Positions 1-64,000 of a stretch of DNA of 64,000 nt are shown here, in pieces. The DNA comes from Fibrobacter sp. UWB5 (GTDB lineage Bacteria; Fibrobacterota; Fibrobacteria; Fibrobacterales; Fibrobacteraceae). A model generated the notes under the pieces. The model saw only the letters and a list, made by a program, of their open reading frames with translations. It was not told the DNA's origin and did not search any database. Position 1 is the first letter of the stretch. Every line of letters begins with the position of its first letter. The stretch lies in the NCBI RefSeq assembly GCF_002210295.1, contig NZ_MWQH01000001.1, positions 186,001 to 250,000 of the forward strand, in the 5' to 3' direction. A program made the translations under genes and the position numbers.

Positions 1-786
1 TCGAAGCTTGCCAAGGAATTCGACGTGCCGTTCCTTGTGGACAACACTCTTGCAACGCCGTTCTTGGTGAAGCCCTTGAAGCATGGGGCGAATGTCGTCA
101 TTCATTCTGCAACCAAGTACATTGACGGTCATGCCATCGCCTTGGGCGGTGTCGTGATTGACGGCGGCAATTACAACTGGAATAACGGAAAGTTCCCGGA
201 TCTTGTCAATCCCGATGCGCAGTACGCAAACACTTCTTACACTGAAAAATTCGGCCGCGCTGCCTACATTGTCAAGGCCCGCGCCCAATTTTTGCGCGAT
301 TTCGGTGCAGCCCAGAGCCCCTTCAACGCATTCCTTTTGAACTTGGGTCTTGAAACGCTCCATTTGCGTATGCCGCAACACAGTTCTAACGCCTTGGCCT
401 TGGCGGAATACCTCTCCAAGCATCCGGCGGTAAACTGGGTCAACTATCCGGCGCTCAAATCTAGCCCGAACAGCAAGCGCATTCGCAAGTATTTCGATTA
501 CCAGGGCGGAAGCGGCGTGCTGACCTTTGGCCTCAAGGGAGGCAAGGCTGCCATTCGCTCGTTCGTGAAGGCTTTGAAAGTCGCTGCCTTGGTGGTGCAT
601 GTGGGTGATGCCCGCACAAGCGTGCTGCACCCGGCAACGAGTACGCATTCTCAGCTTTCGCCGAAGGATAGGCTTGCTGCAGGAATTCCTGACGACATGA
701 TTCGCGTGTCCGTCGGTATCGAAGATCCGCGCGACATTATCGCCGATTTTGAACAGGCCATTAAGGCGAGTACAACAAAACATTAA
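1..786 (+). CDS. metY: O-acetylhomoserine sulfhydrylase, C-terminal part (cut by window start)
   Basis: The reading frame is open from base 1, so only the last 261 residues of a family of about 430 are present. This PLP enzyme makes homocysteine from O-acetylhomoserine and sulfide, or methionine directly when methanethiol is the thiol. The PLP-lysine motif SATKYIDGH is visible, as are the MetY-type stretches DNTLATPFL and GAAQSPFNAFLL..GLETL. These favour MetY over cystathionine gamma-synthase or MetC. The following gene is a sulfonate-type substrate-binding lipoprotein and metK lies close by, so the context is sulfur and methionine metabolism. Direct use of methanethiol would fit the nitrogenase-like reductase near 32-37 kb, but that link is inference. 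Confidence 0.9.
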   Translation, partial: SKLAKEFDVPFLVDNTLATPFLVKPLKHGANVVIHSATKYIDGHAIALGGVVIDGGNYNWNNGKFPDLVNPDAQYANTSYTEKFGRAAYIVKARAQFLRDFGAAQSPFNAFLLNLGLETLHLRMPQHSSNALALAEYLSKHPAVNWVNYPALKSSPNSKRIRKYFDYQGGSGVLTFGLKGGKAAIRSFVKALKVAALVVHVGDARTSVLHPATSTHSQLSPKDRLAAGIPDDMIRVSVGIEDPRDIIADFEQAIKASTTKH

Positions 787-798
787 ACATCCTCATCG

Positions 799-825
799 TG
801 TCATCCTGAACGCAGTGAAGGATCT
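799..825. repeat. Dispersed imperfect palindrome (tcatcctgaacgcagtgaagg type)
   Basis: Short intergenic element between metY and the next gene. The sequence tgtcatcctgaacgcagtga and its continuation to 825 is a form widely seen in gut-bacterial genomes. Related elements occur inside hsdS (20633-20717) and at the hsdM 3' end (20866-20891). Function unknown. Confidence 0.6.
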
Positions 826-853
826 AAAAAAAATTAATCATAGGAGATTTTAA

Positions 854-1882
854 ATGAAATTCATTCAAACATTACTATCGTTCGCAGCCATTTTCACTTT
901 GGGCTTTGCACTCATCGCCTGCGAAGAAGAAAAATCCGAGAAGGCTGCCGCTACCAATGAACCCGCTTTTAAATACGGTTCTGTCGAAATTCCCGTTTCC
1001 GATGGAACCCTTTGCATTGCGCCGTTCTTTGTCGCCAAAGAAAAAGGCTTCTTCGCCAAGGAAGGTGTCGATGTGAAATTCGTGTCGGCGAATGCGGAAA
1101 CCCGCAAAATCGGCCTCAACAACGGAACCTATCCGATTACGAACTCCGACTTCGCCTTTTTCCAGTCCGTCGAAAATGGCGTGAACATCAAGGTGGTCGA
1201 AGGATTCCACGTCGGATGCATTCATTTGCTCGTCAAGAAGGGTTCGCCGATTCGTAGCGCTCAAGATTTAAAGGGCAAAAAGATTGCCGTGAACGCCATT
1301 GGCGCTACACCCCACCAAGCTGCGACTCTTTGGCTTGAAGCAAACGGCGTTTCTGCTATAAACGATGTTCAATTCTTACCCTATGCCGATGGCAACTTGG
1401 CGCTCGAAGCCTTGGAACGCGGACAGGTCGAAGCGGTTTCACTTTGGGACCCGCTGGGAAGCCTTGCCGCTGTTGACGGCCGCGCCGACGTACTGATGGA
1501 TTTGGCGACTGACCCTGTTTTTGCAGGCCGCTATTGCTGCTTCTATTATGTTTCGGGCATCCTTCTGGAAAAGGAACCAGAAAAGATCAAGGCTCTCCTC
1601 CGCGCTCTCGAACAGGCGCACACCTGGATCAGCGAACACCCGGAAGAAACCGTGGAACTCATGCAGGCAGGCAAGCACTCCGCTATCGAAGACAAGGAAT
1701 TCGCAACCGCACTCATCAAGTCGTATGAATACCAGTCCCCTGAACAAAAGGCAAAGAGTGGCCGCAACCTGAAAGCCGACTTGCACTACTTTGCAGACCT
1801 GCTGCATAAAGTCGGATACCTGCAGCTGAATGCCGACGAATTCACCGAAAAAATCTACCGCGAAGTCGACTGGAATAAGTAA
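854..1882 (+). CDS. ABC transporter substrate-binding lipoprotein, NMT1/SsuA/TauA-like
   Basis: A 342-residue periplasmic lipoprotein. The N-terminus is a hydrophobic signal ending in the lipobox LIAC with Cys23, followed by an acidic/lysine linker. The body has the NMT1/SsuA layout: an APFFVAKEKGFFAKEGVDV segment near 55-75, then DLKGKKIAV and SLWDPLG. This family feeds importers for nitrate, sulfonates, taurine or thiamine precursors. A start preceded by taggagat fits well. No permease or ATPase gene is adjacent and a strong terminator follows, so it is an orphan that may use the ABC proteins at 27.6-29.2 kb or others outside the window. The neighbours metY and metK suggest a sulfur compound, but the ligand cannot be read from sequence. 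Confidence 0.85.
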   Translation: MKFIQTLLSFAAIFTLGFALIACEEEKSEKAAATNEPAFKYGSVEIPVSDGTLCIAPFFVAKEKGFFAKEGVDVKFVSANAETRKIGLNNGTYPITNSDFAFFQSVENGVNIKVVEGFHVGCIHLLVKKGSPIRSAQDLKGKKIAVNAIGATPHQAATLWLEANGVSAINDVQFLPYADGNLALEALERGQVEAVSLWDPLGSLAAVDGRADVLMDLATDPVFAGRYCCFYYVSGILLEKEPEKIKALLRALEQAHTWISEHPEETVELMQAGKHSAIEDKEFATALIKSYEYQSPEQKAKSGRNLKADLHYFADLLHKVGYLQLNADEFTEKIYREVDWNK

Positions 1883-1928
1883 TAATTTGTACTCCTAAAT
1901 TCCTGTGCACTACTCTCCGCGCAGGGAC

Positions 1929-1962
1929 CCCTCGGCAACACATGTTGCCGAGGGTGTTTTTT
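1929..1962 (+). terminator. Rho-independent terminator after the substrate-binding protein gene
   Basis: A GC-rich inverted repeat, ccctcggcaaca / tgttgccgaggg, is followed by gtgtttttta. Confidence 0.85.
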
Positions 1963-1994
1963 ATGTATGGGGCGTAGGTGTGTGGGCCATAATA

Positions 1995-2029
1995 AAAAGG
2001 CTCGTCGTTTGACGAGCCTTAATTTTTTT
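1995..2029. terminator. Bidirectional terminator, downstream end of metK
   Basis: The stem is aaggctcgtc / gacgagcctt with loop gttt. There is a T-run on the plus strand (attttttta) and, read from the minus strand, tttttatta after the stem. It serves metK on the minus strand and backs up the upstream terminator. Confidence 0.85.
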
Positions 2030-2045
2030 ACTAGAGAGAGTTCGC

Positions 2046-3236
2046 TTATGCTTTGGCGAGTTTCTTCAAAGTTGCAGCCTTGTCCGTCTTTTCCCAAGTG
2101 AAGCGAGCGCCGGTGCGACCGAAGTGGCCAAGCGCTGCAGTTGCCTGGTAGCCGGGCTTCTTCAAGTCAAGCATTTTCACGATGCCGGCCGGAGAAAGGT
2201 CGAAGGTCTTCTTCACGATTTCTTCAATCTTGCGGTCATCAATCTTGCCAGTCTTGAACGTATTCACCAGCACTGACACCGGCTTGGAGTAACCGATGGC
2301 GTAAGCGAGCTGAACTTCGCAACGGTCTGCAAGGCCTGCGGCGACAATATTCTTTGCTACATAGCGTGCGGCGTAAGCAGCGCTGCGGTCAACCTTGCTC
2401 GGGTCCTTGCCACTGAATGCACCACCACCGTGACGGCCCATGCCGCCGTAGGTGTCCACGATAATCTTACGACCGGTCAGGCCGCAGTCACCGTGCGGGC
2501 CACCAATCACGAACTTGCCCGTCGGATTGATGAGGAAGCGAGTTTTCTTGTCCAAAAGCTTTGCCGGAATCACCTTCTTGATAAGCTTTTCGATGATTTC
2601 CTTTTCGATGGTAGAATGCTTGAGTTCCTTGCCGTTCACGAATTCGTCGTGCTGGGTGCTGACCACCACGGTATCGACGCGCACGGGCTTATCGTTTTCG
2701 TCGTATTCGACAGTCACCTGAGATTTTGCGTCGGGGCGGAGCCATTTGATTTTGCCGGATTCGCGGAGGTTCTGGATTTCTTCCATGAGCTTGTGAGCAA
2801 GGCTAATCGGAAGCGGCATCAGTTCCTTGGTTTCGTTCACGGCATAACCGAACATCATGCCCTGATCTCCTGCGCCCTGCTTGTCATCTTCCTTGCCTTC
2901 GGCGGCCTTGGCGTCAACACCCTGAGCGATATCGGGAGACTGCTTGTCCACTGCAACGAGTACGGAGCAACCCTTGTAATCAAAAGCGAGTTCCGGGTTC
3001 ACATAACCGATGCTCTTAATAGTCTTGCGTGCGATCTGCTGGTAGTCAATTACGGCCTTGGTGGTAATTTCGCCAGAGATAACGACCAGACCGGTGTTGG
3101 CAAGTGTTTCGCAAGCCACACGGCTGTTCGGGTCTTGGGCGAGGCAGGCGTCGAGAATTGCATCCGAGATCTGGTCGCAAACTTTGTCGGGGTGTCCCTT
3201 GGACACGGATTCAGAAGTAAAGAGATAATGTGCCAT
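2046..3236 (-). CDS. metK: S-adenosylmethionine synthetase
   Basis: A 396-residue enzyme of normal family length that makes S-adenosylmethionine from methionine and ATP. Visible signatures are the N-terminal [17 protein letters not shown] segment, the [12 protein letters not shown] hexapeptide region and the [21 protein letters not shown] stretch typical of MetK. Its own terminator lies at 1995-2029 and a promoter-like TTGACA-N17-TAGATT is found upstream at 3361-3333. The gene stands alone on the minus strand between two plus-strand sulfur-related units. No SAM riboswitch fold was recognised in its leader. Confidence 0.97.
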
Positions 3237-3332
3237 TGTATAAGGCTCCTTTTGTTAACAGCACCGAAAAGAACGTCGCATTTTTGAGCATTCCCAAGCG
3301 CTGAAAAAACGTGGTTTGAATTTCTATGCATA

Positions 3333-3361
3333 AATCTACATAAATGCATAAACTTTGTCAA
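3333..3361 (-). promoter_or_regulatory. Candidate metK promoter
   Basis: On the minus strand TTGACA (3361-3356), a 17-base spacer and TAGATT (3338-3333) form a near-consensus sigma-70 promoter about 100 bases upstream of metK. The short word tttatgcat occurs twice across the -10 region, which could be an operator. Confidence 0.5.
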
Positions 3362-3392
3362 GGAAAAACGGGCTTTTTACTTATACAAAAAA

Positions 3393-3439
3393 TTGATAGC
3401 AAGCGCTAGAAATTTTGTATTGGACGCGGCTATAGTCCA
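3393..3439 (+). promoter_or_regulatory. Candidate promoter and dyad upstream of the methyltransferase/cupin operon
   Basis: TTGATA (3393-3398) with 17-base spacing to TGTATT (3416-3421) resembles a sigma-70 promoter. It runs into the inverted repeat TGGAC-N9-GTCCA (3421-3439). The RBS gagg precedes the ATG at 3480. The rest of the 243-base gap shows nothing else. Confidence 0.35.
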
Positions 3440-3479
3440 CATCTATATTTGCACTCAAAAAAAGTGAGGCAACCTATAA

Positions 3480-4439
3480 ATGAGTATTTTAGTTGATGTT
3501 AAAAAGTATCTGGCTTTAGAAGAAGCACCGAAACATGTTCAAGATTATCTTTCCGTGGCTGTAACGGATCACGCCTATTTGCCAAAGACCGAAGATATTA
3601 CTAGCGATTGGGTGGCCTACATCGCGGCACCTGCATTCAAGCTGATCCGCGAGAACCTGCGGCACGATGTGGAAGCGTTCGCTTCAATCGGAACGGGTTC
3701 CGGCATCGATGTCTTGACGGGCGTTGAACTCTTGGGCGCAAAACGCGTGGGCTTTACCGATTTGCAGAAAAGTGTGGTAGATGCCGCCGCCAAAAATATC
3801 AAGAAAAATTTGAAGAATGCAGATTCAATTGAATTGGAATTCGGTGCAGGCGACCTTCTACAACCTCTTGAAAATGGCAAGCGCCGTTACGACGTGATTT
3901 ACGAGAACCTGCCCAATGTTCCGTTAACCGATAACACCAAGATTGAAGACAAACGAAACAGCGGCCATTACCTGGAAAAGCGCGTCGAAGTGATTCCGGA
4001 ATTCGTGCATGAGCAAATGCTGGATTTGCATTATCTGGCGCTTAAGCAGGCCCGCGATTACTTGGCCGACAAGGGTGCCGTCTATTCTACACTCGGTGGC
4101 CGCGTGCCGCTCAGTGCGTTTATCAAGCTTGGCGAATTGGCGGGCCTTTCTTCTGAAATCTTCACGTATTCCTGGAAGGTGCAGGCGGAACCTGAAGACG
4201 TGATTTCGGGCTATGCCGCACAAGAAAAGGCGGGGCTCGGGCCGTTCCGATTCTACCGCGCAAGCGACTTGCAAAAAGCATTCGCCAACATCTCGGTGAA
4301 GGAATCCGGCAAGAACGCTTTCGAAATCGAGAAGTCGCTGGAATCTTCGAAGCTTACTGCTAAAGAAGCTTACGAAGCATTCCTAAAGGGCGAAGTGATC
4401 GGCCATACGGTCGCCGTACTGAAATCAAGCGTGAAGTAA
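3480..4439 (+). CDS. Class I SAM-dependent methyltransferase, substrate unknown
   Basis: A 319-residue protein with a Rossmann methyltransferase core. The glycine-rich SAM loop ASIGTGSGIDVLTG lies near residues 67-80, an acidic/aromatic segment GFTDLQ follows, and YDVIYENLPNVPL sits at the position of the catalytic (N/D)PP(Y/F)-like motif, here ENLPNVP. The region between glycine loop and motif IV looks distantly like PrmA or HemK-type enzymes, but the C-terminal 130 residues are not familiar. It starts 15 bases upstream of the DMSP-lyase-like cupin gene and is very probably co-transcribed with it and the ThiF-like gene. The neighbouring metK could supply the cofactor, though this is inference. 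A small-molecule S- or O-methyltransferase is as likely as a protein methyltransferase. Confidence 0.7.
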   Translation: MSILVDVKKYLALEEAPKHVQDYLSVAVTDHAYLPKTEDITSDWVAYIAAPAFKLIRENLRHDVEAFASIGTGSGIDVLTGVELLGAKRVGFTDLQKSVVDAAAKNIKKNLKNADSIELEFGAGDLLQPLENGKRRYDVIYENLPNVPLTDNTKIEDKRNSGHYLEKRVEVIPEFVHEQMLDLHYLALKQARDYLADKGAVYSTLGGRVPLSAFIKLGELAGLSSEIFTYSWKVQAEPEDVISGYAAQEKAGLGPFRFYRASDLQKAFANISVKESGKNAFEIEKSLESSKLTAKEAYEAFLKGEVIGHTVAVLKSSVK

Positions 4440-4454
4440 AACGAGTGTATTTTG

Positions 4455-5057
4455 ATGCAAGATTTTATTGCCCGTTTAATTGAAGAATCGAAGCGATTTC
4501 TGAATGAACGTGCCCAAATTGACGATGATATCGGTCAAGAGGCGGCCAAGTTTGTAGCACGTGAAATTCCTGCCCCGAGCGGGACTTTTGAAAAAAGCGA
4601 TTCTCCGCTGATTCGCTGGATTGAAGATTCCGCAAAACACGGAAGTTCAGAGACTGCAAATTTGCTGAAAGCGCTAAAGCCCGCACTCCCTTTTTTGCCG
4701 TGGAAATATAATTACGAACCTCGCGCCGATATGCCTGATTTAGGAAACCGTATGGGATGGGGAGAAATCCTCGGGCCCGAAGCGCCGTATCACGACGAAC
4801 ATTTTTGTTTCGGATTTACGCTTCTCGGAAAGAATACCTTGTATCCGGCGCATTACCACCCTGCCACGGAACTTTATGTGGTGCTTTCGGGCCTTGCCGT
4901 TTGGACATTAGACGGCGTTTCAAAAGTCCGCGGTCCCGGAGAATTTATTCTGCACCCATCGAACCACGTCCATTCAATGCAAACAAGGGATGAGCCTCTA
5001 CTCGCACTTTACACATGGAGCGGCGAAGATGTCGTGACGCTCTCGAAGTACGTGTAA
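4455..5057 (+). CDS. Cupin related to DMSP lyases (DddL/DddQ/DddW type)
   Basis: A 200-residue cupin. The metal site is easy to read: YPAHYHPATELYVVLSG gives His133, His135 and Glu139 in the HxHx3Ex6G pattern, and the second motif GEFILHPSNHVH supplies His173. Tyr130 and Tyr141 flank the site, as in DMSP lyases that split dimethylsulfoniopropionate into dimethyl sulfide and acrylate. Family length (about 200) and C-terminal cupin position also fit. I take ATG at 4455 rather than the in-frame TTG just before it. It lies between a methyltransferase and a ThiF-like gene, near metK and metY. The substrate is inferred from family; another sulfonium or small acid is possible. A DMSP lyase in a gut-type anaerobe would be unusual. 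Confidence 0.7.
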   Translation: MQDFIARLIEESKRFLNERAQIDDDIGQEAAKFVAREIPAPSGTFEKSDSPLIRWIEDSAKHGSSETANLLKALKPALPFLPWKYNYEPRADMPDLGNRMGWGEILGPEAPYHDEHFCFGFTLLGKNTLYPAHYHPATELYVVLSGLAVWTLDGVSKVRGPGEFILHPSNHVHSMQTRDEPLLALYTWSGEDVVTLSKYV

Positions 5058-5082
5058 TTGAGGTTGAAAATTCAATAGAAAA

Positions 5083-5892
5083 ATGGCTCTTACCAACGAA
5101 CAACTGGAACGGTATTCGCGCCACATTATTCTTAAAGATGTCGGCGTAAAAGGCCAAAAGAAGCTCTTGAACGCGAAGGTACTCGTCATTGGTGCGGGTG
5201 GCCTTGGCGCTCCAGTGGCCATGTACCTTGCCGCCGCCGGTGTGGGCACGATCGGCATTGCCGATGCCGATGTGGTTGACCTTTCAAATTTACAACGTCA
5301 GATAATACACGCCACGCAAGATGTGGGTAAGCCCAAGGTGCAATCCGCGAAAGAAACCATGGAAGCGATGAATCCTGACGTGAATGTAATCGCTTACCAT
5401 ACTTTCGTAACGAGCGAAAACATTCTCGACCTCGTCAAGGATTACGATTTTATCGTTGACGGCACCGACAATTTTCCGACGAAATTCTTGATTAATGATG
5501 CGTGCGTCATGGCGAAGAAACCTTTTTCGCATGCGGGTATTGTCGGATTTCAGGGGCAGCTGATGACATACGTACCGGAGCAAGGGCCTTGCTATCGCTG
5601 CATTTTCGAAGAACCGCCCCCGAAAGGTTCTGTGCCGACTTGCAAAGAGGCAGGCGTGATTGGGGCAATCGCAGGCGTAATCGGAAGTTTGCAGGCGATG
5701 GAAGCAATTAAGTATATTCTTGGCGTAGGCAATTTATTGACAGGCTACCTGCTTACCTACAACGCACTCACGGCGGAATTTCGCAAGGTGAAGCTCCCGA
5801 GTCATAACGACGACTGCGCCGTTTGCGGAACACACCCGACCATTACGCAGCTCGTTGACTACGAACAGGCTGCTTGTGATTTGAAACATTAA
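5083..5892 (+). CDS. ThiF/MoeB/HesA-family adenylyltransferase (E1-like)
   Basis: A 269-residue protein that adenylates the C-terminal glycine of a ubiquitin-like sulfur carrier such as ThiS or MoaD. The sequence shows the ATP loop GAGGLG at 37-42, the SNLQRQIIH segment near 70-78, DGTDNFPTKFLIND around 128-141, two zinc CxxC pairs (CYRC and CAVC), and the putative catalytic cysteine in SVPTCKEAG. There is no C-terminal rhodanese domain. It begins 25 bases after the cupin gene and ends five bases from the convergent regulator gene. The partner sulfur carrier is not in the window. MoeB versus ThiF cannot be settled from sequence alone. Confidence 0.88.
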   Translation: MALTNEQLERYSRHIILKDVGVKGQKKLLNAKVLVIGAGGLGAPVAMYLAAAGVGTIGIADADVVDLSNLQRQIIHATQDVGKPKVQSAKETMEAMNPDVNVIAYHTFVTSENILDLVKDYDFIVDGTDNFPTKFLINDACVMAKKPFSHAGIVGFQGQLMTYVPEQGPCYRCIFEEPPPKGSVPTCKEAGVIGAIAGVIGSLQAMEAIKYILGVGNLLTGYLLTYNALTAEFRKVKLPSHNDDCAVCGTHPTITQLVDYEQAACDLKH

Positions 5893-5897
5893 GCTTT

Positions 5898-7322
5898 TTA
5901 GTTGCACAGGCTCGCGAGTATCTGCACTGCCTTTTGCATGCCCGCTTTATCTACCGACGAGTAGTTCACGACAAACTTGTGCTGCGATGGCTTTGCCTCA
6001 AAATAATACTCCGAAAGGGCGCGGATGTTTACCCCGCGGAATCGGGCACGGTTGCGGAATTCAATATCGGAACATTTCGTGTCCACTTCCAAGATAAAGT
6101 GGAGTCCGGCATCTTCTTCGTAAATTCGGGCGACGTTCGAAATTTTGCTCTTGCGGATAGCCGACAGGAGCATATCGCGCTTGGCACGGTACAGGTTGCG
6201 CATGCGGTTGATGTGCGTCTCGTAGTAACCGAGATCGATGAATTTTGCCATCACATACTGGTCCAGATTCGAAACCGTACACGAATAGAACGAAAGCTTA
6301 TTATGGAATTTCTCGGCAAGGTGCGGCGGGAGCACCATATAACTGAGGCGAATCGCAGAAGTCATCGTCTTGGAAAAGGTGTTCAGGTAAATCACCTTCT
6401 CGGTGACATCGATGTTCTGTAATGCGGGGATGGGTTTTCCGGTCATGCGGAATTCGCTGTCATAGTCATCTTCGACGATGTAGCGATTTGGGGATTCGGC
6501 AGCCCAACTGAGCAGGCGATAGCGTTCGCCGACAGGCATCACCATCCCGGTCGGAAAATGGTGCGCTGGCGAAATATGCACGACATCGACGTCTGATTTC
6601 TTGACAGAATCTACGAAGCTTTCCGCCGCAATGGGAATGTGACTCACCTTGACGCCGTATTGGCTATACAGTTTTGATATTTTGCCCCAGCCAGGGTCTT
6701 CTACGCCATAGCACTTGTCGAATCCGAGCAATTGTACTAGCAAGCCATAAAGGTAATCAGTTCCGGCGCCAATGACAATCTGTTCGGGCGATACCTGGAT
6801 ATTTCTGAATTCGCGGAGCATGCGGACAATGGATCGGCGAAGTTCTAGCGAGCCCATTCCCGGAGAAACTTGCAGCAAATCATTTTGCCTTTCGCAAAGG
6901 ACCTCGCGAGTGATTTTTGCCCAAGTGGTAAAGGGGAACGCCTCGATATCGGAACCGTTACTTGCAAAGTCGGCAATGTATTTCGGGTTGATATGTTCTG
7001 ACTCGTCGGTGAGTTCTGCGCGGAGCCTGCGGGTACGCGGCATCTTGCGTTTGCGTTGAGCACAAGGTTCCGCCGTTGCGTTGATGTCTGCGACAAAGAA
7101 ACCTTTTTTAGGGAGCGAGTAGATATAGCCTTCGGCCAAGAGCTGTGCGTAAGCATTTTCAACTGTCACGACGCTAATGCCGAGATTCTGCGCGAGGTTG
7201 CGTTTGGAAGGGAGTTGTTCTTCGGCAAGGACGTTTCCGCTTACGATATCTTTTTTGATGCATTGGTAAAGGTAATGGTAGAGGCTGTTTGCTCCCGCTT
7301 TGGACATATCGTAAGTGAACAT
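5898..7322 (-). CDS. pdxR: MocR/PdxR-type GntR regulator with aminotransferase-like domain
   Basis: A 474-residue regulator. Residues 1-75 form a GntR winged helix (LPSKRNLAQNLGISVVTVENAYAQL), followed by a fold-type I aminotransferase-like domain with PLP-lysine motif FSKTM. I place the start at 7322 because aaggtcag sits correctly upstream; an in-frame ATG 15 bases downstream lacks an RBS. It is transcribed divergently from pdxS with 140 bases between, the standard arrangement for PdxR, which senses pyridoxal phosphate and controls pdxST. Two direct repeats and one inverted half-site lie in the intergenic region, the first touching its own RBS, so autoregulation is likely. Confidence 0.9.
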   Translation of the reverse strand: MFTYDMSKAGANSLYHYLYQCIKKDIVSGNVLAEEQLPSKRNLAQNLGISVVTVENAYAQLLAEGYIYSLPKKGFFVADINATAEPCAQRKRKMPRTRRLRAELTDESEHINPKYIADFASNGSDIEAFPFTTWAKITREVLCERQNDLLQVSPGMGSLELRRSIVRMLREFRNIQVSPEQIVIGAGTDYLYGLLVQLLGFDKCYGVEDPGWGKISKLYSQYGVKVSHIPIAAESFVDSVKKSDVDVVHISPAHHFPTGMVMPVGERYRLLSWAAESPNRYIVEDDYDSEFRMTGKPIPALQNIDVTEKVIYLNTFSKTMTSAIRLSYMVLPPHLAEKFHNKLSFYSCTVSNLDQYVMAKFIDLGYYETHINRMRNLYRAKRDMLLSAIRKSKISNVARIYEEDAGLHFILEVDTKCSDIEFRNRARFRGVNIRALSEYYFEAKPSQHKFVVNYSSVDKAGMQKAVQILASLCN

Positions 7323-7324
7323 GA

Positions 7325-7404
7325 AACTGACCTTATTAGTATTGCTAATCTGATATTTAACTGACCTTATAAAAATAGTAAAAAACTGAATATTGTGCAG
7401 GTCA
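7325..7404. promoter_or_regulatory. Candidate PdxR operator: two direct repeats plus an inverted half-site
   Basis: The 12-mer aactgaccttat occurs at 7325-7336 and again at 7359-7370, 34 bases apart. The inverted core aggtca occurs at 7399-7404. The array fills the space between pdxR and pdxS. Regulators of this family are known to bind repeats in this position, but the binding itself is inferred. Confidence 0.7.
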
Positions 7405-7462
7405 AGCGAATGTTTTAAATTACAGCCTGAAATTAAACCATTCCACAACCAAGGAGATTTAC

Positions 7463-8341
7463 ATGTCTGACCAGAATCGTTACGAACTCAACAAGAACCT
7501 AGCCCAGATGCTCAAGGGTGGCGTCATTATGGATGTGACGACCCCTGAACAGGCCAAAATCGCCGAAGCCGCAGGTGCCGCCGCCGTGATGGCCCTGGAA
7601 CGCATCCCCGCCGACATCCGCGCGGCAGGCGGTGTATCGCGCATGAGCGACCCCAAGATGATCAAAGGCATTCAGGATGCCGTCTCAATCCCGGTCATGG
7701 CCAAATGCCGTATCGGTCATTTTGCCGAAGCGCAAATTTTGCAGGCCATTGAGATCGACTACATCGACGAAAGCGAAGTGCTTTCTCCTGCCGACGACAT
7801 TTTCCACATCAATAAGCGAGAATTTGATGTGCCGTTCGTTTGCGGCGCGAAGGACTTGGGCGAAGCGCTGCGCCGTATCGAAGAAGGCGCATCGATGATC
7901 CGTACCAAGGGCGAGCCGGGTACGGGCGACATCGTCCAGGCCGTACGACACATGCGCCTGATGAACCAGGAAATCGCCCGCATCTCGAGTATGCGCGAAG
8001 ACGAACTCTTCAATCGCGCCAAAGAACTTCAGGTGTCGTACGACCTGGTGCGCTTCGTTCACGACAACAAGAAACTCCCCGTGGTGAACTTCGCTGCCGG
8101 TGGTGTTGCCACCCCCGCCGATGCCGCCCTCATGATGCAACTCGGTGCCGAAGGCGTTTTCGTAGGCTCCGGAATCTTCAAGTCGGGCAACCCCGCCAAG
8201 CGTGCCGCAGCCATTGTGCAGGCAGTTACCAATTACACCGATGCAAAGCTCATCGCCAAACTTTCTGAAGACTTGGGTGAAGCCATGGTCGGCATCAACG
8301 AACAGGAAATCGCGCTGCTGATGGCCGAAAGGGGAAAGTAA
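7463..8341 (+). CDS. pdxS: Pyridoxal 5'-phosphate synthase subunit PdxS
   Basis: A 292-residue (beta/alpha)8 enzyme that condenses ribose 5-phosphate, glyceraldehyde 3-phosphate and ammonia into pyridoxal phosphate. Asp24 ([12 protein letters not shown]) and the Schiff-base Lys81 (VMAKCRIGH) are in place, with the TKGEPGTGD phosphate loop near 148-156. A strong RBS aaggag precedes the ATG. The stop overlaps the pdxT start as taatg, so the two subunits are translationally coupled. Confidence 0.98.
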
Positions 8342-8943
8342 TGGGAATTAACAAACCGCAAATTGGCGTACTCGCGGTGCAGGGGGCGTTCATTGAACAT
8401 GAACGTATCCTCAAATCGCTGGGTGCCGAAGCATTTGAAATCAGGCAGTTGCGCGACCTTGACCGCCATTTGGACGGTCTTGTGCTCCCCGGTGGCGAAA
8501 GCACCGTGCAAGGAAAACTGCTCCACGACTTAGGGCTTTTCGAGCCTCTTCGTAAAAAGATTGTCGAAGGCCTGCCCGTACTCGCAACATGTGCCGGCGC
8601 AATCCTCCTTGCCGAAAAAATTGCAGGCGAAAACAAGGCGCATTTCGCGACACTCCCCGCGATTATCCGCCGCAATGCTTACGGAAGGCAGCTCGGCAGC
8701 TTCTTTACGGAAAACGAAGTCGCTCACATCGGAAAAGTGCCGCAGACCTTTATTCGCGCGCCCTTCTTTGAATCGGTCGGCGATGGCGTCGAAGTCCTTT
8801 CGCGTACGGCAAGTTCGAATACTGCAGATGCTCCCGAGCAAATCGTTGCAGTTCGCTACAAGAACCAAATTGCGCTTTCGTTCCATCCGGAACTCAATAG
8901 CGACACGAGCATCCACCGGTATTTCTTGAAGTTAGTGGGATGA
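8341..8943 (+). CDS. pdxT: Pyridoxal 5'-phosphate synthase glutaminase subunit PdxT
   Basis: A 200-residue class I glutamine amidotransferase that delivers ammonia to PdxS. The nucleophile is Cys84 in LATCAGAILLA. The glutamine-binding segment LPGGESTVQGK is at 49-59 and the C-terminal SFHPEL provides His and Glu of the triad. It overlaps pdxS by one base. Its last 12 bases overlap the convergent bioB gene. Confidence 0.97.
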   Translation: MGINKPQIGVLAVQGAFIEHERILKSLGAEAFEIRQLRDLDRHLDGLVLPGGESTVQGKLLHDLGLFEPLRKKIVEGLPVLATCAGAILLAEKIAGENKAHFATLPAIIRRNAYGRQLGSFFTENEVAHIGKVPQTFIRAPFFESVGDGVEVLSRTASSNTADAPEQIVAVRYKNQIALSFHPELNSDTSIHRYFLKLVG

Positions 8944-9879
8944 TTCACTTTCCACTTGCCAGGTGAAGCCAGCCGCCTCGATGGTGCGGAAGGTCTCTTC
9001 GAGACTCTGGCCGCCTTCGGTGAGATAGCCTGACGCAAAAATAGAGTCGGCTACCTTGAAGAGCGTCTTCTCGTGACCTTTGAAATACACTTCGCGGCCG
9101 GCGGCGCAGCGGATATCCGATTTCGGGAGCATTAGGCGCGCAAGGCAAAGCACCTTGATGCAGTATTCGGGCGTGAGTGCCGAAATATCGCGCTCCGCAA
9201 GGCGCGTGCCTTCTACCGGCAGCAGGAAGTTGATGGGAACCGAGTCGGGATTAATCTCCAGCAGTTCGAAAAGCATATCGACGACATCTTCGGGCGTTTC
9301 GCCCATGCCGATGATGCCGCCGGAGCAGATTTCAAAGCCGAGGCCCTTCAGCATTTTCAAGTTGTCAATTCGTTCCTGGTAAGTGTGCGTGGTGCAAATG
9401 CTCGGGTAAAAACGACGGCTGCTGTTCAAGTTGTGATTGATGCGATTGAGGCCCGCTTCTTTAAGAATCAACGCCTGCTTTTCGGTCAGGAACCCGATGG
9501 AACAACAGATTTGCGTGTCGTTCTTTTTCATCTTGCGGATACGTTCGGCCAGTTTTTCGATATCGTCATCCGCAAAACGGATGCCGCTGAGCCCGATGCA
9601 GTGTCTCGCCAAATGCATTTCGTCAACGAGATCGTTGTCGCCGTAAAGTTTCTTGTCTTCTACATAGCGGTACTTTTCGATCGGTGCTTCGGAATCGCGC
9701 GACTGGGCGCAATAGGCGCAGTTCTGCGTACAGTTTCCGCTGCGGACATTGGTCAGCAACTGAATGCTTACGCGGTTGCCTTTGTACTTGGTACGCAGCT
9801 GATATGCCTGTTCAATCAAGTTCGGTAACGAATCTGCGTTCGCGTTCAAAATTTCAAGAGCAGTCTGTCTGTTTATCAT
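8932..9879 (-). CDS. bioB: Biotin synthase
   Basis: A 315-residue radical SAM enzyme that inserts sulfur into dethiobiotin. The [4Fe-4S] cysteines lie in the CxxxCxxC motif CTQNCAYC (Cys50, Cys54, Cys57). BioB-type stretches such as YRYVEDKKLYGDNDLVDE and GGIIGMGETPEDVVD follow, and the conserved arginine/cysteine region DIRCAAGREVYF is near the C-terminus. It lies 9 bases downstream of the rhodanese-TusA-DsrE2 gene on the same strand. That neighbour could supply sulfur for cluster repair, but this is only suggested by position. No other biotin genes are in the window. Confidence 0.95.
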   Translation of the reverse strand: MINRQTALEILNANADSLPNLIEQAYQLRTKYKGNRVSIQLLTNVRSGNCTQNCAYCAQSRDSEAPIEKYRYVEDKKLYGDNDLVDEMHLARHCIGLSGIRFADDDIEKLAERIRKMKKNDTQICCSIGFLTEKQALILKEAGLNRINHNLNSSRRFYPSICTTHTYQERIDNLKMLKGLGFEICSGGIIGMGETPEDVVDMLFELLEINPDSVPINFLLPVEGTRLAERDISALTPEYCIKVLCLARLMLPKSDIRCAAGREVYFKGHEKTLFKVADSIFASGYLTEGGQSLEETFRTIEAAGFTWQVESESSH

Positions 9880-9888
9880 AACGGGACC

Positions 9889-10896
9889 TTAAATAAAATA
9901 TGTCAAGTCGGATTTTTCAGTGGAACCGAGCATCGTCGCGACGCCGCCGAGTTCCACGCCGTCAATCAACTCTTCGGCTGTGATTCCCATGAGTTCCATC
10001 GCCATCTGGCAGGCGACAAACTTCACGCCCTTCTGCCTTGCGCTTTCAATCAATTCTTCCAGCGAAGAAACGCCGTTTTGCTTCATGACCGTGCGAATCA
10101 TCTTGGCGCCGATTCCGCCAAAGTTCATGCGCGAAAGTCCGAGTTTCTTGGAACCGCGGGGCATCATGAACCCGAACATTTTCCCAATGAGCGATTTCTT
10201 GACGCGGACCTTTTCGGGCCTGCGCAAAATGCTTACTCCCCAGAAGGTGAAGAACATGGTAACCGGGCGGCCCATGGCAGCAGCTCCGTTCGCCATAATG
10301 AAAGAGGCTATCGCCTTGTCCAAATCGCCGCTGAAAACGACAAACGTCTTGCCGTGCTCAAAATCCCTTTTTTCGAGAGACTGGGGCGCGTCTCGCTTTA
10401 CGATGGTCGCATAGATCACGCCGTCTTTTTCGGAAAGCGATTTCAATTCATTGCCGGTACGCTGGCACCAAACATTCACATCCGAAAAGAACGCTTTCTC
10501 GGTCGCTTCCACCTGAACTTCTTCGCCAACAGATACGCTTTTGACAGCTTCGTCCACCTTCACGATGGGGCCCGGGCATTTGAAGCCCTTGGCATCAACA
10601 AAGTGAACTTTTGGGATGGCATCAAGCCCGCCTTCTACATTGTACACGTCGTAATCGCGATCGGCGAGAATTTCGGCAACCTCTTCGGAACGGTCTCCCG
10701 TGGAGCAGAATACGTAAACGGGCTTGTCTTTCGGGATGCTATCTATCTTCTTGGATAATTCAAAGAACGGAACTTGCAGCGCCCCGTTCACAGGGCGCAC
10801 GACGGCTTCACTCGTTTCGCGGACATCGAGTAGCGTTGAATTTTGGGAATCAATCTTGTAGAAATCTTTTGCAAGAATTTTTTTGACTTCGGACAT
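9889..10896 (-). CDS. Rhodanese-TusA-DsrE2 fusion, cytoplasmic sulfane-sulfur carrier
   Basis: A 335-residue three-domain protein. Residues 1-97 are a rhodanese with active Cys64 in VFCSTGDRS. Residues 98-165 are a TusA domain with Cys107 in CPGPIVKVDEA. Residues 170-335 are a DsrE2-like domain with a conserved Cys near 296 (VACQMAMELMG). All three thiols needed for a relay of persulfide sulfur are therefore retained. Such modules also occur as the C-terminal half of CoA-disulfide-reductase-like proteins; here the FAD domain is missing. It sits directly upstream of bioB in the same orientation and near a ThiF-like E1 enzyme, so a sulfur-trafficking role is likely. Confidence 0.9.
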   Translation of the reverse strand: MSEVKKILAKDFYKIDSQNSTLLDVRETSEAVVRPVNGALQVPFFELSKKIDSIPKDKPVYVFCSTGDRSEEVAEILADRDYDVYNVEGGLDAIPKVHFVDAKGFKCPGPIVKVDEAVKSVSVGEEVQVEATEKAFFSDVNVWCQRTGNELKSLSEKDGVIYATIVKRDAPQSLEKRDFEHGKTFVVFSGDLDKAIASFIMANGAAAMGRPVTMFFTFWGVSILRRPEKVRVKKSLIGKMFGFMMPRGSKKLGLSRMNFGGIGAKMIRTVMKQNGVSSLEELIESARQKGVKFVACQMAMELMGITAEELIDGVELGGVATMLGSTEKSDLTYFI

Positions 10897-11041
10897 TTTG
10901 TCGTATAGAAAAGCGTTTAGTGGTGATTCACAGAGTTAAAAGTGTGACAAGCAAAAATACAAATTGCACCTAAGCGGCGCAATATTTCGGGATATACAAT
11001 TTTTTTATGGCTTTTTATAGCGCAAGACTATTCCCTGCGCG

Positions 11042-11104
11042 GTGAAGTCGCAATTTGCGACTTCACGAATTCAACTGGAAACAGAATTTTTCGGGAAAGC
11101 GCTC
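11042..11104 (-). pseudogene. ORF6N-domain gene remnant, copy 1
   Basis: Read on the minus strand, the segment gives ERFPEKFCFQLNS then a stop. After a frame change it reads EFVKSQIATS, the classic N-terminal ORF6N signature (RFPEDFxFQL...KSQIATS). The second half is the palindrome gtgaagtcgcaatttgcgac plus five bases. A diverged copy is at 12937-13000, and the two flank the toxin-antitoxin pair. Only this short piece survives, so it is not functional. Confidence 0.6.
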
Positions 11105-11136
11105 AATTTTTACTGTGACATTTTACTGTGACATTT

Positions 11137-11418
11137 CTACTTTCCGAACAGGTCTGCGTGCGTTCCTGTATCCACAAGAGTAAGTGTCAAAACGCCTTTA
11201 TTCTTCCTATAGCACAGAAGCCAATCGGGGTGAATATGGAGTTCGCGCGTACCGGCGAAAACTCCAGACAACTCGTGGTCCTGATATTTCTCTTCGAGAA
11301 TTTGATCTGTTCTGAGTTTTTCGACGACGGACTTTAACTCATCTAAAGGCAATCCGCGCTTTTTACAGCGCTTATAGCCTTTCTTGAAACGGCTAGTCCA
11401 AATAACTTCGTAAATCAT
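11137..11418 (-). CDS. YafQ-type mRNA interferase toxin (RelE superfamily)
   Basis: A 93-residue basic protein. The YafQ catalytic set is visible: His48 (DHELSG), His63 and Asp65 (HIHPDWLLCYR), and His87 (GTHADLFGK). RelE-superfamily toxins of this type cut mRNA on the ribosome. I start at the ATG at 11418, which overlaps the antitoxin stop as atga; a longer in-frame start 18 bases upstream would lie inside the antitoxin gene. The preceding gene encodes its RelB/DinJ antitoxin. It lies at the left edge of the defence island, next to an ORF6N remnant. Confidence 0.93.
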   Translation of the reverse strand: MIYEVIWTSRFKKGYKRCKKRGLPLDELKSVVEKLRTDQILEEKYQDHELSGVFAGTRELHIHPDWLLCYRKNKGVLTLTLVDTGTHADLFGK

Positions 11419-11687
11419 TTGTCCAAGTCCGTCCACATCTCGTCCATATCCGTATAACGCTTGGTCTTCGGGTCGGCCTCGAGCCGTTTCGCCTCTTCGA
11501 TGGCATCGAGCAGTTCGCCAGAATGTTCCGGGTACTTCACCTCGAAAGGAAGACCGCGATGCAGAACAACCTGCTTCAGGAACATGGAAATCGCCTGCGA
11601 CATGGAAAGCCCCAGCCCCTCAAGAAGCTTACTGGCCTGGTTGTTCAATTCGGAATCGATGCGGAAATTTTTTGCTACGGTACTCAT
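11415..11687 (-). CDS. RelB/DinJ-family antitoxin
   Basis: A 90-residue protein beginning MSTVAKNFRIDSELNNQASKLLEGLGLSMSQAISMFL, the ribbon-helix-helix DNA-binding form of RelB/DinJ. The acidic C-terminal tail (PKTKRYTDMDEMWTDLD) would wrap the toxin. I place the start at 11687, where the ATG is the centre of a 15-base palindrome (11679-11693). A longer reading frame upstream has no RBS and lacks family similarity. Translational coupling to the toxin is through an atga overlap. Confidence 0.92.
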   Translation of the reverse strand: MSTVAKNFRIDSELNNQASKLLEGLGLSMSQAISMFLKQVVLHRGLPFEVKYPEHSGELLDAIEEAKRLEADPKTKRYTDMDEMWTDLDK

Positions 11688-11693
11688 AGTACC
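11679..11693. promoter_or_regulatory. Palindromic operator over the antitoxin start codon
   Basis: The arms ggtact and agtacc flank the cat triplet that is the antitoxin start codon on the minus strand. A dyad at this place suits autorepression by the RelB/toxin complex. Confidence 0.55.
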
Positions 11694-11959
11694 AAATATA
11701 TGTCTTTTTGATTGTATATGCAAGCATTTGCTTGCAAAACCTTGCATATTTAGTGCGTTTACCATTGTTGTTTTCATATGACCTCATCTGCTTACATGCT
11801 GAAAAAGCAAAGTGTTACTGCACAAATGTATAAAATATGTGTGGATTATCAAGAGTTTTTTTGCAATTTTTTTGAATTTTCTCTTTTGGCAATTTTTGAC
11901 ACTCCTTTATGCTTATATTTAACGTGACAGAAAGTCTTTCTTTAATTATAGGGGCCGAC

Positions 11960-12697
11960 ATGAGCTTTATGGAAAAAATCGCATTCGGATTACTCGGATT
12001 CGTCGCCTTCACGTATGCGGGCGGAGCGGCTTCCGTTGTTGCGCAAAAGAGCAAGACAAAGGGATTCTCGTATTCCTATGAAACGGAAGAAATCTTTATG
12101 AATGAATGTACGCAAGGCGCGAACCAAAGAGTATGTCGTTGTGTCTTCGGCAAGATAAAACAACAGTATAGTGAGACCGATTATTGGCGACTTGAGAATG
12201 ATCTGAGAAGAAATGAGGACCATCCAGAATACATTTCCTACTTGACAGAGTCTGTTGAACAATGCGACGCGGAATACGCTGAAGGGAGTTATGGTGGTAG
12301 CGGTGATGGTTTGGTCGGATTGCTTGGCGGTGGCGGCGGAGGAATAGCCACAAAAGCAAAGGGATCCATTAGGACTCCGTCTGAACGCGATATAGAGATA
12401 GGTGCAGGAAGTTCCCGTTCCGCAGCAGACATCATGAAGGTTGTGCGTCAGCGAACGCCTGGTTTACGTCATGTCTACAACAAGTTTTTAAAGAAAAAGC
12501 CTGGTTTTCAAGGTAAGGTGGCTTTGAAGTTCACAATTGATCCGAGCGGCGTAATAATCAGTATTTCCATCGCTGCTTCCACGACAGGCTACAGCGAATT
12601 TGATAACGAGATAAAAAGCGCAGTAAGTCGCTGGAAATTTAGCAAAGTGAATGCGGGTAATACAACTGTGACGATACCGTTTACATTCTCGGAATAG
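11960..12697 (+). CDS. Membrane-anchored protein with AgmX/PglI (TonB-like) C-terminal domain
   Basis: A 245-residue protein taken from the ATG at 11960, which has aggggccgac upstream. It has an N-terminal signal or membrane segment (IAFGLLGFVAFTYAGGAA). Next comes a four-cysteine module of about 70 residues (MNECTQGANQRVCRCVFG ... VEQCDAEY) that may form disulfides. A glycine-rich linker follows, then a C-terminal domain of about 95 residues of the AgmX/PglI or TonB-C kind (DIMKVVRQRTPGLRHVYNKF ... GKVALKFTIDPSG). The protein probably sits in the periplasm facing the outer membrane. It lies between two ORF6N remnants, but GC and gene style do not look foreign. Specific function unknown. Confidence 0.75.
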   Translation: MSFMEKIAFGLLGFVAFTYAGGAASVVAQKSKTKGFSYSYETEEIFMNECTQGANQRVCRCVFGKIKQQYSETDYWRLENDLRRNEDHPEYISYLTESVEQCDAEYAEGSYGGSGDGLVGLLGGGGGGIATKAKGSIRTPSERDIEIGAGSSRSAADIMKVVRQRTPGLRHVYNKFLKKKPGFQGKVALKFTIDPSGVIISISIAASTTGYSEFDNEIKSAVSRWKFSKVNAGNTTVTIPFTFSE

Positions 12698-12706
12698 GCT
12701 TAATTC

Positions 12707-12741
12707 AACTACTGCAAATTTTCATATTTGTAGTAGTTTTG
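12707..12741 (+). terminator. Terminator after the AgmX/PglI-like gene
   Basis: Stem aactactgcaaat / atttgtagtagtt with one G-T wobble, followed by ttgt. It begins 10 bases after the stop codon. Confidence 0.6.
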
Positions 12742-12784
12742 TACATCTGTAAAGTTGTTTTCCGCCTTGCCCCACAGACAAAAT

Positions 12785-13000
12785 CTAGTCTTTTTGTGTT
12801 TCTTTCAACACCTCTTCCAAGGTGAAGTCCTCCTTGCTGCAAAAGAACGTTTTCTTCCCCAAGTCCTTTAGAGACGCTCCAAAGTGATGTATTTCACGTC
12901 CCCCTCCATTTTGCCCGGCAAAGAACCCTGCTCCCCGTGAAGTCGCAATTTGCGACTTCACGAATTCAAGAGGATACTAAATTTTTCGGGAAAACGTTCA
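12785..13000 (-). pseudogene. ORF6N-domain gene remnant, copy 2, internally deleted
   Basis: On the minus strand this reads ERFPEKFSILLNS, a stop and frame change, then EFVKSQIATSRG. It continues in the same frame to a C-terminal piece GREIHHFGASLKDLGKK and on to a tag stop at 12785. The first part is the ORF6N N-terminus. The HxGASLKDLGKK piece is the usual C-terminus of longer ORF6N/phospholipase-D-like proteins. The middle, including the LPYAFTEQG region, is missing. It shares the 25-base palindrome with copy 1. The rest of the 12742-13071 gap shows no gene. Confidence 0.65.
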
Positions 13001-13071
13001 AGGCAAAGACCTACATTTAGCCGAATAATTTGTGGACGAAATTTTCGTCCGCAAAAAAAGCAAAAAAATCC

Positions 13072-14196
13072 CTAATTTACCTTCCAATAGCCGTTTTTGT
13101 CGGCTCCAATACGAGTAATCAAATTTTGCTTTTTCAGCAGCAACAAATCTCTTTTGATTGTTTTGTCTGTAACGCCAAATTTTTCGGCAAGTTTTTGGGC
13201 CGACAGATGAGAATCCTTGGATAGTGCGATGATAATCTTTTTCTGCCTATCTTTTGGAGATGTTTTTACAGGGACATTTACAGGGACATTTACAGGGACG
13301 TTTTTACTACGCTTTTTTGCCACATTTGGTTTCGATTTTTCAATCACAGCTTTGTCCTTGACTTTCTTGTAATCCACATGCAAATAGCGGTTTTTCAGTT
13401 CATTGCGTTCGCCCATTAGCAGGTTGCGGAAGAATTTCTCAAGATATTCCGGCTTTTGCTGGATTCCTTTTCGCACATTCTTGTAGTTCGCACGGACAAG
13501 GGCATTCCTGAAATACCACGAATTTTTGGCGAAAATGTCGTTCCCGACTTTAAAGCCCATGGAACGCAGATACTTGATGGTAAAAACCGCCGTAGTACGC
13601 GTATTGCCCTCACCGAAGGCATGAATCTGCCAGAGACGCGACACGAAAAAAGCCAGATGACGGACAATTTCATTCATGCTTAAATTGCTATAGCTAAATT
13701 CACGTTCGCGCTCAAAATCATAATCCAGAGCCATCCGCAATTCAAACGATGCCCCGTACATTACGGAATCTCCGTTCAGTACCCATTCTTTTTTGGAAAT
13801 ATCGTACTTGCGAATTTCTCCAGCATGTTTGAACACCCCCTCGAAAAGCCGCTTGTGAATAGCAATCAAAAAAGAGGGTGAGAAATTGAACGACTTTTCA
13901 CTCAATATTTGCGCAATGCGGGCAGAAACTTTGTCAGCTTCTTCAGTATCGTCTTTGTCGTCGGAACGCTCCGTCTTCGATTCGTAGTAAGAATCAATGA
14001 GCGCCTGCGCCTTGTTCAGGGAAATCTTCCCTTCGATGTTTTTCTTGGCGACTTCGAGCAGATAATCCGAAGGAGTCAGACCATCGACCTGCTGCAAGCC
14101 GATAGCCGTGGACCACGCGTAGGACTTTTCCCGCTTGGCGGGCTCGACTTGGCGGATGTATTCTTCAAAATCCAGTTCTGACGGTTTCTTTCGCAT
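13072..14196 (-). CDS. Fic-domain protein with C-terminal winged helix
   Basis: A 374-residue Fic protein, taken from the ATG at 14196 (aaggg upstream). Fic proteins usually transfer AMP from ATP to protein hydroxyl groups. The core motif is HAFGEGNTRTTAVF, a variant of HPFxxGNGR that keeps the catalytic His. The C-terminal 65 residues (LSAQKLAEKFGVTDKTIKRDLLLLKKQNLI) form a DeoR-like helix-turn-helix. Between them lies a lysine-rich linker with the tandem repeat VPVNVPVNVPV, encoded by three 12-base repeats. It is the last gene of a tightly spaced minus-strand run containing an HNH-NACHT gene and a type I restriction system. A role in toxicity or defence is suggested by place only. Confidence 0.88.
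   Translation of the reverse strand: MRKKPSELDFEEYIRQVEPAKREKSYAWSTAIGLQQVDGLTPSDYLLEVAKKNIEGKISLNKAQALIDSYYESKTERSDDKDDTEEADKVSARIAQILSEKSFNFSPSFLIAIHKRLFEGVFKHAGEIRKYDISKKEWVLNGDSVMYGASFELRMALDYDFEREREFSYSNLSMNEIVRHLAFFVSRLWQIHAFGEGNTRTTAVFTIKYLRSMGFKVGNDIFAKNSWYFRNALVRANYKNVRKGIQQKPEYLEKFFRNLLMGERNELKNRYLHVDYKKVKDKAVIEKSKPNVAKKRSKNVPVNVPVNVPVKTSPKDRQKKIIIALSKDSHLSAQKLAEKFGVTDKTIKRDLLLLKKQNLITRIGADKNGYWKVN
13267..13302 (-). repeat. Three 12-base tandem repeats inside the fic gene
   Basis: Three near-identical units of tacagggacatt on the plus strand encode VPVN repeats in the linker between Fic and HTH domains. Copy-number variation would stay in frame. Confidence 0.85.
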
Positions 14197-14255
14197 TGGG
14201 GGCCCTTGTGATTTTAATATACATTTCTTTGCATGCTGAGACAAGTGTTTTGAAT

Positions 14256-14966
14256 TTACCAAAGCCACGGATGTTTAAAGCAATCTTCGGCAATATCTGT
14301 TTTTACATCTTCTAAATATTCTGTATAACTAATTTCCCCGCTATCACCGACTTTATTACAGGGTAAAAATAGCGGCTGAGTCCAAAAATGATCGTCAGGT
14401 GTTTGCATTCCTATATCCAACATTGGTAAATAGAAATGATTTTTATGGTAAAAAACCTCTATTTCAAATGATTCACCAACACGAATCTTATTCTCAAAGT
14501 ATGCAACATAATGCAACGTGCGAGATTTCATCAATTCATCGGCTAGATATTTGTCGCATAACCAAAAATGTCGTTTGTCTTGGCATATTAATGATATTGA
14601 CGAAACATCAGTTTTGCCAACATTTTCTAAGGTGTAGCGAACTGAAATCCATTCATTTTTGTTCAACTCCTCAGTAGAAAAATTTGCGTACACGAAACCG
14701 TCTTCTATGGATGGCTTGAACTCAGCTGTTACGGCCTGTAGCCTATTTTCGCGTAAATCTTCCTCCGTATATTTTGAACCTGTTTGAAATTCAATTATTT
14801 TAAACTCAGGTCGATTTTCAAAACGTCTTTGGCGTTCTTTTTCTTCTTCTTTTTCGTCCATTCGGCGTTCTTTGCGGCGATCATTAAAATAGTTGAACAC
14901 ACAGGATACAATACCGCCTGCAATGGCACCACAAATGGCGGAAATAATTTCGTTAGAAATACTCAT
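14256..14966 (-). CDS. One-TM membrane protein, partner of the HNH-NACHT gene
   Basis: A 236-residue protein I do not recognise. Residues 5-27 are a single membrane segment (IISAICGAIAGGIVSCVFNYF). A strongly charged stretch of about 25 residues follows (RRKERRMDEKEEEKERQRR), perhaps a short coiled coil. The soluble C-terminal domain of about 185 residues is rich in aromatic residues and beta-strand-like segments. Its ATG overlaps the HNH-NACHT stop as atga, so the two are translationally coupled and almost surely act together. Like the upstream gene it is AT-rich compared with its flanks. It could anchor the NACHT protein at the membrane, act as a sensor or be an immunity factor; sequence does not decide. 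Confidence 0.75.
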   Translation of the reverse strand: MSISNEIISAICGAIAGGIVSCVFNYFNDRRKERRMDEKEEEKERQRRFENRPEFKIIEFQTGSKYTEEDLRENRLQAVTAEFKPSIEDGFVYANFSTEELNKNEWISVRYTLENVGKTDVSSISLICQDKRHFWLCDKYLADELMKSRTLHYVAYFENKIRVGESFEIEVFYHKNHFYLPMLDIGMQTPDDHFWTQPLFLPCNKVGDSGEISYTEYLEDVKTDIAEDCFKHPWLW

Positions 14967-17900
14967 GTTACGGACCTTGAATAAACTTTTTGTTCGACTT
15001 CATCCATGAAATCATAAAGCCATTCGACATATTGTCCGGCTTTTATTCTTTGTTTAATTCGCCAATTCAAAAAAAGTTTAAAAAAGATGAAGGTTCTGCG
15101 TCCAATATGTTCTTTTATGCCTTTAGTTGCGATTGTGGCGAGTGCGGAACGCCTTTCAGATTCTTTTTTCATTGAATAATCAAGCAGCATCCAATAAGCG
15201 ATTAAAAGGCAGATGTTCCTTTTTAGAAAACCGAATAGATATGCGTGATTATATCCGAAATGGGAATCACATTTTCCACCATGGAGATATTCTGATATTT
15301 TTTGAAGAATCTCTTTTTTTGAGCCCAAACGACGTAAAAATTCTTTCATTTCTTCGTCTTTATATTTTTTGTATTTGGCGATCAGGCTCTTTTTTTGTTT
15401 TGCTGTTATATTTTTTAGTGCATATTCAATGATATTCCATAAGCAAGGATTTTCATGTCTCAATCCGTATTTTTCAAATGGGATTTCATCTATTATCTCA
15501 CTTAAATACTTTTTATCGGCTTTTTGCCAAAATTCTGGTAAGGGCTCGTACCTAAAATCGCTACCAGCATAGGATTTTTCTGGTTTTGCAAGGACTCGCT
15601 TCGTTTCTTCCAATATAATATTTGCAATTTCTTGTTCACGACAATCGAGATGCTCTATAAGGTTCGATAGAAGCTGCGTTTTTACATAAAGATTATCCGT
15701 CTGAGGATAAATCTCAAGAGCTTTATCAACTATTTCTGAATATTTAAAACTCGCGATATTATGAAGCCAATCAAAAGCAGAATTATAATTGCCCCAAACG
15801 AGTTGATTTTTAAGTATAATTGTTTGTGTTGCTAAGAATTTTGTTGGATATGCGACAATCGTCAATAATTTATCTTTATCAACATATTCAGGAATTTTGC
15901 CATCAAATATGATTTGCACATATCTGATAAAAGGTGTTACCCAAATAGGACAATTCAACGATATTATTTGTTGAACATCTAGACTTTTCTGCGATGCACA
16001 AACCCCTATAGCCATCGTATCAACAATTTTTTGCTTTATATTTTCATTTTTCTTCAAGAAATTTTTCACTTCTTCATCTGAATGCGACCGAACATAACAA
16101 TCATAAAAACCTATCCAAAAATTATTGTCATCCGAAAAACATCTTTTTACTATGTATCTAGCATTATCAAACCATGCCGCAAACGGGCCATTCTTTTCAA
16201 ATGGCTGCAAAAATTTCACCACGAAATCTGAAAATACGGGAGTACGCCTACACTTAAAATTTATTTCATAGCGAATATTATGTTCAATATTTTCATATTC
16301 TAAATCAAAGAAATGATAATCAGAAATATCATTTGAAGAATTATTTTTGAAGAATTCTTCAATAGCATTAATTTCCTCTATTATTTTTGAGGAATCAAGA
16401 AGTAAGATGCTTTCCTGTGACAATTTATCATTATGTTCTTTCTCTAATTTAGCTAGTAATTCGTCTCTCGCCTTATCTTCTTGAATTTTTTTCTCAAACG
16501 TCTTTTCATATTCAGATTTAATAGCCTTATATAAAGGACGATTCCCATCAACAGTATTATAAATTTTCATCAATAGCGAGTTGTCATTTCCTGCCGTAAC
16601 CTTTTCTCGTACTAATTGCAGATTAGTTCTCGCTAAAGTTTCGTCAGAAATATCTAACAGCAATGTAACCAGACTCCAAAAATACCAATCCCTATTCCAA
16701 GTCAACGTTCCTATATTTTGCAAAATCTTTTCAAGCAAACACAACTTTAATTGGTCCGGCAAATCTTTCAAACACGGTTCAATTTCATAGAATGGAAATT
16801 CTCTTTTTTCATCCATGGCATACGAAATTATTCCATAAACAATTTCAACTTTGCCCATAGATATAATCCGCCCGTTTTTTTGTAAAAAATCAAAAATTAT
16901 TTTCTTCAGTTCTCCAAATTCGTAATTGGTACTATGAAAATTAATATGAGCGTGGTTTAATTCGTTAATTATATCAACAGCATCATCAGCAGAGAGGTAA
17001 TTACCATCCTTTAGTGAATATATAAATGAATTAATTTCGCCGTCAGTATGAATGCAGGGGGTCTTGTAATTATCATCTATTTCATCTGGAATTATATCTG
17101 CATGTTGATTTTCGTTGCATTGGTGCTTCATGACCTCAATACACAAAGACTTTGCGATTTTCCTTATATAATCATCATCAGAAAAATCATTAAAAACTTC
17201 TAACTGAAAATAAAATTCCTCATAGCTTACAAATTTTCCAAAACCTAGAGTATTTGGGAAAAGCTGCTTCAGGAAATCATTCCATTCATTTGAAAACCAA
17301 CCTTTTGTCCACCCATAAGTTTTATACCAATTTAATATAGCCGACTCAGATAAAAGGCCTCTAGTTTTTTCTTTTGCCAAAGTATCGTTCAGAAATGTTT
17401 TTATGATTTCAATAGAAGCATGTTTTAAACGTTCTTGCTGAGATTTTTCCCATATAATTTCGCCCCACAAACCCAACAAGATTATTGCGTTTGTGTATCC
17501 AATTAAATTCTGATTTGTTCTATCGCAATGATATTTCTTTACATACCCTATTAGATATTCAAATATTTCCTCTTTACCCTCAGCAGGAATCAACCCGCAC
17601 ATAGCCTTATTCAAAGCGGATATACCAGACAGGCAATTAAAAGAACTTCGCCAGCGCAGATAGTATATAATTTTACCTTTTTCTTCAAATTCCTCAAAAA
17701 TCTTTTTATAGCAATCAACTCTATTCTGATACGACAGAGTTCGATAATCAGTCAATAAAACATACGCATTAGTTTCTTTACCAAGTTTTTTCTTTAACCG
17801 AGATATCAATTTTGTTTTTGAATCGGCAATATTAAAAATTATGCTAACGACATTGACGAATTTAACATTCAATCGACCTGACGATAAAAAGAAGCCATTC

Positions 17901-19276
17901 TTTATTTTAGATTCATGCTTTAAATAATATAGGGCAAGAAAATATTCAAAGAATAAATTTGAGACAAAACTTATATTTTCAGATTCGCTGAATTTAATAA
18001 GCGAAGAATTGATTATAAACCAAAAATTTTCCTGTGTAGAATCCCTTAATTCCTGTTCAGAAAAGACAATTTTCCCATTACAGAAAGTTTTATAGCAAAG
18101 ATTAGACAAATCCTCAATTATTTTTTCTTTGTTAATTGGAGATTTGTCTTTTTCTCTTGCCGAGATATTATTTGCATAGTCTGATTTTTGTTTATCCTTA
18201 TCTAAAAGATGAAAAACAGCCTTTTCAAAAAAATCTTTATATCCAGATATATCCTCGTTTATCTCTAAATACTTCCGATAAAAAGGAATTGAAATCACAT
18301 CAAAAATTGCTGAATTTTGAAATTTTTCAATTAATTTTCTATTTGAAGATTCATATTGATCAAAATCATCTGTTAATTCTATCGATAATTTATTTTGACT
18401 TACACTATTAATTTCTGAGTCAAACGATGCTTGACGACCGGAAATAACAAATCGAATATTTGTAAATTGACTTCGAATATTCTTCAAACACTTTACAAGT
18501 TCAATAAGAGTTGATCCAGAGATTTCATCAAGTCCATCAAGAAAGAGAATAGTATTCTCTTTTTCCTCAAACTTTTTATAGAAATCCTTTTGAAAATCTC
18601 TTAATTCAAAGAAATACACAACCGGAAAGAAATTATAATCATCGTAATTTTTCTTATCAGAGAATACATCTAAAAATCTATTATAGGCGAATTTAACTTC
18701 CGTCGATTTGCCAATGCCTCCAATCCCTTGAATAAAAACATCAGGAAACTCTTCCCATTTATGATTTTTTGCCAAAGACAACAAATAATCTGCTAGGCAA
18801 TGAGTTCCTTTTTCGTCTTTTAAAACAGTATCACCTTGGCTTGCAATAATACGAGAAGAATATATTCTCCCATCAACATCTATATTTTGTTTTCTTAAAA
18901 CACCTTCATTTTGCTTGGCAAATATATTTTGAAAATAGGTGTTATAAATATCTGAAGAAACAAATCCTTCGTGATTATTTTTCCATTTTTTTAATTCAGA
19001 AACTGGGTACTTTTCAGCATTATTATCAACAAGCTTATTACAAGACTCACACAGCAAAAGAAGATTATCAATACTACGCCGTTCATCATCAGTCATATTT
19101 GGATCATATCGAGGACCATCAGGACTAGCGGCACATATATGAGCTATTTCACCAATATGATTATTTTCTGTAATTAAAGGTTTTCGACAATTAGGATTTG
19201 CACAAACATTTCCCGACAGACCATAAAGCCTTTTTATGGTATTTTGTGATATATTTCGAGCTGGATTATACGCCAT
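14963..19276 (-). CDS. HNH-NACHT STAND protein, probable antiphage NLR-like system
   Basis: A 1437-residue protein. Residues 1-100 are an HNH-type nuclease module: a zinc pair with Cys25 and Cys30, then EIAHICAA with His46, Asn71, and CESC at 76-79. The last residue of the HNH triad appears as Asn80 instead of His. The NTPase follows with Walker A GIGGIGKS at 184-191, Walker B LFLDGLDE at 244-251, and a downstream FVISGRQ motif as in NACHT domains. The remaining 1100 residues are helix-rich, without obvious simple repeats, and would be the sensor. In bacterial NLR-like proteins, binding of a phage component releases the N-terminal effector; that role is inferred here. The gene starts 10 bases after hsdS and overlaps a membrane-protein gene. 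Its base composition is far more AT-rich than its neighbours, a sign of transfer. Confidence 0.85.
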   Translation of the reverse strand: MAYNPARNISQNTIKRLYGLSGNVCANPNCRKPLITENNHIGEIAHICAASPDGPRYDPNMTDDERRSIDNLLLLCESCNKLVDNNAEKYPVSELKKWKNNHEGFVSSDIYNTYFQNIFAKQNEGVLRKQNIDVDGRIYSSRIIASQGDTVLKDEKGTHCLADYLLSLAKNHKWEEFPDVFIQGIGGIGKSTEVKFAYNRFLDVFSDKKNYDDYNFFPVVYFFELRDFQKDFYKKFEEKENTILFLDGLDEISGSTLIELVKCLKNIRSQFTNIRFVISGRQASFDSEINSVSQNKLSIELTDDFDQYESSNRKLIEKFQNSAIFDVISIPFYRKYLEINEDISGYKDFFEKAVFHLLDKDKQKSDYANNISAREKDKSPINKEKIIEDLSNLCYKTFCNGKIVFSEQELRDSTQENFWFIINSSLIKFSESENISFVSNLFFEYFLALYYLKHESKIKNGFFLSSGRLNVKFVNVVSIIFNIADSKTKLISRLKKKLGKETNAYVLLTDYRTLSYQNRVDCYKKIFEEFEEKGKIIYYLRWRSSFNCLSGISALNKAMCGLIPAEGKEEIFEYLIGYVKKYHCDRTNQNLIGYTNAIILLGLWGEIIWEKSQQERLKHASIEIIKTFLNDTLAKEKTRGLLSESAILNWYKTYGWTKGWFSNEWNDFLKQLFPNTLGFGKFVSYEEFYFQLEVFNDFSDDDYIRKIAKSLCIEVMKHQCNENQHADIIPDEIDDNYKTPCIHTDGEINSFIYSLKDGNYLSADDAVDIINELNHAHINFHSTNYEFGELKKIIFDFLQKNGRIISMGKVEIVYGIISYAMDEKREFPFYEIEPCLKDLPDQLKLCLLEKILQNIGTLTWNRDWYFWSLVTLLLDISDETLARTNLQLVREKVTAGNDNSLLMKIYNTVDGNRPLYKAIKSEYEKTFEKKIQEDKARDELLAKLEKEHNDKLSQESILLLDSSKIIEEINAIEEFFKNNSSNDISDYHFFDLEYENIEHNIRYEINFKCRRTPVFSDFVVKFLQPFEKNGPFAAWFDNARYIVKRCFSDDNNFWIGFYDCYVRSHSDEEVKNFLKKNENIKQKIVDTMAIGVCASQKSLDVQQIISLNCPIWVTPFIRYVQIIFDGKIPEYVDKDKLLTIVAYPTKFLATQTIILKNQLVWGNYNSAFDWLHNIASFKYSEIVDKALEIYPQTDNLYVKTQLLSNLIEHLDCREQEIANIILEETKRVLAKPEKSYAGSDFRYEPLPEFWQKADKKYLSEIIDEIPFEKYGLRHENPCLWNIIEYALKNITAKQKKSLIAKYKKYKDEEMKEFLRRLGSKKEILQKISEYLHGGKCDSHFGYNHAYLFGFLKRNICLLIAYWMLLDYSMKKESERRSALATIATKGIKEHIGRRTFIFFKLFLNWRIKQRIKAGQYVEWLYDFMDEVEQKVYSRSVT

Positions 19277-19286
19277 ATATTTCTAC

Positions 19287-20849
19287 CTACAGCACCTTAA
19301 AGATTTCTTCTAACTTGGCGACGATTCGTTTTTGCTCTGCTAAAGGAGGAAGGGGGAATACAATGGAATCCAATTCGTTTTGGACGAGATGTTTAATTGT
19401 TTCTCCCTTTATATGCTCATCAAGTAAATTCGTATTTTTATAGAAGAAAAGACAGTGCATAAAAAAGCGAGCATCTATTCCCTTGTAAAATCTCACTCGA
19501 TGCAAAGCATTTTGGTATAAAGTTTCTTCATCTTTATCCCAAATGGCGGCTCTACCGCATTCTCCGCCTTCACAAATAAGCAAATCTCCCTTTCGAACAG
19601 CATACTTTACCTTTTCCTGTTCGTTAAAGGGCATTTCTTTCACAGTATTTAATCGAATTTCATCCCAATAAACATTTATACTGCATAAATACTTTAGTGG
19701 TTTGCCTTTATCTTTATGAGGGCTTTTGGTTTTACCTAAGGCTGTTTCCGCGATCATAGAGAAATTACACCATTCCCAAGATTCCGGTATATCAAATAAT
19801 TTTCCATCTTCATCTATAGGAATTTCTTCAAGAGCGCTTTTCTTTAGCAAGCCTTGTTTAACAAGAACATCTTTTTCTTTTCGGATTTTGGCAAGGAGAA
19901 CGGAGGCGGGTTCGTCTTTGGGGTTCTGTGGGACGAGTTTGCCTTGGATGGCTTCTTGGAGGATGCTTTTTTTGAGGGCTTCGGGGAGTTCCTTGTTGAG
20001 TTTGTTGAGTTGTTCCTGGGCGGCTCCGTATTCTTCTGCTAGCGGGAGAACTTGTTCAAGTTTTGCGACGATTCGTTTTTGTTCGGCTAGGGGCGGAAGG
20101 GGCATTAAGTAATTAACTAGTTTCTCTTTGGAAATATTGGGTTGTGCTCCGCCTTCTCCGCGCTTTATTAAATCGGATTTGCTTGCCATCAAAAAGTAAA
20201 ACAAATACTTGTTAAAATCATAGTGTACAGTACATGCACAACAGGCTTGGTTTGTGGTTAATTCAATTCCTGCTATAGCCAATTTACCAATTGTGGCTCC
20301 GTACATAGCAATCAGAATGTCGCCTGGTTTGCACAAGCGTAGAGAGCATTTTTCTAAAGCAAGTTTAGATATTTTTGTTTTTGTCTCTGATACAATTGAA
20401 TTGTTTAATTCACCTGTTAAAAGCCAAGGAATTTCACCATTTTGATAAAAAGCTGGATTTCCTTTTGCCGGTGTAGCCCCTGCACCCCATGAACCAATAT
20501 TCCCCATTCTACACCAAGTCCAATTTTCAGGAATTTCAAACGGGATTTCATCTGAAATGTCCTTGGGAGCGGCGGTGCCGACTTGTTCGTACCACACACC
20601 GTTTTCACAATAAATGCGAGAAGGCGGGTTCTTGGATTGCTTCGTCGCCTTAGCTCCTCGCAATGACGTTTTTTTAGAACCTTTACTGGATTCTTCGCTA
20701 CGCTCAGAATGACGAGAGTCGCCGGCGTTTCGAGATGCGGCGATGCGTTCCAATAATTTCTGGGCGGGTTCGTCCTTGGGGTTCTGGGGAACGAGTTTGC
20801 CTTGTATTGCCCATTGCAGAATGCTGTTCTTGAGTTGTTTTCCGTCCAT
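19287..20849 (-). CDS. hsdS: Type I restriction-modification specificity subunit
   Basis: A 520-residue DNA-recognition subunit with the usual duplicated plan. The conserved segment KKSILQEAIQGKLVPQNPKDEPA appears at the N-terminus and again mid-protein. LPPLAEQKRIVAKLEQ or its variant ends each target-recognition domain. TRD1 spans about 80-250 and TRD2 about 340-500. Residues 42-78 (HSERSEES ... LRGAKATKQSKNPP) are not part of the family: they are the translation of dispersed palindromic repeats lodged in frame. It starts 5 bases after hsdM. The insertion lies between the N-terminal helix and TRD1, so activity may be kept. Confidence 0.93.
   Translation of the reverse strand: MDGKQLKNSILQWAIQGKLVPQNPKDEPAQKLLERIAASRNAGDSRHSERSEESSKGSKKTSLRGAKATKQSKNPPSRIYCENGVWYEQVGTAAPKDISDEIPFEIPENWTWCRMGNIGSWGAGATPAKGNPAFYQNGEIPWLLTGELNNSIVSETKTKISKLALEKCSLRLCKPGDILIAMYGATIGKLAIAGIELTTNQACCACTVHYDFNKYLFYFLMASKSDLIKRGEGGAQPNISKEKLVNYLMPLPPLAEQKRIVAKLEQVLPLAEEYGAAQEQLNKLNKELPEALKKSILQEAIQGKLVPQNPKDEPASVLLAKIRKEKDVLVKQGLLKKSALEEIPIDEDGKLFDIPESWEWCNFSMIAETALGKTKSPHKDKGKPLKYLCSINVYWDEIRLNTVKEMPFNEQEKVKYAVRKGDLLICEGGECGRAAIWDKDEETLYQNALHRVRFYKGIDARFFMHCLFFYKNTNLLDEHIKGETIKHLVQNELDSIVFPLPPLAEQKRIVAKLEEIFKVL
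20633..20717. repeat. Two dispersed repeat elements inside hsdS
   Basis: Two forms are seen, attgcttcgtcgccttagct and onwards at 20637-20668, and ggattcttcgctacgctcag and onwards at 20688-20717. Both are normally intergenic in gut-bacterial genomes. Here they are in frame in hsdS. Confidence 0.7.
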
Positions 20850-20854
20850 CGTCG

Positions 20855-22402
20855 CTAACTCCTAGTTCCCCGAACGGAGTCGGGGATGACAATGGTGTCA
20901 ATTCCCAAAAGTTTCTGGATTTCTTCAAGCTTTTTGTCAATCTTGGCATCCAGCGCGGCGCGTTTCTTGTGGTAGTCTTCCAGGAGTTCTGCGGGCGGCA
21001 ATACTTCCTCTTCTTCTTTGGGGAACTTGCACTGGTCAAAGTTGCAGTCCATTTCCACGAGTTCTTCGGGGGTGAACTTGCGGGACTTTTCGCTCACGAC
21101 TTCGCCGTCGTCGTTGGTTTCAAGGATTTCTTCGCGGTTGTTCCACCAGTCCATTATGGGCTTGCAGTGTTCCAGGCGCATGGGCTTTGTCTTGCTGAAG
21201 TGCTTGTAACCTTCGGGCATGTCGAGGCGGTAGAACCAGGTTTCCTTGGTGCTGAACCCTGTCGGTGCGCCTTTCGCCTTTTCGTTGTCGAAGAACAGGA
21301 TGTTCGTGGCGATGCTGGTGTATGGGCTAAAGATGCTGCCCGGCAGGCGAATGACGGTGTGCAGGTTGAATTCGCGGAGCAACTTCTGCTTGATGGCGAG
21401 TTTTGCGCCGTCGGTGCCGAACAGGAACCCGTCGGGGATAATCACACCCGCACGACCCATCTTTTTAAGGCGATACATGATGAGCACAATGAAAAGGTCG
21501 GCGGTTTCGCTGCTCTGCATGCTCGTCGGGAAGTTCAGCTTGGCGTTCATGCCGGTACTGCCGCCATAGGGCGGGTTCATGCCGATGCAATCTACCTTGT
21601 CGCTGTCCTTGAATTCCGTCACCTTGCGACCGAGCGAATCCGTATGGGTGATATTCGGTTCTTCGATATCGTGGACGAGCATGTTGGTTATCGAAAGCAG
21701 GTACGGGAGCGGTTTCCATTCCTGCCCGACAATGGACGACTGGAATTTCTTTTCGTCGCTCGTGGTCTTTACGGAGGGTTTCAGGTAGTTCAGGCAACTG
21801 GTCAAGAAGCCGCCTGTTCCGCTGGTAAAGTCGCCAAAGGTTTCGCCGAGTTTCGGATGCAACTGTTGCACGATAAAGTCGGTCAATGCACGCGGCGTGT
21901 AGAATTCGCCCGCATTGCCTGCACTCTGCAAATCTTTCAGGATTCCTTCGTAAATGTCACCGAAGGTGTGGCGGTCATCGGCGTCGCTAAAGTCTACTTC
22001 GTCAATGATGTTGATGAGCTTGCGTAGGATGATGCCGTCTTTCATGTACTGGTTCAAATCTTCGAAGACCATCCGCACAATCGCCTTGCCGCGAGGGGTA
22101 TTCTCGTTTACGGGCAAGTTCTTGAGCGTCGGGAAAAGTTCGTTGTTCACGAACGCGAGCAACGCTTCGCCCGTGAGCGCCTTGCCGTCTTTCTCATCGA
22201 CAGCCCAGTTGCGCCAGCGCATCTTTTCGGGAATGATGGATTTGTACTTGTCCTTGGTGCATTCCCAGATTTCTTCTTGGGCGTCATAGACCTTCAAAAA
22301 GAACATCCACACCATCTGTTCGATTCGCTGGGCGTCGCCGTTGATACCGGCATCGCCGCGCATTTCGTTCTGCAATCTCTTGACCAAGTTATTTACGGAC
22401 AT
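20855..22402 (-). CDS. hsdM: Type I restriction-modification DNA methyltransferase subunit
   Basis: A 515-residue N6-adenine methyltransferase. The N-terminal HsdM helical domain is at 1-140, the SAM motif FGDFTSGTGGFLT near 190, and the catalytic NPPYGG near 278. The coiled tail binds HsdS. The last residues (VIPDSVRGTRS) are encoded by a dispersed repeat at 20866-20891, so the natural C-terminus has been replaced or extended. It is preceded by a fic gene, with hsdR further upstream in the same direction. Confidence 0.95.
   Translation of the reverse strand: MSVNNLVKRLQNEMRGDAGINGDAQRIEQMVWMFFLKVYDAQEEIWECTKDKYKSIIPEKMRWRNWAVDEKDGKALTGEALLAFVNNELFPTLKNLPVNENTPRGKAIVRMVFEDLNQYMKDGIILRKLINIIDEVDFSDADDRHTFGDIYEGILKDLQSAGNAGEFYTPRALTDFIVQQLHPKLGETFGDFTSGTGGFLTSCLNYLKPSVKTTSDEKKFQSSIVGQEWKPLPYLLSITNMLVHDIEEPNITHTDSLGRKVTEFKDSDKVDCIGMNPPYGGSTGMNAKLNFPTSMQSSETADLFIVLIMYRLKKMGRAGVIIPDGFLFGTDGAKLAIKQKLLREFNLHTVIRLPGSIFSPYTSIATNILFFDNEKAKGAPTGFSTKETWFYRLDMPEGYKHFSKTKPMRLEHCKPIMDWWNNREEILETNDDGEVVSEKSRKFTPEELVEMDCNFDQCKFPKEEEEVLPPAELLEDYHKKRAALDAKIDKKLEEIQKLLGIDTIVIPDSVRGTRS
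20866..20891. repeat. Dispersed palindrome at the hsdM 3' end
   Basis: The inverted repeat ttccccgaac / gtcgggga is part of the same repeat class as 799-825. It encodes the extreme C-terminus of HsdM. Confidence 0.6.
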
Positions 22403-22420
22403 ATTTTACCTATTAAAACT

Positions 22421-23398
22421 TTATTTGACGAGCCAGCGGCCGGTTTTATCTGAACCCTCGCGGTAAATAACCATCTGTTGCTGCAGTTTCGACATTTCAC
22501 GTTCGACAGTTCGTTCAGAAACTTTCAATTTTTTCGCAATACTTGCAATTGTAATATCGTCTTTTCGGATCATATCAACAATTTTTTGCTGACGTGTTGA
22601 GAGTTTCGTTTCGGTTACTCTTGAAACATCGCCTTCGATAGGAGCATCCTTAAATTTTTTCAATGAATCAAGAATGTTCTGAAGCATGAATACGATAAAT
22701 GCACTGCATTCGCTCGAAGCAGAGGACTTTGCAATAGCGTCATAATACTTTTGCTGGTTCGCATACACCATATTCTCTATCGGCAGATGTTCAAAGGCCG
22801 GGTTCCATTTTCCAAGAATAAGGGATTGCCAAAGCCTACCCATACGGCCGTTGCCGTCACTAAACGGGTGTATAAATTCAAATTCGTAATGGAATACGCA
22901 AGAACGAATAAGCAGATGTTCGTTGCTCTTCTTTAGCCATTCAAACAAATCCGCCATGAGCGCCGGAACTCGATTTGGCGGTGGGGCCAAGTGAATGCAT
23001 TTTTTCCCTTTAAAAACACCCTCATTGCAGTTACGGAAATTTCCTGCATCTAGGGCGATTCCCTGCATCATTACGCCATGAGCTTTTAAAAGGTCTTTAA
23101 CAGAAAACGCATTCAATTTGGGGTACAGTTCGTATGTCGCCAAGGCGTTCTTGACCTCAAGAATTTCTCGCGCAGGAGCAAGGACTCTTTTGCCGTTAAT
23201 AATGTCGCTCACCACATCTTCGCTCAAAGAATTCCCTTCAATGGCAAGAGAACTATGAATACTCTTGATTTTATTCGCCTTGCGCAATTTAAGAGAGTCG
23301 GCTTGTTCCAAACGGATGACAAAGCGTTCAACCAGCGACGATATTTCCGTCGCTATTTTCAAAATTTCTGAGTTCAGTTTGTATGGCGGCTCGTACAT
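22421..23398 (-). CDS. Fic-domain protein with N-terminal inhibitory motif and C-terminal HTH
   Basis: A 325-residue Fic AMP-transferase. The inhibitory helix motif (S/T)xxxE(G/N) is seen in SSLAIEGN near residues 49-56. The active motif HPFSDGNGRMGR is complete (near 176-187). The C-terminal 60 residues form a helix-turn-helix (ITIASIAKKLKVSERTVEREMSKL). An internal inhibitory helix with a canonical Fic core is the class II self-inhibited form. The gene is inserted between hsdM and hsdR and read in the same direction, a common arrangement in Bacteroidetes- and Fibrobacter-like type I loci. RBS ggag lies eight bases before the ATG. Confidence 0.93.
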   Translation of the reverse strand: MYEPPYKLNSEILKIATEISSLVERFVIRLEQADSLKLRKANKIKSIHSSLAIEGNSLSEDVVSDIINGKRVLAPAREILEVKNALATYELYPKLNAFSVKDLLKAHGVMMQGIALDAGNFRNCNEGVFKGKKCIHLAPPPNRVPALMADLFEWLKKSNEHLLIRSCVFHYEFEFIHPFSDGNGRMGRLWQSLILGKWNPAFEHLPIENMVYANQQKYYDAIAKSSASSECSAFIVFMLQNILDSLKKFKDAPIEGDVSRVTETKLSTRQQKIVDMIRKDDITIASIAKKLKVSERTVEREMSKLQQQMVIYREGSDKTGRWLVK

Positions 23399-23418
23399 AT
23401 TTACTCCGACAAATAATA

Positions 23419-23471
23419 TGACAAATACCCCGACAGATACATAGTCATTTACACTGACAAATACCCCGACA
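23419..23471. repeat. 17-base direct repeats between hsdR and fic
   Basis: tgacaaataccccgaca occurs exactly at 23419-23435 and 23455-23471, with partial copies on either side. The spacing is 36 bases. Read on the minus strand it is in frame with the fic gene, giving valine/glycine-rich words but no start codon. It may be an operator or a decayed tandem-repeat coding stretch. Confidence 0.6.
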
Positions 23472-23496
23472 TTTACACCGACATTCTAAATATATA

Positions 23497-25806
23497 TTAT
23501 GCGACGTCGTCGGTCAAGTAGAGCTGCTTTTTCAGGTCTATAACTGCGGCCTCGTAGCCTTCGCGGCCGCCAAAAAGCTTCATAATCTTGGGAACGGTGC
23601 CAATATGGCTGAACGGGTCGAGTTTCAGGACTTCGTTCTGTTCCATCTGCAAAATGCCGTCATCGGCATATTTTACGAGAAGGGCTTCCAAAACCTCGCG
23701 GGCCTTGCCCTCATATTTTGCCAAATAATTACGCTTTTTCACGTTGTTCGCGCGTTCGCTGCGAGTCAGTGGCTTTTGGTCGAAAGCCACATGGCAAATG
23801 ATGTCGAAAACATCTGCATTTGCAAGATTTGGGTTCGCCTCGCGGATTGCGTCAATCAGAACATCGTATTCCTTGAGTTCTTCAACAACGGCAGCCTTGC
23901 GTTCTTCGGCTGTCCAACGCTTGATAAAGTCATCAAGTGTTGCGAATTTGCCGCGGATATTCTTGCGGGTAAAGTCGGTAAAACTTTCGACCACCTGAGT
24001 CTTGCCGTCGGCTCCCAGATACGAAACCGTCTCGGCGTCAATCTTCACTTCCACGTGATTGATGTAGTATTTCTTGGGACCAGCGTTATATGGAGGCGGA
24101 GGCGGTTCGTGAAATCCTCCGCCATGTCCATGAGGTTCCTCGGGCATTTCGGGCTCGCCATCGAATTCGGGGTCCTTGAACAGTTTTGTCGCATTGCGAA
24201 AATCAAGGATTTCGAAATGCCATTTGCCCTTGTCTGTCTTGAGACGAGTGCCGCGGCCTACAATCTGCTTGAACTCCGTCATCGATCCGATTTCCTTGTC
24301 AATGACGATAAGCCCGCAGGTTTTGCAATCTACACCAGTGCTCAACATTTCTGATGTTGTCACCACCACCGGATAGGGTTCGTCGGGTTCAATAAAGTTT
24401 CCGAGCTGTTTTTTGCCGACAGCATCATCGCCCGTAATGCGCATGACGTAGCGCGGGTCTTCCTTCATCATGTCGGCATTCAAAGTCGCAAGCAGTTGAC
24501 GCATCGCTTCGGCTTCTTCCACATCGGGACAGAATACAATAGTCTTGGTCATGCGGCCAATCTTGTAAAGCATCTGGGTAATGCGCCTGGCAACAACTTC
24601 GCGACGAGTCTTGATGACAAGTTCGCGGCCAAAATCCGGGCGCTGGTAAAGTTGCTCTGGAATCACGTTCCCAAAGAGGTCTATTTCTTGTGCACTTTCA
24701 GGCGTCCAGCCGTTCAAATCTACATTCAAGAAACTGTTTGTCACGCGATACGGCGCAAGGAACCCATCTTCAATACCTTGCTTCAACGAGTACGTGAAAA
24801 TCGGTTCGCCAAAATATTCCAGGTTGTTTGCACCGTTCTTGACCTTGGGTGTTGCCGTCATGCCAATCTGCGTTGCGCCGCTGAAGTATTCCAGAATTTT
24901 TCGCCATTCGGAATCTTCTTTTGCCGAGCCACGATGACATTCGTCTACCAGAATCAAATCGAAAAATTCAGGCTTGAACTCTGTAAACGGATCAGGAATC
25001 TCATCGTCGTAGGAAACTAGCTGCTGGTATAGCGCCATGTAGATTTCAAAACTGGAATCCAGTTCCTTGCCCTTTATCTTTGTCATGATTTTCTTGAAGG
25101 GCTTGAAATCTTGGACCATGGTCTGGTCAATCAAAACATTGCGGTCTGCTAGGTACAGGATTTTCTTTTTGCAGCCGGACTTGTGCAGGCGTTCGATAAT
25201 CTGGAAAGCCGTATAGGTTTTGCCTGTACCCGTCGCCATCACGAGCAATATTCTCTGTTGGCCTTTCGCCACGGCCTCAATCGTACGGTTGATTGCAATA
25301 CGCTGGTAATAACGGGGTGCATGCGTTTCCGCGTCCCAGTAGTAAGGCTGGTTGATGACTATTTCTTGTTCTGGGGTGAACTTCTTGTTCGCCCGTACAC
25401 GCGTGAGGAGCTGTTCTTTTGTGGGGAACTGTTCTAGAGAAAGCTCCGTTTCGACTCCTGTCAAAAAATCGTGTTCTACAAAGCCATCGCCATTGCTGCT
25501 ATACGCAAACGGCACGTCAAGGATTTGGGCGTAATCCATCGCCTGCTGCAATCCGCCACCCATGGGGTGGTTGTTGTCCTTCGCCTCGACAATGGCTATC
25601 GGGTAATTCGGGGCAGAATAAAGCAGATAGTCTGCCTTTTTACCCTGCTTGCGGGCATGCTTGCCGCCCTGAAAAATAACGCGCCCGTCGGTGAAATACT
25701 TTTCCATGCGCATATCTTCGGCCGCCCAGCCTACAGCGTTTAACGCCGGCGTTATGTAGCGGTTCTTGATATCTTCTTCGGAAAGTTCTTTCTTGTTTTC
25801 GGGCAT
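23497..25806 (-). CDS. hsdR: Type I restriction endonuclease subunit
   Basis: A 769-residue motor and nuclease subunit. The N-terminal nuclease domain has the PD-(D/E)xK-like core around KKADYLLYS ... IAIVEAKDNN (near 55-80). The helicase follows with motif I MATGTGKT near 190, the DECH box in LVDECHRGS, motif III GMTATPK and motif VI QIVGRGTRLKTDKGK. A glycine/histidine/proline-rich linker (HGHGGGFHEPPPPP) comes near 565, then the C-terminal helical domain that contacts HsdM. The length suits EcoKI-unlike shorter HsdR forms. It is the first gene of the restriction run; its start is followed downstream by the fic gene after about 100 bases. Confidence 0.95.
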   Translation of the reverse strand: MPENKKELSEEDIKNRYITPALNAVGWAAEDMRMEKYFTDGRVIFQGGKHARKQGKKADYLLYSAPNYPIAIVEAKDNNHPMGGGLQQAMDYAQILDVPFAYSSNGDGFVEHDFLTGVETELSLEQFPTKEQLLTRVRANKKFTPEQEIVINQPYYWDAETHAPRYYQRIAINRTIEAVAKGQQRILLVMATGTGKTYTAFQIIERLHKSGCKKKILYLADRNVLIDQTMVQDFKPFKKIMTKIKGKELDSSFEIYMALYQQLVSYDDEIPDPFTEFKPEFFDLILVDECHRGSAKEDSEWRKILEYFSGATQIGMTATPKVKNGANNLEYFGEPIFTYSLKQGIEDGFLAPYRVTNSFLNVDLNGWTPESAQEIDLFGNVIPEQLYQRPDFGRELVIKTRREVVARRITQMLYKIGRMTKTIVFCPDVEEAEAMRQLLATLNADMMKEDPRYVMRITGDDAVGKKQLGNFIEPDEPYPVVVTTSEMLSTGVDCKTCGLIVIDKEIGSMTEFKQIVGRGTRLKTDKGKWHFEILDFRNATKLFKDPEFDGEPEMPEEPHGHGGGFHEPPPPPYNAGPKKYYINHVEVKIDAETVSYLGADGKTQVVESFTDFTRKNIRGKFATLDDFIKRWTAEERKAAVVEELKEYDVLIDAIREANPNLANADVFDIICHVAFDQKPLTRSERANNVKKRNYLAKYEGKAREVLEALLVKYADDGILQMEQNEVLKLDPFSHIGTVPKIMKLFGGREGYEAAVIDLKKQLYLTDDVA

Positions 25807-25888
25807 AAAAAACCTTTAATACAAATATATATCATATTTGCATTAAAAGGTGGCCTTTTGACGCTCCGTAACGATTTTTAAGTTGTTA

Positions 25889-26875
25889 TCAGTCAATCAA
25901 GTCGTTTTGGAAGCGGGACAGATGCTCGAACGGTAAAATCTGGCGACCGCGGAAAAGGCCGCAACCGTCGTTTATTAGCTGGTTGTTGATAGCCTTGAAC
26001 ATGTTCACGTCCACATTCGCGAGCTCGATTTCTTGCAATTTTGTCAGGCGTTCGTAAGCCTCGTCAAAATACACGCATTCGCCGCTCGGAATCTCGTCGT
26101 GCTTGCTGCGGCGCACCTCTTGCGTTTTCTCGTAGCCAAAATGGTTCGCCTCGCCGATTTCGGCAAAGTCATCCATGTCCTTGGTGCGCAACTGCACCTC
26201 GGTAAAGCAGCGGGCCAGATTGTCGTAGAAAATAATATGCAGCGACTGGTAACCCGAGCTCCTTGGGAATGCCACCGAATCGTGGTAATACGGCTGCACT
26301 TGTTCATTCAACAATTCCGAATGACCGTCTTCCGTGTACTTCGTGATTTCTGCCGTAAAGCCGCGCTCTTCCAAGAATTCCGGCAGCACGTTCGCGATTT
26401 CGTACAGATACTTTTCTTCTACTTCGCGGCGGTTCTCGCCCTTTTTAATGTGACAAACCGGCATCGAAATCACAATGCGGTAAGCAATCAAGTCGCGAAA
26501 GTTCAGCTTGCTCTTGATTTCGGCCTCTGTCGGGAACTTCCCGTTTTTTTTGTAGTAGCCGTAAATGTATTCAAGGATGTAACCGTTGAATTTTTCTTCG
26601 GCGCGAATCAGCGACTTAATGCGCCCCTTGAAAGTAAAAGCCAAGAACGGGTATTCCCGCGTCATGAACTTGTAGAATTCCTTGATCCGCTGAGACTGCG
26701 AAGTCAAAAAGTCATTGTGCTCCAGCAATTCAATAATCTGAATCAGAAAATTCGAATGCGCAAGGTCGATGCTGTTGCGCGTTTCCTTCGCACCGTTCCT
26801 GAGGTCGTTAGAATACTGGTGCAAAATTTTCAGCACCGTGTTTCCGGAATACAAGTAGTCGTTCAGCGTAATCAT
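25889..26875 (-). CDS. RelA/SpoT-type alarmone synthetase domain protein
   Basis: A 328-residue protein from the ATG at 26875 (agga upstream). The synthetase core is readable: FRDLIAYRIVI near 128, SSGYQSLHIIFYD near 212, and EVQLRTKDMDDFAEIGEANHFGYEK near 230. These are the GTP- and ATP-binding elements of (p)ppGpp synthetases. No HD hydrolase, TGS or ACT domain is present. The 120 N-terminal residues are helical and not familiar. It lies just upstream of hsdR within the accessory region, where standalone synthetases can act as toxins or in phage defence. A housekeeping alarmone role is also possible. Confidence 0.8.
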   Translation of the reverse strand: MITLNDYLYSGNTVLKILHQYSNDLRNGAKETRNSIDLAHSNFLIQIIELLEHNDFLTSQSQRIKEFYKFMTREYPFLAFTFKGRIKSLIRAEEKFNGYILEYIYGYYKKNGKFPTEAEIKSKLNFRDLIAYRIVISMPVCHIKKGENRREVEEKYLYEIANVLPEFLEERGFTAEITKYTEDGHSELLNEQVQPYYHDSVAFPRSSGYQSLHIIFYDNLARCFTEVQLRTKDMDDFAEIGEANHFGYEKTQEVRRSKHDEIPSGECVYFDEAYERLTKLQEIELANVDVNMFKAINNQLINDGCGLFRGRQILPFEHLSRFQNDLID

Positions 26876-26909
26876 ATTAAATCCTGCGCCCCATAGAATG
26901 CAAAAAATA

Positions 26910-26947
26910 TGCCAAAGCTCTTTCACAAGATACTTTGGCATTTTTCG
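26910..26947. terminator. Bidirectional terminator between the HD-domain gene and the RelA/SpoT-like gene
   Basis: Stem tgccaaag / ctttggca, with tttttcg on the plus side and tattttttg on the minus side. On the minus strand it ends transcription of the HD-domain gene. Confidence 0.75.
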
Positions 26948-26991
26948 TTACAGTTTTTGGAAAACTTTACGGTTTTTGGATAGCGTCGTAA

Positions 26992-27561
26992 TTACGCGGC
27001 GCTACCGGCAAGGCCGATTTCGGCGGCGTGTTCGCGCATGCCCTCGATGCAGATGGCGGCGACGTCTTTCACGTCCATGCCGAGCAGGGCGCAGCCTTTC
27101 AGAATGTAGTCGCGGTTGCACTTGGCGGCGAATTTCTTGTCCTTGAACTTCTTCATGAAACTTTTCACTTCCAGGTCCAAAATTCCGTTGGGGCGCATCC
27201 TTGCGCAGGCCTGGATGATACCGGTGAGTTCGTCGACGGTGAACAGGCTCTTTTCCATGTTGGTCTTGGGTTCCACCTGGTTCACGATTTCAAAACCGTG
27301 TGCCAAAATGGCGCGCACGTCTTCTTCGGAGACGCCCTGCGCAAGCAGTTCCTTTTCGGTGTGCTGCAGGTGTTCTTCGGGGAATTCCTGGTAGTCGTAA
27401 TCATGCAGATAGCCCACGGCCTGCCAGTGTTCAACGTCTTCGCCGAAGTGTTTGGCCATGGCGCCCATGGCGTAGCATACGTTGAGGGAATGGATGACCA
27501 GCGATTCTTCAGTTACATGGTCTTTATTGATTTCTTTTGCGCGTTCAAGGGTCAGACTCAT
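26992..27561 (-). CDS. HD-domain metal-dependent phosphohydrolase
   Basis: A 189-residue HD protein. The metal site can be followed as His24 (VIHSLNVC), His53-Asp54 (YLHDYDYQEFPEE) and a later histidine/aspartate. The family cleaves phosphomonoesters or nucleotides. NCBI-type relatives are simply called HDIG or HD proteins. It stands alone between the ABC permease and a terminator. Substrate unknown. Confidence 0.8.
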   Translation of the reverse strand: MSLTLERAKEINKDHVTEESLVIHSLNVCYAMGAMAKHFGEDVEHWQAVGYLHDYDYQEFPEEHLQHTEKELLAQGVSEEDVRAILAHGFEIVNQVEPKTNMEKSLFTVDELTGIIQACARMRPNGILDLEVKSFMKKFKDKKFAAKCNRDYILKGCALLGMDVKDVAAICIEGMREHAAEIGLAGSAA

Positions 27562-27608
27562 TTTAAATCTCCAATTTCCTCCGCTAATATAAATATTTTG
27601 AAGAATGA

Positions 27609-28373
27609 CTAATTCGCTTTTGTCCAGAACAGGAGCTTGCGTTTAACAAGTTCAAACAGTTCCATAATCGCAAGCACCACAATGCCTGTCCAAAGGATTC
27701 CGGCAACCATGTTGGGGTAATCGGAATAGTCCGCGTAAAATTGCACGAAGTGACCAAGCCCCGTATTTTCGCCGAAAAGTTCAGCCACGGTGAGCATGAT
27801 GAACGAAAGCCCCATGCCTACGGACAGTCCCGAGAATATTGAGGGAAGGCTTGCCACAAGGGCGATTCTCCACAAGTATTCAAACTTTCCGATTCCGATA
27901 ATGGCGGCGTTACGCTTGTATTTTTCGGGAATTTCAGCCGCGCCGGCAGCCGTATTCAAGTAGATGGGCCAAAAGGCGGCAATAAAAATGATGAATGTCG
28001 AAGACAGGTAGAACGTCGGTAAAATGGCGATAGCGTAAGGAATGTAAACGTTTGGCGGAATGGGGGCTGCAAACCTGGAAATGGGTTTTAGCATATTGGA
28101 GACCCACGGAATGGAACCGGAAACGATTCCGATAGAGATTCCGACAATCGAGGCCACCAAGTAGGCGGGCACAAGTTTTAAAAGAGAGGCTCCCGCACTG
28201 CGCAAAAGTTCTTCACGTGAATCAAAGAGGGCTTTCACTATCGCCTTGGGAGACGGAAACAAATATTGGCTGTCCCATTCGGGGCCGCAGCTGATCAGCA
28301 CCCAAATTCCTAACAAGAAGAGAAGAAAAAGGATTCCTGAAAACTTGGATAAGTATTTTGTAAAGGTTCTCAT
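27609..28373 (-). CDS. ABC transporter permease, SsuC/TauC type
   Basis: A 254-residue inner-membrane permease with about six membrane segments and the EAA-type loop (AAGAAEIPEKYKRNAAIIGIGKFEYL). It overlaps the ATPase gene by four bases (atga). With the ATPase and binding protein upstream and the DcaP-like porin ahead of those, it completes an importer for a sulfonate-like or other small organic anion. Confidence 0.9.
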   Translation of the reverse strand: MRTFTKYLSKFSGILFLLFLLGIWVLISCGPEWDSQYLFPSPKAIVKALFDSREELLRSAGASLLKLVPAYLVASIVGISIGIVSGSIPWVSNMLKPISRFAAPIPPNVYIPYAIAILPTFYLSSTFIIFIAAFWPIYLNTAAGAAEIPEKYKRNAAIIGIGKFEYLWRIALVASLPSIFSGLSVGMGLSFIMLTVAELFGENTGLGHFVQFYADYSDYPNMVAGILWTGIVVLAIMELFELVKRKLLFWTKAN

Positions 28374-29185
28374 ATGCTGGCACCTCCTTGTACAATGTGG
28401 CCTAGTTTTTCAAGGATGTCCTTGTGGTAGGCGTCTTCAATGGTTGCAATGGTTTGTTGGACTTTTTCGTTGCGGAACCATTCACCACGATTCTTCTTTA
28501 CCGGAAAATCAAGCGGGATGTCTGCAATGATGCGCCCTGGTGTCGAACCCAAAACGATAATGCGGCTCCCGAGATAAACGGCTTCGCGAATGTCGTGCGT
28601 TACAAATAAAGTTGTAATCGGGCGGTCTTTGACGCCGCGGCAAAGTTCCAGCACCAAATCCTGGAGGCTTGCACGGTTTACGGGATCGAGAGCGCCAAAG
28701 GGTTCGTCTAAAAGAAGGGCGTCAGCGCTGACACTTAAGGCACGCGCTATGGCTCCGCGCTGGCGCATTCCGCCCGAAAGTTCAAAGGGATATTTATGAA
28801 GACTTCCAGAAAGCCCCACCAAATTCAAGTATTCTTCGGCTAAATTTTTGGCGTAGCTCGTCTTCAGTTTTTTTGTCTTTTTAATAGCGAGCGTTACATT
28901 TTGGAGAAGGGTAAGCCAAGGGAAAAGGGTGTAGTCCTGAAAGACTACACTCCTTTCTGCAGAAGGCTTTTCGATTTCTTTTCCTTTCCAGTAGACATGC
29001 CCCTCGCTCGGCTTGGTCAGCCCGGCGAGAAGGTTAAGCAAAGTGGTCTTGCCACTACCGCTTTCGCCTAGCAGGCATACGAATTCACCTTGATTGATTT
29101 TCAAGTTGATGTCTTTCAGGATGGCTCTGCCATCGTACGAAAAACCGAGATTCGTTGCTTCAAAACCATTTTGCTTTATTGTCAT
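28370..29185 (-). CDS. ABC transporter ATP-binding protein, SsuB/TauB type
   Basis: A 271-residue ATPase. Walker A GESGSGKTT is near 39-47, signature LSGGMRQR near 133, Walker B ALLLDEPFGALD, and the H-loop in FVTHDIREAV. The Q-loop (VVFQDYTLFPW) is typical of nitrate/sulfonate/taurine importers. It sits between the binding-protein gene (7-base gap) and the permease gene (overlap). Confidence 0.95.
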   Translation of the reverse strand: MTIKQNGFEATNLGFSYDGRAILKDINLKINQGEFVCLLGESGSGKTTLLNLLAGLTKPSEGHVYWKGKEIEKPSAERSVVFQDYTLFPWLTLLQNVTLAIKKTKKLKTSYAKNLAEEYLNLVGLSGSLHKYPFELSGGMRQRGAIARALSVSADALLLDEPFGALDPVNRASLQDLVLELCRGVKDRPITTLFVTHDIREAVYLGSRIIVLGSTPGRIIADIPLDFPVKKNRGEWFRNEKVQQTIATIEDAYHKDILEKLGHIVQGGASI

Positions 29186-29192
29186 ACTATTC

Positions 29193-30233
29193 TTAGTTCC
29201 TGGACTTGAAAATATTTTCTGCCTTGGCGTAGAATTCGGACTTGGGATTTTCCTTGCGAAGTTCTGCGATGGCGGCCTTGTAGAAATCGGTGCGAACGTA
29301 TTCGGAGACTTTCCTGTCAGATTTGATGAATTCTGCGTCTTTCAAGAAATCCCAGAAGAATTCGACACCCTTCACGTTCGGGTCCGTATCCTGCGTGACG
29401 TGTCCGCTGTAGAACGCCTTGTTGACAAGAGCTGTATCGAGCTTGATCCACTTGGCAATAATTTCCACACTCTTCTTGTGGTCATTTTGCACCAGTTCTT
29501 CAGCTTCGATCAGCGATTTGACCAGACGCTTGTAAACATCGTCGCGGCCTTCGATTTTGCGGAGCGAAGCGATCAGGCGGCAGCAAATATGGCCGGGATT
29601 GATGTCCTTACTGCGAAGCACCACAGAAAGGCCTGCTTCTTCGGCGCGGAGGTCGTGCGGGCCCCAAGTGACGCCGGCGAATACGCTACCGTTCTTGACG
29701 GCTTCGATCACTGCAGGCGGGTTCTTGAGTTCCACGATGGTGACGTCCTTGCGCCAGTCAACGCCTTCTTTCTTGAGGCCTCCGCGGACAATGGCGTCAG
29801 CAGTGCCCAAGCGGATGGTGGCAATTTTCTTGCCCTTGAGGTCACTCAGCTTTTTGACGGAGGCTGCGTTTTCTTTGCGGGTAATCACGGCCTGGTCACC
29901 ACCCATGATGCCACCAATCACGCGGATGTCGGCGCCCTGCGAAATGTGAATAAGTGGAGCGAGCGAACCGAATGCACCTGCATCGAGTTTACCTGCGCGG
30001 ACAGCGGCAATGCCGTCGCCAGAATTCGAAAATTCTACGAGCGTTACGTCAAGACCGTTTTTCTCGAAAATACCAGCATCTTTTGCGATGAAGAATTTTC
30101 CTTGACCTGTAGAAGACAGGTAACCGATGGAAATCTTGTCTGCGGCGATTGCAGAAGTAGCGCAGGCGAGGCTAAAGAGGATTGAGAAAGCAATTCGATT
30201 GCGGATTTTATTGAAAATTTGTTTCTGATTCAT
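29193..30233 (-). CDS. ABC transporter substrate-binding protein, SsuA/NMT1 type
   Basis: A 346-residue periplasmic protein with signal peptide (FNKIRNRIAFSILFSLACATSAIA, cleavage after AIA or ASA). The mature part begins DKISIGYLSSTGQGKFFIAKDAGIFEKNGLDV, the opening seen in aliphatic-sulfonate and taurine binders. FAGVTWGPHD and an internal QVAVITRK-like segment follow. No lipobox is seen, unlike the orphan binder at 854-1882. It is the second gene of the porin-SBP-ATPase-permease operon. Its location beside a nitrogenase-like reductase operon suggests an organic sulfur ligand such as a thioether or sulfonate. Confidence 0.9.
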   Translation of the reverse strand: MNQKQIFNKIRNRIAFSILFSLACATSAIAADKISIGYLSSTGQGKFFIAKDAGIFEKNGLDVTLVEFSNSGDGIAAVRAGKLDAGAFGSLAPLIHISQGADIRVIGGIMGGDQAVITRKENAASVKKLSDLKGKKIATIRLGTADAIVRGGLKKEGVDWRKDVTIVELKNPPAVIEAVKNGSVFAGVTWGPHDLRAEEAGLSVVLRSKDINPGHICCRLIASLRKIEGRDDVYKRLVKSLIEAEELVQNDHKKSVEIIAKWIKLDTALVNKAFYSGHVTQDTDPNVKGVEFFWDFLKDAEFIKSDRKVSEYVRTDFYKAAIAELRKENPKSEFYAKAENIFKSRN

Positions 30234-30250
30234 TATTCAAGTCTCCTTCG

Positions 30251-31462
30251 TTAGAAGCCATAAGTTGCAGAAAGTTGATAGCGGTTCAAGTCGGCTTCTT
30301 TCACGGTGCCGGCGGTCAGGTAATCGGTTTGAACGTGCAAGTATTCAAATCCGAGCGAGAATGCATCGGTCAGGCTGTAGGTGGTGTTTGCGAAAACGGA
30401 AATGTTCTGTTCGCGGCCGCCCACGGTTTCGATGTCATCGCGGTCCAGCTTGTCAATACCTGCGCCAGCGTTAATTGCCAGTTTTTGGATCAGTTTAGCC
30501 TGCAAAGCGAACCAACCACCGTAAGCCTTGATGCTCTTGATGCTTTCGGGATCTTCGGTGTTGGCGACAAATCCACGACCGATACCGGCAGCGTATGTAT
30601 CCAGGTTTTCACCGACGAATCCTTCGCCAAGGAAGGTGATTGCGCCTGTGATGGGGAGAGTCAAGTCGACGTTAGCAGACCAGGTGGGAATATCCTTGGT
30701 TTTGCCGGTTGCGTCCAAGTCGATTTCTTCTTGTCCGTAATGGCCCGAAACGCCCAAACCAGCCTTCTTGTTATCTACCCACAGCGGAAGCGCAATGCCG
30801 ATGCGGCCCTGGAAAGTAGGAATGTCGGCGTCGGTACCGGTTTCCGAGGCAGAGGAGGAGTTGTAAGGCTGATTTTCGCCAATGGTGCGGACAACAGCGG
30901 CGGCAATATCCACGGAGCCTTCGCCAACGGGGATTTTCTCGGTGAGTCTCAGCTGAGCTCTACGAAGGCCTGCGTCGCCGGAGTTGTTGAGAACGCCTGC
31001 GTTAAGCGTCGGGGTTACCAACGGAGAAATCACGTCCCAAGTTTGACCGCCCAAAATAGAGAAGCCAGTCTTGCCGAAAGAAATTTCACCGTAGCCGTGG
31101 CGGAGACGCGGGTTAGGATTGTTGGCTGAGCCACCACCGTAAAAGTCTACTTCGACTTTACCGTTGGCCTTGAAATAAGTCGTGTCGCTACCGCTCGAAA
31201 GATTGAAACCGATTCGAGTCAGATTCGGAGTCAAGTGCCAGCCACCATCGTTTTCGTTGGTGAGGTCAGAAGCGGCAACAAAGTTGGCGAAGTTACCGTT
31301 GTTGCTCTTGGAATCTTCGTAGGCGGCGTTGAGAGAGGCAAAACCGTAGAGTGTTGCGGTTACGCCGGTTTTTGTGGTGACCGAAATCGGTTCGGCGGCG
31401 AAAGAGGTGATTGCAGATAAAAGGATAATCTTGGCAGCAATATTTTTCGAATTGATATTCAT
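30251..31462 (-). CDS. DcaP-like outer-membrane porin
   Basis: A 403-residue beta-barrel protein. Signal peptide at 1-22 ends TSFAA. The mature part starts TLYGFASLNAAYEDSKS and has alternating strands with a C-terminal phenylalanine (QLSATYGF), the outer-membrane insertion signal. Residues such as GQTWDVISPL and the RLRHGYGEISFGKTGFSILGG stretch resemble DcaP-family porins, which take up small dicarboxylate- or sulfonate-like anions. It opens the operon with the SsuABC-like importer, giving the substrate a route across both membranes. Confidence 0.85.
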   Translation of the reverse strand: MNINSKNIAAKIILLSAITSFAAEPISVTTKTGVTATLYGFASLNAAYEDSKSNNGNFANFVAASDLTNENDGGWHLTPNLTRIGFNLSSGSDTTYFKANGKVEVDFYGGGSANNPNPRLRHGYGEISFGKTGFSILGGQTWDVISPLVTPTLNAGVLNNSGDAGLRRAQLRLTEKIPVGEGSVDIAAAVVRTIGENQPYNSSSASETGTDADIPTFQGRIGIALPLWVDNKKAGLGVSGHYGQEEIDLDATGKTKDIPTWSANVDLTLPITGAITFLGEGFVGENLDTYAAGIGRGFVANTEDPESIKSIKAYGGWFALQAKLIQKLAINAGAGIDKLDRDDIETVGGREQNISVFANTTYSLTDAFSLGFEYLHVQTDYLTAGTVKEADLNRYQLSATYGF

Positions 31463-31705
31463 TTATAAATCTCCTGATTGAAAATTTTTATGAGTTGAGC
31501 AACCATGCAAAAAACTTTTTTGCACGACTTGATTAAATTTTGTTTGGTGGGGTTGAATGCTTACTGGCGAATGCCTTGAGCAAAATTATAAAGTCTACAC
31601 ATATAGGTATCCTCGTTCTGATTTGTTTGCTCTTCGGAACATGACGTTCTCGAATTTTTGTACGACAAAAGTAGAAATAAAAATGAGTTTGTAAAATACT
31701 TTTTC

Positions 31706-31718
31706 TTTATAGCTTAAT
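31706..31718. promoter_or_regulatory. TTATAGC motif, copy 1 (porin/ABC operon)
   Basis: ttatagcttaata lies about 250 bases upstream of the porin start, in a 381-base gap that otherwise holds only the reductase-operon terminator. Similar words lie upstream of the nitrogenase-like operon (35807) and lysR (43628), all in the same orientation relative to the gene they precede. Confidence 0.3.
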
Positions 31719-31771
31719 ATAGGGTTAGGCTTGAACAGATGTCGTGACAAAAAGTGACTTTGAAGATTTTA

Positions 31772-31801
31772 AGAAAATGCCGCCTGAATAATCAAGCGAC
31801 A
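31772..31801 (-). terminator. Terminator of the nitrogenase-like operon
   Basis: Read on the minus strand, tgtcgc and gcggca form a six-pair stem with one G-T wobble and a 12-base loop, followed by ttttctt. Moderate strength only. Confidence 0.5.
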
Positions 31802-31843
31802 TTTATTTGGAGAGTAAAAAGAATTGTTTAATTTGTCTTGAAA

Positions 31844-33190
31844 TTATTTGCCACCGACAGAAGTGCTATAAATCTTTTCGAGCAAATTAAGCGCACCCTT
31901 GTAACCAACGAAGCTGCGATTAATAATCAACGTTTCGCTGGACGGCGGAGTAATTTCAAAAAGCAGTGCATTCTTTTCGTTGGCAATATTGATTTCCCAC
32001 GAAGAGGCAAGAATCAAAGGCTTTCCAGAAGAGAAATTCACTTCCTTAATGGACTTTTCAATCAGGTAGCCATCTTCTTCAAATTCCACGTCGACATCGA
32101 CACCTTCGCTAATGTTGTGGAAGGCATTTTCGATACCTTTGCGGAATTTTTCTGGCGGATCGTCACTGATAATTGCCTTCCGCGGAATAAGGCCGATTTG
32201 GTCCACGAGGAACTTGGTGTAGGCAAGCGTGTAGGCGGAATCTGCGGTAATGGCAAATTCGCTGGGCATACCGAACCAGTATTCGGCGAAGAATTCAGAG
32301 AAGTGTTCCAGATAGTAGTAATAGATTCTGTTTTCTTCCTTGATGAACTTTTCGCTCTGTTTCTTGTCAATTCCGGCAAATTCGACAACTTTACGGATAA
32401 ATTCGCTTGTCGCTTCGGCGCCGAGCGGAATTTCAGGAATGTGCAGGAACGGCTGACCGTATTTTTCCTGGAGGTGTTCTGCGTTTCGAACGCCCACCCA
32501 CGGAGAAATAACCAAGTTGAACTGAGCCTTCGGAATGCGCAACCAATCCTTAACACCTTCGTTTTCGGGTCCGAAGGGAACATTGACTTCAAAACCGGCA
32601 CCACGGAGAATACGGGCAATTTCCTGATAGTCTCCACGCCAGTTCTGGTTGTAGTAAGGAGTTTCAAACCAAAGATTGACAAGACCTTTTTTGCGTTTAC
32701 CCTTGTAATCACCCACGAACTGGTCGATAATGGCATTCACGACTTCTTCGTGACCGAAAAGGTTGTTGCCCTTGAAACCGGCGGTATCGACAGACACAAT
32801 CGGGTAGCCCAAATCGCGGTAATTGCGCACCAACGTGGAAACGTCATCACCGATAAGACCGCCCACGCAACCGGTAAGTACAACGTAGAGGTCGCCATTG
32901 AACACCTTGAGCGTCGATTTAATCAACTGATCCAAAGTCTTGATGCCGCCAAAAACGATGTCGTTTTCGGTAGAGTTTGCACTCGGCATGTTACCGGCAC
33001 CGGCGTAAATGCTACCCTGGAAACCGTTTTCAAACGTGAGGAATGCGGTTTGCTTAAGCTGGCAACCCGGAGAGCAGTTGGCAATAGGAACAGCGCCCTT
33101 AATAGCGACAACAGTGTGAGATGCACCAACTGCGCAAGCGTATCGGGGGTCCGAAATGGAATTACTCTTTTTTCTTTTAATTGTAGCCAT
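31844..33190 (-). CDS. Nitrogenase-like reductase beta subunit (NifK/MarK family)
   Basis: A 448-residue component-1-type protein. The cysteines that ligate the P-cluster in NifK line up: Cys19 in YACAVGA, Cys39 or Cys43 in ANCSPGCQ, and Cys108 in LTGCVGGLIGDD. It is shorter than Azotobacter NifK (about 520), lacking the N-terminal extension. It is the last gene of an H-D-K operon, 17 bases after the alpha gene. The absence of nifEN from the window and the neighbouring sulfur importer point to a methylthio-alkane reductase or another nitrogenase-like enzyme. This assignment is inference. Confidence 0.85.
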   Translation of the reverse strand: MATIKRKKSNSISDPRYACAVGASHTVVAIKGAVPIANCSPGCQLKQTAFLTFENGFQGSIYAGAGNMPSANSTENDIVFGGIKTLDQLIKSTLKVFNGDLYVVLTGCVGGLIGDDVSTLVRNYRDLGYPIVSVDTAGFKGNNLFGHEEVVNAIIDQFVGDYKGKRKKGLVNLWFETPYYNQNWRGDYQEIARILRGAGFEVNVPFGPENEGVKDWLRIPKAQFNLVISPWVGVRNAEHLQEKYGQPFLHIPEIPLGAEATSEFIRKVVEFAGIDKKQSEKFIKEENRIYYYYLEHFSEFFAEYWFGMPSEFAITADSAYTLAYTKFLVDQIGLIPRKAIISDDPPEKFRKGIENAFHNISEGVDVDVEFEEDGYLIEKSIKEVNFSSGKPLILASSWEINIANEKNALLFEITPPSSETLIINRSFVGYKGALNLLEKIYSTSVGGK

Positions 33191-33207
33191 TGTTAAAAAT
33201 CCCCTTG

Positions 33208-34812
33208 TTATGCGCTGGTCGAATTGGATTCTGTACCAATTTTCAGTTTGAGATTTCTCGGTTCCGGCAAATCTTCAAGTGCTTCCGGATGGTGTGTCAG
33301 GTAGAACGGATCGTCCTGAGCAAGCCACCAGTCAGAATACGGAAGTTTTACGTTGCGTTTAAGCACTTGGTTAAACTTGGTACGTGCAATCACGCCCTTG
33401 AGCATTTCGCCGATACGGAGAATGCCCTGATAGCCCACCGGAATATGTTCGTCGCCCATGGTGAGGGTCGGGAATCCGAGGTGGCCCGCGACAGAGGCGA
33501 GACCCGGATGGCGAATGAGCAAGAAGTCTGTCTTGGCGCGCTTCAGAAGCTGCGGAAGCTGGAAGGCGCGAGTCTTACTGACGGTATAGTGCGGAATGTC
33601 GCCGTAGGTTTCGACCAGTTCCTTCAAGGTATCCTGATGTTCGCCACCGCCGTCGTAAACGGGGTCGTGGTGGAACACGAGTGCAGCGTCGTGGCCGATT
33701 CCCAGTTCCGAAAGCACGCTGATAAGGCCGTGTGCGTATGCAGAACCCGTCATCACGATGCCGTTCTTGCCCTTGAAAAATTCGCGGAGTTCGGCAAGCT
33801 TCGGGGCAATGCGCTTGTGTTCGCTTTCAATGTATTCTTCGGCTTCTTTTTCTTTGCCGACAACCTTTGCGATAGCGCGGAGCCATGCATCGGTACCCTT
33901 GATGCCGTAAGGCTGCGGAGCGTCAATCTGCGGAACGCCGAAAGATTCTTCAAGTGCTGTTGCCATGTAGCCGCCCAACGTATCGCAGAAGGTTGCGGTA
34001 GCGACTGCTTCGGAGGCCTGGCGAATTTCTTCGAAAGAGGCGGTATCCAAAAGGTAGTTTACGCGCAGTCCAAGCGGAGCAAGCATTTCGGAGAAATAGT
34101 CCGAACCCCAAAGGGCAACAATGTTGATCAAGTCATTCTGTTTCTTGGTCGGGTGGCGTTCCACAATCTGGCGAAGCACACCATGGAATGCGACGTCAAA
34201 ACCCGTAGACCAGTGCTTGGAACGGAAACCTTCGCAATGCAGCGGAATAATAGGCACGCCAACTTCCGGTTCCATTTCTTCGGCAATAGAATCGATGTCT
34301 TCGCCAATAATAGCGGTAGCGCAAGCCATACCGATGAAAATCGCCTTGGGGTTAAAGCGTTCCTTTGCGTCAAGGATAGTCTGGCGGAGCTTTTCAGAAG
34401 CGCCGAAAACCATGTCCTTTTCTTTCAGGTTCGTGCTGATGTTCAGCGTGTTCTGCAGGGGCTTTCCACGACGGCGAAGTCCGTTATGCATCGAGAGGTT
34501 AAACTTGGAGTTTTCGCCGCTGCAACCAATAGGAGAATGGTCAATCAGGGCGCAGTCCGTAAGGTTTCCCACCTGGCACTGCACAATTGCATTAGAGCAC
34601 ATGGTCTCTTGGTTCAGCGGGGAATTCAATTCGCAAAGTTTGCAGCCCGAGCCCTTGCCCGCGCAGCCGCCATGCTTTTTCGCGCTGCGTTCGTCATAGG
34701 CCGATTCCTTGATCAGGTCGCTTGCCTTGCCGTCCCAGCCGATAATTGTACCCAGTCGATATTCGCGGTTTTCGACTGAGGTCATGTTCAAATTAATATT
34801 AGTCTTGGCCAT
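33208..34812 (-). CDS. Nitrogenase-like reductase alpha subunit (NifD/MarD family)
   Basis: A 534-residue component-1 alpha subunit. Residues that bind metal in NifD are matched: Cys72 (QETMCSN), Cys97 (SPIGCSGEN) and Cys164 (GMACATAIIGEDI) for a P-cluster, and Cys276 (TATFCDTLGG) and His456 (TMGDEHIPVG) for an active-site cofactor. Keeping both cofactor ligands separates it from BchN/CfbD-like reductases. An unusual extra cysteine cluster at 50-60 (GGCAGKGSGCKLC) precedes the core. It is encoded between NifH- and NifK-like genes. The NifB-like gene diverging from the operon would supply the cofactor precursor. Best match in role: the alpha subunit of methylthio-alkane reductase, which releases methanethiol from dimethyl sulfide or methylthioethanol. 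Confidence 0.87.
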   Translation of the reverse strand: MAKTNINLNMTSVENREYRLGTIIGWDGKASDLIKESAYDERSAKKHGGCAGKGSGCKLCELNSPLNQETMCSNAIVQCQVGNLTDCALIDHSPIGCSGENSKFNLSMHNGLRRRGKPLQNTLNISTNLKEKDMVFGASEKLRQTILDAKERFNPKAIFIGMACATAIIGEDIDSIAEEMEPEVGVPIIPLHCEGFRSKHWSTGFDVAFHGVLRQIVERHPTKKQNDLINIVALWGSDYFSEMLAPLGLRVNYLLDTASFEEIRQASEAVATATFCDTLGGYMATALEESFGVPQIDAPQPYGIKGTDAWLRAIAKVVGKEKEAEEYIESEHKRIAPKLAELREFFKGKNGIVMTGSAYAHGLISVLSELGIGHDAALVFHHDPVYDGGGEHQDTLKELVETYGDIPHYTVSKTRAFQLPQLLKRAKTDFLLIRHPGLASVAGHLGFPTLTMGDEHIPVGYQGILRIGEMLKGVIARTKFNQVLKRNVKLPYSDWWLAQDDPFYLTHHPEALEDLPEPRNLKLKIGTESNSTSA

Positions 34813-34823
34813 GAACCCTCACA

Positions 34824-36119
<1,296 letters not shown>

Positions 36120-36992
36120 ATGGCAACCAGTCAAGAAACAGTTTTTAGAGAACACCCGTGTTTTGGTGCTTGCAAAAACCGAAAGGGGCGCATTCATTTG
36201 CCAGTCGCCCCAGGTTGCAACATCGAGTGCCGTTTTTGTGATAGGCGCATTAACGAAGATGCTCAAGTACCGGGTAACACGAGTAAGGTGATTAAACCCG
36301 AAGAGGCATGCGGGTACATTCGCAAGGCGTTGGAATTCGTACCGGAACTCACGACGGTAGGAATTGCAGGTCCTGGCGATACTCTTGCGACGCCTTTTGC
36401 GCTAGATACATTCCGCTTGGTGAAAAAGGAATTTCCGCAGCTGATTCGCTGCATGAGCACCAATGGACTTTTGCTGAATGACAAGGCAGACGAAGTCATC
36501 GATGTGGGCATCGATTCGCTCACGGTTACGGTGAATGCCGTGGACCCTGAAATTGAGGCGATGATCAATGCAAGAATTTTCTACCACGGTAAAACCTATA
36601 CGGGTGTAGAAGCCGCAGAAATTCTGATTCACAACCAGCTCGAAGGCATTCGCAAGGTGGCGAAAAGCGGAACGCTTATCAAAGTGAATACGGTTCTTTG
36701 CCCGGGCATTAACGACAAGCATATCGAAGACGTGGCCGCCACCGTGCGCGAAGCGGGGGCCATCATGTACAATATCATTCCGTTGATTCCGCAAAACGGC
36801 TTTAAGGATATTCCTGCTCCGACTCCAAAGACCCTTGCGATTGCGCAGGAGCAGGCGGGAGTGTTCATCAACGTCTTCAAACATTGTGCGCATTGCCGTG
36901 CCGATGCCGTTGGCGTCCCGGGCGTTTACGATGTCGGTGCGCAAATCTACATGGACCGTATCCGTGTAAAGGAGACTTTCTCTCATGGCTAA
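36120..36992 (+). CDS. NifB-like radical SAM protein (nitrogenase-type cofactor biosynthesis; MarB candidate)
   Basis: A 290-residue radical SAM enzyme, taken from the ATG at 36120 (gagg upstream). The SAM-cluster motif CxxxCxxC is Cys33, Cys37 and Cys40 in APGCNIECRFCDRR. Cys14 and Cys18 (EHPCFGACK) and the C-terminal CAHCRADAVG provide ligands for the two K-clusters that NifB fuses to the 8Fe precursor. It lacks the C-terminal NifX domain, which is supplied by the next gene. It is divergent from H-D-K. A NifB without NifE and NifN in reach suggests a simpler NifB-co-like (L-cluster-type) active-site cofactor, as proposed for methylthio-alkane reductases. Confidence 0.9.
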   Translation: MATSQETVFREHPCFGACKNRKGRIHLPVAPGCNIECRFCDRRINEDAQVPGNTSKVIKPEEACGYIRKALEFVPELTTVGIAGPGDTLATPFALDTFRLVKKEFPQLIRCMSTNGLLLNDKADEVIDVGIDSLTVTVNAVDPEIEAMINARIFYHGKTYTGVEAAEILIHNQLEGIRKVAKSGTLIKVNTVLCPGINDKHIEDVAATVREAGAIMYNIIPLIPQNGFKDIPAPTPKTLAIAQEQAGVFINVFKHCAHCRADAVGVPGVYDVGAQIYMDRIRVKETFSHG

Positions 36993-37395
36993 ATATAGAG
37001 TTGCAGTCGCCACAAACGATGGCGAAAATGTCAATGTTCACTTTGGGCATGCCGCGGCGTTCGACGTCTACGAAGTCGATGAAGAAAGCGGAAAATTTGA
37101 AAAAGTCGAAGTCCGCGTTAAGCCGGAGCATTGCGACGGCACATGCGGCGATGGTGCTTGCGGTCAGCGAGATGTAGAACGTTCATCTATGTTCTCGGCC
37201 GCGAAAAATCTAGCCGACTTGGATTATGTTCTCTGCTCGCAGCTTGGCCCGCAGGCGGTGCAGGCTTTAACGCGCTTTAACGTGCGCGCTTTCGACATTG
37301 CGCTCCCCATCGCCGAAGCGATTGCCAAAATCAACGTATACCGCAAAAAGATTGCGGAACGTACCCAGAGACTCAAGGGATTACAGGATAAATAA
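36985..37395 (+). CDS. NifX/NafY-like iron-molybdenum cofactor carrier protein
   Basis: A 136-residue protein of the dinitrogenase iron-molybdenum cofactor family. It has VAVATNDGENVNVHFGHAAAFDVYEV at the start, the usual cofactor-binding strand with His, and the extra cysteine-rich loop EHCDGTCGDGACGQRD. It overlaps the NifB-like gene by eight bases. Likely task: accepting or guarding the NifB product before insertion into the alpha-beta protein. A terminator follows. Confidence 0.88.
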   Translation: MAKYRVAVATNDGENVNVHFGHAAAFDVYEVDEESGKFEKVEVRVKPEHCDGTCGDGACGQRDVERSSMFSAAKNLADLDYVLCSQLGPQAVQALTRFNVRAFDIALPIAEAIAKINVYRKKIAERTQRLKGLQDK

Positions 37396-37472
37396 AATGC
37401 TGCCTCTGATTGTAGGATTTTGTTGTAAGAACGGCCGATGTTGACGGGCGTTTTTTGCGGTATTCATTTTGT

Positions 37473-37507
37473 CGCCCGTGTAAGGTTAGCCTACGCGGGC
37501 GTTTCTT
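37473..37507 (+). terminator. Terminator of the NifB-NifX-like operon
   Basis: Stem cgcccgtgtaagg / cctacgcgggcg with one wobble and a bulge, followed by tttctt. Confidence 0.75.
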
Positions 37508-37549
37508 ATGGGCTAAGGCCCTCAACTAAAATTTTAAAAGGATAATACA

Positions 37550-38392
37550 ATGGAAAGTTTAACAGCAAAATTATGCGCATTTGCACGAGCCTGGCATTCT
37601 CTACAATCGGACCATACCGTTTTCAATGACTTTCTGGCGTTCGACCTGATGGGCCGCGAGGAGTACGAAAATGTTTCGCGCTTGATTCTAAAGCGGTTTC
37701 CGCAGGAATCAGAAAATTCGGTCGAATATTTCAACCGGAAATACTTCCTCCCGATTGTACTTTCGAGGAGCCGCTTCGCCGAAGACCGCGTTAAGCTCCT
37801 TGCCCGTTCGGGAAAGATTCAATATGTAATTTGCGGTGCGGGCGTAGACACGTTCTCGTTCCGCAACAAAGACCCGAATGTCGAAGTTTTTGAATTGGAT
37901 TTGCTTCCGACGCAAAGCTACAAGAAAAATCGCATTCGCGAACTCAAGTGGAGCGTTTCGGAGAATGTCCATTTTGTGGCGATTGACTTCAGCAAGGACA
38001 GCATTGTCGAAAGACTTGTCGCAAATGGCTTTGACTGCAAAAAGCCGACCGTTATTAGCATTCTGGGTGTCTCATATTACCTTCCGCTTCCTGTTTTTGC
38101 AGAAACCGTGCGGCAGTTTTCAGAGATTGCATCAACCGGCATTTCGATTGTATTTGATTACCTGCAAAAAGATGCCTATTCGAATTCGGTTCAGGAATTG
38201 CGAAAAATCGTTGCCGATTGCGGCGAAACCATGGCCGAAGGCTACTTGGACCGCGAAGTTTTCGAGGTGCTTGAGCGTTACGGATTCAAGGTCGACGAAT
38301 TTCTCGGTGAAAATGCGCTACAGCAGCGGTATTTTCTGATGGGAAATCTGAAGGCGCTCGATTCCGTGCGTCTGATAGCGGCAGTAAAGTAG
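37550..38392 (+). CDS. SAM-dependent methyltransferase, TIGR00027/LCM type
   Basis: A 280-residue protein. The core IQYVICGAGVDTFSFR near 90-105 and VFELDLLPTQSYKKNRI near 115 are features of the leucine-carboxyl-methyltransferase-like family (putative methyltransferases of the TIGR00027 kind). VISILGVSYYLP follows at motif IV. The substrate is unknown. It is separated from the NifX-like gene by a strong terminator, so shared regulation is not indicated. In other bacteria members act on small molecules in secondary metabolism. Confidence 0.85.
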   Translation: MESLTAKLCAFARAWHSLQSDHTVFNDFLAFDLMGREEYENVSRLILKRFPQESENSVEYFNRKYFLPIVLSRSRFAEDRVKLLARSGKIQYVICGAGVDTFSFRNKDPNVEVFELDLLPTQSYKKNRIRELKWSVSENVHFVAIDFSKDSIVERLVANGFDCKKPTVISILGVSYYLPLPVFAETVRQFSEIASTGISIVFDYLQKDAYSNSVQELRKIVADCGETMAEGYLDREVFEVLERYGFKVDEFLGENALQQRYFLMGNLKALDSVRLIAAVK

Positions 38393-38465
38393 GCAAAATG
38401 GATTTGGTTTGCAATGAATCCTTTATTTATATACTATTTTTATAGGAAAGAAAAGGACTTCTCGA

Positions 38466-39011
38466 ATGCACTACTTGATTGTTCCCGGTTTAAATAATTC
38501 TGGCCCGAACCATTGGCAAACTTTTTGGACCAAAAGCCTGCCTAGCGCAAGCCGAGTCTATCAGCATTGCTGGGATAAGCCCCAAAAAGAGGATTGGATT
38601 GCGACACTCGATGAAGCTGTCCGCCAGCTGAAGGACGACACGATTCTGGTTTCACATAGTCTGGGCGTCGTAACGACGGCTCTCTGGCTTTTGCGTGCGA
38701 AGCAGCAAGGGAATCTTCCGGCGAATATCAAGGGGGCCTTCCTTGTGGCTCCTGCCGATGCCGACACGGTCGATGTCATCAAGAACTTTGCTCCGATGCC
38801 TACCGAAAAATTGCCGGTGCCCGTTTGCATTGTGGGGAGCGAAAACGACCCGTACATGACTCCCGAGCGTACGAAATTCTTTGCCGAGGCGTGGGGCGCG
38901 AAGTTGTTTAATGCAGGCGCGCTAGGGCACATCAATTCCGATTCAAATTTGGGCGAATGGGAACAGGGACGTGCATTTTTAGCCGAATTCGAAAAGGGCT
39001 TGTCGCTATAG
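38466..39011 (+). CDS. RBBP9/YdeN-family alpha/beta hydrolase
   Basis: A 181-residue serine hydrolase. The triad is visible: Ser65 in VSHSLG, Asp128 in SENDPYM, and His155 in GALGHINSDSNLG. The N-terminal LIVPGLNNSGPNHWQT is a signature of the RBBP9/YdeN group. Substrate unknown; small esters are typical. Confidence 0.9.
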   Translation: MHYLIVPGLNNSGPNHWQTFWTKSLPSASRVYQHCWDKPQKEDWIATLDEAVRQLKDDTILVSHSLGVVTTALWLLRAKQQGNLPANIKGAFLVAPADADTVDVIKNFAPMPTEKLPVPVCIVGSENDPYMTPERTKFFAEAWGAKLFNAGALGHINSDSNLGEWEQGRAFLAEFEKGLSL

Positions 39012-39122
39012 CGTTTGTAATGTTTAGTTAAGCATTAAGGAATAATGTTGTACGAAAAATAATCCCTGAAGCGCGTTAAAAAAAGTTATCTTGTGCGCGG
39101 TTTTTTAAAAAGCGGGTTAGGG

Positions 39123-40376
39123 ATGAATCGTCAGCAGCGCGAAGAGCTTCTTGATAGTATCAATCTTTTAGAAAATAGCCGAGATGAATATCTCCATACC
39201 TATGCTGGTGTGAGCGTTCACGATCGCACTGTCAGGTCGGTTCAGCTGCGGAAGGCGCTTGAAAACGTGAAGCGGCCTTTCGCCCAATTGTGCGAAAAGA
39301 TGAAAACGTGCGATTGGCTTTATTTGCCATTCGACTTGCCGGAGCCCGCCCGCGTAAGGGATTCCGAGTTGACTTATTTCGGTATGCCGCCCAAAACGCT
39401 TTCGCAACTGATTGTGCTGATTGCGGCGTCGATCAAGAAGCAGAATGTCACGGTTCTTTCTATTTGTACGAGAAATCTTGCCGTATACGAGATGATGTTC
39501 GGCTTTTGGAATACCCCGCAGAAAGACAATCTGGATGAACGTGTGGCGGCCATTACCGAGGCAGAGGAAAAGACGGGCGAGCTGTTTGACAAAGCGTCGG
39601 AAGAATTCGAAAGAATCCTGAAGATGACGGACTTGGTAAAAACCCAGATGATGTCTGTGACGGAAGCGGAACAGAATGCGAAGGCGAAGTCTGCAGAGGC
39701 AGCAGAAAAGGTTGCCGAAATTCAGGCGCTGACAGAACAGCTGGATGCCCGAAAGCAGGGCTTGGAAGAACTTAAAGAATCTTTGACGCTCAAGATGAAT
39801 GACGCCGAGGACAGGGACAGACAATTTGCCGAGAAGATGGAGTCTGCCCAGAGTCTGATTGACCAGGCTTGTGCAAGGATTTCTGAAATCGACAACATGA
39901 CGGAAAATAGCTTGAAGGATGTTCAAGCTTGCTTGACGACGTCTAGCGAAAAAGTCGAAAAAATCAAGAAGATGACAGACTTTGTGGGCGGCGGCTCTTT
40001 GGGCAGCAGTTTTAGCAAGAGAAAGCGGAGCTTAGGCCGCAAGGCGCGCCTTTGGCTGTTCCTGAGTTTGGTGCTGTTCGGCAGTGCGTCCTGGTGGATT
40101 TATAATGTGTTTACCCGATTTGGCGTGCATACGGATTCTGTATGGGCCGATGTGGTAATCAATGTCGCCATGTCTTCGATGGCGGTATTTGCGCTGATCT
40201 TTGCCTTGTGGGAATACGGCAAGGAACGCAAATTGCAAGAAGAGTACGCCTTTAGGGAGACCATTGTGTTGACTTTGACGGCGTGCCTGGAACAGCTGGA
40301 TGCCTGCAACCGTGACGACGTGAAAAAGCTGCTTTCGGACACCGTCGAAAAACTTTGTTCGAAATTGCCGGTGTAG
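39123..40376 (+). CDS. Coiled-coil membrane protein of unknown function
   Basis: A 417-residue protein, start taken at the ATG at 39123. The N-terminal 150 residues are a soluble domain with no family I recognise. Residues about 150-300 are a long charged coiled coil (repeated A/K/E heptads such as EQNAKAKSAEAAEKVAEI). Two membrane segments follow (LWLFLSLVLFGSASWWIYNVF and VINVAMSSMAVFALIFALW), then a short cytoplasmic helical tail. It looks structural, possibly an envelope tether. No operon partner is evident. Confidence 0.7.
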   Translation: MNRQQREELLDSINLLENSRDEYLHTYAGVSVHDRTVRSVQLRKALENVKRPFAQLCEKMKTCDWLYLPFDLPEPARVRDSELTYFGMPPKTLSQLIVLIAASIKKQNVTVLSICTRNLAVYEMMFGFWNTPQKDNLDERVAAITEAEEKTGELFDKASEEFERILKMTDLVKTQMMSVTEAEQNAKAKSAEAAEKVAEIQALTEQLDARKQGLEELKESLTLKMNDAEDRDRQFAEKMESAQSLIDQACARISEIDNMTENSLKDVQACLTTSSEKVEKIKKMTDFVGGGSLGSSFSKRKRSLGRKARLWLFLSLVLFGSASWWIYNVFTRFGVHTDSVWADVVINVAMSSMAVFALIFALWEYGKERKLQEEYAFRETIVLTLTACLEQLDACNRDDVKKLLSDTVEKLCSKLPV

Positions 40377-40480
40377 TGTCGCGTTTTTAGAACGATTTAA
40401 TCGACTGATTTTATACTTCTGTCGGAATTTCTTTGCTGGAATCTGCGGGTTAACGGAATATTTTTTATTCTTTAATACGT

Positions 40481-41569
40481 ATGGTTACGGCAATCTTTTT
40501 TACGGTATTCTTTCTTATTTGTAATGCGGGCGCATTGTTCCTTGGCCAGCCTAGTTTCGGGAAAATCCCGCATGGCGCGCGCCTCGAACGAATTAAGCAG
40601 TCCCCGCATTACGACGGCAAACAGTTCGTGAACGAAGAAGAAACGCTCTTTATGACCGGTAACAAGAGCACGCTTGCCGTATGGCGGGAGTTCATGTTCA
40701 ACACTAAACAGCAAACGGTCCCGGACACCGCCCTACCTGCTATCAAGACTGACCTGAAAAAACTGCCCGGCGATAAGGATTGGGTCGTTTGGTTTGGCCA
40801 TTCGTCTTATCTATTGAATCTTTCTGGCAAAAAAATCTTGGTAGATCCCGTATTTTATAAGGGGTCTCCAGTGAGTTTTGCGAACAAGATGTTCAAGGGT
40901 ACAGATATCTATAAACCTGCCGATATGCCGGATATTGATTACTTGGTGATTACGCATGATCATTGGGATCATTTGGATTATGAAACCGTTGTGGAATTGG
41001 AACCGCGCGTCAAGAAGGTGGTTACGGCACTCGGTGTCGGTTCGCATCTGGAGTATTGGCGTTACCCTGTTGAAAAACTTCTAGAATTCGACTGGTGGGA
41101 ATCTATGGACCTTGGCGACGGCAACCGCGTCACGGCAACTCCGGCAAGGCATTTTTCGGGTCGAGACCTGAACAAGAACAAGACCTTTTGGGCGTCGTTT
41201 ATCTATGAATCGCCAAAGCGTACCGTCTGGATTGGTGGCGACGGCGGTTACGGCAAACATTTCAAGCAGATTGGCGAAAAGTTCCGGAATATCGATTTGG
41301 GCATTATGGAAAATGGCCAGTACAATCCAGATTGGGCGCAAATCCATACCATGCCGGAATATTTGGGCAAAGAAATGACGGAACTTGGCGCTAAGCGCTA
41401 CCTCACCGTTCATCACTCAAAATTCTGCCTGAGCAAACACGCTTACTTTGAGCCGCTCGAAAATGCAAAGCGGGCCGCCAAGGAATCTGGCAAGCCCGTA
41501 TTGATGCCGGAAATCGGCGAAGTCATGTATTTGGACGAACCCGCCGGTATAATTTTTAACGATATCTAG
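40481..41569 (+). CDS. MBL-fold metal-dependent hydrolase (NAPE-PLD/UlaG-like)
   Basis: A 362-residue protein. An N-terminal membrane segment (FFTVFFLICNAGALFLG) is followed by a metallo-beta-lactamase domain with metal motif HDHWDH (His159, His161, Asp163, His164). Later ligands are the TPARHFSGR histidine, GGDGGYGKHF and VHHSKF. The arrangement matches the NAPE-PLD or RomA branch, which includes phosphodiesterase-like enzymes. Substrate unknown. Confidence 0.88.
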   Translation: MVTAIFFTVFFLICNAGALFLGQPSFGKIPHGARLERIKQSPHYDGKQFVNEEETLFMTGNKSTLAVWREFMFNTKQQTVPDTALPAIKTDLKKLPGDKDWVVWFGHSSYLLNLSGKKILVDPVFYKGSPVSFANKMFKGTDIYKPADMPDIDYLVITHDHWDHLDYETVVELEPRVKKVVTALGVGSHLEYWRYPVEKLLEFDWWESMDLGDGNRVTATPARHFSGRDLNKNKTFWASFIYESPKRTVWIGGDGGYGKHFKQIGEKFRNIDLGIMENGQYNPDWAQIHTMPEYLGKEMTELGAKRYLTVHHSKFCLSKHAYFEPLENAKRAAKESGKPVLMPEIGEVMYLDEPAGIIFNDI

Positions 41570-41622
41570 GTATCAAAAAACTTTATTAGACATTTGTTTT
41601 TGCGACTTCTACATTTGGCAAA

Positions 41623-42711
41623 ATGACAAAAAGAGTGGCAGTCGGTTTATCGGGCGGAGTGGATTCCGCCCTTTCGGCGTACCTGTTGCAAAAGCAGGGG
41701 TACGATGTGGTGGGCCTCACCATGGCAACGTGGGACGGCTCGGTGAATATGCCTGCGGTAGAAGGTCGTGAAGGCTGCTACGGCCCGAGCGAAGACAAAA
41801 ATATTGAAGAAGCGAAACTGGTGGCAGACCGTTTGGGAATCCCGCATTATGTGGTTCCTGTCGCCGGCGAATATAAAACCAAGGTGCTGGATTATTTCCG
41901 CGCCGAATACCGTGCTGGCCGTACGCCGAACCCGTGCGTGCGTTGTAATCAGTCTATCAAGTTTGGCGCATTGCATTTGGCCGCCCGTAAAATGGGAATT
42001 GAATTCGATTATTTTGCCACCGGGCATTATGCGCGCCTTGATTTCAAAAACGAGAATGAACCCTTTTTGTATCGCGCCCTAGATACGGGCAAGGACCAGA
42101 CTTATTTTCTGTCGCGCCTCTCGGCGGAGCAACTTTCGATGGTGCTTTTCCCGCTGGGCGGTATGCACAAGCAAGATGTAAAGGCTCTCGCCGCTGAAAT
42201 CGGCTGGGAAGATTTTGCTACCAAGCGCGAAAGCCAGGATTTTATCGAATGTGGCGATTACTCGGTGCTGTTCGAAGAATCGGACCAGGTGCCGGGCGAT
42301 TTCGTGGATGTGAGCGGCAAGGTGCTTGGTCACCACAAGGGAATCGTGAATTATACCGTGGGCCAGCGCAAGGGCTTGAACATTGGCGGCCAAAAGGAAC
42401 CGCTTTTTGTGGTGGCCATTGACGCCGCCAAGAATCAGGTGATTCTCGGCCCCCGCAGTGCTCTTTCCTGCATTCAAGTTTCTGCCATTGACTTAAACTT
42501 GATGGTCAACGAAAACTCGCCACTGCTTAGGGGACCGCTAGACGCCCACATTCGCTTGGGCCACAAGGGTTCTCCGGCAAAGATTCTTGACTTGGAGCCG
42601 GGCCGCATTCGTGTGGAATTCGAAACCCCGCAATTCGCTGCCGCCCCCGGCCAGGTGCTGGTGCTTTACGCGGGCGATGGTGTGGTCGCCTCGGCGATTA
42701 TTGACAAGTAA
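41623..42711 (+). CDS. mnmA: tRNA 2-thiouridylase
   Basis: A 362-residue enzyme that thiolates U34 in tRNA anticodons. It has the PP-loop LSGGVDS at 9-15, catalytic Cys105 (NPCVRCN) and the second redox Cys210 (RESQDFIECGDYS). The C-terminal beta-barrel RNA-binding domain follows. It takes sulfur from a persulfide donor; the rhodanese-TusA-DsrE2 protein at 9889-10896 is a possible source but not a proven one. It ends one base before the convergent LysR gene. Confidence 0.96.
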   Translation: MTKRVAVGLSGGVDSALSAYLLQKQGYDVVGLTMATWDGSVNMPAVEGREGCYGPSEDKNIEEAKLVADRLGIPHYVVPVAGEYKTKVLDYFRAEYRAGRTPNPCVRCNQSIKFGALHLAARKMGIEFDYFATGHYARLDFKNENEPFLYRALDTGKDQTYFLSRLSAEQLSMVLFPLGGMHKQDVKALAAEIGWEDFATKRESQDFIECGDYSVLFEESDQVPGDFVDVSGKVLGHHKGIVNYTVGQRKGLNIGGQKEPLFVVAIDAAKNQVILGPRSALSCIQVSAIDLNLMVNENSPLLRGPLDAHIRLGHKGSPAKILDLEPGRIRVEFETPQFAAAPGQVLVLYAGDGVVASAIIDK

Positions 42712-42712
42712 T

Positions 42713-43618
42713 TTATTTGCAGTGTCGCATAAGTGCGGCAATGTATGCTTTGGCGTAGCGCGATGGCGTTACGCCTTTTCGCATCACGTAACCGATGGTC
42801 ATTTTGTCGTGAACATCGAGTTGTCTTGCGATAATGTTGCGGCCGTTGAGCTTATGGCTAATCACGCCGGAACAAATGGTATAGCCGTCAAGACCGATAA
42901 GTAAGTTGAAAAGGGTGGCACGGTCGCGAACCTTGATATTGCGCGGACAATCGAAGTCGATGGCGGTTAGGGGCTCTTCGGCAAAGTAGAACGAGTTGAA
43001 ATCGCCCTGTTCGTAGGTAAGGTACGGATACGGCTTTAAGTCTTCCAGCGTGATTTTTTCTTTCTTGGCGAGCGGGTTTTTAGACGACATAAACACGTGC
43101 AAAGGGGTCGCAAAGAGCTCTTCAAAGACCAAATTGTTCTTTTGAATCAGTTTTTTGATGACTTTTTCGTTCTTATCACTCAAATAAAGTACGCCAATTT
43201 CGCTTTTTAGCTTCGCAATATCGTCAATAATTTCATTAGTTTGGGTCTCTCGGAGCGTGAAATCGTAGCTCGGACCGCCGAATTTTCGGATGACATCGAC
43301 GAATGCGTTGACTGCAAAAGAGTAATGCTGACAGCTCACGGAGAAGATGGTATTGCCACTTTTTCCACCCTTGTAGCGGTCTTCCATGAGGGTCGCTTGT
43401 TCCAAAACTTGCCTTGCGTAAGAAAGGAATTCATCACCCTCGTTAGTGATCGTGACGCCTTTATTGGAGCGGTTAAAGATGGTAACGCCCATTTCTTCTT
43501 CGAGGTCGTGAATGGCCGCCGTAAGGCTCGGTTGCGAGATGAATACGCGCTTGGATGCTTCGGTAATATTGCGTGTGTCGGCGATGGCGATAGCGTATTT
43601 AAGTTGTTGTAAAGTCAT
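42713..43618 (-). CDS. LysR-type transcriptional regulator, divergent from metE
   Basis: A 301-residue regulator. The N-terminal winged helix (LQQLKYAIAIADTRNITEASKRVFISQPSLTAAIHDLEEEMG) and the periplasmic-binding-like effector domain are complete. Its position, divergent from the cobalamin-independent methionine synthase gene, is the arrangement of MetR and of CysB/CmbR-like sulfur regulators. The 156-base intergenic region contains two perfect short palindromes. Methionine- or cysteine-related control is inferred; the ligand is not known. Confidence 0.88.
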   Translation of the reverse strand: MTLQQLKYAIAIADTRNITEASKRVFISQPSLTAAIHDLEEEMGVTIFNRSNKGVTITNEGDEFLSYARQVLEQATLMEDRYKGGKSGNTIFSVSCQHYSFAVNAFVDVIRKFGGPSYDFTLRETQTNEIIDDIAKLKSEIGVLYLSDKNEKVIKKLIQKNNLVFEELFATPLHVFMSSKNPLAKKEKITLEDLKPYPYLTYEQGDFNSFYFAEEPLTAIDFDCPRNIKVRDRATLFNLLIGLDGYTICSGVISHKLNGRNIIARQLDVHDKMTIGYVMRKGVTPSRYAKAYIAALMRHCK

Positions 43619-43626
43619 AGGGCTTT

Positions 43627-43716
43627 CTTATAGCTAGTTATTCAAATGTTTTTGTTTGCTCCATAGGAAAAATCTATGGTGAATGCGTAAAAAATAGTAT
43701 TTTACCGATGGTAAAA
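43627..43716. promoter_or_regulatory. LysR/metE intergenic operators
   Basis: Three elements are seen. ttatagctagttatt is at 43628-43642, a near palindrome just upstream of lysR. ccatag-N7-ctatgg is at 43661-43679 and fits the T-N11-A pattern of LysR sites. ttttacc-gat-ggtaaaa is at 43700-43716, before metE. Confidence 0.55.
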
Positions 43717-43774
43717 AAGGAGATATATTTGGCGGCGTAATCGAAAAACAAACAAAAAAGGTAGGTAAAACACT

Positions 43775-46039
43775 ATGAGCAATAAAAAAACATCTGTAAT
43801 CGGTTTCCCGCGTATTGGTAAGGCCCGCGAACTCAAGTTTGCAAGCGAAAAGTTCTTCAAGGGCGAAATCTCCGAAGCGGAGCTCCAGAACGTCGCCAAA
43901 GAAATCCGTCAGTACGGTTGGGCAAAGCAGAAGGCCGCCGGCATCGACTTTATTCCTTCGAACGATTTCTCGTTCTACGATAATGTTCTCGATACCGCAT
44001 TCTTGTTCGGCATTGTTCCGGAACGTTACAAGAAACTCGAGCTTAGCGATCTCGAAAAGTATTTCGCAGCCGCTCACGGTTACCAGGGTGAAAAGGGCGA
44101 CGTGAAGGCCCTCCCCATGAAGAAGTGGTTCAACACGAACTACCACTACATTGTTCCGGAAATCGATGACGCTTCTGAATTCAAGGTGAATGATTCCAAG
44201 CCGGTGCAGGAATACAACGAAGCGAAGGCTGCTGGAATCCAGACCGTGCCGACTTTGATTGGCGCCTACACGCTCCTCCGCTTGGCCCGCTACAATGGTC
44301 AAAAGAAGGCCAAGGATTTTGTTACCTCTGCAGTCGCTGCTTACGCAAAGGTCGCTGAACTGCTCGCCGCTGCCGGTGCCGAATGGATCAGCTTTGCCGA
44401 ACCCGCCTTGGTGTTCGACGTGACCGCCGAAGAAAAGCAGCTCTTCAAGTCTATTTATGTGGAGCTCATCAAAAAGGTGCGTGCCGCAGGCCTCAAGATT
44501 GCCTTGCAGACTTACTTTGGCGATATCCGCGATGTGTATCAGGATGTGGCTGCCCTCGGTTTCGATGCCCTCGGTCTTGATTTTGTCGAAGGCCTCAAGT
44601 CGCTGGAACTCATCAAGTCTGGTTTCCCGAAGAATACGCTCTTGCTCGCCGGTATCGTGAACGGCAAGAACATCTGGCGTGCCGATTACTCGCAGAAGAA
44701 TGCTCTGCTCGCCGAAATCGTGAGTGCTGTCGGTGCCGAAAATGTGGTGGTTGGAACTTCTTGCTCGCTGTTGCATGTACCGTATACGGTTGCTGCCGAA
44801 CAGAAACTCCCCGCCGAAACGCTCCGTCACTTTGCCTTCGCCGAAGAAAAACTTGTGGAACTTGCCGAAATCGCAAGCGGTGATGCTGCCGCTCTCGAAA
44901 AGAATAAGGCCTTGTTTGCAACGCCGCGTGTGCAGGCGAACGCCAAGGTGCAGGCGGAACTTGCCGCCCTCACCGCCGCTGATTTCGAACGCAAACCGAG
45001 CCGCCTCAAGCGCCGCGAAGTGCAGAAGGCTGAATTCAAGCTGCCCGCATTCCCCACGACTACCATCGGGTCTTTCCCGCAGACGGCTGAAGTCCGTGCG
45101 AATCGCGCCGCCTTCCGCAAGGGCGAAATCTCCAAGGAACAGTATGTGGAATTTAACCGCAAAAAGATTGCCGAATGCATCAAGCTGCAAGAAGAAATCG
45201 GCCTCGACGTGATTGTGCACGGCGAATTTGAACGCAACGACATGGTGGAATATTTCGGCTCGAAGATTGACGGATTCGTGTTTACGCAGAATGCCTGGGT
45301 GCAGAGCTACGGCACCCGTTGCGTGAAGCCGCCTGTAGTTTGGGGCGACGTGAGCCGCAGCGCTCCGATTACGGTTGAATGGTCTGTATACGCTCAGAGC
45401 TGCACCAAGAAACCGGTGAAGGGCATGCTCACGGGTCCGGTGACGATTCTCAACTGGTCGTTCCCGCGCGAAGACGTTTCGCTGAAGGTGCAGGCACAGG
45501 AAATCGGTTTCGCTATCCGCGACGAAGTCTTGGATCTCGAAAAGAACGGTATTCGCATTATCCAGATTGACGAAGCTGCCCTCCGCGAAAAGCTGCCGCT
45601 CCGCAAGAGCGACTGGCACAAGGAATACCTCGACTGGGCCATTCCGGCATTCCGCCTGGTGCATGCCAAGGTCAAGCCCGAAACGCAGATTCACACGCAC
45701 ATGTGCTACAGCGAATTCAACGACATCGTGCGCGATATCGACAACATGGATGCCGACGTGATCACCTTCGAAGCAAGCCGTTCTGACCTCAAGTTGCTTG
45801 ACGCCTTGAACGAAGCCAAGTTCGAAACGCAGGTGGGGCCGGGCGTGTATGACATTCACTCTCCGCGCGTGCCCTCGGAACAGGAAATCGTCGACGCTCT
45901 CCACAAGATCATAGCGAAGGTCCCGCAGCAGAACGTGTGGGTGAACCCTGATTGCGGCCTCAAGACCCGTGGCGAAACCGAAACCACGGCAAGCCTCAAG
46001 AACCTTGTGGCAGCCGCAAAGAAACTGCGCGCCGAATAA
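43775..46039 (+). CDS. metE: Cobalamin-independent methionine synthase
   Basis: A 754-residue enzyme that transfers the methyl group of methyltetrahydropteroyl-polyglutamate to homocysteine. Zinc ligands are visible in [10 protein letters not shown] (His and Cys) and in the C-terminal NPDCGLKTR. The N-terminal [24 protein letters not shown] and central [19 protein letters not shown] are MetE signatures. RBS aggtaaaacact is weak, but the ATG at 43775 fits the family start. A terminator follows at 46066. This is the de novo route next to the MetY salvage route. Confidence 0.98.
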
Positions 46040-46065
46040 GCCGTAAGGAATATTTCCTGATTGAG

Positions 46066-46098
46066 ACGTCTCACGTTTTTGGCGTGAGGCGTTTTTTA
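46066..46098 (+). terminator. metE terminator
   Basis: Stem acgtctcacg / cgtgaggcgt with one wobble, then ttttttatt. Confidence 0.85.
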
Positions 46099-46133
46099 TT
46101 GCACTTCCGCTGAAATTATTATACATTAAGGGT

Positions 46134-47117
46134 ATGGATATCGCATCGAGTACATACCGCCGCATTTTTGTGCTGGGTTCCGGATTCAGCAAGTCGTTTT
46201 GTCCGCAGATGCCCACGTTGCGCGACTTGAACGAACTGATTCCCTTTGGAATTTCAGACGAGTTCCCGCACCTGCGTGATTACTGCAGGCGGTTTCTGGA
46301 GCTTTGCAATAACCAGGCGGAATACCTGAATATCGAAACGCTTTCGACGTCGATTCTGTCGGCACAGATTTTCCCCGGTGTGCGCGAAAGCCTTTACCAT
46401 TCCAGTTTGCGTTTTGAGCTGTTGCGCTTTATTGCGGGTGCGATTCGCCATGACCATGCGGTAGATTCCCAGTCGGCGGCCATTCTCCGTAAGTTCTTGG
46501 CGGGCTGCGTGAATTGCCCGAGCGAGGGCGTGCGCGATACCTTGCTGCTCAGCTTTAATTACGACACGCTGATTGAAAATATTATTGCTGCTGATCCTGA
46601 AATGGGTGCGAACGTGGCGGTGGATTACGGCGTGCGTATTGACCCTGCTGACCGCAGTGCGGTTCGTGCTCCGCGGACCCATTCAATTGATTTGCTCAAA
46701 CTGCATGGCTCGCTGAACTGGTACCCGGTCAAGGGCGCTTCTGATCCGCTTGATTTAAAGAATGTGTGCCAGGTGGAACCTTGCGACCGCAGTTTCCCGA
46801 TTTACCGCGAAGACACACCGATTTATATTCCGATGGCGCACGCTAAGGAATCTTTCTTGCGCGGGAGCCTGTTTAATTTGTTGTGGAGTAAGGCCGATTA
46901 CTATCTCAAGAATGCCCAGGAGATTTTCTTCTTGGGCTATGGATTCCCGAAGTCCGACATGAACAATTTGGAATTCTTGCTCCGCCACCGTGACCGCTTC
47001 AAGAAGGTCGTGGTGTTCGAACGCGAAGGCCACCCTGATTTGGAACGCCTGCGGGCGCTGTTGGGCGATACCCTGGTGCAGTCCATGGATGCCAAGGAAT
47101 TCTTGACTAAGTTCTAG
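46134..47117 (+). CDS. SIR2-like domain protein
   Basis: A 327-residue protein of the SIR2_2 type. NAD-binding features are FVLGSGFSKSF at 13-22 and FNYDTLIE with Asn142. The catalytic histidine is His191 (LLKLHGSLNW), and FLGYGFPKSDMNN forms the C-terminal Rossmann strand. Such domains usually act as NAD-cleaving enzymes and are frequent in phage-defence proteins (ThsA, DSR), but standalone housekeeping forms also occur. It sits alone after metE, outside the main defence island, with normal base composition. Function is therefore open. Confidence 0.8.
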   Translation: MDIASSTYRRIFVLGSGFSKSFCPQMPTLRDLNELIPFGISDEFPHLRDYCRRFLELCNNQAEYLNIETLSTSILSAQIFPGVRESLYHSSLRFELLRFIAGAIRHDHAVDSQSAAILRKFLAGCVNCPSEGVRDTLLLSFNYDTLIENIIAADPEMGANVAVDYGVRIDPADRSAVRAPRTHSIDLLKLHGSLNWYPVKGASDPLDLKNVCQVEPCDRSFPIYREDTPIYIPMAHAKESFLRGSLFNLLWSKADYYLKNAQEIFFLGYGFPKSDMNNLEFLLRHRDRFKKVVVFEREGHPDLERLRALLGDTLVQSMDAKEFLTKF

Positions 47118-47174
47118 GGGCGCGTAATTCGCGTTGCCGAGGTCTTACTATATTTTGCACCGAAGGGTGCAAAA

Positions 47175-47498
47175 ATGAAACTTTTTGGATTGGCCATATT
47201 TATGCTTGCGGGCATTGCATGTGCCCAATTGGTGCAAAAGAAGGCGCCGACGGCTGCCGATTCCATTGATCTTGGCGACAAGAAAGGCCCGATTGTCTAT
47301 TCGGACCCTAAAGAAAACGAAAAGTCTGCCATAAAAGATGCGACTGTCGAAATGGACAGTCGCAAGATTTCAAACGATTCTACCGTCGGGACGTTGATAG
47401 GTGTCGGCGCTGAATTCGTAGGCGACATCATGAAAGGCATGCTTTCGCCCAATTCTGCTGAAACCGACGCTGTCGAGTTAGAGCGAACCAGAAGGTAA
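47175..47498 (+). CDS. Small exported protein, hypothetical
   Basis: A 107-residue protein with a signal peptide (MKLFGLAIFMLAGIACAQL). Cleavage could be by signal peptidase I after ACA or as a weak lipobox at IAC. The mature part is hydrophilic, rich in lysine and aspartate, and ends in charged residues. I recognise no family. The start has gggtgcaaaa upstream, a poor RBS. Confidence 0.65.
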   Translation: MKLFGLAIFMLAGIACAQLVQKKAPTAADSIDLGDKKGPIVYSDPKENEKSAIKDATVEMDSRKISNDSTVGTLIGVGAEFVGDIMKGMLSPNSAETDAVELERTRR

Positions 47499-47557
47499 CC
47501 AAAACTGATGTGGAATGTGAAATGTTTAATTACTCATCTCACATTTCTCATTCTTAA

Positions 47558-48397
47558 TTATCCCAAATACTTTTCGCCAGATTCCACGCTCTGGTAAATG
47601 AGCGTGTTGATGGTCATGGGGCCTACGCCGCCCGGAACCGGAGTGTAGGCGCTGGCCACGTCTTCGAGACCATTTTCGATATCGCCTACGCCACCTGGAT
47701 GGTAGCCGGCATCAACCACGACGGCGCCCTGCTTGATCCATTCCTTCTTGATGAATTCCGGCTTGCCGACGGCACCCACCAGGATGTCGGCCTGCTTCAC
47801 GAATTCGGGCAGGTTTTCGGTCTTGCTGTGGCAAATCGTCACGGTGCAGTCTGCATTCAAGAGCATCATGGCCATGGGCTTTCCAAGAATCGCGCTGCGG
47901 CCTACAACCACGGCGTGCTTGCCTGCAAGCGGAATGTTGTAAGCCTTCAAGAGACGCATGATGCCGGCAGGTGTCGCACATCCGTAGGCGGGTTCGCCCA
48001 TCGCCATGCGGCCAAAGCCGAGGCATGTCACGCCGTCCACGTCCTTGCGAGCGTCAATGGCTTCGAAAGCGGCACGTTCGTCAATGTGGCGCGGAACCGG
48101 ATGCTGCAACAGAATGCCGTGCACGTCGTTGTTGTCGTTGAGTTCCTGAATCTTGTCGAGGAGTTCCTGCGTGGTGGTGTTCTTCGGGAGCACCACGCGG
48201 ATGCTTTCCATGCCCACGCGGGCGCAGGCGTTGCCCTTCATCTTCACGTAAGTGGCGCTTGCCGGATCGTCACCCACCAAAATCGTTGCAAGGATCGGGG
48301 TCTTGCCCGTCTTTTCCTTGAGCTTTGCCACGCGGGCGCTGAGTTCTTCTTCAGTGGTCTTGGCAAGTGCCTTGCCGTCGAGGATGAGTGCTGCCAT
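47558..48397 (-). CDS. folD: Methylenetetrahydrofolate dehydrogenase/cyclohydrolase
   Basis: A 279-residue bifunctional enzyme (NADP-dependent dehydrogenase and cyclohydrolase). The active segment [17 protein letters not shown] has the catalytic lysine. [14 protein letters not shown] and [17 protein letters not shown] (dinucleotide loop) and the C-terminal [14 protein letters not shown] are all FolD signatures. I take the ATG at 48397 with ggag upstream; a longer frame begins 69 bases earlier without support. One-carbon folates feed MetE nearby. Confidence 0.96.
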
Positions 48398-48481
48398 AAG
48401 TGTCTCCGGGGCGCAAAGTGCGCGATTGTTTGCCCCAAAGATAGAAAAGAGTCTGGGGTTAGTCATTAGTTTTGCGCCAAA

Positions 48482-48513
48482 GAAAAAAATAAAGCCCCGC
48501 GGAAGGCGAGGCT
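48482..48513 (-). terminator. Terminator after the small gene at 48546
   Basis: On the minus strand agcctcgc-cttcc-gcggggct is followed by ttattttttt. Confidence 0.8.
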
Positions 48514-48545
48514 ACAAAATTTGAAAAATGTAAGGTTCGTAAATC

Positions 48546-48767
48546 TTAGAACATGTCCTTGAGGGACGGGACCAAGGAGCAAACAATCACCCACGGGTAG
48601 GAAAGCGAACCCTTAAGCCAACCAGTCTTGGCAGGGCTCGGGACTGCACGAGCAGTGTTCGAGCTGACCATGCTATCGAGCTCGCTACGAACGCTCTCGA
48701 TGGAGCTTTCGAAAGCCTGCTTGTTAGCGGAGGCCGAATTTATGAAATTTTCGAAACGGTAGTTCAT
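48546..48767 (-). CDS. Small hypothetical protein
   Basis: A 73-residue protein with a good RBS (aagga, seven bases before ATG) and a terminator after it, so it looks real. The N-terminal half is polar and helical, and the C-terminus has a short hydrophobic stretch (YPWVIVCSLVPSL). No family recognised. Confidence 0.7.
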   Translation of the reverse strand: MNYRFENFINSASANKQAFESSIESVRSELDSMVSSNTARAVPSPAKTGWLKGSLSYPWVIVCSLVPSLKDMF

Positions 48768-49085
48768 ACAATTTCCTTATATTTCTCACTCTTATGTGTA
48801 AATTTAGTAACAAAAATCTGTTTTAGCAACCCCTTTGTAAACCCCCGTTTACGGCAATTGTGTAAGCAAAGTTGTTGTCTGTTTGGATAAAAGTGTCTAA
48901 ATTTTGCTAAAAACGGCAATTTTTGCTTAAAACTTTTTCTAAAAAGTCGGAATTTTGTACATTTTAGGGCGAAAAGATTGTTCTAAAAAGTGTTCACGAC
49001 GCGTTCTTTAAAGTCTTTTCTATTTTTGGATGTGTTGGATATCACTGGAATTTGCGATGTAACTCGCTATAGATCAAGGAATTAT
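48768..49085. other. Intergenic region between divergent small gene and FKBP gene
   Basis: 318 bases without a gene. It contains the inverted repeat gtaaac-cccc-gtttac (48837-48852) and AT-rich stretches that could carry the two promoters. No RNA gene or remnant was recognised. Confidence 0.6.
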
Positions 49086-50063
49086 ATGAAGATAAACCAT
49101 TTTTTTTCGGCTTCTTTGGCACTTTGCTCGGTGCTGGTTGCTTGCGGTGGCGGTCAAAAACCCGCTGTGGATCCCGAGGCTCAGACTGATTCTGCTGCTG
49201 CCCCCAAGTCTGCTTTGCCGGATTTGAATAACCCCACCGACCGTTACAGCTATGCGCTGGGTATGGACTTGGGCAAGGCAATTGCGAACGTGAACGTGCC
49301 GCTGAACATGGACGTGCTCATGGGCGCTATCAAGGACCAGGTGGATTCTACCCGCCCGGTGCAGATGGCCGATTCTACCGCGGAATCCGCCTTGCAGGAT
49401 TTGCTTTTGCAGATGCAGAAGAAGAAGGAATCCGACGAAAAGGCCCAGGCCCAGAAGGCGCTTGATGAACAGACGAAATTCCTTGCCGAAAATGCCAAGG
49501 ATACGACTGTCAAGAAGACTCCGAAGGGCGTGCAGTATAAGGTGATTAAGGCCGGTGCAGGCATTAGCCCCAAGATGAGCGACAAGGTGCAGGTGCACTA
49601 TATTGGAGCGCTCCTCGACGGAACGGAATTCGACAATAGCGTCAAGCGCGGTGAACCGCTGGAATTCCCGGTGAGCGCCGTGATAGAAGGCTGGCAGGAC
49701 TTGCTGCAGGTCATGAAGGAAGGCGACAAGGTGAAGGCCTGGATTCCGAGTGCCCTTGCCTATGGCGAAGCGGGCGTGCCTCCGATGATTCCGGCGAATG
49801 CGATGCTTGTGTTCGAGGTGGAACTCTTGAAGGTTTATGCCGAAGTGCCTGCGGTTGACAGCACTGCTGTGCCCGCCGCCCCTGCTGCCGCTCCGAAGGC
49901 TGAAACGAAGCCTGCGGAACCGGCCAAGGCCGAAGCCAAGCCCGCTGCTGAAAAGAAGGCCGAGGCTAAGCCCGCTGCTGAAAAGAAGCCGGAAGCCAAG
50001 CCTGCAGAGAAAAAGGCAGAAGCAAAGCCTGCCGAAGCTGCAAAACCCGCTGCCAAAAAGTAA
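49086..50063 (+). CDS. FKBP-type peptidyl-prolyl isomerase lipoprotein
   Basis: A 325-residue lipoprotein from the ATG at 49086 (aagga upstream). Lipobox LVAC gives the lipidated cysteine near residue 19. The N-terminal dimerisation part (DRYSYALGMDLGKAIANVNV) resembles FkpA/Mip proteins. The FKBP domain follows (VHYIGALLDGTEFDNSVKRGEPLEF ... IPSALAYGEAG). The last 70 residues are a low-complexity tail of alanine, lysine, proline and glutamate (PAAEKKAEAKP repeats), likely a flexible periplasmic linker. It should act as a folding helper in the periplasm. Confidence 0.93.
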   Translation: MKINHFFSASLALCSVLVACGGGQKPAVDPEAQTDSAAAPKSALPDLNNPTDRYSYALGMDLGKAIANVNVPLNMDVLMGAIKDQVDSTRPVQMADSTAESALQDLLLQMQKKKESDEKAQAQKALDEQTKFLAENAKDTTVKKTPKGVQYKVIKAGAGISPKMSDKVQVHYIGALLDGTEFDNSVKRGEPLEFPVSAVIEGWQDLLQVMKEGDKVKAWIPSALAYGEAGVPPMIPANAMLVFEVELLKVYAEVPAVDSTAVPAAPAAAPKAETKPAEPAKAEAKPAAEKKAEAKPAAEKKPEAKPAEKKAEAKPAEAAKPAAKK

Positions 50064-50097
50064 AAATTGGCGTTTGCCCAATATTTATACAGATATT

Positions 50098-50128
50098 GCC
50101 CCGCACAAGCGGGGCTTTCTTTTTTTTA
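50098..50128 (+). terminator. FKBP gene terminator
   Basis: Perfect stem gccccgc-acaa-gcggggc followed by tttcttttttttt. Confidence 0.92.
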
Positions 50129-50136
50129 AATTTGCG

Positions 50137-50170
50137 GTGACACTTTTAACTTCCACTAGTGTTACAATGG
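50137..50170 (+). promoter_or_regulatory. Dyad GTRACAC-N15-GTGTTAC-AATGG, copy upstream of the ECF sigma gene
   Basis: gtgacac (50137-50143), 15 bases, gtgttac (50159-50165), then aatgg. The same dyad, with identical spacing, occurs at 62894-62927 before the TonB-receptor gene. The downstream arm contains tacaat, which could be a -10 box. Confidence 0.55.
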
Positions 50171-50171
50171 T

Positions 50172-50675
50172 ATGAACGGGAAAAATCTCCTTGATCGCAT
50201 GGCTTTTTCGAAACTCTACGAGGCTTACGCCCCGATGGTTTACAGACGCTGTGTCTTTTTGCTCAAGGACGATGCCGAAGCCAAAGACATGGTGCAAAAT
50301 GTGTTTTTGCGTGTATACGAGCGCATGGACACCTTGGATCTTTCGCAGCCGTCGAGTTTGTTGTGGAATACGGCAACCAGACTTTGCCTGAACCGTATTC
50401 GTGACAAGAAACGCCGCGGGCTTGATTGTGATTCGAGCGAACTCTTGCTCACCATCGCCTGCGCCGAAGAAGATGACGGTTATGAGGCCAAGGGTCTTTT
50501 GGCAAAGATTTTCTCGAAGGAGCAGGAATCTACCCGCACGATTGCGACGCTGCATTATGTAGACGGCATGACTCTGGAAGAAACTGCTGAAACTGTTGGA
50601 CTTTCGGTGAGTGGCGTGCGCAAGCGTTTGCGTACCCTGCAAGCCAAGATCAAGAATCTGGAGGTTGAAAGATGA
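50172..50675 (+). CDS. ECF-type RNA polymerase sigma factor
   Basis: A 167-residue sigma factor. Region 2 is FSKLYEAYAPMVYRRCVFLLKDDAEAKDMVQNVFLRVYERM and region 4 is LHYVDGMTLEETAETVGLSVSGVRKRLRTL. The ATG at 50172 lies only four bases after a tacaat box, so the message may be leaderless, or translation may start at the second ATG (50199). It overlaps the anti-sigma-like gene (atga) and leads the operon with the caspase-like protein, so all three likely form one response unit. Confidence 0.93.
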   Translation: MNGKNLLDRMAFSKLYEAYAPMVYRRCVFLLKDDAEAKDMVQNVFLRVYERMDTLDLSQPSSLLWNTATRLCLNRIRDKKRRGLDCDSSELLLTIACAEEDDGYEAKGLLAKIFSKEQESTRTIATLHYVDGMTLEETAETVGLSVSGVRKRLRTLQAKIKNLEVER

Positions 50676-51448
50676 CATCTGTCAATAAAATTTCCGATTT
50701 CAAGCTGGAACGCTATCTGCTCGGGGAACTCTCCGAAAAAGAAATGCGTGAACTCCAGGAACGCGAATTGAGCGACGAAATCTTTGCCGCCCGCGTGGCT
50801 GAAATGCGCCTGCAGGGCAAGCGCTTTTTAGCGGAAAATCCGTTTGCGGATCTTGAAGAACGCATTGAGGCTGCCGAAGCCGCCGGGAATTCTGCCGAGA
50901 AGGCTGGCCAGAATATTTTGTGGCTCAAGGTGGCTGCCGCGTTGGTGATTGCACTGGGTATTTTCTCGGTGGTTGTGTTGAATCGCGATGTGGCGACTTA
51001 CGACAACAATGCCGCCTCGATGGAAGTCGCCATGGCCGATGTAGATGACGGCACGCGAATCAAGGGTATGCAGGCTTCTTTGGAAGTCTGGAAAAAGACG
51101 GGCGACAGTGCCGTGCAAATGGTGAACCTGGGCGATGCTTACGAAGGTGACGAAATCCAGTTGCGTTACCGCGTTCCACAAAAGTGCTTCGGCATGCTTT
51201 TTAGCATGGACGGCAACGGAACCATTACCATGCACATGGGCGAAGGCAACAAGGCTATTGAGCTGGAACCCGGCAAAATGACGACGCTTCCGTTCGCTTA
51301 CAAGCTCGATAACGCTCCGAAATTCGAAAAGTTCTTCTTGCTCACGTCGCAGAATGCTTTTGAAATTGACGGCAACGATATTGACAAGAGCTTGAAGCAG
51401 GCTGGTGTAGAAAACGTTTCGTTTACGCTCCGCAAAGTTGGGAAATAA
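50672..51448 (+). CDS. Probable anti-sigma factor with one TM and periplasmic C-terminal domain
   Basis: A 258-residue protein. The N-terminal 75 residues (KLERYLLGELSEKEMRELQERELSDEIFAARVAEM) have the short helical form of anti-sigma domains. One membrane segment (LWLKVAAALVIALGIFSVVVL) is near 88-108. The outer 150-residue domain includes QLRYRVPQKCFGMLFSMDGNGTITMHM, similar to DUF4384-type domains. It follows the sigma gene with an atga overlap and precedes the caspase-like gene by ten bases. Confidence 0.82.
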   Translation: MTSVNKISDFKLERYLLGELSEKEMRELQERELSDEIFAARVAEMRLQGKRFLAENPFADLEERIEAAEAAGNSAEKAGQNILWLKVAAALVIALGIFSVVVLNRDVATYDNNAASMEVAMADVDDGTRIKGMQASLEVWKKTGDSAVQMVNLGDAYEGDEIQLRYRVPQKCFGMLFSMDGNGTITMHMGEGNKAIELEPGKMTTLPFAYKLDNAPKFEKFFLLTSQNAFEIDGNDIDKSLKQAGVENVSFTLRKVGK

Positions 51449-51458
51449 GGGGGAGAAA

Positions 51459-53828
51459 ATGAAAAAGATTTTGGGTAAGATTTTATTCTGCGATTTTTTG
51501 TCGGGTTCTGCGATTTTTTGCCTGGTTTGCCTGGTGGCGATTTTGGCGGCTGCAAGCAATGCCCATGCCGCTGCGAATTCCGGCGAGATCGCGATTAATC
51601 GTTACGTGTTCGCGGTGAGTGCGAATAACGGCGGTAAGGGCCGCCCGGTGCTGCGCTATGCCGAAAGCGATGCCCGCGCATTTGCCAATGTGCTTTCGCA
51701 AATGGGCGGAGTGGCTAAGCAGAATGTGTACCGCGTGACAGAACCCAGCGTTGCCTCGTTGCAAAGTCAGCTGGATGCCCTCGATAAAAAGTTGCAGGCT
51801 TCAAAATCTTCGAAAGGTGCTGGCGCGGATTCCCGCGAAGAAGTACTGGTGTACTATAGCGGTCACGCCGACGAAAAGGGACTTCGCCTCGGCGAAGAAA
51901 TTTATAGTTGGAAAGAATTCCGCAAGCGTGTGGATGCCTTGAATGCCGACGTGAAAATTGCCGTGATCGATGCTTGCGGCTCGGGTGCTATCACTCGCGC
52001 GAAGGGCGGTGTCGCTGTGCCTGCGTTCATGGTCGACAAAAGCAGCGACATGAAAGGCTACGCCTTTATCACCAGCAGCACTCAAGATGAATCTAGCCAG
52101 GAAAGCGACAAACTCAAGGGATCCTTCTTTACGCATTCGCTGGTGAGCGGCCTTCGCGGCGCAGGCGATGCGAGCGGTGACGGCAAGGTGACGCTTTCTG
52201 AAGCTTACCAGTTCGCCTTCAATGAAACTCTCCAGAAGACCGAAGCCACCATGGGTGGCGCCCAGCACCCCAGCCGCGACATGAACTTGGCGGGCACCGG
52301 TGACGTGGTCATGACCGATTTGCGCAGCACAAGCGCAGGCCTCGACTTGGACGAAGATGTAGACGGTCACTTGTTCATTCGCGACGAAAAGGGTGAACTT
52401 GTCGCCGAACTTTACAAGAAATCTGGTCGCGCCATGAGCCTCGGGTTCCCTGCCGGCAAGTACAGCGTACGCTTGGAACGCCCTGCCGAATATAAGGAAA
52501 CATCGATCACGCTTTATGACAACAACCGTGCGCGTCTCGGCAAAAAGCAGTTCACTGCGGTCGCTGTTGAAAAGACGGCTCTTCGCGGCGAAATCAAGAG
52601 CGAACGTTCTTGCGCTAATGGCGATACGGCAAAATGCTCTCTGGATTCGCTTGACCGCAACGGAGTTTCTCGCACGACGTTTGGTTTTTACGACCGCGAC
52701 AAGGATCCGCGCAAGGGCGTGCAATTGGGTCTCTTTGCCACCAAGACGAAAAATTACATGGTCGGTTCGCAGGTGAGCCTGTTCGTGAATAGCGCCGATA
52801 AGGATATGCGAGGTATCCAGCTGACGGGCCTCTTGAATATCGCAAACGAAAACATTGATGGTGCACAGATTTCGGGTACCGTGAACTATGCCGAAAGCGT
52901 CGATGGTTTGCAGCTGGCCTATATCAACTGGGCATCTGAAAAATCCGAAGGTGCGCAGATCGGTTTTGTGAACGCCGCTCTCGATACCATGCGCTACTTG
53001 CAGCTGGGTTTTGTGAATGCTTCTGAATACAGCAAGACTCACGTTGGTTTTGTGAACACGAGTATGGGCTCCAAAGTGCAGGTCGGCTTTGTCGATGTCG
53101 CCAAGGACGCCGATGTGCAAGTAGGCTTTGTGAATGTGGCTAAGGACAATGATGTTCAGGTGGGCTTTACGAATGTGGCTGTCAATTCTCGTGTAGGCGT
53201 GGGCCTTGTGAATGCCACGGCATGGGAAGGCGGCACGCAGGTGGGTTACGTGAATGTGGCGCCCAAGTCCAAGGGCCGCCAGGTGGGTTTTGTGAACGTT
53301 TGCTTGGAATGCGAAAAGACTCCGGTGGGCTTTATCAGCGTCGTTGGCAACGGTGTGTGGGCTGTGACAACGTCCTTGAACGAAATGGGAGTTTTAGATC
53401 TTTCGCTTCGCTTGGGTACAGCTTATTTCTACACCGCCTTTGAATGGGCTCGTCCCTTTGAAAAGGGTGAAGGATTCAAACGCTTTGAAGATCACTACGA
53501 AAGCGGTTATGGTATCGGTACGCAGTTCGGCAAGTACGGCAACCACTTTGAGTTGGAATACATGTTCCTGAATGCCTTTGAGAATGTTGCTTTCAGCGGT
53601 GAAAACAATTACAATTACCACCACCGCCTGCGCTTGGGCTTTGTACATAAGCTCTTCCCGGGGTTAGGCCTTACGGTGGGTGGCTCGCTGAACTGGGCGA
53701 CGATTGGCGATGCGGACGAGATTTGGCTCAAACCCTGGAACAACTACCACGACGACTTCGGCAGCGAAAAGCATAAGGCTCGTTGGTGGCCCGGCTTCTA
53801 CTCGGGCATTACCGTGGGTAGATTCTAA
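51459..53828 (+). CDS. Secreted caspase-like (C14) protein with surface repeats and C-terminal barrel-like domain
   Basis: A 789-residue protein. The signal peptide (up to ASNAHA) is near 36. The caspase fold carries His136 (YYSGHADEKG) and Cys173 (VIDACGSG), the catalytic dyad. A beta-sandwich-like linker follows. From about 420 to 630 there are some 13 repeats of roughly 16-18 residues of the form VQVGFVNVAKDxD, like the surface repeats of Leptospira LA_2272-type proteins (from memory). The last 160 residues have alternating aromatic strands and end GFYSGITVGRF, as in an outer-membrane barrel. It is third in an operon with an ECF sigma and an anti-sigma factor. Substrate unknown. Confidence 0.85.
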   Translation: MKKILGKILFCDFLSGSAIFCLVCLVAILAAASNAHAAANSGEIAINRYVFAVSANNGGKGRPVLRYAESDARAFANVLSQMGGVAKQNVYRVTEPSVASLQSQLDALDKKLQASKSSKGAGADSREEVLVYYSGHADEKGLRLGEEIYSWKEFRKRVDALNADVKIAVIDACGSGAITRAKGGVAVPAFMVDKSSDMKGYAFITSSTQDESSQESDKLKGSFFTHSLVSGLRGAGDASGDGKVTLSEAYQFAFNETLQKTEATMGGAQHPSRDMNLAGTGDVVMTDLRSTSAGLDLDEDVDGHLFIRDEKGELVAELYKKSGRAMSLGFPAGKYSVRLERPAEYKETSITLYDNNRARLGKKQFTAVAVEKTALRGEIKSERSCANGDTAKCSLDSLDRNGVSRTTFGFYDRDKDPRKGVQLGLFATKTKNYMVGSQVSLFVNSADKDMRGIQLTGLLNIANENIDGAQISGTVNYAESVDGLQLAYINWASEKSEGAQIGFVNAALDTMRYLQLGFVNASEYSKTHVGFVNTSMGSKVQVGFVDVAKDADVQVGFVNVAKDNDVQVGFTNVAVNSRVGVGLVNATAWEGGTQVGYVNVAPKSKGRQVGFVNVCLECEKTPVGFISVVGNGVWAVTTSLNEMGVLDLSLRLGTAYFYTAFEWARPFEKGEGFKRFEDHYESGYGIGTQFGKYGNHFELEYMFLNAFENVAFSGENNYNYHHRLRLGFVHKLFPGLGLTVGGSLNWATIGDADEIWLKPWNNYHDDFGSEKHKARWWPGFYSGITVGRF

Positions 53829-53837
53829 AAGTAAAGT

Positions 53838-54182
53838 TTAATCTGCGCAAAGCCTGCTGAGTTCATCCTTCTTTTCGAGGATGGTGCCGAGCAGGCTTTT
53901 GTAATCCATATCGGTTTCGCTGCGGAGCAATTCAGTGATTTCTGCAACCGGCGTATAAATCGGCGTGAGCGAGAGGTTTCCGAGAACACCCTTTAGCGCA
54001 TGGGCGGCTTCGAAGGCGTTTTTTTTGTCTTTCGCGGCAATGGAATCCTTGAGCTTGTCGAAATTGCCCTCGCCGGGAATGGTCGCCACGAGCTTCAGGT
54101 ACAGGGCCTCGTTTCCGAAACAGCGTGCAAGCCCTTCGGCGGTATTTGCCCCAAAAGTGTTCAGTTTATCGACGGTTATCAT
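53838..54182 (-). CDS. Histidine phosphotransfer (Hpt) protein
   Basis: A 114-residue helical protein with the phosphorylation motif AAHALKGVLGNLSL (His near 62). It overlaps the GGDEF/EAL regulator gene by four bases. Because three hybrid kinases with C-terminal receiver domains lie across the divergent promoter, it is a good candidate for the relay between them and the REC domain of the regulator. Confidence 0.9.
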   Translation of the reverse strand: MITVDKLNTFGANTAEGLARCFGNEALYLKLVATIPGEGNFDKLKDSIAAKDKKNAFEAAHALKGVLGNLSLTPIYTPVAEITELLRSETDMDYKSLLGTILEKKDELSRLCAD

Positions 54183-55882
54183 GCGTCCCTCCGGTGTTCA
54201 AGTTCCTTTTCGATGAAGGGCTCAAAGTCCTTCGGCGGAACCGGTTTAGAGAAGTAGTAGCCCTGGATAATCTGGCAACCCATTTCCTTGAGTATTTTGA
54301 GTTGGGAGGCTGTTTCCACGCCTTCTGCCACGGCAGGAATCTTGAGGAATTTTGCAATGTCCGCTACCAGTTCCACGAGTTTCAGGTTGCGTTCGTCCTT
54401 TTCCATGTTGCGTACGAACGACATGTCGATTTTCAGGATATCGATGGGGAGCGTCGTAATCATGTTCAACGAAGAATATCCGGCGCCGAAATCGTCCATC
54501 TCGATGCGGAATCCCTTCTTGCGCAGGTTCTCGATGACTTCGATAAGGCGCTCCATGTTTTCGCAGTAGGCACTCTCGGTCACTTCAAGCATGTATTCTT
54601 CCGGTGAAAGGCCGTTTTCTTCGAGGAGCCGCATGAGTTTTGTTTCCAGTTCCGGATCCAGGATGTCAATGCGGGACACGTTCACGGAAACGGGTACCGT
54701 TACGCCGAATTCATCTTTCCATTTCCGAATTTGCTTTGCCACTTCGTTCCAGACAAAGTTGTCTATTTTTTGTATAAGCCCGTTCCCTTCGAACAGCGGA
54801 ATAAAGTCGCCCGGACTGATGAATCCTAGCGTCGGATGTATCCAGCGGATAAGGGCTTCTGCACTGGTGAGCCGCGGGGTGTCGCCTTCGATGTTAAACT
54901 TGGGCTGGTAATAGACAACCAGGTTCTTGTTGTCTATGGCGCTTTGCAAGTCGCGGATGAGTGTTTCCTCGAACATGTAGCGGGAATGCATCTCGTTGTT
55001 GTAGCGGGTGAACGATTGGCTTAGATCGCCACGGTTCTTGTCGCAGGCGGCTTTCGCGCGGTCGAACCAGGCCTCGATTTCTACGTTGCGGTCCACGTTT
55101 TCCCATAGGCCGCAGCGTACGCGGATGTGGTTTACCTCGAAGAATTCTGTAATGATTCCCTGGACAATGTCTCGGATGTTGTCGTAGTTTTCCTGGTGGG
55201 TCGCGAAGATGTAGAAGGTATCCGCATCCGCACGGCAGGCGATGGCGTTCATGGAGGCGAGTTCCTTTTGGAGCGCGCTGCCGATTTCTGCAAGCAGGTG
55301 GTCGCCGAAATCTCTGCCGCAAAATTCGTTCACCAAATGGAATTGCTCGATGTCGAAGACGATTGCGTCGCGGGAAATGTCCCTGCTCCACAGCTCGATT
55401 TGGCGGATGTATTCAAAGAAGTAGTCCTTGGTGTATAGGCCGGAAATATGATCGCGTTCCGTCTGGCGGATAATGTCCCTGTCTTCGCAGAGCTCGATAA
55501 TCCTTTCGCAGCGGGCGAGAACCACCTCGGGCATGTCGAAGGGTTTGGCGATAAAGTCGGCGGCGCCCAGTTTGAGGCTGCGGACTTCGGATTCCTTTTC
55601 GGAGGTCATCACGATGACCGGAATGCGCTTGAGTGTTTCGGTGGTTTCTCTTTTTTTCAGGAATTCAAACCCGTCCATCACGGGCATGAGCAGGTCCAAT
55701 AGGATAAGCGAAAACCGCTTGTCTTGTCTGGAGAGTGCTGCGAGAGCATCCTTGGCGTTGTCGGCATATTCGACGTCGTAGTTCACGGAAAGGATATTAC
55801 CCAGGATTTCGCGGTTTACCACCTCGTCGTCTACGATAAGGACGTGTCTTTTGATGGTAGTGATCTGGCGTAGTTTTTTCAT
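54179..55882 (-). CDS. Response regulator with degenerate GGDEF and intact EAL domain
   Basis: A 567-residue protein from the ATG at 55882. The N-terminal REC domain has phospho-Asp in LLDLLMPVMDG. The middle GGDEF-like domain reads ADADT in place of GGDEF, so it should not make cyclic di-GMP. The EAL domain keeps SAEALIRW, EVTES, DDFGAGYSS, LKIDMSF and AEGVE, so phosphodiesterase activity is likely. Output would be lower cyclic di-GMP upon phosphorylation. It is transcribed with Hpt and divergently from the hybrid kinases. Confidence 0.92.
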   Translation of the reverse strand: MKKLRQITTIKRHVLIVDDEVVNREILGNILSVNYDVEYADNAKDALAALSRQDKRFSLILLDLLMPVMDGFEFLKKRETTETLKRIPVIVMTSEKESEVRSLKLGAADFIAKPFDMPEVVLARCERIIELCEDRDIIRQTERDHISGLYTKDYFFEYIRQIELWSRDISRDAIVFDIEQFHLVNEFCGRDFGDHLLAEIGSALQKELASMNAIACRADADTFYIFATHQENYDNIRDIVQGIITEFFEVNHIRVRCGLWENVDRNVEIEAWFDRAKAACDKNRGDLSQSFTRYNNEMHSRYMFEETLIRDLQSAIDNKNLVVYYQPKFNIEGDTPRLTSAEALIRWIHPTLGFISPGDFIPLFEGNGLIQKIDNFVWNEVAKQIRKWKDEFGVTVPVSVNVSRIDILDPELETKLMRLLEENGLSPEEYMLEVTESAYCENMERLIEVIENLRKKGFRIEMDDFGAGYSSLNMITTLPIDILKIDMSFVRNMEKDERNLKLVELVADIAKFLKIPAVAEGVETASQLKILKEMGCQIIQGYYFSKPVPPKDFEPFIEKELEHRRDA

Positions 55883-56006
55883 TTGAAAAAATTCCTTGTA
55901 TCCGTAGATAAATATATGTAAAAAGAAACAAAAAAGTAACAACGTGCGCGACAAAGCGTTTTTTTTAGATATCTTTAAAACAGAATTACCAGAATACGAG
56001 GTCCCC

Positions 56007-58049
56007 ATGTTCGGTCGACACCTTCCCCTGAGCGAGCAGGCATTGCAAGTTATCGAGCAAATCGGCGAAGACATGCCGGGTGGCTTTTTTATTTACAAGG
56101 CGACAGGTAACGAGGAACTGCTTTACGCGAACAAGGCCGTGTTCAAGATTTTCGGCTGCGAAACGCTCGAGGAATTCAAGGAACTCACGGGTTACACTTT
56201 CAAGGGGATGCTTTGCCCGGACGACTACGAGAAGGTTTCTGGTTCCATTGTGGACCAGATCGAAAAAAGCCAGGGCAATCTGGATTACGTAGAATACCGC
56301 ATTGTCCGCAAGGATGGCAAGATCCGCTGGCTCGATGACTACGGCCATTACGTGAACTCCGATGTGTACGGCGGACTCTTCTACGTGTTTATTTCGGACA
56401 TTACCGAAAAGCGCGTACAGATGGAGGCGGACAAGGCCGTCTATACTGCGGTGATTGATGCGCTGAGTCGCGCCTACAATGCCGTGTGGCTTATCAATGA
56501 TATTGCGACCGGGAGCTTTTCGCTATTCCGTGCCGACACTTCCGAAGGCAGTATCCACGCAAGGCCCACCAAGGAGGCCTTGGAACTGCTCACCTACGAA
56601 GACGCCAAGGCGAACTACATCAAAAACTTTGTGGCCCCGTCGGACAGGGGGCGCTTGGAGAAGGAGCTGACGCTTGAAAACATTACCGCGAACACTTCCA
56701 GCAAGAAGGTTTTTGGCGTTGTGTTCAAGCGCGTCGTGGGCGACAAGGAATGCTATTACCGCATCGAGTTTGCACAGGTGCAGCTCCCCAACGGCAAGAC
56801 CGGCATTGTGGCGGGTTTCAAGGACGTGGACGAGGATGTTCGCAAGGAACAGGAAATACAGCAGGTGCTGCGCGATGCCATTGACACGGCGAATGCCTCC
56901 AGCAAGGCAAAGAGCGACTTCCTTTCGAGCATGAGCCATGACATCCGTACGCCCATGAACGGGATTATCGGCATGACGGCGATCGCGACCGCCCATCTGG
57001 ATGACCGGGAGCGTGTGGAGGACTGCCTCAAGAAAATTTCGGAAGCCTCGAGCCACTTGCTTTCGCTCATCAACGAGGTGCTTGACATGAACAAGATCGA
57101 GTCGGGCAAAGTGGAACTGAACGAGGAAAACTTCAACCTCTCGGAGCTTGTGAACACGCTGCTTGCCATGACCAAGGCTCAGCTCGAAAGCCACCGTCAC
57201 AAATTGAAGGTGAACATTGCGGATGTAATCCACGAAAATGTCATTGGCGATAGCCACCGCATTCAGCAGGTGTTCGTGAACTTGATGAGCAATGCTATCA
57301 AGTATACTCCCGATGGCGGGACCATCTCCTTGACGGTGGCGGAACGGCCTACCAACGCCCATGGTATAGCCTGCTATGAATTTGTCTTTGAAGACAATGG
57401 CATCGGCATGACAGAGGAGTTCCAGAAGCACCTGTTCGAGCCGTTCACGCGCGCAAACGACAAGAAGACTGCCGCTATACAGGGAACGGGGCTCGGTATG
57501 ACAATCTCGCAGAGTCTGGTGCGCATGATGGGTGGCGACATCCAAGTGAAAAGTAAGCCCGGAGAGGGCTCTCGCTTTACCGTCACTATCTACCTGAAGT
57601 TTGTGGACGTGCAGAATGCGGAACCCCACAAGGAAGACCCGCTCAAGAATCTGGAAGACTTGAAGTTCGAGGGCAAGCGCATCTTGCTGGTGGAAGACCA
57701 CCCGGTCAATGCGGAAATCGCGAAGAACGTGTTGCAAATGACGGGGCTCGAAGTGGAATGGGTCGTGGACGGCGAAGCGGCTGTAGAACGGATGGCAAAC
57801 AGCAAGGAAGGCGAATTCGACCTGGTGTTCATGGATATCCAGATGCCGAACATGGACGGCTACCAGGCGACGGCGGCCATCAGGGCCATGACGACCTACG
57901 CAAGGAGAATCCCCATCGTGGCGATGACCGCGAACGCCTTTGCCGACGATATCCGCAGGGCGAAGGAGGTTGGCATGAACGGTCATATTTCCAAGCCGCT
58001 GGACTTTAATGAATTGGCTAGAATCTTGCAGAAGTGGATAAGGGTGTAG
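56007..58049 (+). CDS. PAS-containing hybrid histidine kinase
   Basis: A 680-residue cytoplasmic kinase, start taken at 56007 because gaggtcccc precedes it; a GTG 63 bases upstream lacks an RBS. Two PAS-like regions (40-150 and 165-290) come first, then HisKA with His311 (SSMSHDIRTPMNG), HATPase (NLMSNAIKYTPDGG, DNGIGM, GTGLGM) and a REC domain (ILLVEDHPVNAEI, phospho-Asp in FMDIQMPNMDG). No membrane segment is visible. It starts a series of three hybrid kinases, five bases before the next gene. Confidence 0.93.
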   Translation: MFGRHLPLSEQALQVIEQIGEDMPGGFFIYKATGNEELLYANKAVFKIFGCETLEEFKELTGYTFKGMLCPDDYEKVSGSIVDQIEKSQGNLDYVEYRIVRKDGKIRWLDDYGHYVNSDVYGGLFYVFISDITEKRVQMEADKAVYTAVIDALSRAYNAVWLINDIATGSFSLFRADTSEGSIHARPTKEALELLTYEDAKANYIKNFVAPSDRGRLEKELTLENITANTSSKKVFGVVFKRVVGDKECYYRIEFAQVQLPNGKTGIVAGFKDVDEDVRKEQEIQQVLRDAIDTANASSKAKSDFLSSMSHDIRTPMNGIIGMTAIATAHLDDRERVEDCLKKISEASSHLLSLINEVLDMNKIESGKVELNEENFNLSELVNTLLAMTKAQLESHRHKLKVNIADVIHENVIGDSHRIQQVFVNLMSNAIKYTPDGGTISLTVAERPTNAHGIACYEFVFEDNGIGMTEEFQKHLFEPFTRANDKKTAAIQGTGLGMTISQSLVRMMGGDIQVKSKPGEGSRFTVTIYLKFVDVQNAEPHKEDPLKNLEDLKFEGKRILLVEDHPVNAEIAKNVLQMTGLEVEWVVDGEAAVERMANSKEGEFDLVFMDIQMPNMDGYQATAAIRAMTTYARRIPIVAMTANAFADDIRRAKEVGMNGHISKPLDFNELARILQKWIRV

Positions 58050-58053
58050 ATTT

Positions 58054-60978
58054 ATGTTGTTTGAAAAAGGTCAAAAATCTTGTGTCTTGTGCGCATGGGC
58101 GCTCTCCTTCGGGTGTGCGCTAGGCTGGGGCGCCTTCGTAATGCCCGCCACCACGCTCTTGCCGATTGCAGGCCCCCTAGGGACGGTTATCGCCCTCGTG
58201 CTTGGCGCCGCGCTGATGGGCGTTATTGCCTACAATTTCCATATCATGATGAACCGTATTCCCGGCACGGGGAGCGTGTTCTCCTTTACCAAGCAGCTTT
58301 TCGGTTACGACCATTCCTTCCTTTGCACCTGGGCCACGGCGCTTGCGTACTTGGCGGTACTGTGGGCCAACATGTCGGCCTTCGTGCTGTTTATCCGTTT
58401 CTTGTTCGGCCCCGTACTGCAAAGGGGATTCTGTTACAGCATCATGGGTTGCGAGGTTTGGGCAGGGGAACTGTTTACCACGCTTGCGATTATACTCCTG
58501 TTCGGATTTATCAGCTGCATGAATACGAATGTGCTGCGCTGGGTGAACACGGTGCTTGCGCTCCTGTTCTTTGGCGGTGTAGTGGGCCTGTTTGCAATTG
58601 TCGCCAGCAAGGGCGGAATAGACTTTTCGCACATGAGTCCGGCGTTTGCGACGGCGGGTACCGCGAAGGGGCATGCTCCCTTGATGCAGATTGTGAATGT
58701 GCTGGTGCTTGCCCCCTGGGCGTTTGTAGGCTTTGGCGTGGTGAGCTTTGCCTCTTCGACTTACCGGTTCAAGCCGAAATACAGTTTTGCGATTATGATG
58801 GCCGCCCTTGTTGCCGGTGCCATCGTCTATTCCCTCACCGCGCTGCTTTCGGTCTCGGTGACCCCCGCGAATTTTGGCGACTGGGAAGCTTATTTTACCA
58901 ACCTGAAGAACCTCAAGGGCATTGAATCTGTCCCGGTATTCCACGCCGTTTTCAAGACCCTCGGTAACGGCGGCTTTGTGCTGCTCGCCATCACCGTCAT
59001 GGCGGCCATTTCCACAAGCCTTCTTGGGCTTTACCGTTCGCTCGGGCGCATGTTCATGAGCCTTGCCAACGATTCCGTGATGCCGGCCTGGTTCGGGCAT
59101 ACTAACCGTCACGGCGCCACCAACCACAGCATTATCTACGTGATGCTTCTTTCCTGCATTATTCCGTTCTTCGGGAGAACCGCTATCGGTTGGATTGTAG
59201 ACATCACCTCCATCAGTGCCTCAATCATTTACCTGTATGTGTCTGCGGGTATTGTCAAGATGGCGCGCGGCGAGACTGGCAGGCGCAAGACGGTAATGAA
59301 CTTTACCGGAACGCTGGGCATCGTTATCTCAACGTTCTTCTTCTTCTTCCCGCTTACGCCGACGCTCTGGAACATGAATACCATTGCCACGGAATCCTTC
59401 ATGATTCTGATGGCGTGGAGCATTGTCGGGTTCATCGTCTACAGGGCAGTATTCATGCATGACCAGGAGAATCGATTTGGCAAGTCGGCCATTATGTGGG
59501 TGACTATGCTGTTCATATTGCTGTTCTCGGCCGTCATGTGGGAACGTCAAGTCACCAACGACGAAACCGAAGATGTCATTGCGCGCATTACCGAGTTCCA
59601 TACGGGATTGCACCAGAAGATGCATGTTCCCATGACCGAAGGCCAGATGCTTCAGGAAAAGAACTTCATGGAAGAGCAGATGGACCTTGTCCGCGATTCC
59701 CAGCTGAAGAACAACCTGGTAGAAACTCTCTTTATTGTCCTGTGTATCTTTATCGTGGTGAATATTTACCGCACGCAACAACAGCGCGAACAGAAACTTG
59801 ACCAAGAAAAGCATATCGCTGAGGAATCCAACAGGGCAAAGACCATATTCCTTTCGAACATGAGCCATGACCTGCGCACACCCATGAACGCGATTATCGG
59901 CTATACCAATCTGTCGCGCAAACCGGAGGCAAGCCCCGAACAAATCCAGAAATACTTGGCCAAGATCGATTCTTCGAACATGTACCTGATGGCCCTCATC
60001 AACGACATGCTCGAAATGAGCCGCATCGAAATCGGGAAGATGGAGCTGGAAGAGCGACCCACCGACCTGCGGAAAATGATGGACGAAATCCGTGACATGT
60101 TCGAGGCGCAGATGGTGGGCAAGAACATCGCCTTTGCCGTGAAATACGACGGCCTCAGGAACCCAGTGGTGCTCTGCGACAGGAACCGCATGAACCGCGT
60201 GATTCTGAACTTGGTCAGCAATTCCTTCAAGTTTACTTCGGAAGGCGGGCACGTGTCAGTGAGCCTCGTCGAAAAGGAATGTGTTGAAGAGGGCAAGGCT
60301 GCATTCGAAATCCGCGTGAAGGATGACGGCGTCGGCATTTCGCCCGAGTTTGCAGACCGCGTGTTCGATGCCTTCGAGCGTGAGCGTGTTTCGACCATCA
60401 GCGGCGTGCAGGGAACGGGCCTCGGGCTTGCGATTGCAAAGAACGTGGTGTCGTTGATGGGCGGGACGATCAAGTTTGAATCGACAGTCGGCAAGGGGAC
60501 GGAATTCTTCGTGAATGTGGTGCTGAAGACGGCCGCAGGCACGGATGTTCCCGAAAGCGACGGGCGCAATATTTCTTTTGCGGCCAAGGCGGATTTCACG
60601 AACATGCGCCTATTGCTGGTGGAAGACATGGAAGTGAATCGCGAACTGGCCAAAATCATTCTCGAAAGTCTCGGGTTCAAGGTCGAGATGGCGGTAAACG
60701 GCAAGCAGGCGGTCGAAATGGTGGAGAAGAACCCTGCCGGCTACTACAACGGGATTGTCATGGATATCCAGATGCCTGTGATGGACGGTTGCGAAGCGAG
60801 TCGCCAGATTCGTGCCATGCCCGACAAGAAAAAGGCCGGCGTTCCCATTATCGCCATGACCGCGAACGCCTTTGGCGATGACCTCAAGAAGTCGAAAGAT
60901 GCCGGCATGAACGCTCACCTGGCAAAGCCCATCGATGTCGGCATGCTCACGGAAACACTTGTGCAGTGGGTACGGTAG
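58054..60978 (+). CDS. APC-superfamily permease fused to a hybrid histidine kinase
   Basis: A 974-residue protein. Residues 1-480 form a full amino-acid/polyamine/organocation permease-like domain with about 12 membrane helices (GWGAFVMPATTLLPIAGPLG, RIPGTGSVFSFTKQLFGYDH, ISTSLLGLYRSLGRMFMSLANDSVMPAWFGHTN). A further membrane region and a helical segment of about 50 residues follow, with one more TM near 565. Then come HisKA (His605 in SNMSHDLRTPMNA), HATPase (NLVSNSFKFTSEGG, GTGLGLA) and REC (LLVEDMEVNREL, VMDIQMPVMDG). No separate sensor is present, so the permease itself probably senses its substrate. It is five bases after the PAS kinase and 20 before the third. Confidence 0.93.
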   Translation: MLFEKGQKSCVLCAWALSFGCALGWGAFVMPATTLLPIAGPLGTVIALVLGAALMGVIAYNFHIMMNRIPGTGSVFSFTKQLFGYDHSFLCTWATALAYLAVLWANMSAFVLFIRFLFGPVLQRGFCYSIMGCEVWAGELFTTLAIILLFGFISCMNTNVLRWVNTVLALLFFGGVVGLFAIVASKGGIDFSHMSPAFATAGTAKGHAPLMQIVNVLVLAPWAFVGFGVVSFASSTYRFKPKYSFAIMMAALVAGAIVYSLTALLSVSVTPANFGDWEAYFTNLKNLKGIESVPVFHAVFKTLGNGGFVLLAITVMAAISTSLLGLYRSLGRMFMSLANDSVMPAWFGHTNRHGATNHSIIYVMLLSCIIPFFGRTAIGWIVDITSISASIIYLYVSAGIVKMARGETGRRKTVMNFTGTLGIVISTFFFFFPLTPTLWNMNTIATESFMILMAWSIVGFIVYRAVFMHDQENRFGKSAIMWVTMLFILLFSAVMWERQVTNDETEDVIARITEFHTGLHQKMHVPMTEGQMLQEKNFMEEQMDLVRDSQLKNNLVETLFIVLCIFIVVNIYRTQQQREQKLDQEKHIAEESNRAKTIFLSNMSHDLRTPMNAIIGYTNLSRKPEASPEQIQKYLAKIDSSNMYLMALINDMLEMSRIEIGKMELEERPTDLRKMMDEIRDMFEAQMVGKNIAFAVKYDGLRNPVVLCDRNRMNRVILNLVSNSFKFTSEGGHVSVSLVEKECVEEGKAAFEIRVKDDGVGISPEFADRVFDAFERERVSTISGVQGTGLGLAIAKNVVSLMGGTIKFESTVGKGTEFFVNVVLKTAAGTDVPESDGRNISFAAKADFTNMRLLLVEDMEVNRELAKIILESLGFKVEMAVNGKQAVEMVEKNPAGYYNGIVMDIQMPVMDGCEASRQIRAMPDKKKAGVPIIAMTANAFGDDLKKSKDAGMNAHLAKPIDVGMLTETLVQWVR

Positions 60979-60997
60979 CAGAACACGGGAAGAAATT

Positions 60998-62872
60998 ATG
61001 ACTTATTCAATTATTGGCATCCTGGCGACAATCCTTTTGCTTATTGGCAACCGCGACGTGTTGCGGAAGCAGCGCGAGTCGGAGTATTCGCGTACCCGCC
61101 TGTATTACCGCCGATTCTTGCTTGGCGTGCTTGTGTACTACATCACCGACATGCTGTGGGGCTTGCTGGACGAACAACGCCTGACTAGCCTCCAGTTTAT
61201 CGATACTACCGTCTATTTCGTTGCCATGATAGCGACGGTCGTGCTGTGGGCGCGCTACGTGGTGTCTTATCTCAACCGCAAGAATTTTTTCGAAAAGTGG
61301 CTCTTGCGCACGGGACAAGCCATCTTCGGTGTATTCCTTATCTTTATCGTCATCAATTTCTTCTATCCGGTGTTTTTCTGGTTCGATGACCAAGGCGTTT
61401 ACCACACCGCATTCATGCGGCATGCGGCACTTTTGGTACAAATTGCGATGTTCCTTTCTACATCAATCTATACTTTTTACATGACCGCGAAGACGCAGGG
61501 CGATATTCGTCAACGGCACTTGACTATCGGGCTTTTTGGTCTTGCCATGGTGGTGATGATAGCCTTCCAGGTGTTCTTCCCCCTGTGGCCCTTCTATGCG
61601 ATGGGCTGCATGATCGGCATAACCCTCTTGCATAGCTTTGTGCTCGAAGACGAAACGGAAGAATACCGCCGCGAACTGGAGCGGAGCCGCGAGGCGCTCA
61701 AGGAAGCACTAGCTGCCGCCGAAAAGGCAAGCAAGGCGAAGACGGTGTTTCTTTCCAACATGAGCCACGAAATCCGCACGCCCTTGAACGCCATCATCGG
61801 ACTCAATAGTATCGCCATGAACGATGCCGACCTTTCGCAGACAACGAGGGAGCACCTGCAGAAAATCGGGACATCGGCACAGCATTTGCTGGGTGTCATC
61901 AATGACATTCTAGATATCAGCCGTATCGAATCGGGCAGCATGTCGCTCAAGAATGCGGAATTCTCGTTCGTGCAAGAACTCGAGCAGGTGAACGCCATCG
62001 TGACGGCGCAGTGCCACGACAAGAAAATCCGTTACAGTTGCGATGTGAAGGACGGGGTGTCCAACTGCTATATCGGCGACGAGATGAAACTCAGACAGGT
62101 GCTGATAAACATTCTCGGGAATGCCGTCAAGTTCACTCCCGAAGGCGGCTCCGTTTCGCTTGTGGTGGAAGCGCTCGCGGTCGACGGGGAAAAATGCCCC
62201 CTGCGCTTTACCGTAGTAGATTCGGGAATCGGTATCGGCAAGGACTTTATGCCGCGCATGTTCGAAGCTTTTGCGCTGGAAGACGAATCCTACACCAGCA
62301 AGCACGGCAGTACGGGCCTAGGGCTTTCTATTACCAAGAGCATCGTGGAACTGATGGATGGGCGCATCGATGTGGAAAGCGAGAAGGGCGTCGGTTCCAA
62401 GTTCACCGTTACCGTCACGCTACAGAAGTCTCCGCACAATGGAGGTGGACTTTGCTCGTCGGGCGGACAGCGCGAAAAACCGCGCGCGACACTTTCCGGA
62501 AGAAAGGTGCTGCTCGCCGAAGATCTCCCTGTAAATGCGGAAATTATGGCGATGGTGCTTTCGATGCGTGAGATGAAGGCGGAACGTGCAGAAAACGGGC
62601 GCATTGCCGTAGAGATGTTCAAGTCGCATGAACCGGGCTACTATTCCGCAATCCTTATGGACGTGCGCATGCCCGAGATGGATGGCCTCGAGGCGACACG
62701 CGTCATCCGTTCCATGGACCGCGAAGACGCGAAGAGCATCCCCATTATCGCGCTCACCGCGAACGCCTTCGATGAGGACGTGCAGAACAGCCTGCAGGCC
62801 GGCCTGAACGCGCACTTGAGCAAGCCCGTGGAACCCGACGTACTCTTCAAGACGCTCGAGGAATTGCTGTAA
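60998..62872 (+). CDS. Hybrid histidine kinase with multi-TM N-terminus
   Basis: A 624-residue kinase, start at 60998 (gggaag upstream). About seven membrane helices span 1-215, similar in layout to 7TM receptor kinases. A short coiled coil (EYRRELERSREALKEALAAAEKASKAK) links to HisKA with His257 (SNMSHEIRTPLNA), HATPase (NILGNAVKFTPEGG, GSTGLGLS) and REC (VLLAEDLPVNAEI, LMDVRMPEMDG). It is the third kinase of the run. A dyad and a terminator follow before the TonB-receptor gene. Confidence 0.93.
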   Translation: MTYSIIGILATILLLIGNRDVLRKQRESEYSRTRLYYRRFLLGVLVYYITDMLWGLLDEQRLTSLQFIDTTVYFVAMIATVVLWARYVVSYLNRKNFFEKWLLRTGQAIFGVFLIFIVINFFYPVFFWFDDQGVYHTAFMRHAALLVQIAMFLSTSIYTFYMTAKTQGDIRQRHLTIGLFGLAMVVMIAFQVFFPLWPFYAMGCMIGITLLHSFVLEDETEEYRRELERSREALKEALAAAEKASKAKTVFLSNMSHEIRTPLNAIIGLNSIAMNDADLSQTTREHLQKIGTSAQHLLGVINDILDISRIESGSMSLKNAEFSFVQELEQVNAIVTAQCHDKKIRYSCDVKDGVSNCYIGDEMKLRQVLINILGNAVKFTPEGGSVSLVVEALAVDGEKCPLRFTVVDSGIGIGKDFMPRMFEAFALEDESYTSKHGSTGLGLSITKSIVELMDGRIDVESEKGVGSKFTVTVTLQKSPHNGGGLCSSGGQREKPRATLSGRKVLLAEDLPVNAEIMAMVLSMREMKAERAENGRIAVEMFKSHEPGYYSAILMDVRMPEMDGLEATRVIRSMDREDAKSIPIIALTANAFDEDVQNSLQAGLNAHLSKPVEPDVLFKTLEELL

Positions 62873-62893
62873 TCCATATTTTTTTAGGTGAAG

Positions 62894-62927
62894 GTAACAC
62901 ATTTCGTTCCTTCGGGTGTTACAATGG
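62894..62927 (+). promoter_or_regulatory. Dyad GTAACAC-N15-GTGTTAC-AATGG, copy upstream of the TonB-receptor gene
   Basis: gtaacac (62894-62900), 15 bases, gtgttac (62916-62922), then aatgg. Matches the element at 50137-50170 in both arms, spacing and trailing bases. Confidence 0.55.
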
Positions 62928-62956
62928 CAAATAGGGCCTCCTATTTGCTATTTTTT
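62927..62956 (+). terminator. Hairpin terminator between kinase operon and TonB-receptor gene
   Basis: Perfect nine-pair stem gcaaatagg-gcct-cctatttgc followed by tatttttt. If the promoter-like dyad just upstream is used, this would act as an attenuator for the receptor gene. Confidence 0.75.
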
Positions 62957-64000
62957 GTGAGAACGCGAGTTATTTTGAAACGTTATATTGAAATTTTCGT
63001 TTTGTTGCTGGCTATATTGAGTGTAGCCGCCGTGGCACAAGAACCTGTGCCCGATTCGCTTGCACCCCAAGGAATCACCTTTAACGGAATCGTGCAGGAT
63101 TCCTCGTTTGCCCCAGGCGAAAAACTCAATGTCGAAATCCTGGAATCGGGCGAGGCGCTGCAAACCACCGTGGGCACGCCCTTTAGCATTGTGCTTCCCG
63201 AAGATACCCTTTGGAATGTGTGCGTCACGAATTCGGACACGGCGGGCGCCGAAAAAGAAAAATGCTACGAACTCAAGTACATTGGCGCTGAACGCAGTTT
63301 CTCGCAGGCCCTCGGCGAAGCATTCGCTGAACCCGATTCTATAGTAGAAGGGGAAGGCCTTCCCCTCGCTGCTGCCGCTGACACGGCATCCGCTACCCCT
63401 TCTAGCGGGGTCGCCCCGCAACGCCCCGACTCGTTGGCAAAAGATACTTTGGCGCAAGATTCCGCAAGCCAAGACGTCGATGTCGACGCCCTCCTCGCTG
63501 GCGGCGACAATGCCAAGGTGACCGAACTCAAGAAAGTCGTGGTGCAGCTGCGCCGTCGCCCCAAGCGTAAGCCCGGCGAATCTGTGGTGTCGGCTAAGTC
63601 CATCAAGCGTATGCCCAGCCTCGCCGAAGCCGACGTCATCAAGAGTATCCAGGCGCTCCCGGGCGTGGTCGCCAGCTCCGATTTCAGCTCCAAGATTTAT
63701 GTGCGCGGTGGCGCCGCCGACCAGAACCTCTTCCTGTTCGACAACGCGGTCGTTTACTCTCCGGTGCATTTCTTCGGACTGTTCAGTACCTTCCTGGTCG
63801 AAGGCATTGATGACGTGCAATTCTACAAGAGTGGTTTCCCGGCGCAGTATGGTAACCGCCTGAGTTCCGTGCTCAAGATGGATGGCCGCGCCGGCGGTCA
63901 GGATACCGTCAATGAATGGTTCAGCAAGTCAAGCATCAAGATCAGTACGTTTGCGGCGCAACTCCATACCGAAGGCCATCAGGGTCCTGCACGCTGGGTG
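62957..64000 (+). CDS. TonB-dependent receptor, N-terminal part (cut by window end)
   Basis: The frame is open from the GTG at 62957 through base 64000; a TTG at 62975 (MKRYIEIFVLLLAILSVAAVA) is an equally good start and clears the hairpin. The signal peptide ends near AVAQ. Residues about 30-120 look like a carboxypeptidase-like regulatory domain, followed by a proline/serine/aspartate-rich linker. The plug domain begins around 205 (RMPSLAEADVIKSIQALPGV, KIYVRGGAADQNLFLFDNA, GFPAQYGNRLSSV). It acts in the outer membrane; the cargo is unknown. Confidence 0.85.
   Translation, partial: MRTRVILKRYIEIFVLLLAILSVAAVAQEPVPDSLAPQGITFNGIVQDSSFAPGEKLNVEILESGEALQTTVGTPFSIVLPEDTLWNVCVTNSDTAGAEKEKCYELKYIGAERSFSQALGEAFAEPDSIVEGEGLPLAAAADTASATPSSGVAPQRPDSLAKDTLAQDSASQDVDVDALLAGGDNAKVTELKKVVVQLRRRPKRKPGESVVSAKSIKRMPSLAEADVIKSIQALPGVVASSDFSSKIYVRGGAADQNLFLFDNAVVYSPVHFFGLFSTFLVEGIDDVQFYKSGFPAQYGNRLSSVLKMDGRAGGQDTVNEWFSKSSIKISTFAAQLHTEGHQGPARWV

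Follow-up and report, generated by a model that had tools for sequence, protein, structure and literature searches.

What does a cell gain from a protein that carries, on one chain, an amino-acid permease and a complete hybrid histidine kinase? The question is raised by a 974-residue protein of Fibrobacter sp. UWB5 (genome of 3.36 Mb), encoded in the 64,000-nucleotide stretch of DNA analysed here (the window). Fusions of transporters with kinases have been described as the SLC5-STAC histidine kinases CbrA, CrbS and RpuS (PMC7096432, PMC9100948, PMC13022988), and in Ks-Amt5 of Kuenenia ammonium is bound but not translocated, the fused kinase giving the signal (PMC5764959, PMC8534201). A preliminary description of the locus had recognised an APC-type permease fused to a hybrid kinase, had likened it to CbrA, noting rightly that such fusions are known with SLC5, had placed one extra transmembrane helix (TM) at the joint and had supposed that uptake or occupancy would be coupled to signalling. 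The fusion and the CbrA analogy stand, whereas the joint does not. The description was also incomplete, in that the protein belongs to a large multi-phylum family, and a probable output through an Hpt protein and an EAL-type phosphodiesterase went unnoticed. The reading that we favour, as probable rather than assured, is that of a one-chain membrane receptor or transceptor, in which the APC permease, of LeuT fold, senses the ligand for the hybrid histidine kinase.

Four Pfam matches, each exceeding its gathering score, account for most of the chain: AA_permease_2 at residues 14-455, HisKA at 596-659, HATPase_c at 709-822 and Response_reg at 854-968. The first (PF13520; E 9.5e-22, 77.9 bits against a cut-off of 27) spans the whole permease core. 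The catalytic residues H605, N723, D757/G759/G761, G787-G791, D858, D904 and K958 are all present and are invariant in a 53-member alignment of relatives, so that the C-terminal half has the HisKA, HATPase_c and receiver domains and every catalytic residue of a hybrid histidine kinase. The Pfam scan of the protein gave neither an SLC5, a STAC nor an Amt match, the transporter part matching AA_permease families only, and among the NCBIfam matches listed no family names a permease-kinase fusion. The features of the locus are collected in Table 1.

Table 1. Genes of the locus and parts of the permease kinase, in window coordinates
Feature	Position	Strand	Basis or remark
Stand-alone Hpt protein, 114 aa, HxxKG motif	53838..54182	-	Pfam, motif check, genome scan
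Receiver-GGDEF(degenerate)-EAL(intact) response regulator	54179..55882	-	567 aa from the start used in Fibrobacter relatives; frame open up to 56074
PAS-HisKA-HATPase-receiver hybrid kinase	55944..58049	+	4 nt separate its end from the permease kinase; ATG at about 56007 as alternative start
APC permease-TM hairpin-hybrid histidine kinase, 974 aa	58054..60978	+	ORF (ATG at 58054, stop ends at 60978), Pfam, genus orthologues, AF2 models
APC (AA_permease_2) permease, 12 TM, LeuT fold, aa 1-470	58054..59463	+	Pfam; AF2; AdiC Z 38.2
TM1 break motif G24-W25-G26	58123..58131	+	W25 invariant in 51 representatives, at the place of AdiC Ser26
TM6 residue 228, Gly in the 974-aa protein	58735..58737	+	Aligned with AdiC Glu208; 49 of 51 representatives have Glu
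TM13, aa 479-499	59488..59550	+	Predicted
Extracytoplasmic loop of the hairpin, aa 500-554	59551..59715	+	No position conserved at >=90%
TM14 and helical linker unbroken into the kinase, aa 555-595	59716..59838	+	Predicted helix 529-621
HisKA domain, phospho-acceptor His605	59839..60030	+	Pfam, residue check
HATPase_c domain	60178..60519	+	Pfam
Receiver domain, phospho-acceptor Asp904	60613..60957	+	Pfam, residue check

The AF2 model of residues 1-585 (pLDDT 84, pTM 0.85) is a 12-helix permease with TM1 broken at 22/26 and TM6 at 217/220, as in the LeuT fold. Its best structural matches in the PDB are AdiC (over 425 residues, 3.5 A), SLC7A10, CAT4, CAT1 and ApcT; a search of PDB sequences with the family profile matched CAT1, CAT4, GkApcT and AdiC, and a single-sequence phmmer search of the PDB found nothing. 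With predicted helices covering residues 5-468 and the long AdiC match, the core helices of the permease are kept, and the joining of a full permease to a complete hybrid kinase, as first described, is confirmed by Pfam, catalytic residues and model alike. At the joint two membrane helices are predicted (about 479-499 and 555-575), a hairpin that flanks an extracytoplasmic loop of about 55 residues, and in the full-length model a single helix, residues 529-621, starts outside the membrane and continues into the kinase as its DHp helix. A 12-TM permease usually has both termini inside the cell (N-in/C-in), so that one extra helix would leave the kinase outside and two are needed to bring it into the cytoplasm; the single helix proposed earlier was therefore rejected.

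Conservation in the family is highest in the helices of the substrate site. TM1 leads, with 68% of its positions conserved at at least 90%, and the corresponding share is 36-43% in TM3, TM6, TM10, TM12 and TM13 and zero in the hairpin loop. A comparison of the substrate residues with AdiC had been suggested in the preliminary description; according to a low-identity profile alignment, perhaps shifted by one residue in TM3, the AdiC gate residues Y93, W202 and Y365 (PMC6199258) are retained in the family as Y99, W222 and Y393. Two positions differ. The TM1 motif is GWG, with Trp in place of the carboxylate-binding Ser26 of AdiC, and hence an AdiC-like binding of amino acids is not assured. The second is residue 228, where the Glu of nearly all representatives (E228) has become Gly in the 974-residue protein; since transport by AdiC is severely impaired when Ala or Asp replaces Glu208 (PMC6199258), we infer that the Fibrobacter type may be a receptor only, sensing occupancy without efficient transport, and that occupancy sensing is more likely than uptake coupling in this protein.

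These residues bear directly on the possibility that the permease is an active amino-acid transporter, whose flux would be reported by the kinase, as proposed for BceS-type systems, or whose transport would run parallel to signalling, as in CbrA, the SLC5 domain of which transports histidine (PMC7096432). The complete core and the AdiC-like fold would suit such a function, and so would the close relatives of the same subfamily that exist as free-standing, transporter-like proteins of 466-490 aa (about 500 bits to the profile). It is opposed by the missing TM6 Glu of the Fibrobacter type and by a feature of TM5. The TM5 lysine of CAT/ApcT transporters is involved in proton coupling. In the profile alignment the lysine of GkApcT (5oqt, in VAIKVA) falls on a residue other than lysine. 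Active transport is on this balance unlikely.

The permease could also be a vestigial membrane anchor, the kinase sensing through the extracytoplasmic loop or through a partner protein. TM13, loop and TM14 would by themselves make an ordinary two-TM sensor module, and a potential partner exists in the rhodanese lipoprotein whose gene adjoins that of most Selenomonadaceae and Oscillibacter relatives. However, not one position is conserved in the loop, and TM1, TM3, TM6 and TM10 rank with the best-conserved regions of the permease; in a second Fibrobacter type (about 941 aa, 37% permease identity, far off in the permease tree) the loop is much shorter, almost absent; and between the 974-residue protein and five relatives of the genus dN/dS is 0.08-0.14 in the permease region and 0.05-0.11 in the kinase, which indicates purifying selection on both halves. 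The hairpin loop is thus disfavoured as a ligand sensor, and a mere anchor is improbable. The sensing role of the permease is favoured, conversely, by the concentration of conservation in the substrate-site helices, by purifying selection together with the retention of the AdiC gate residues, and by the continuous helix that links the extracytoplasmic loop to the kinase.

A candidate output lies next to the kinase genes, from which it is divergent. The coding regions of the Hpt protein and the receiver-GGDEF-EAL regulator overlap by 4 nt, and since the GGDEF site of the regulator is degenerate (RADADTF) and all its EAL catalytic motifs are intact, it should be a c-di-GMP phosphodiesterase. At the Fibrobacter loci the pair adjoins the permease kinase, as it does at each of the eight actinobacterial loci for which flanking sequence is available; at one of these eight only a fragment of the regulator remains at the contig end. 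The pair is also found beside a permease-GGDEF fusion of a Clostridiales genome. The single Hpt gene of the Olsenella genome adjoins the permease kinase, and of the four Hpt in Fibrobacter sp. UWB5 only that of Table 1 is a stand-alone frame. This scarcity, combined with the adjacency in separate phyla, makes a chance association unlikely, and the recurrence of the pair across phyla speaks for a c-di-GMP output. Treponema and most Bacillota loci are without the pair, so the output would differ between lineages and is not universal.

The locus in the window holds two further hybrid kinases, which might also signal through this Hpt and regulator. In particular, the pair might serve the PAS hybrid kinase and not the permease kinase, for the PAS kinase sits between the two and similar PAS kinases adjoin the permease kinase in some Bacillota. 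That assignment is quite improbable given the actinobacterial loci, where Hpt is directly upstream of the permease kinase and usually no other kinase gene occurs in the stretch, and given two Fibrobacter relatives (L046:5658-5996 and L048:5616-5996) in which the PAS kinase is reduced to an in-frame remnant of 112-126 aa, its start joined to the end of its receiver, and the permease kinase, Hpt and EAL regulator are kept.

If the permease is the receptor of this system, a sequence of events can be proposed on the basis of sequence and structure prediction, from which the architecture, the intact catalytic residues, the conservation pattern, the fold and the cross-phylum neighbours are all derived. 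An amino acid or related amine would bind between the broken TM1 and TM6, and the rocking of the permease would pass through TM12-TM13, the hairpin and TM14 into the DHp helix, and kinase or phosphatase activity would change. The phosphate would travel from His605 to Asp904, then to the stand-alone Hpt and to the receiver of the GGDEF-EAL protein, whose phosphorylation would alter c-di-GMP hydrolysis. Nutrient binding would in this manner probably be turned directly into a lifestyle signal by a c-di-GMP-degrading enzyme.

That a frame or assembly error joined two genes, the danger named at the outset, is excluded, since the same single frame occurs in 10 other genomes of the genus with at least 86% permease identity (full 978 codons in nine, the tenth ending at 887 by a contig end) and the same architecture recurs across several phyla. 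The survey of homologues that had been called for was made by searching GTDB genomes with an alignment of the permease alone, and 457 relatives were confirmed. Among the best 80, which were fetched, 69 have the complete order permease-hairpin-kinase-receiver; of the others, nine stop short at contig ends, the frame of L051 is broken, and L081 is a permease-hairpin-GGDEF protein. Their sources are Fibrobacterota (Fibrobacter), Treponema, Coriobacteria and several families of Bacillota, with many from rumen. Retention of the architecture among relatives selected by the permease alone, with the exceptions explained, argues for the receptor reading. The permease tree groups the 974-residue protein with Treponema in one clade (100/100), to which the actinobacterial clade is adjacent. 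In a quick tree the kinase parts cluster together with few outsiders, as one old fusion would give, although the cluster also takes in two other Fibrobacter kinases.

The family is not restricted to hybrid kinases. Of 121 Selenomonadaceae genomes, 46 encode this permease in a frame of 800 codons or more, and Selenomonadaceae also have tandem receiver-less permease-kinases of 810-850 aa and tandem permease-GGDEF proteins. Some of the receiver-less relatives have degenerate kinase domains, and these count against the receptor-kinase reading. In the permease-hairpin-GGDEF fusions (L081:2541-4769, L127:3294-4256 and L132:1957-8158) a diguanylate cyclase replaces the kinase, so that the same sensor would be tied directly to c-di-GMP. 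Judged by its occurrence with kinases, with receiver-less kinases, with GGDEF domains and free-standing, the permease behaves as an exchangeable input module.

The tandem receiver-less proteins were seen in L129, L130, L135 and L136, with degenerate HisKA/HATPase motifs in some, and in L135 and L136 a receiver-CheB protein adjoins them; the arrangement suggests a heterodimeric pair whose output is of the chemotaxis type.

Compared with CbrA, CrbS and RpuS, the permease kinase likewise has an N-terminal LeuT-fold transporter domain and a histidine kinase in one chain. It differs in having an AA_permease_2 (APC) domain with a TM hairpin and a continuous helix, where those proteins have SLC5 and STAC, in its Hpt/EAL-regulator neighbours, conserved in two lineages, and in its occurrence in other phyla. 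With Ks-Amt5 it has in common a transporter-fold domain as the receptor of a fused kinase; the Amt fold is unrelated and trimeric, with no TM hairpin described, and binding without transport has been demonstrated there whereas it is only proposed for the Fibrobacter type. The fold, the broken TM1 and TM6 and the gate residues are those of AdiC, GkApcT and CAT; unlike these, the permease kinase has Trp within the TM1 motif that reads GSG in AdiC, has fused signalling domains and, in the Fibrobacter type, has lost the TM6 Glu. Yeast Gap1-type transceptors also use an APC-type permease as nutrient receptor, in eukaryotes and with no fused kinase, and provide a general analogy. The permease kinase is outside the SLC5/STAC and Amt definitions, yet by analogy it would work along the same broad lines. 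In the open-licence literature searched we found no account of an APC-kinase fusion, in agreement with the initial remark that the APC form is less familiar.

Transporter-kinase fusions have been treated as rare, with few examples on the SLC5 side and Ks-Amt5 on the Amt side. Here a well-studied amino-acid transporter fold would act as receptor in hundreds of genomes of several phyla, in an apparently undescribed large family of rumen and gut bacteria, and the finding suggests that rumen bacteria couple amino-acid sensing to c-di-GMP. Tentatively, and with more doubt than confidence, we would go further and see a widespread class of APC-fold receptors of gut and rumen, one permease subfamily being the exchangeable input for plain and hybrid kinases as well as for diguanylate cyclases and tying c-di-GMP to the amino acids available, and the Fibrobacter permease having given up transport as a dedicated receptor. 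Sister permeases that stand alone, fusions to kinases and to cyclases, and a branch with an altered site form a natural series, by which the evolution from transporter to receptor and the choice between occupancy and flux signalling become directly testable.

Gene context was examined for the substrate, and the free-standing sister permeases adjoin housekeeping genes. A distant free-standing relative of 516 aa with the motif GWGW (L133:4267-5817) is flanked by an ArgD-like aminotransferase and iron-type alcohol dehydrogenases, a possible hint at the substrate; taurine use was dropped as an explanation of this context, the NCBIfam matches to sulfoacetaldehyde reductase being all below the cut-off. 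In 28 Selenomonadaceae or Oscillibacter-type loci the gene of a rhodanese-domain protein adjoins the permease kinase, mostly directly downstream (L074:8853-9554; also L068, L069, L078, L090 and L119). These proteins have one or two rhodanese domains and mostly a lipoprotein-like signal sequence, and would be possible partners or regulated genes, with a hint at sulfur chemistry. The third hybrid kinase of the locus (window 60935-62872) likely starts at the ATG at 60998, after GGGAAGAAATT, and not at the overlapping 60935; in several relatives (L046, L048, L049 and L050) the place directly after the permease kinase is taken by a different hybrid kinase of about 1030 aa. The frame at 62888-64000 runs off the window, and its translation resembles a TonB-dependent receptor with plug region.
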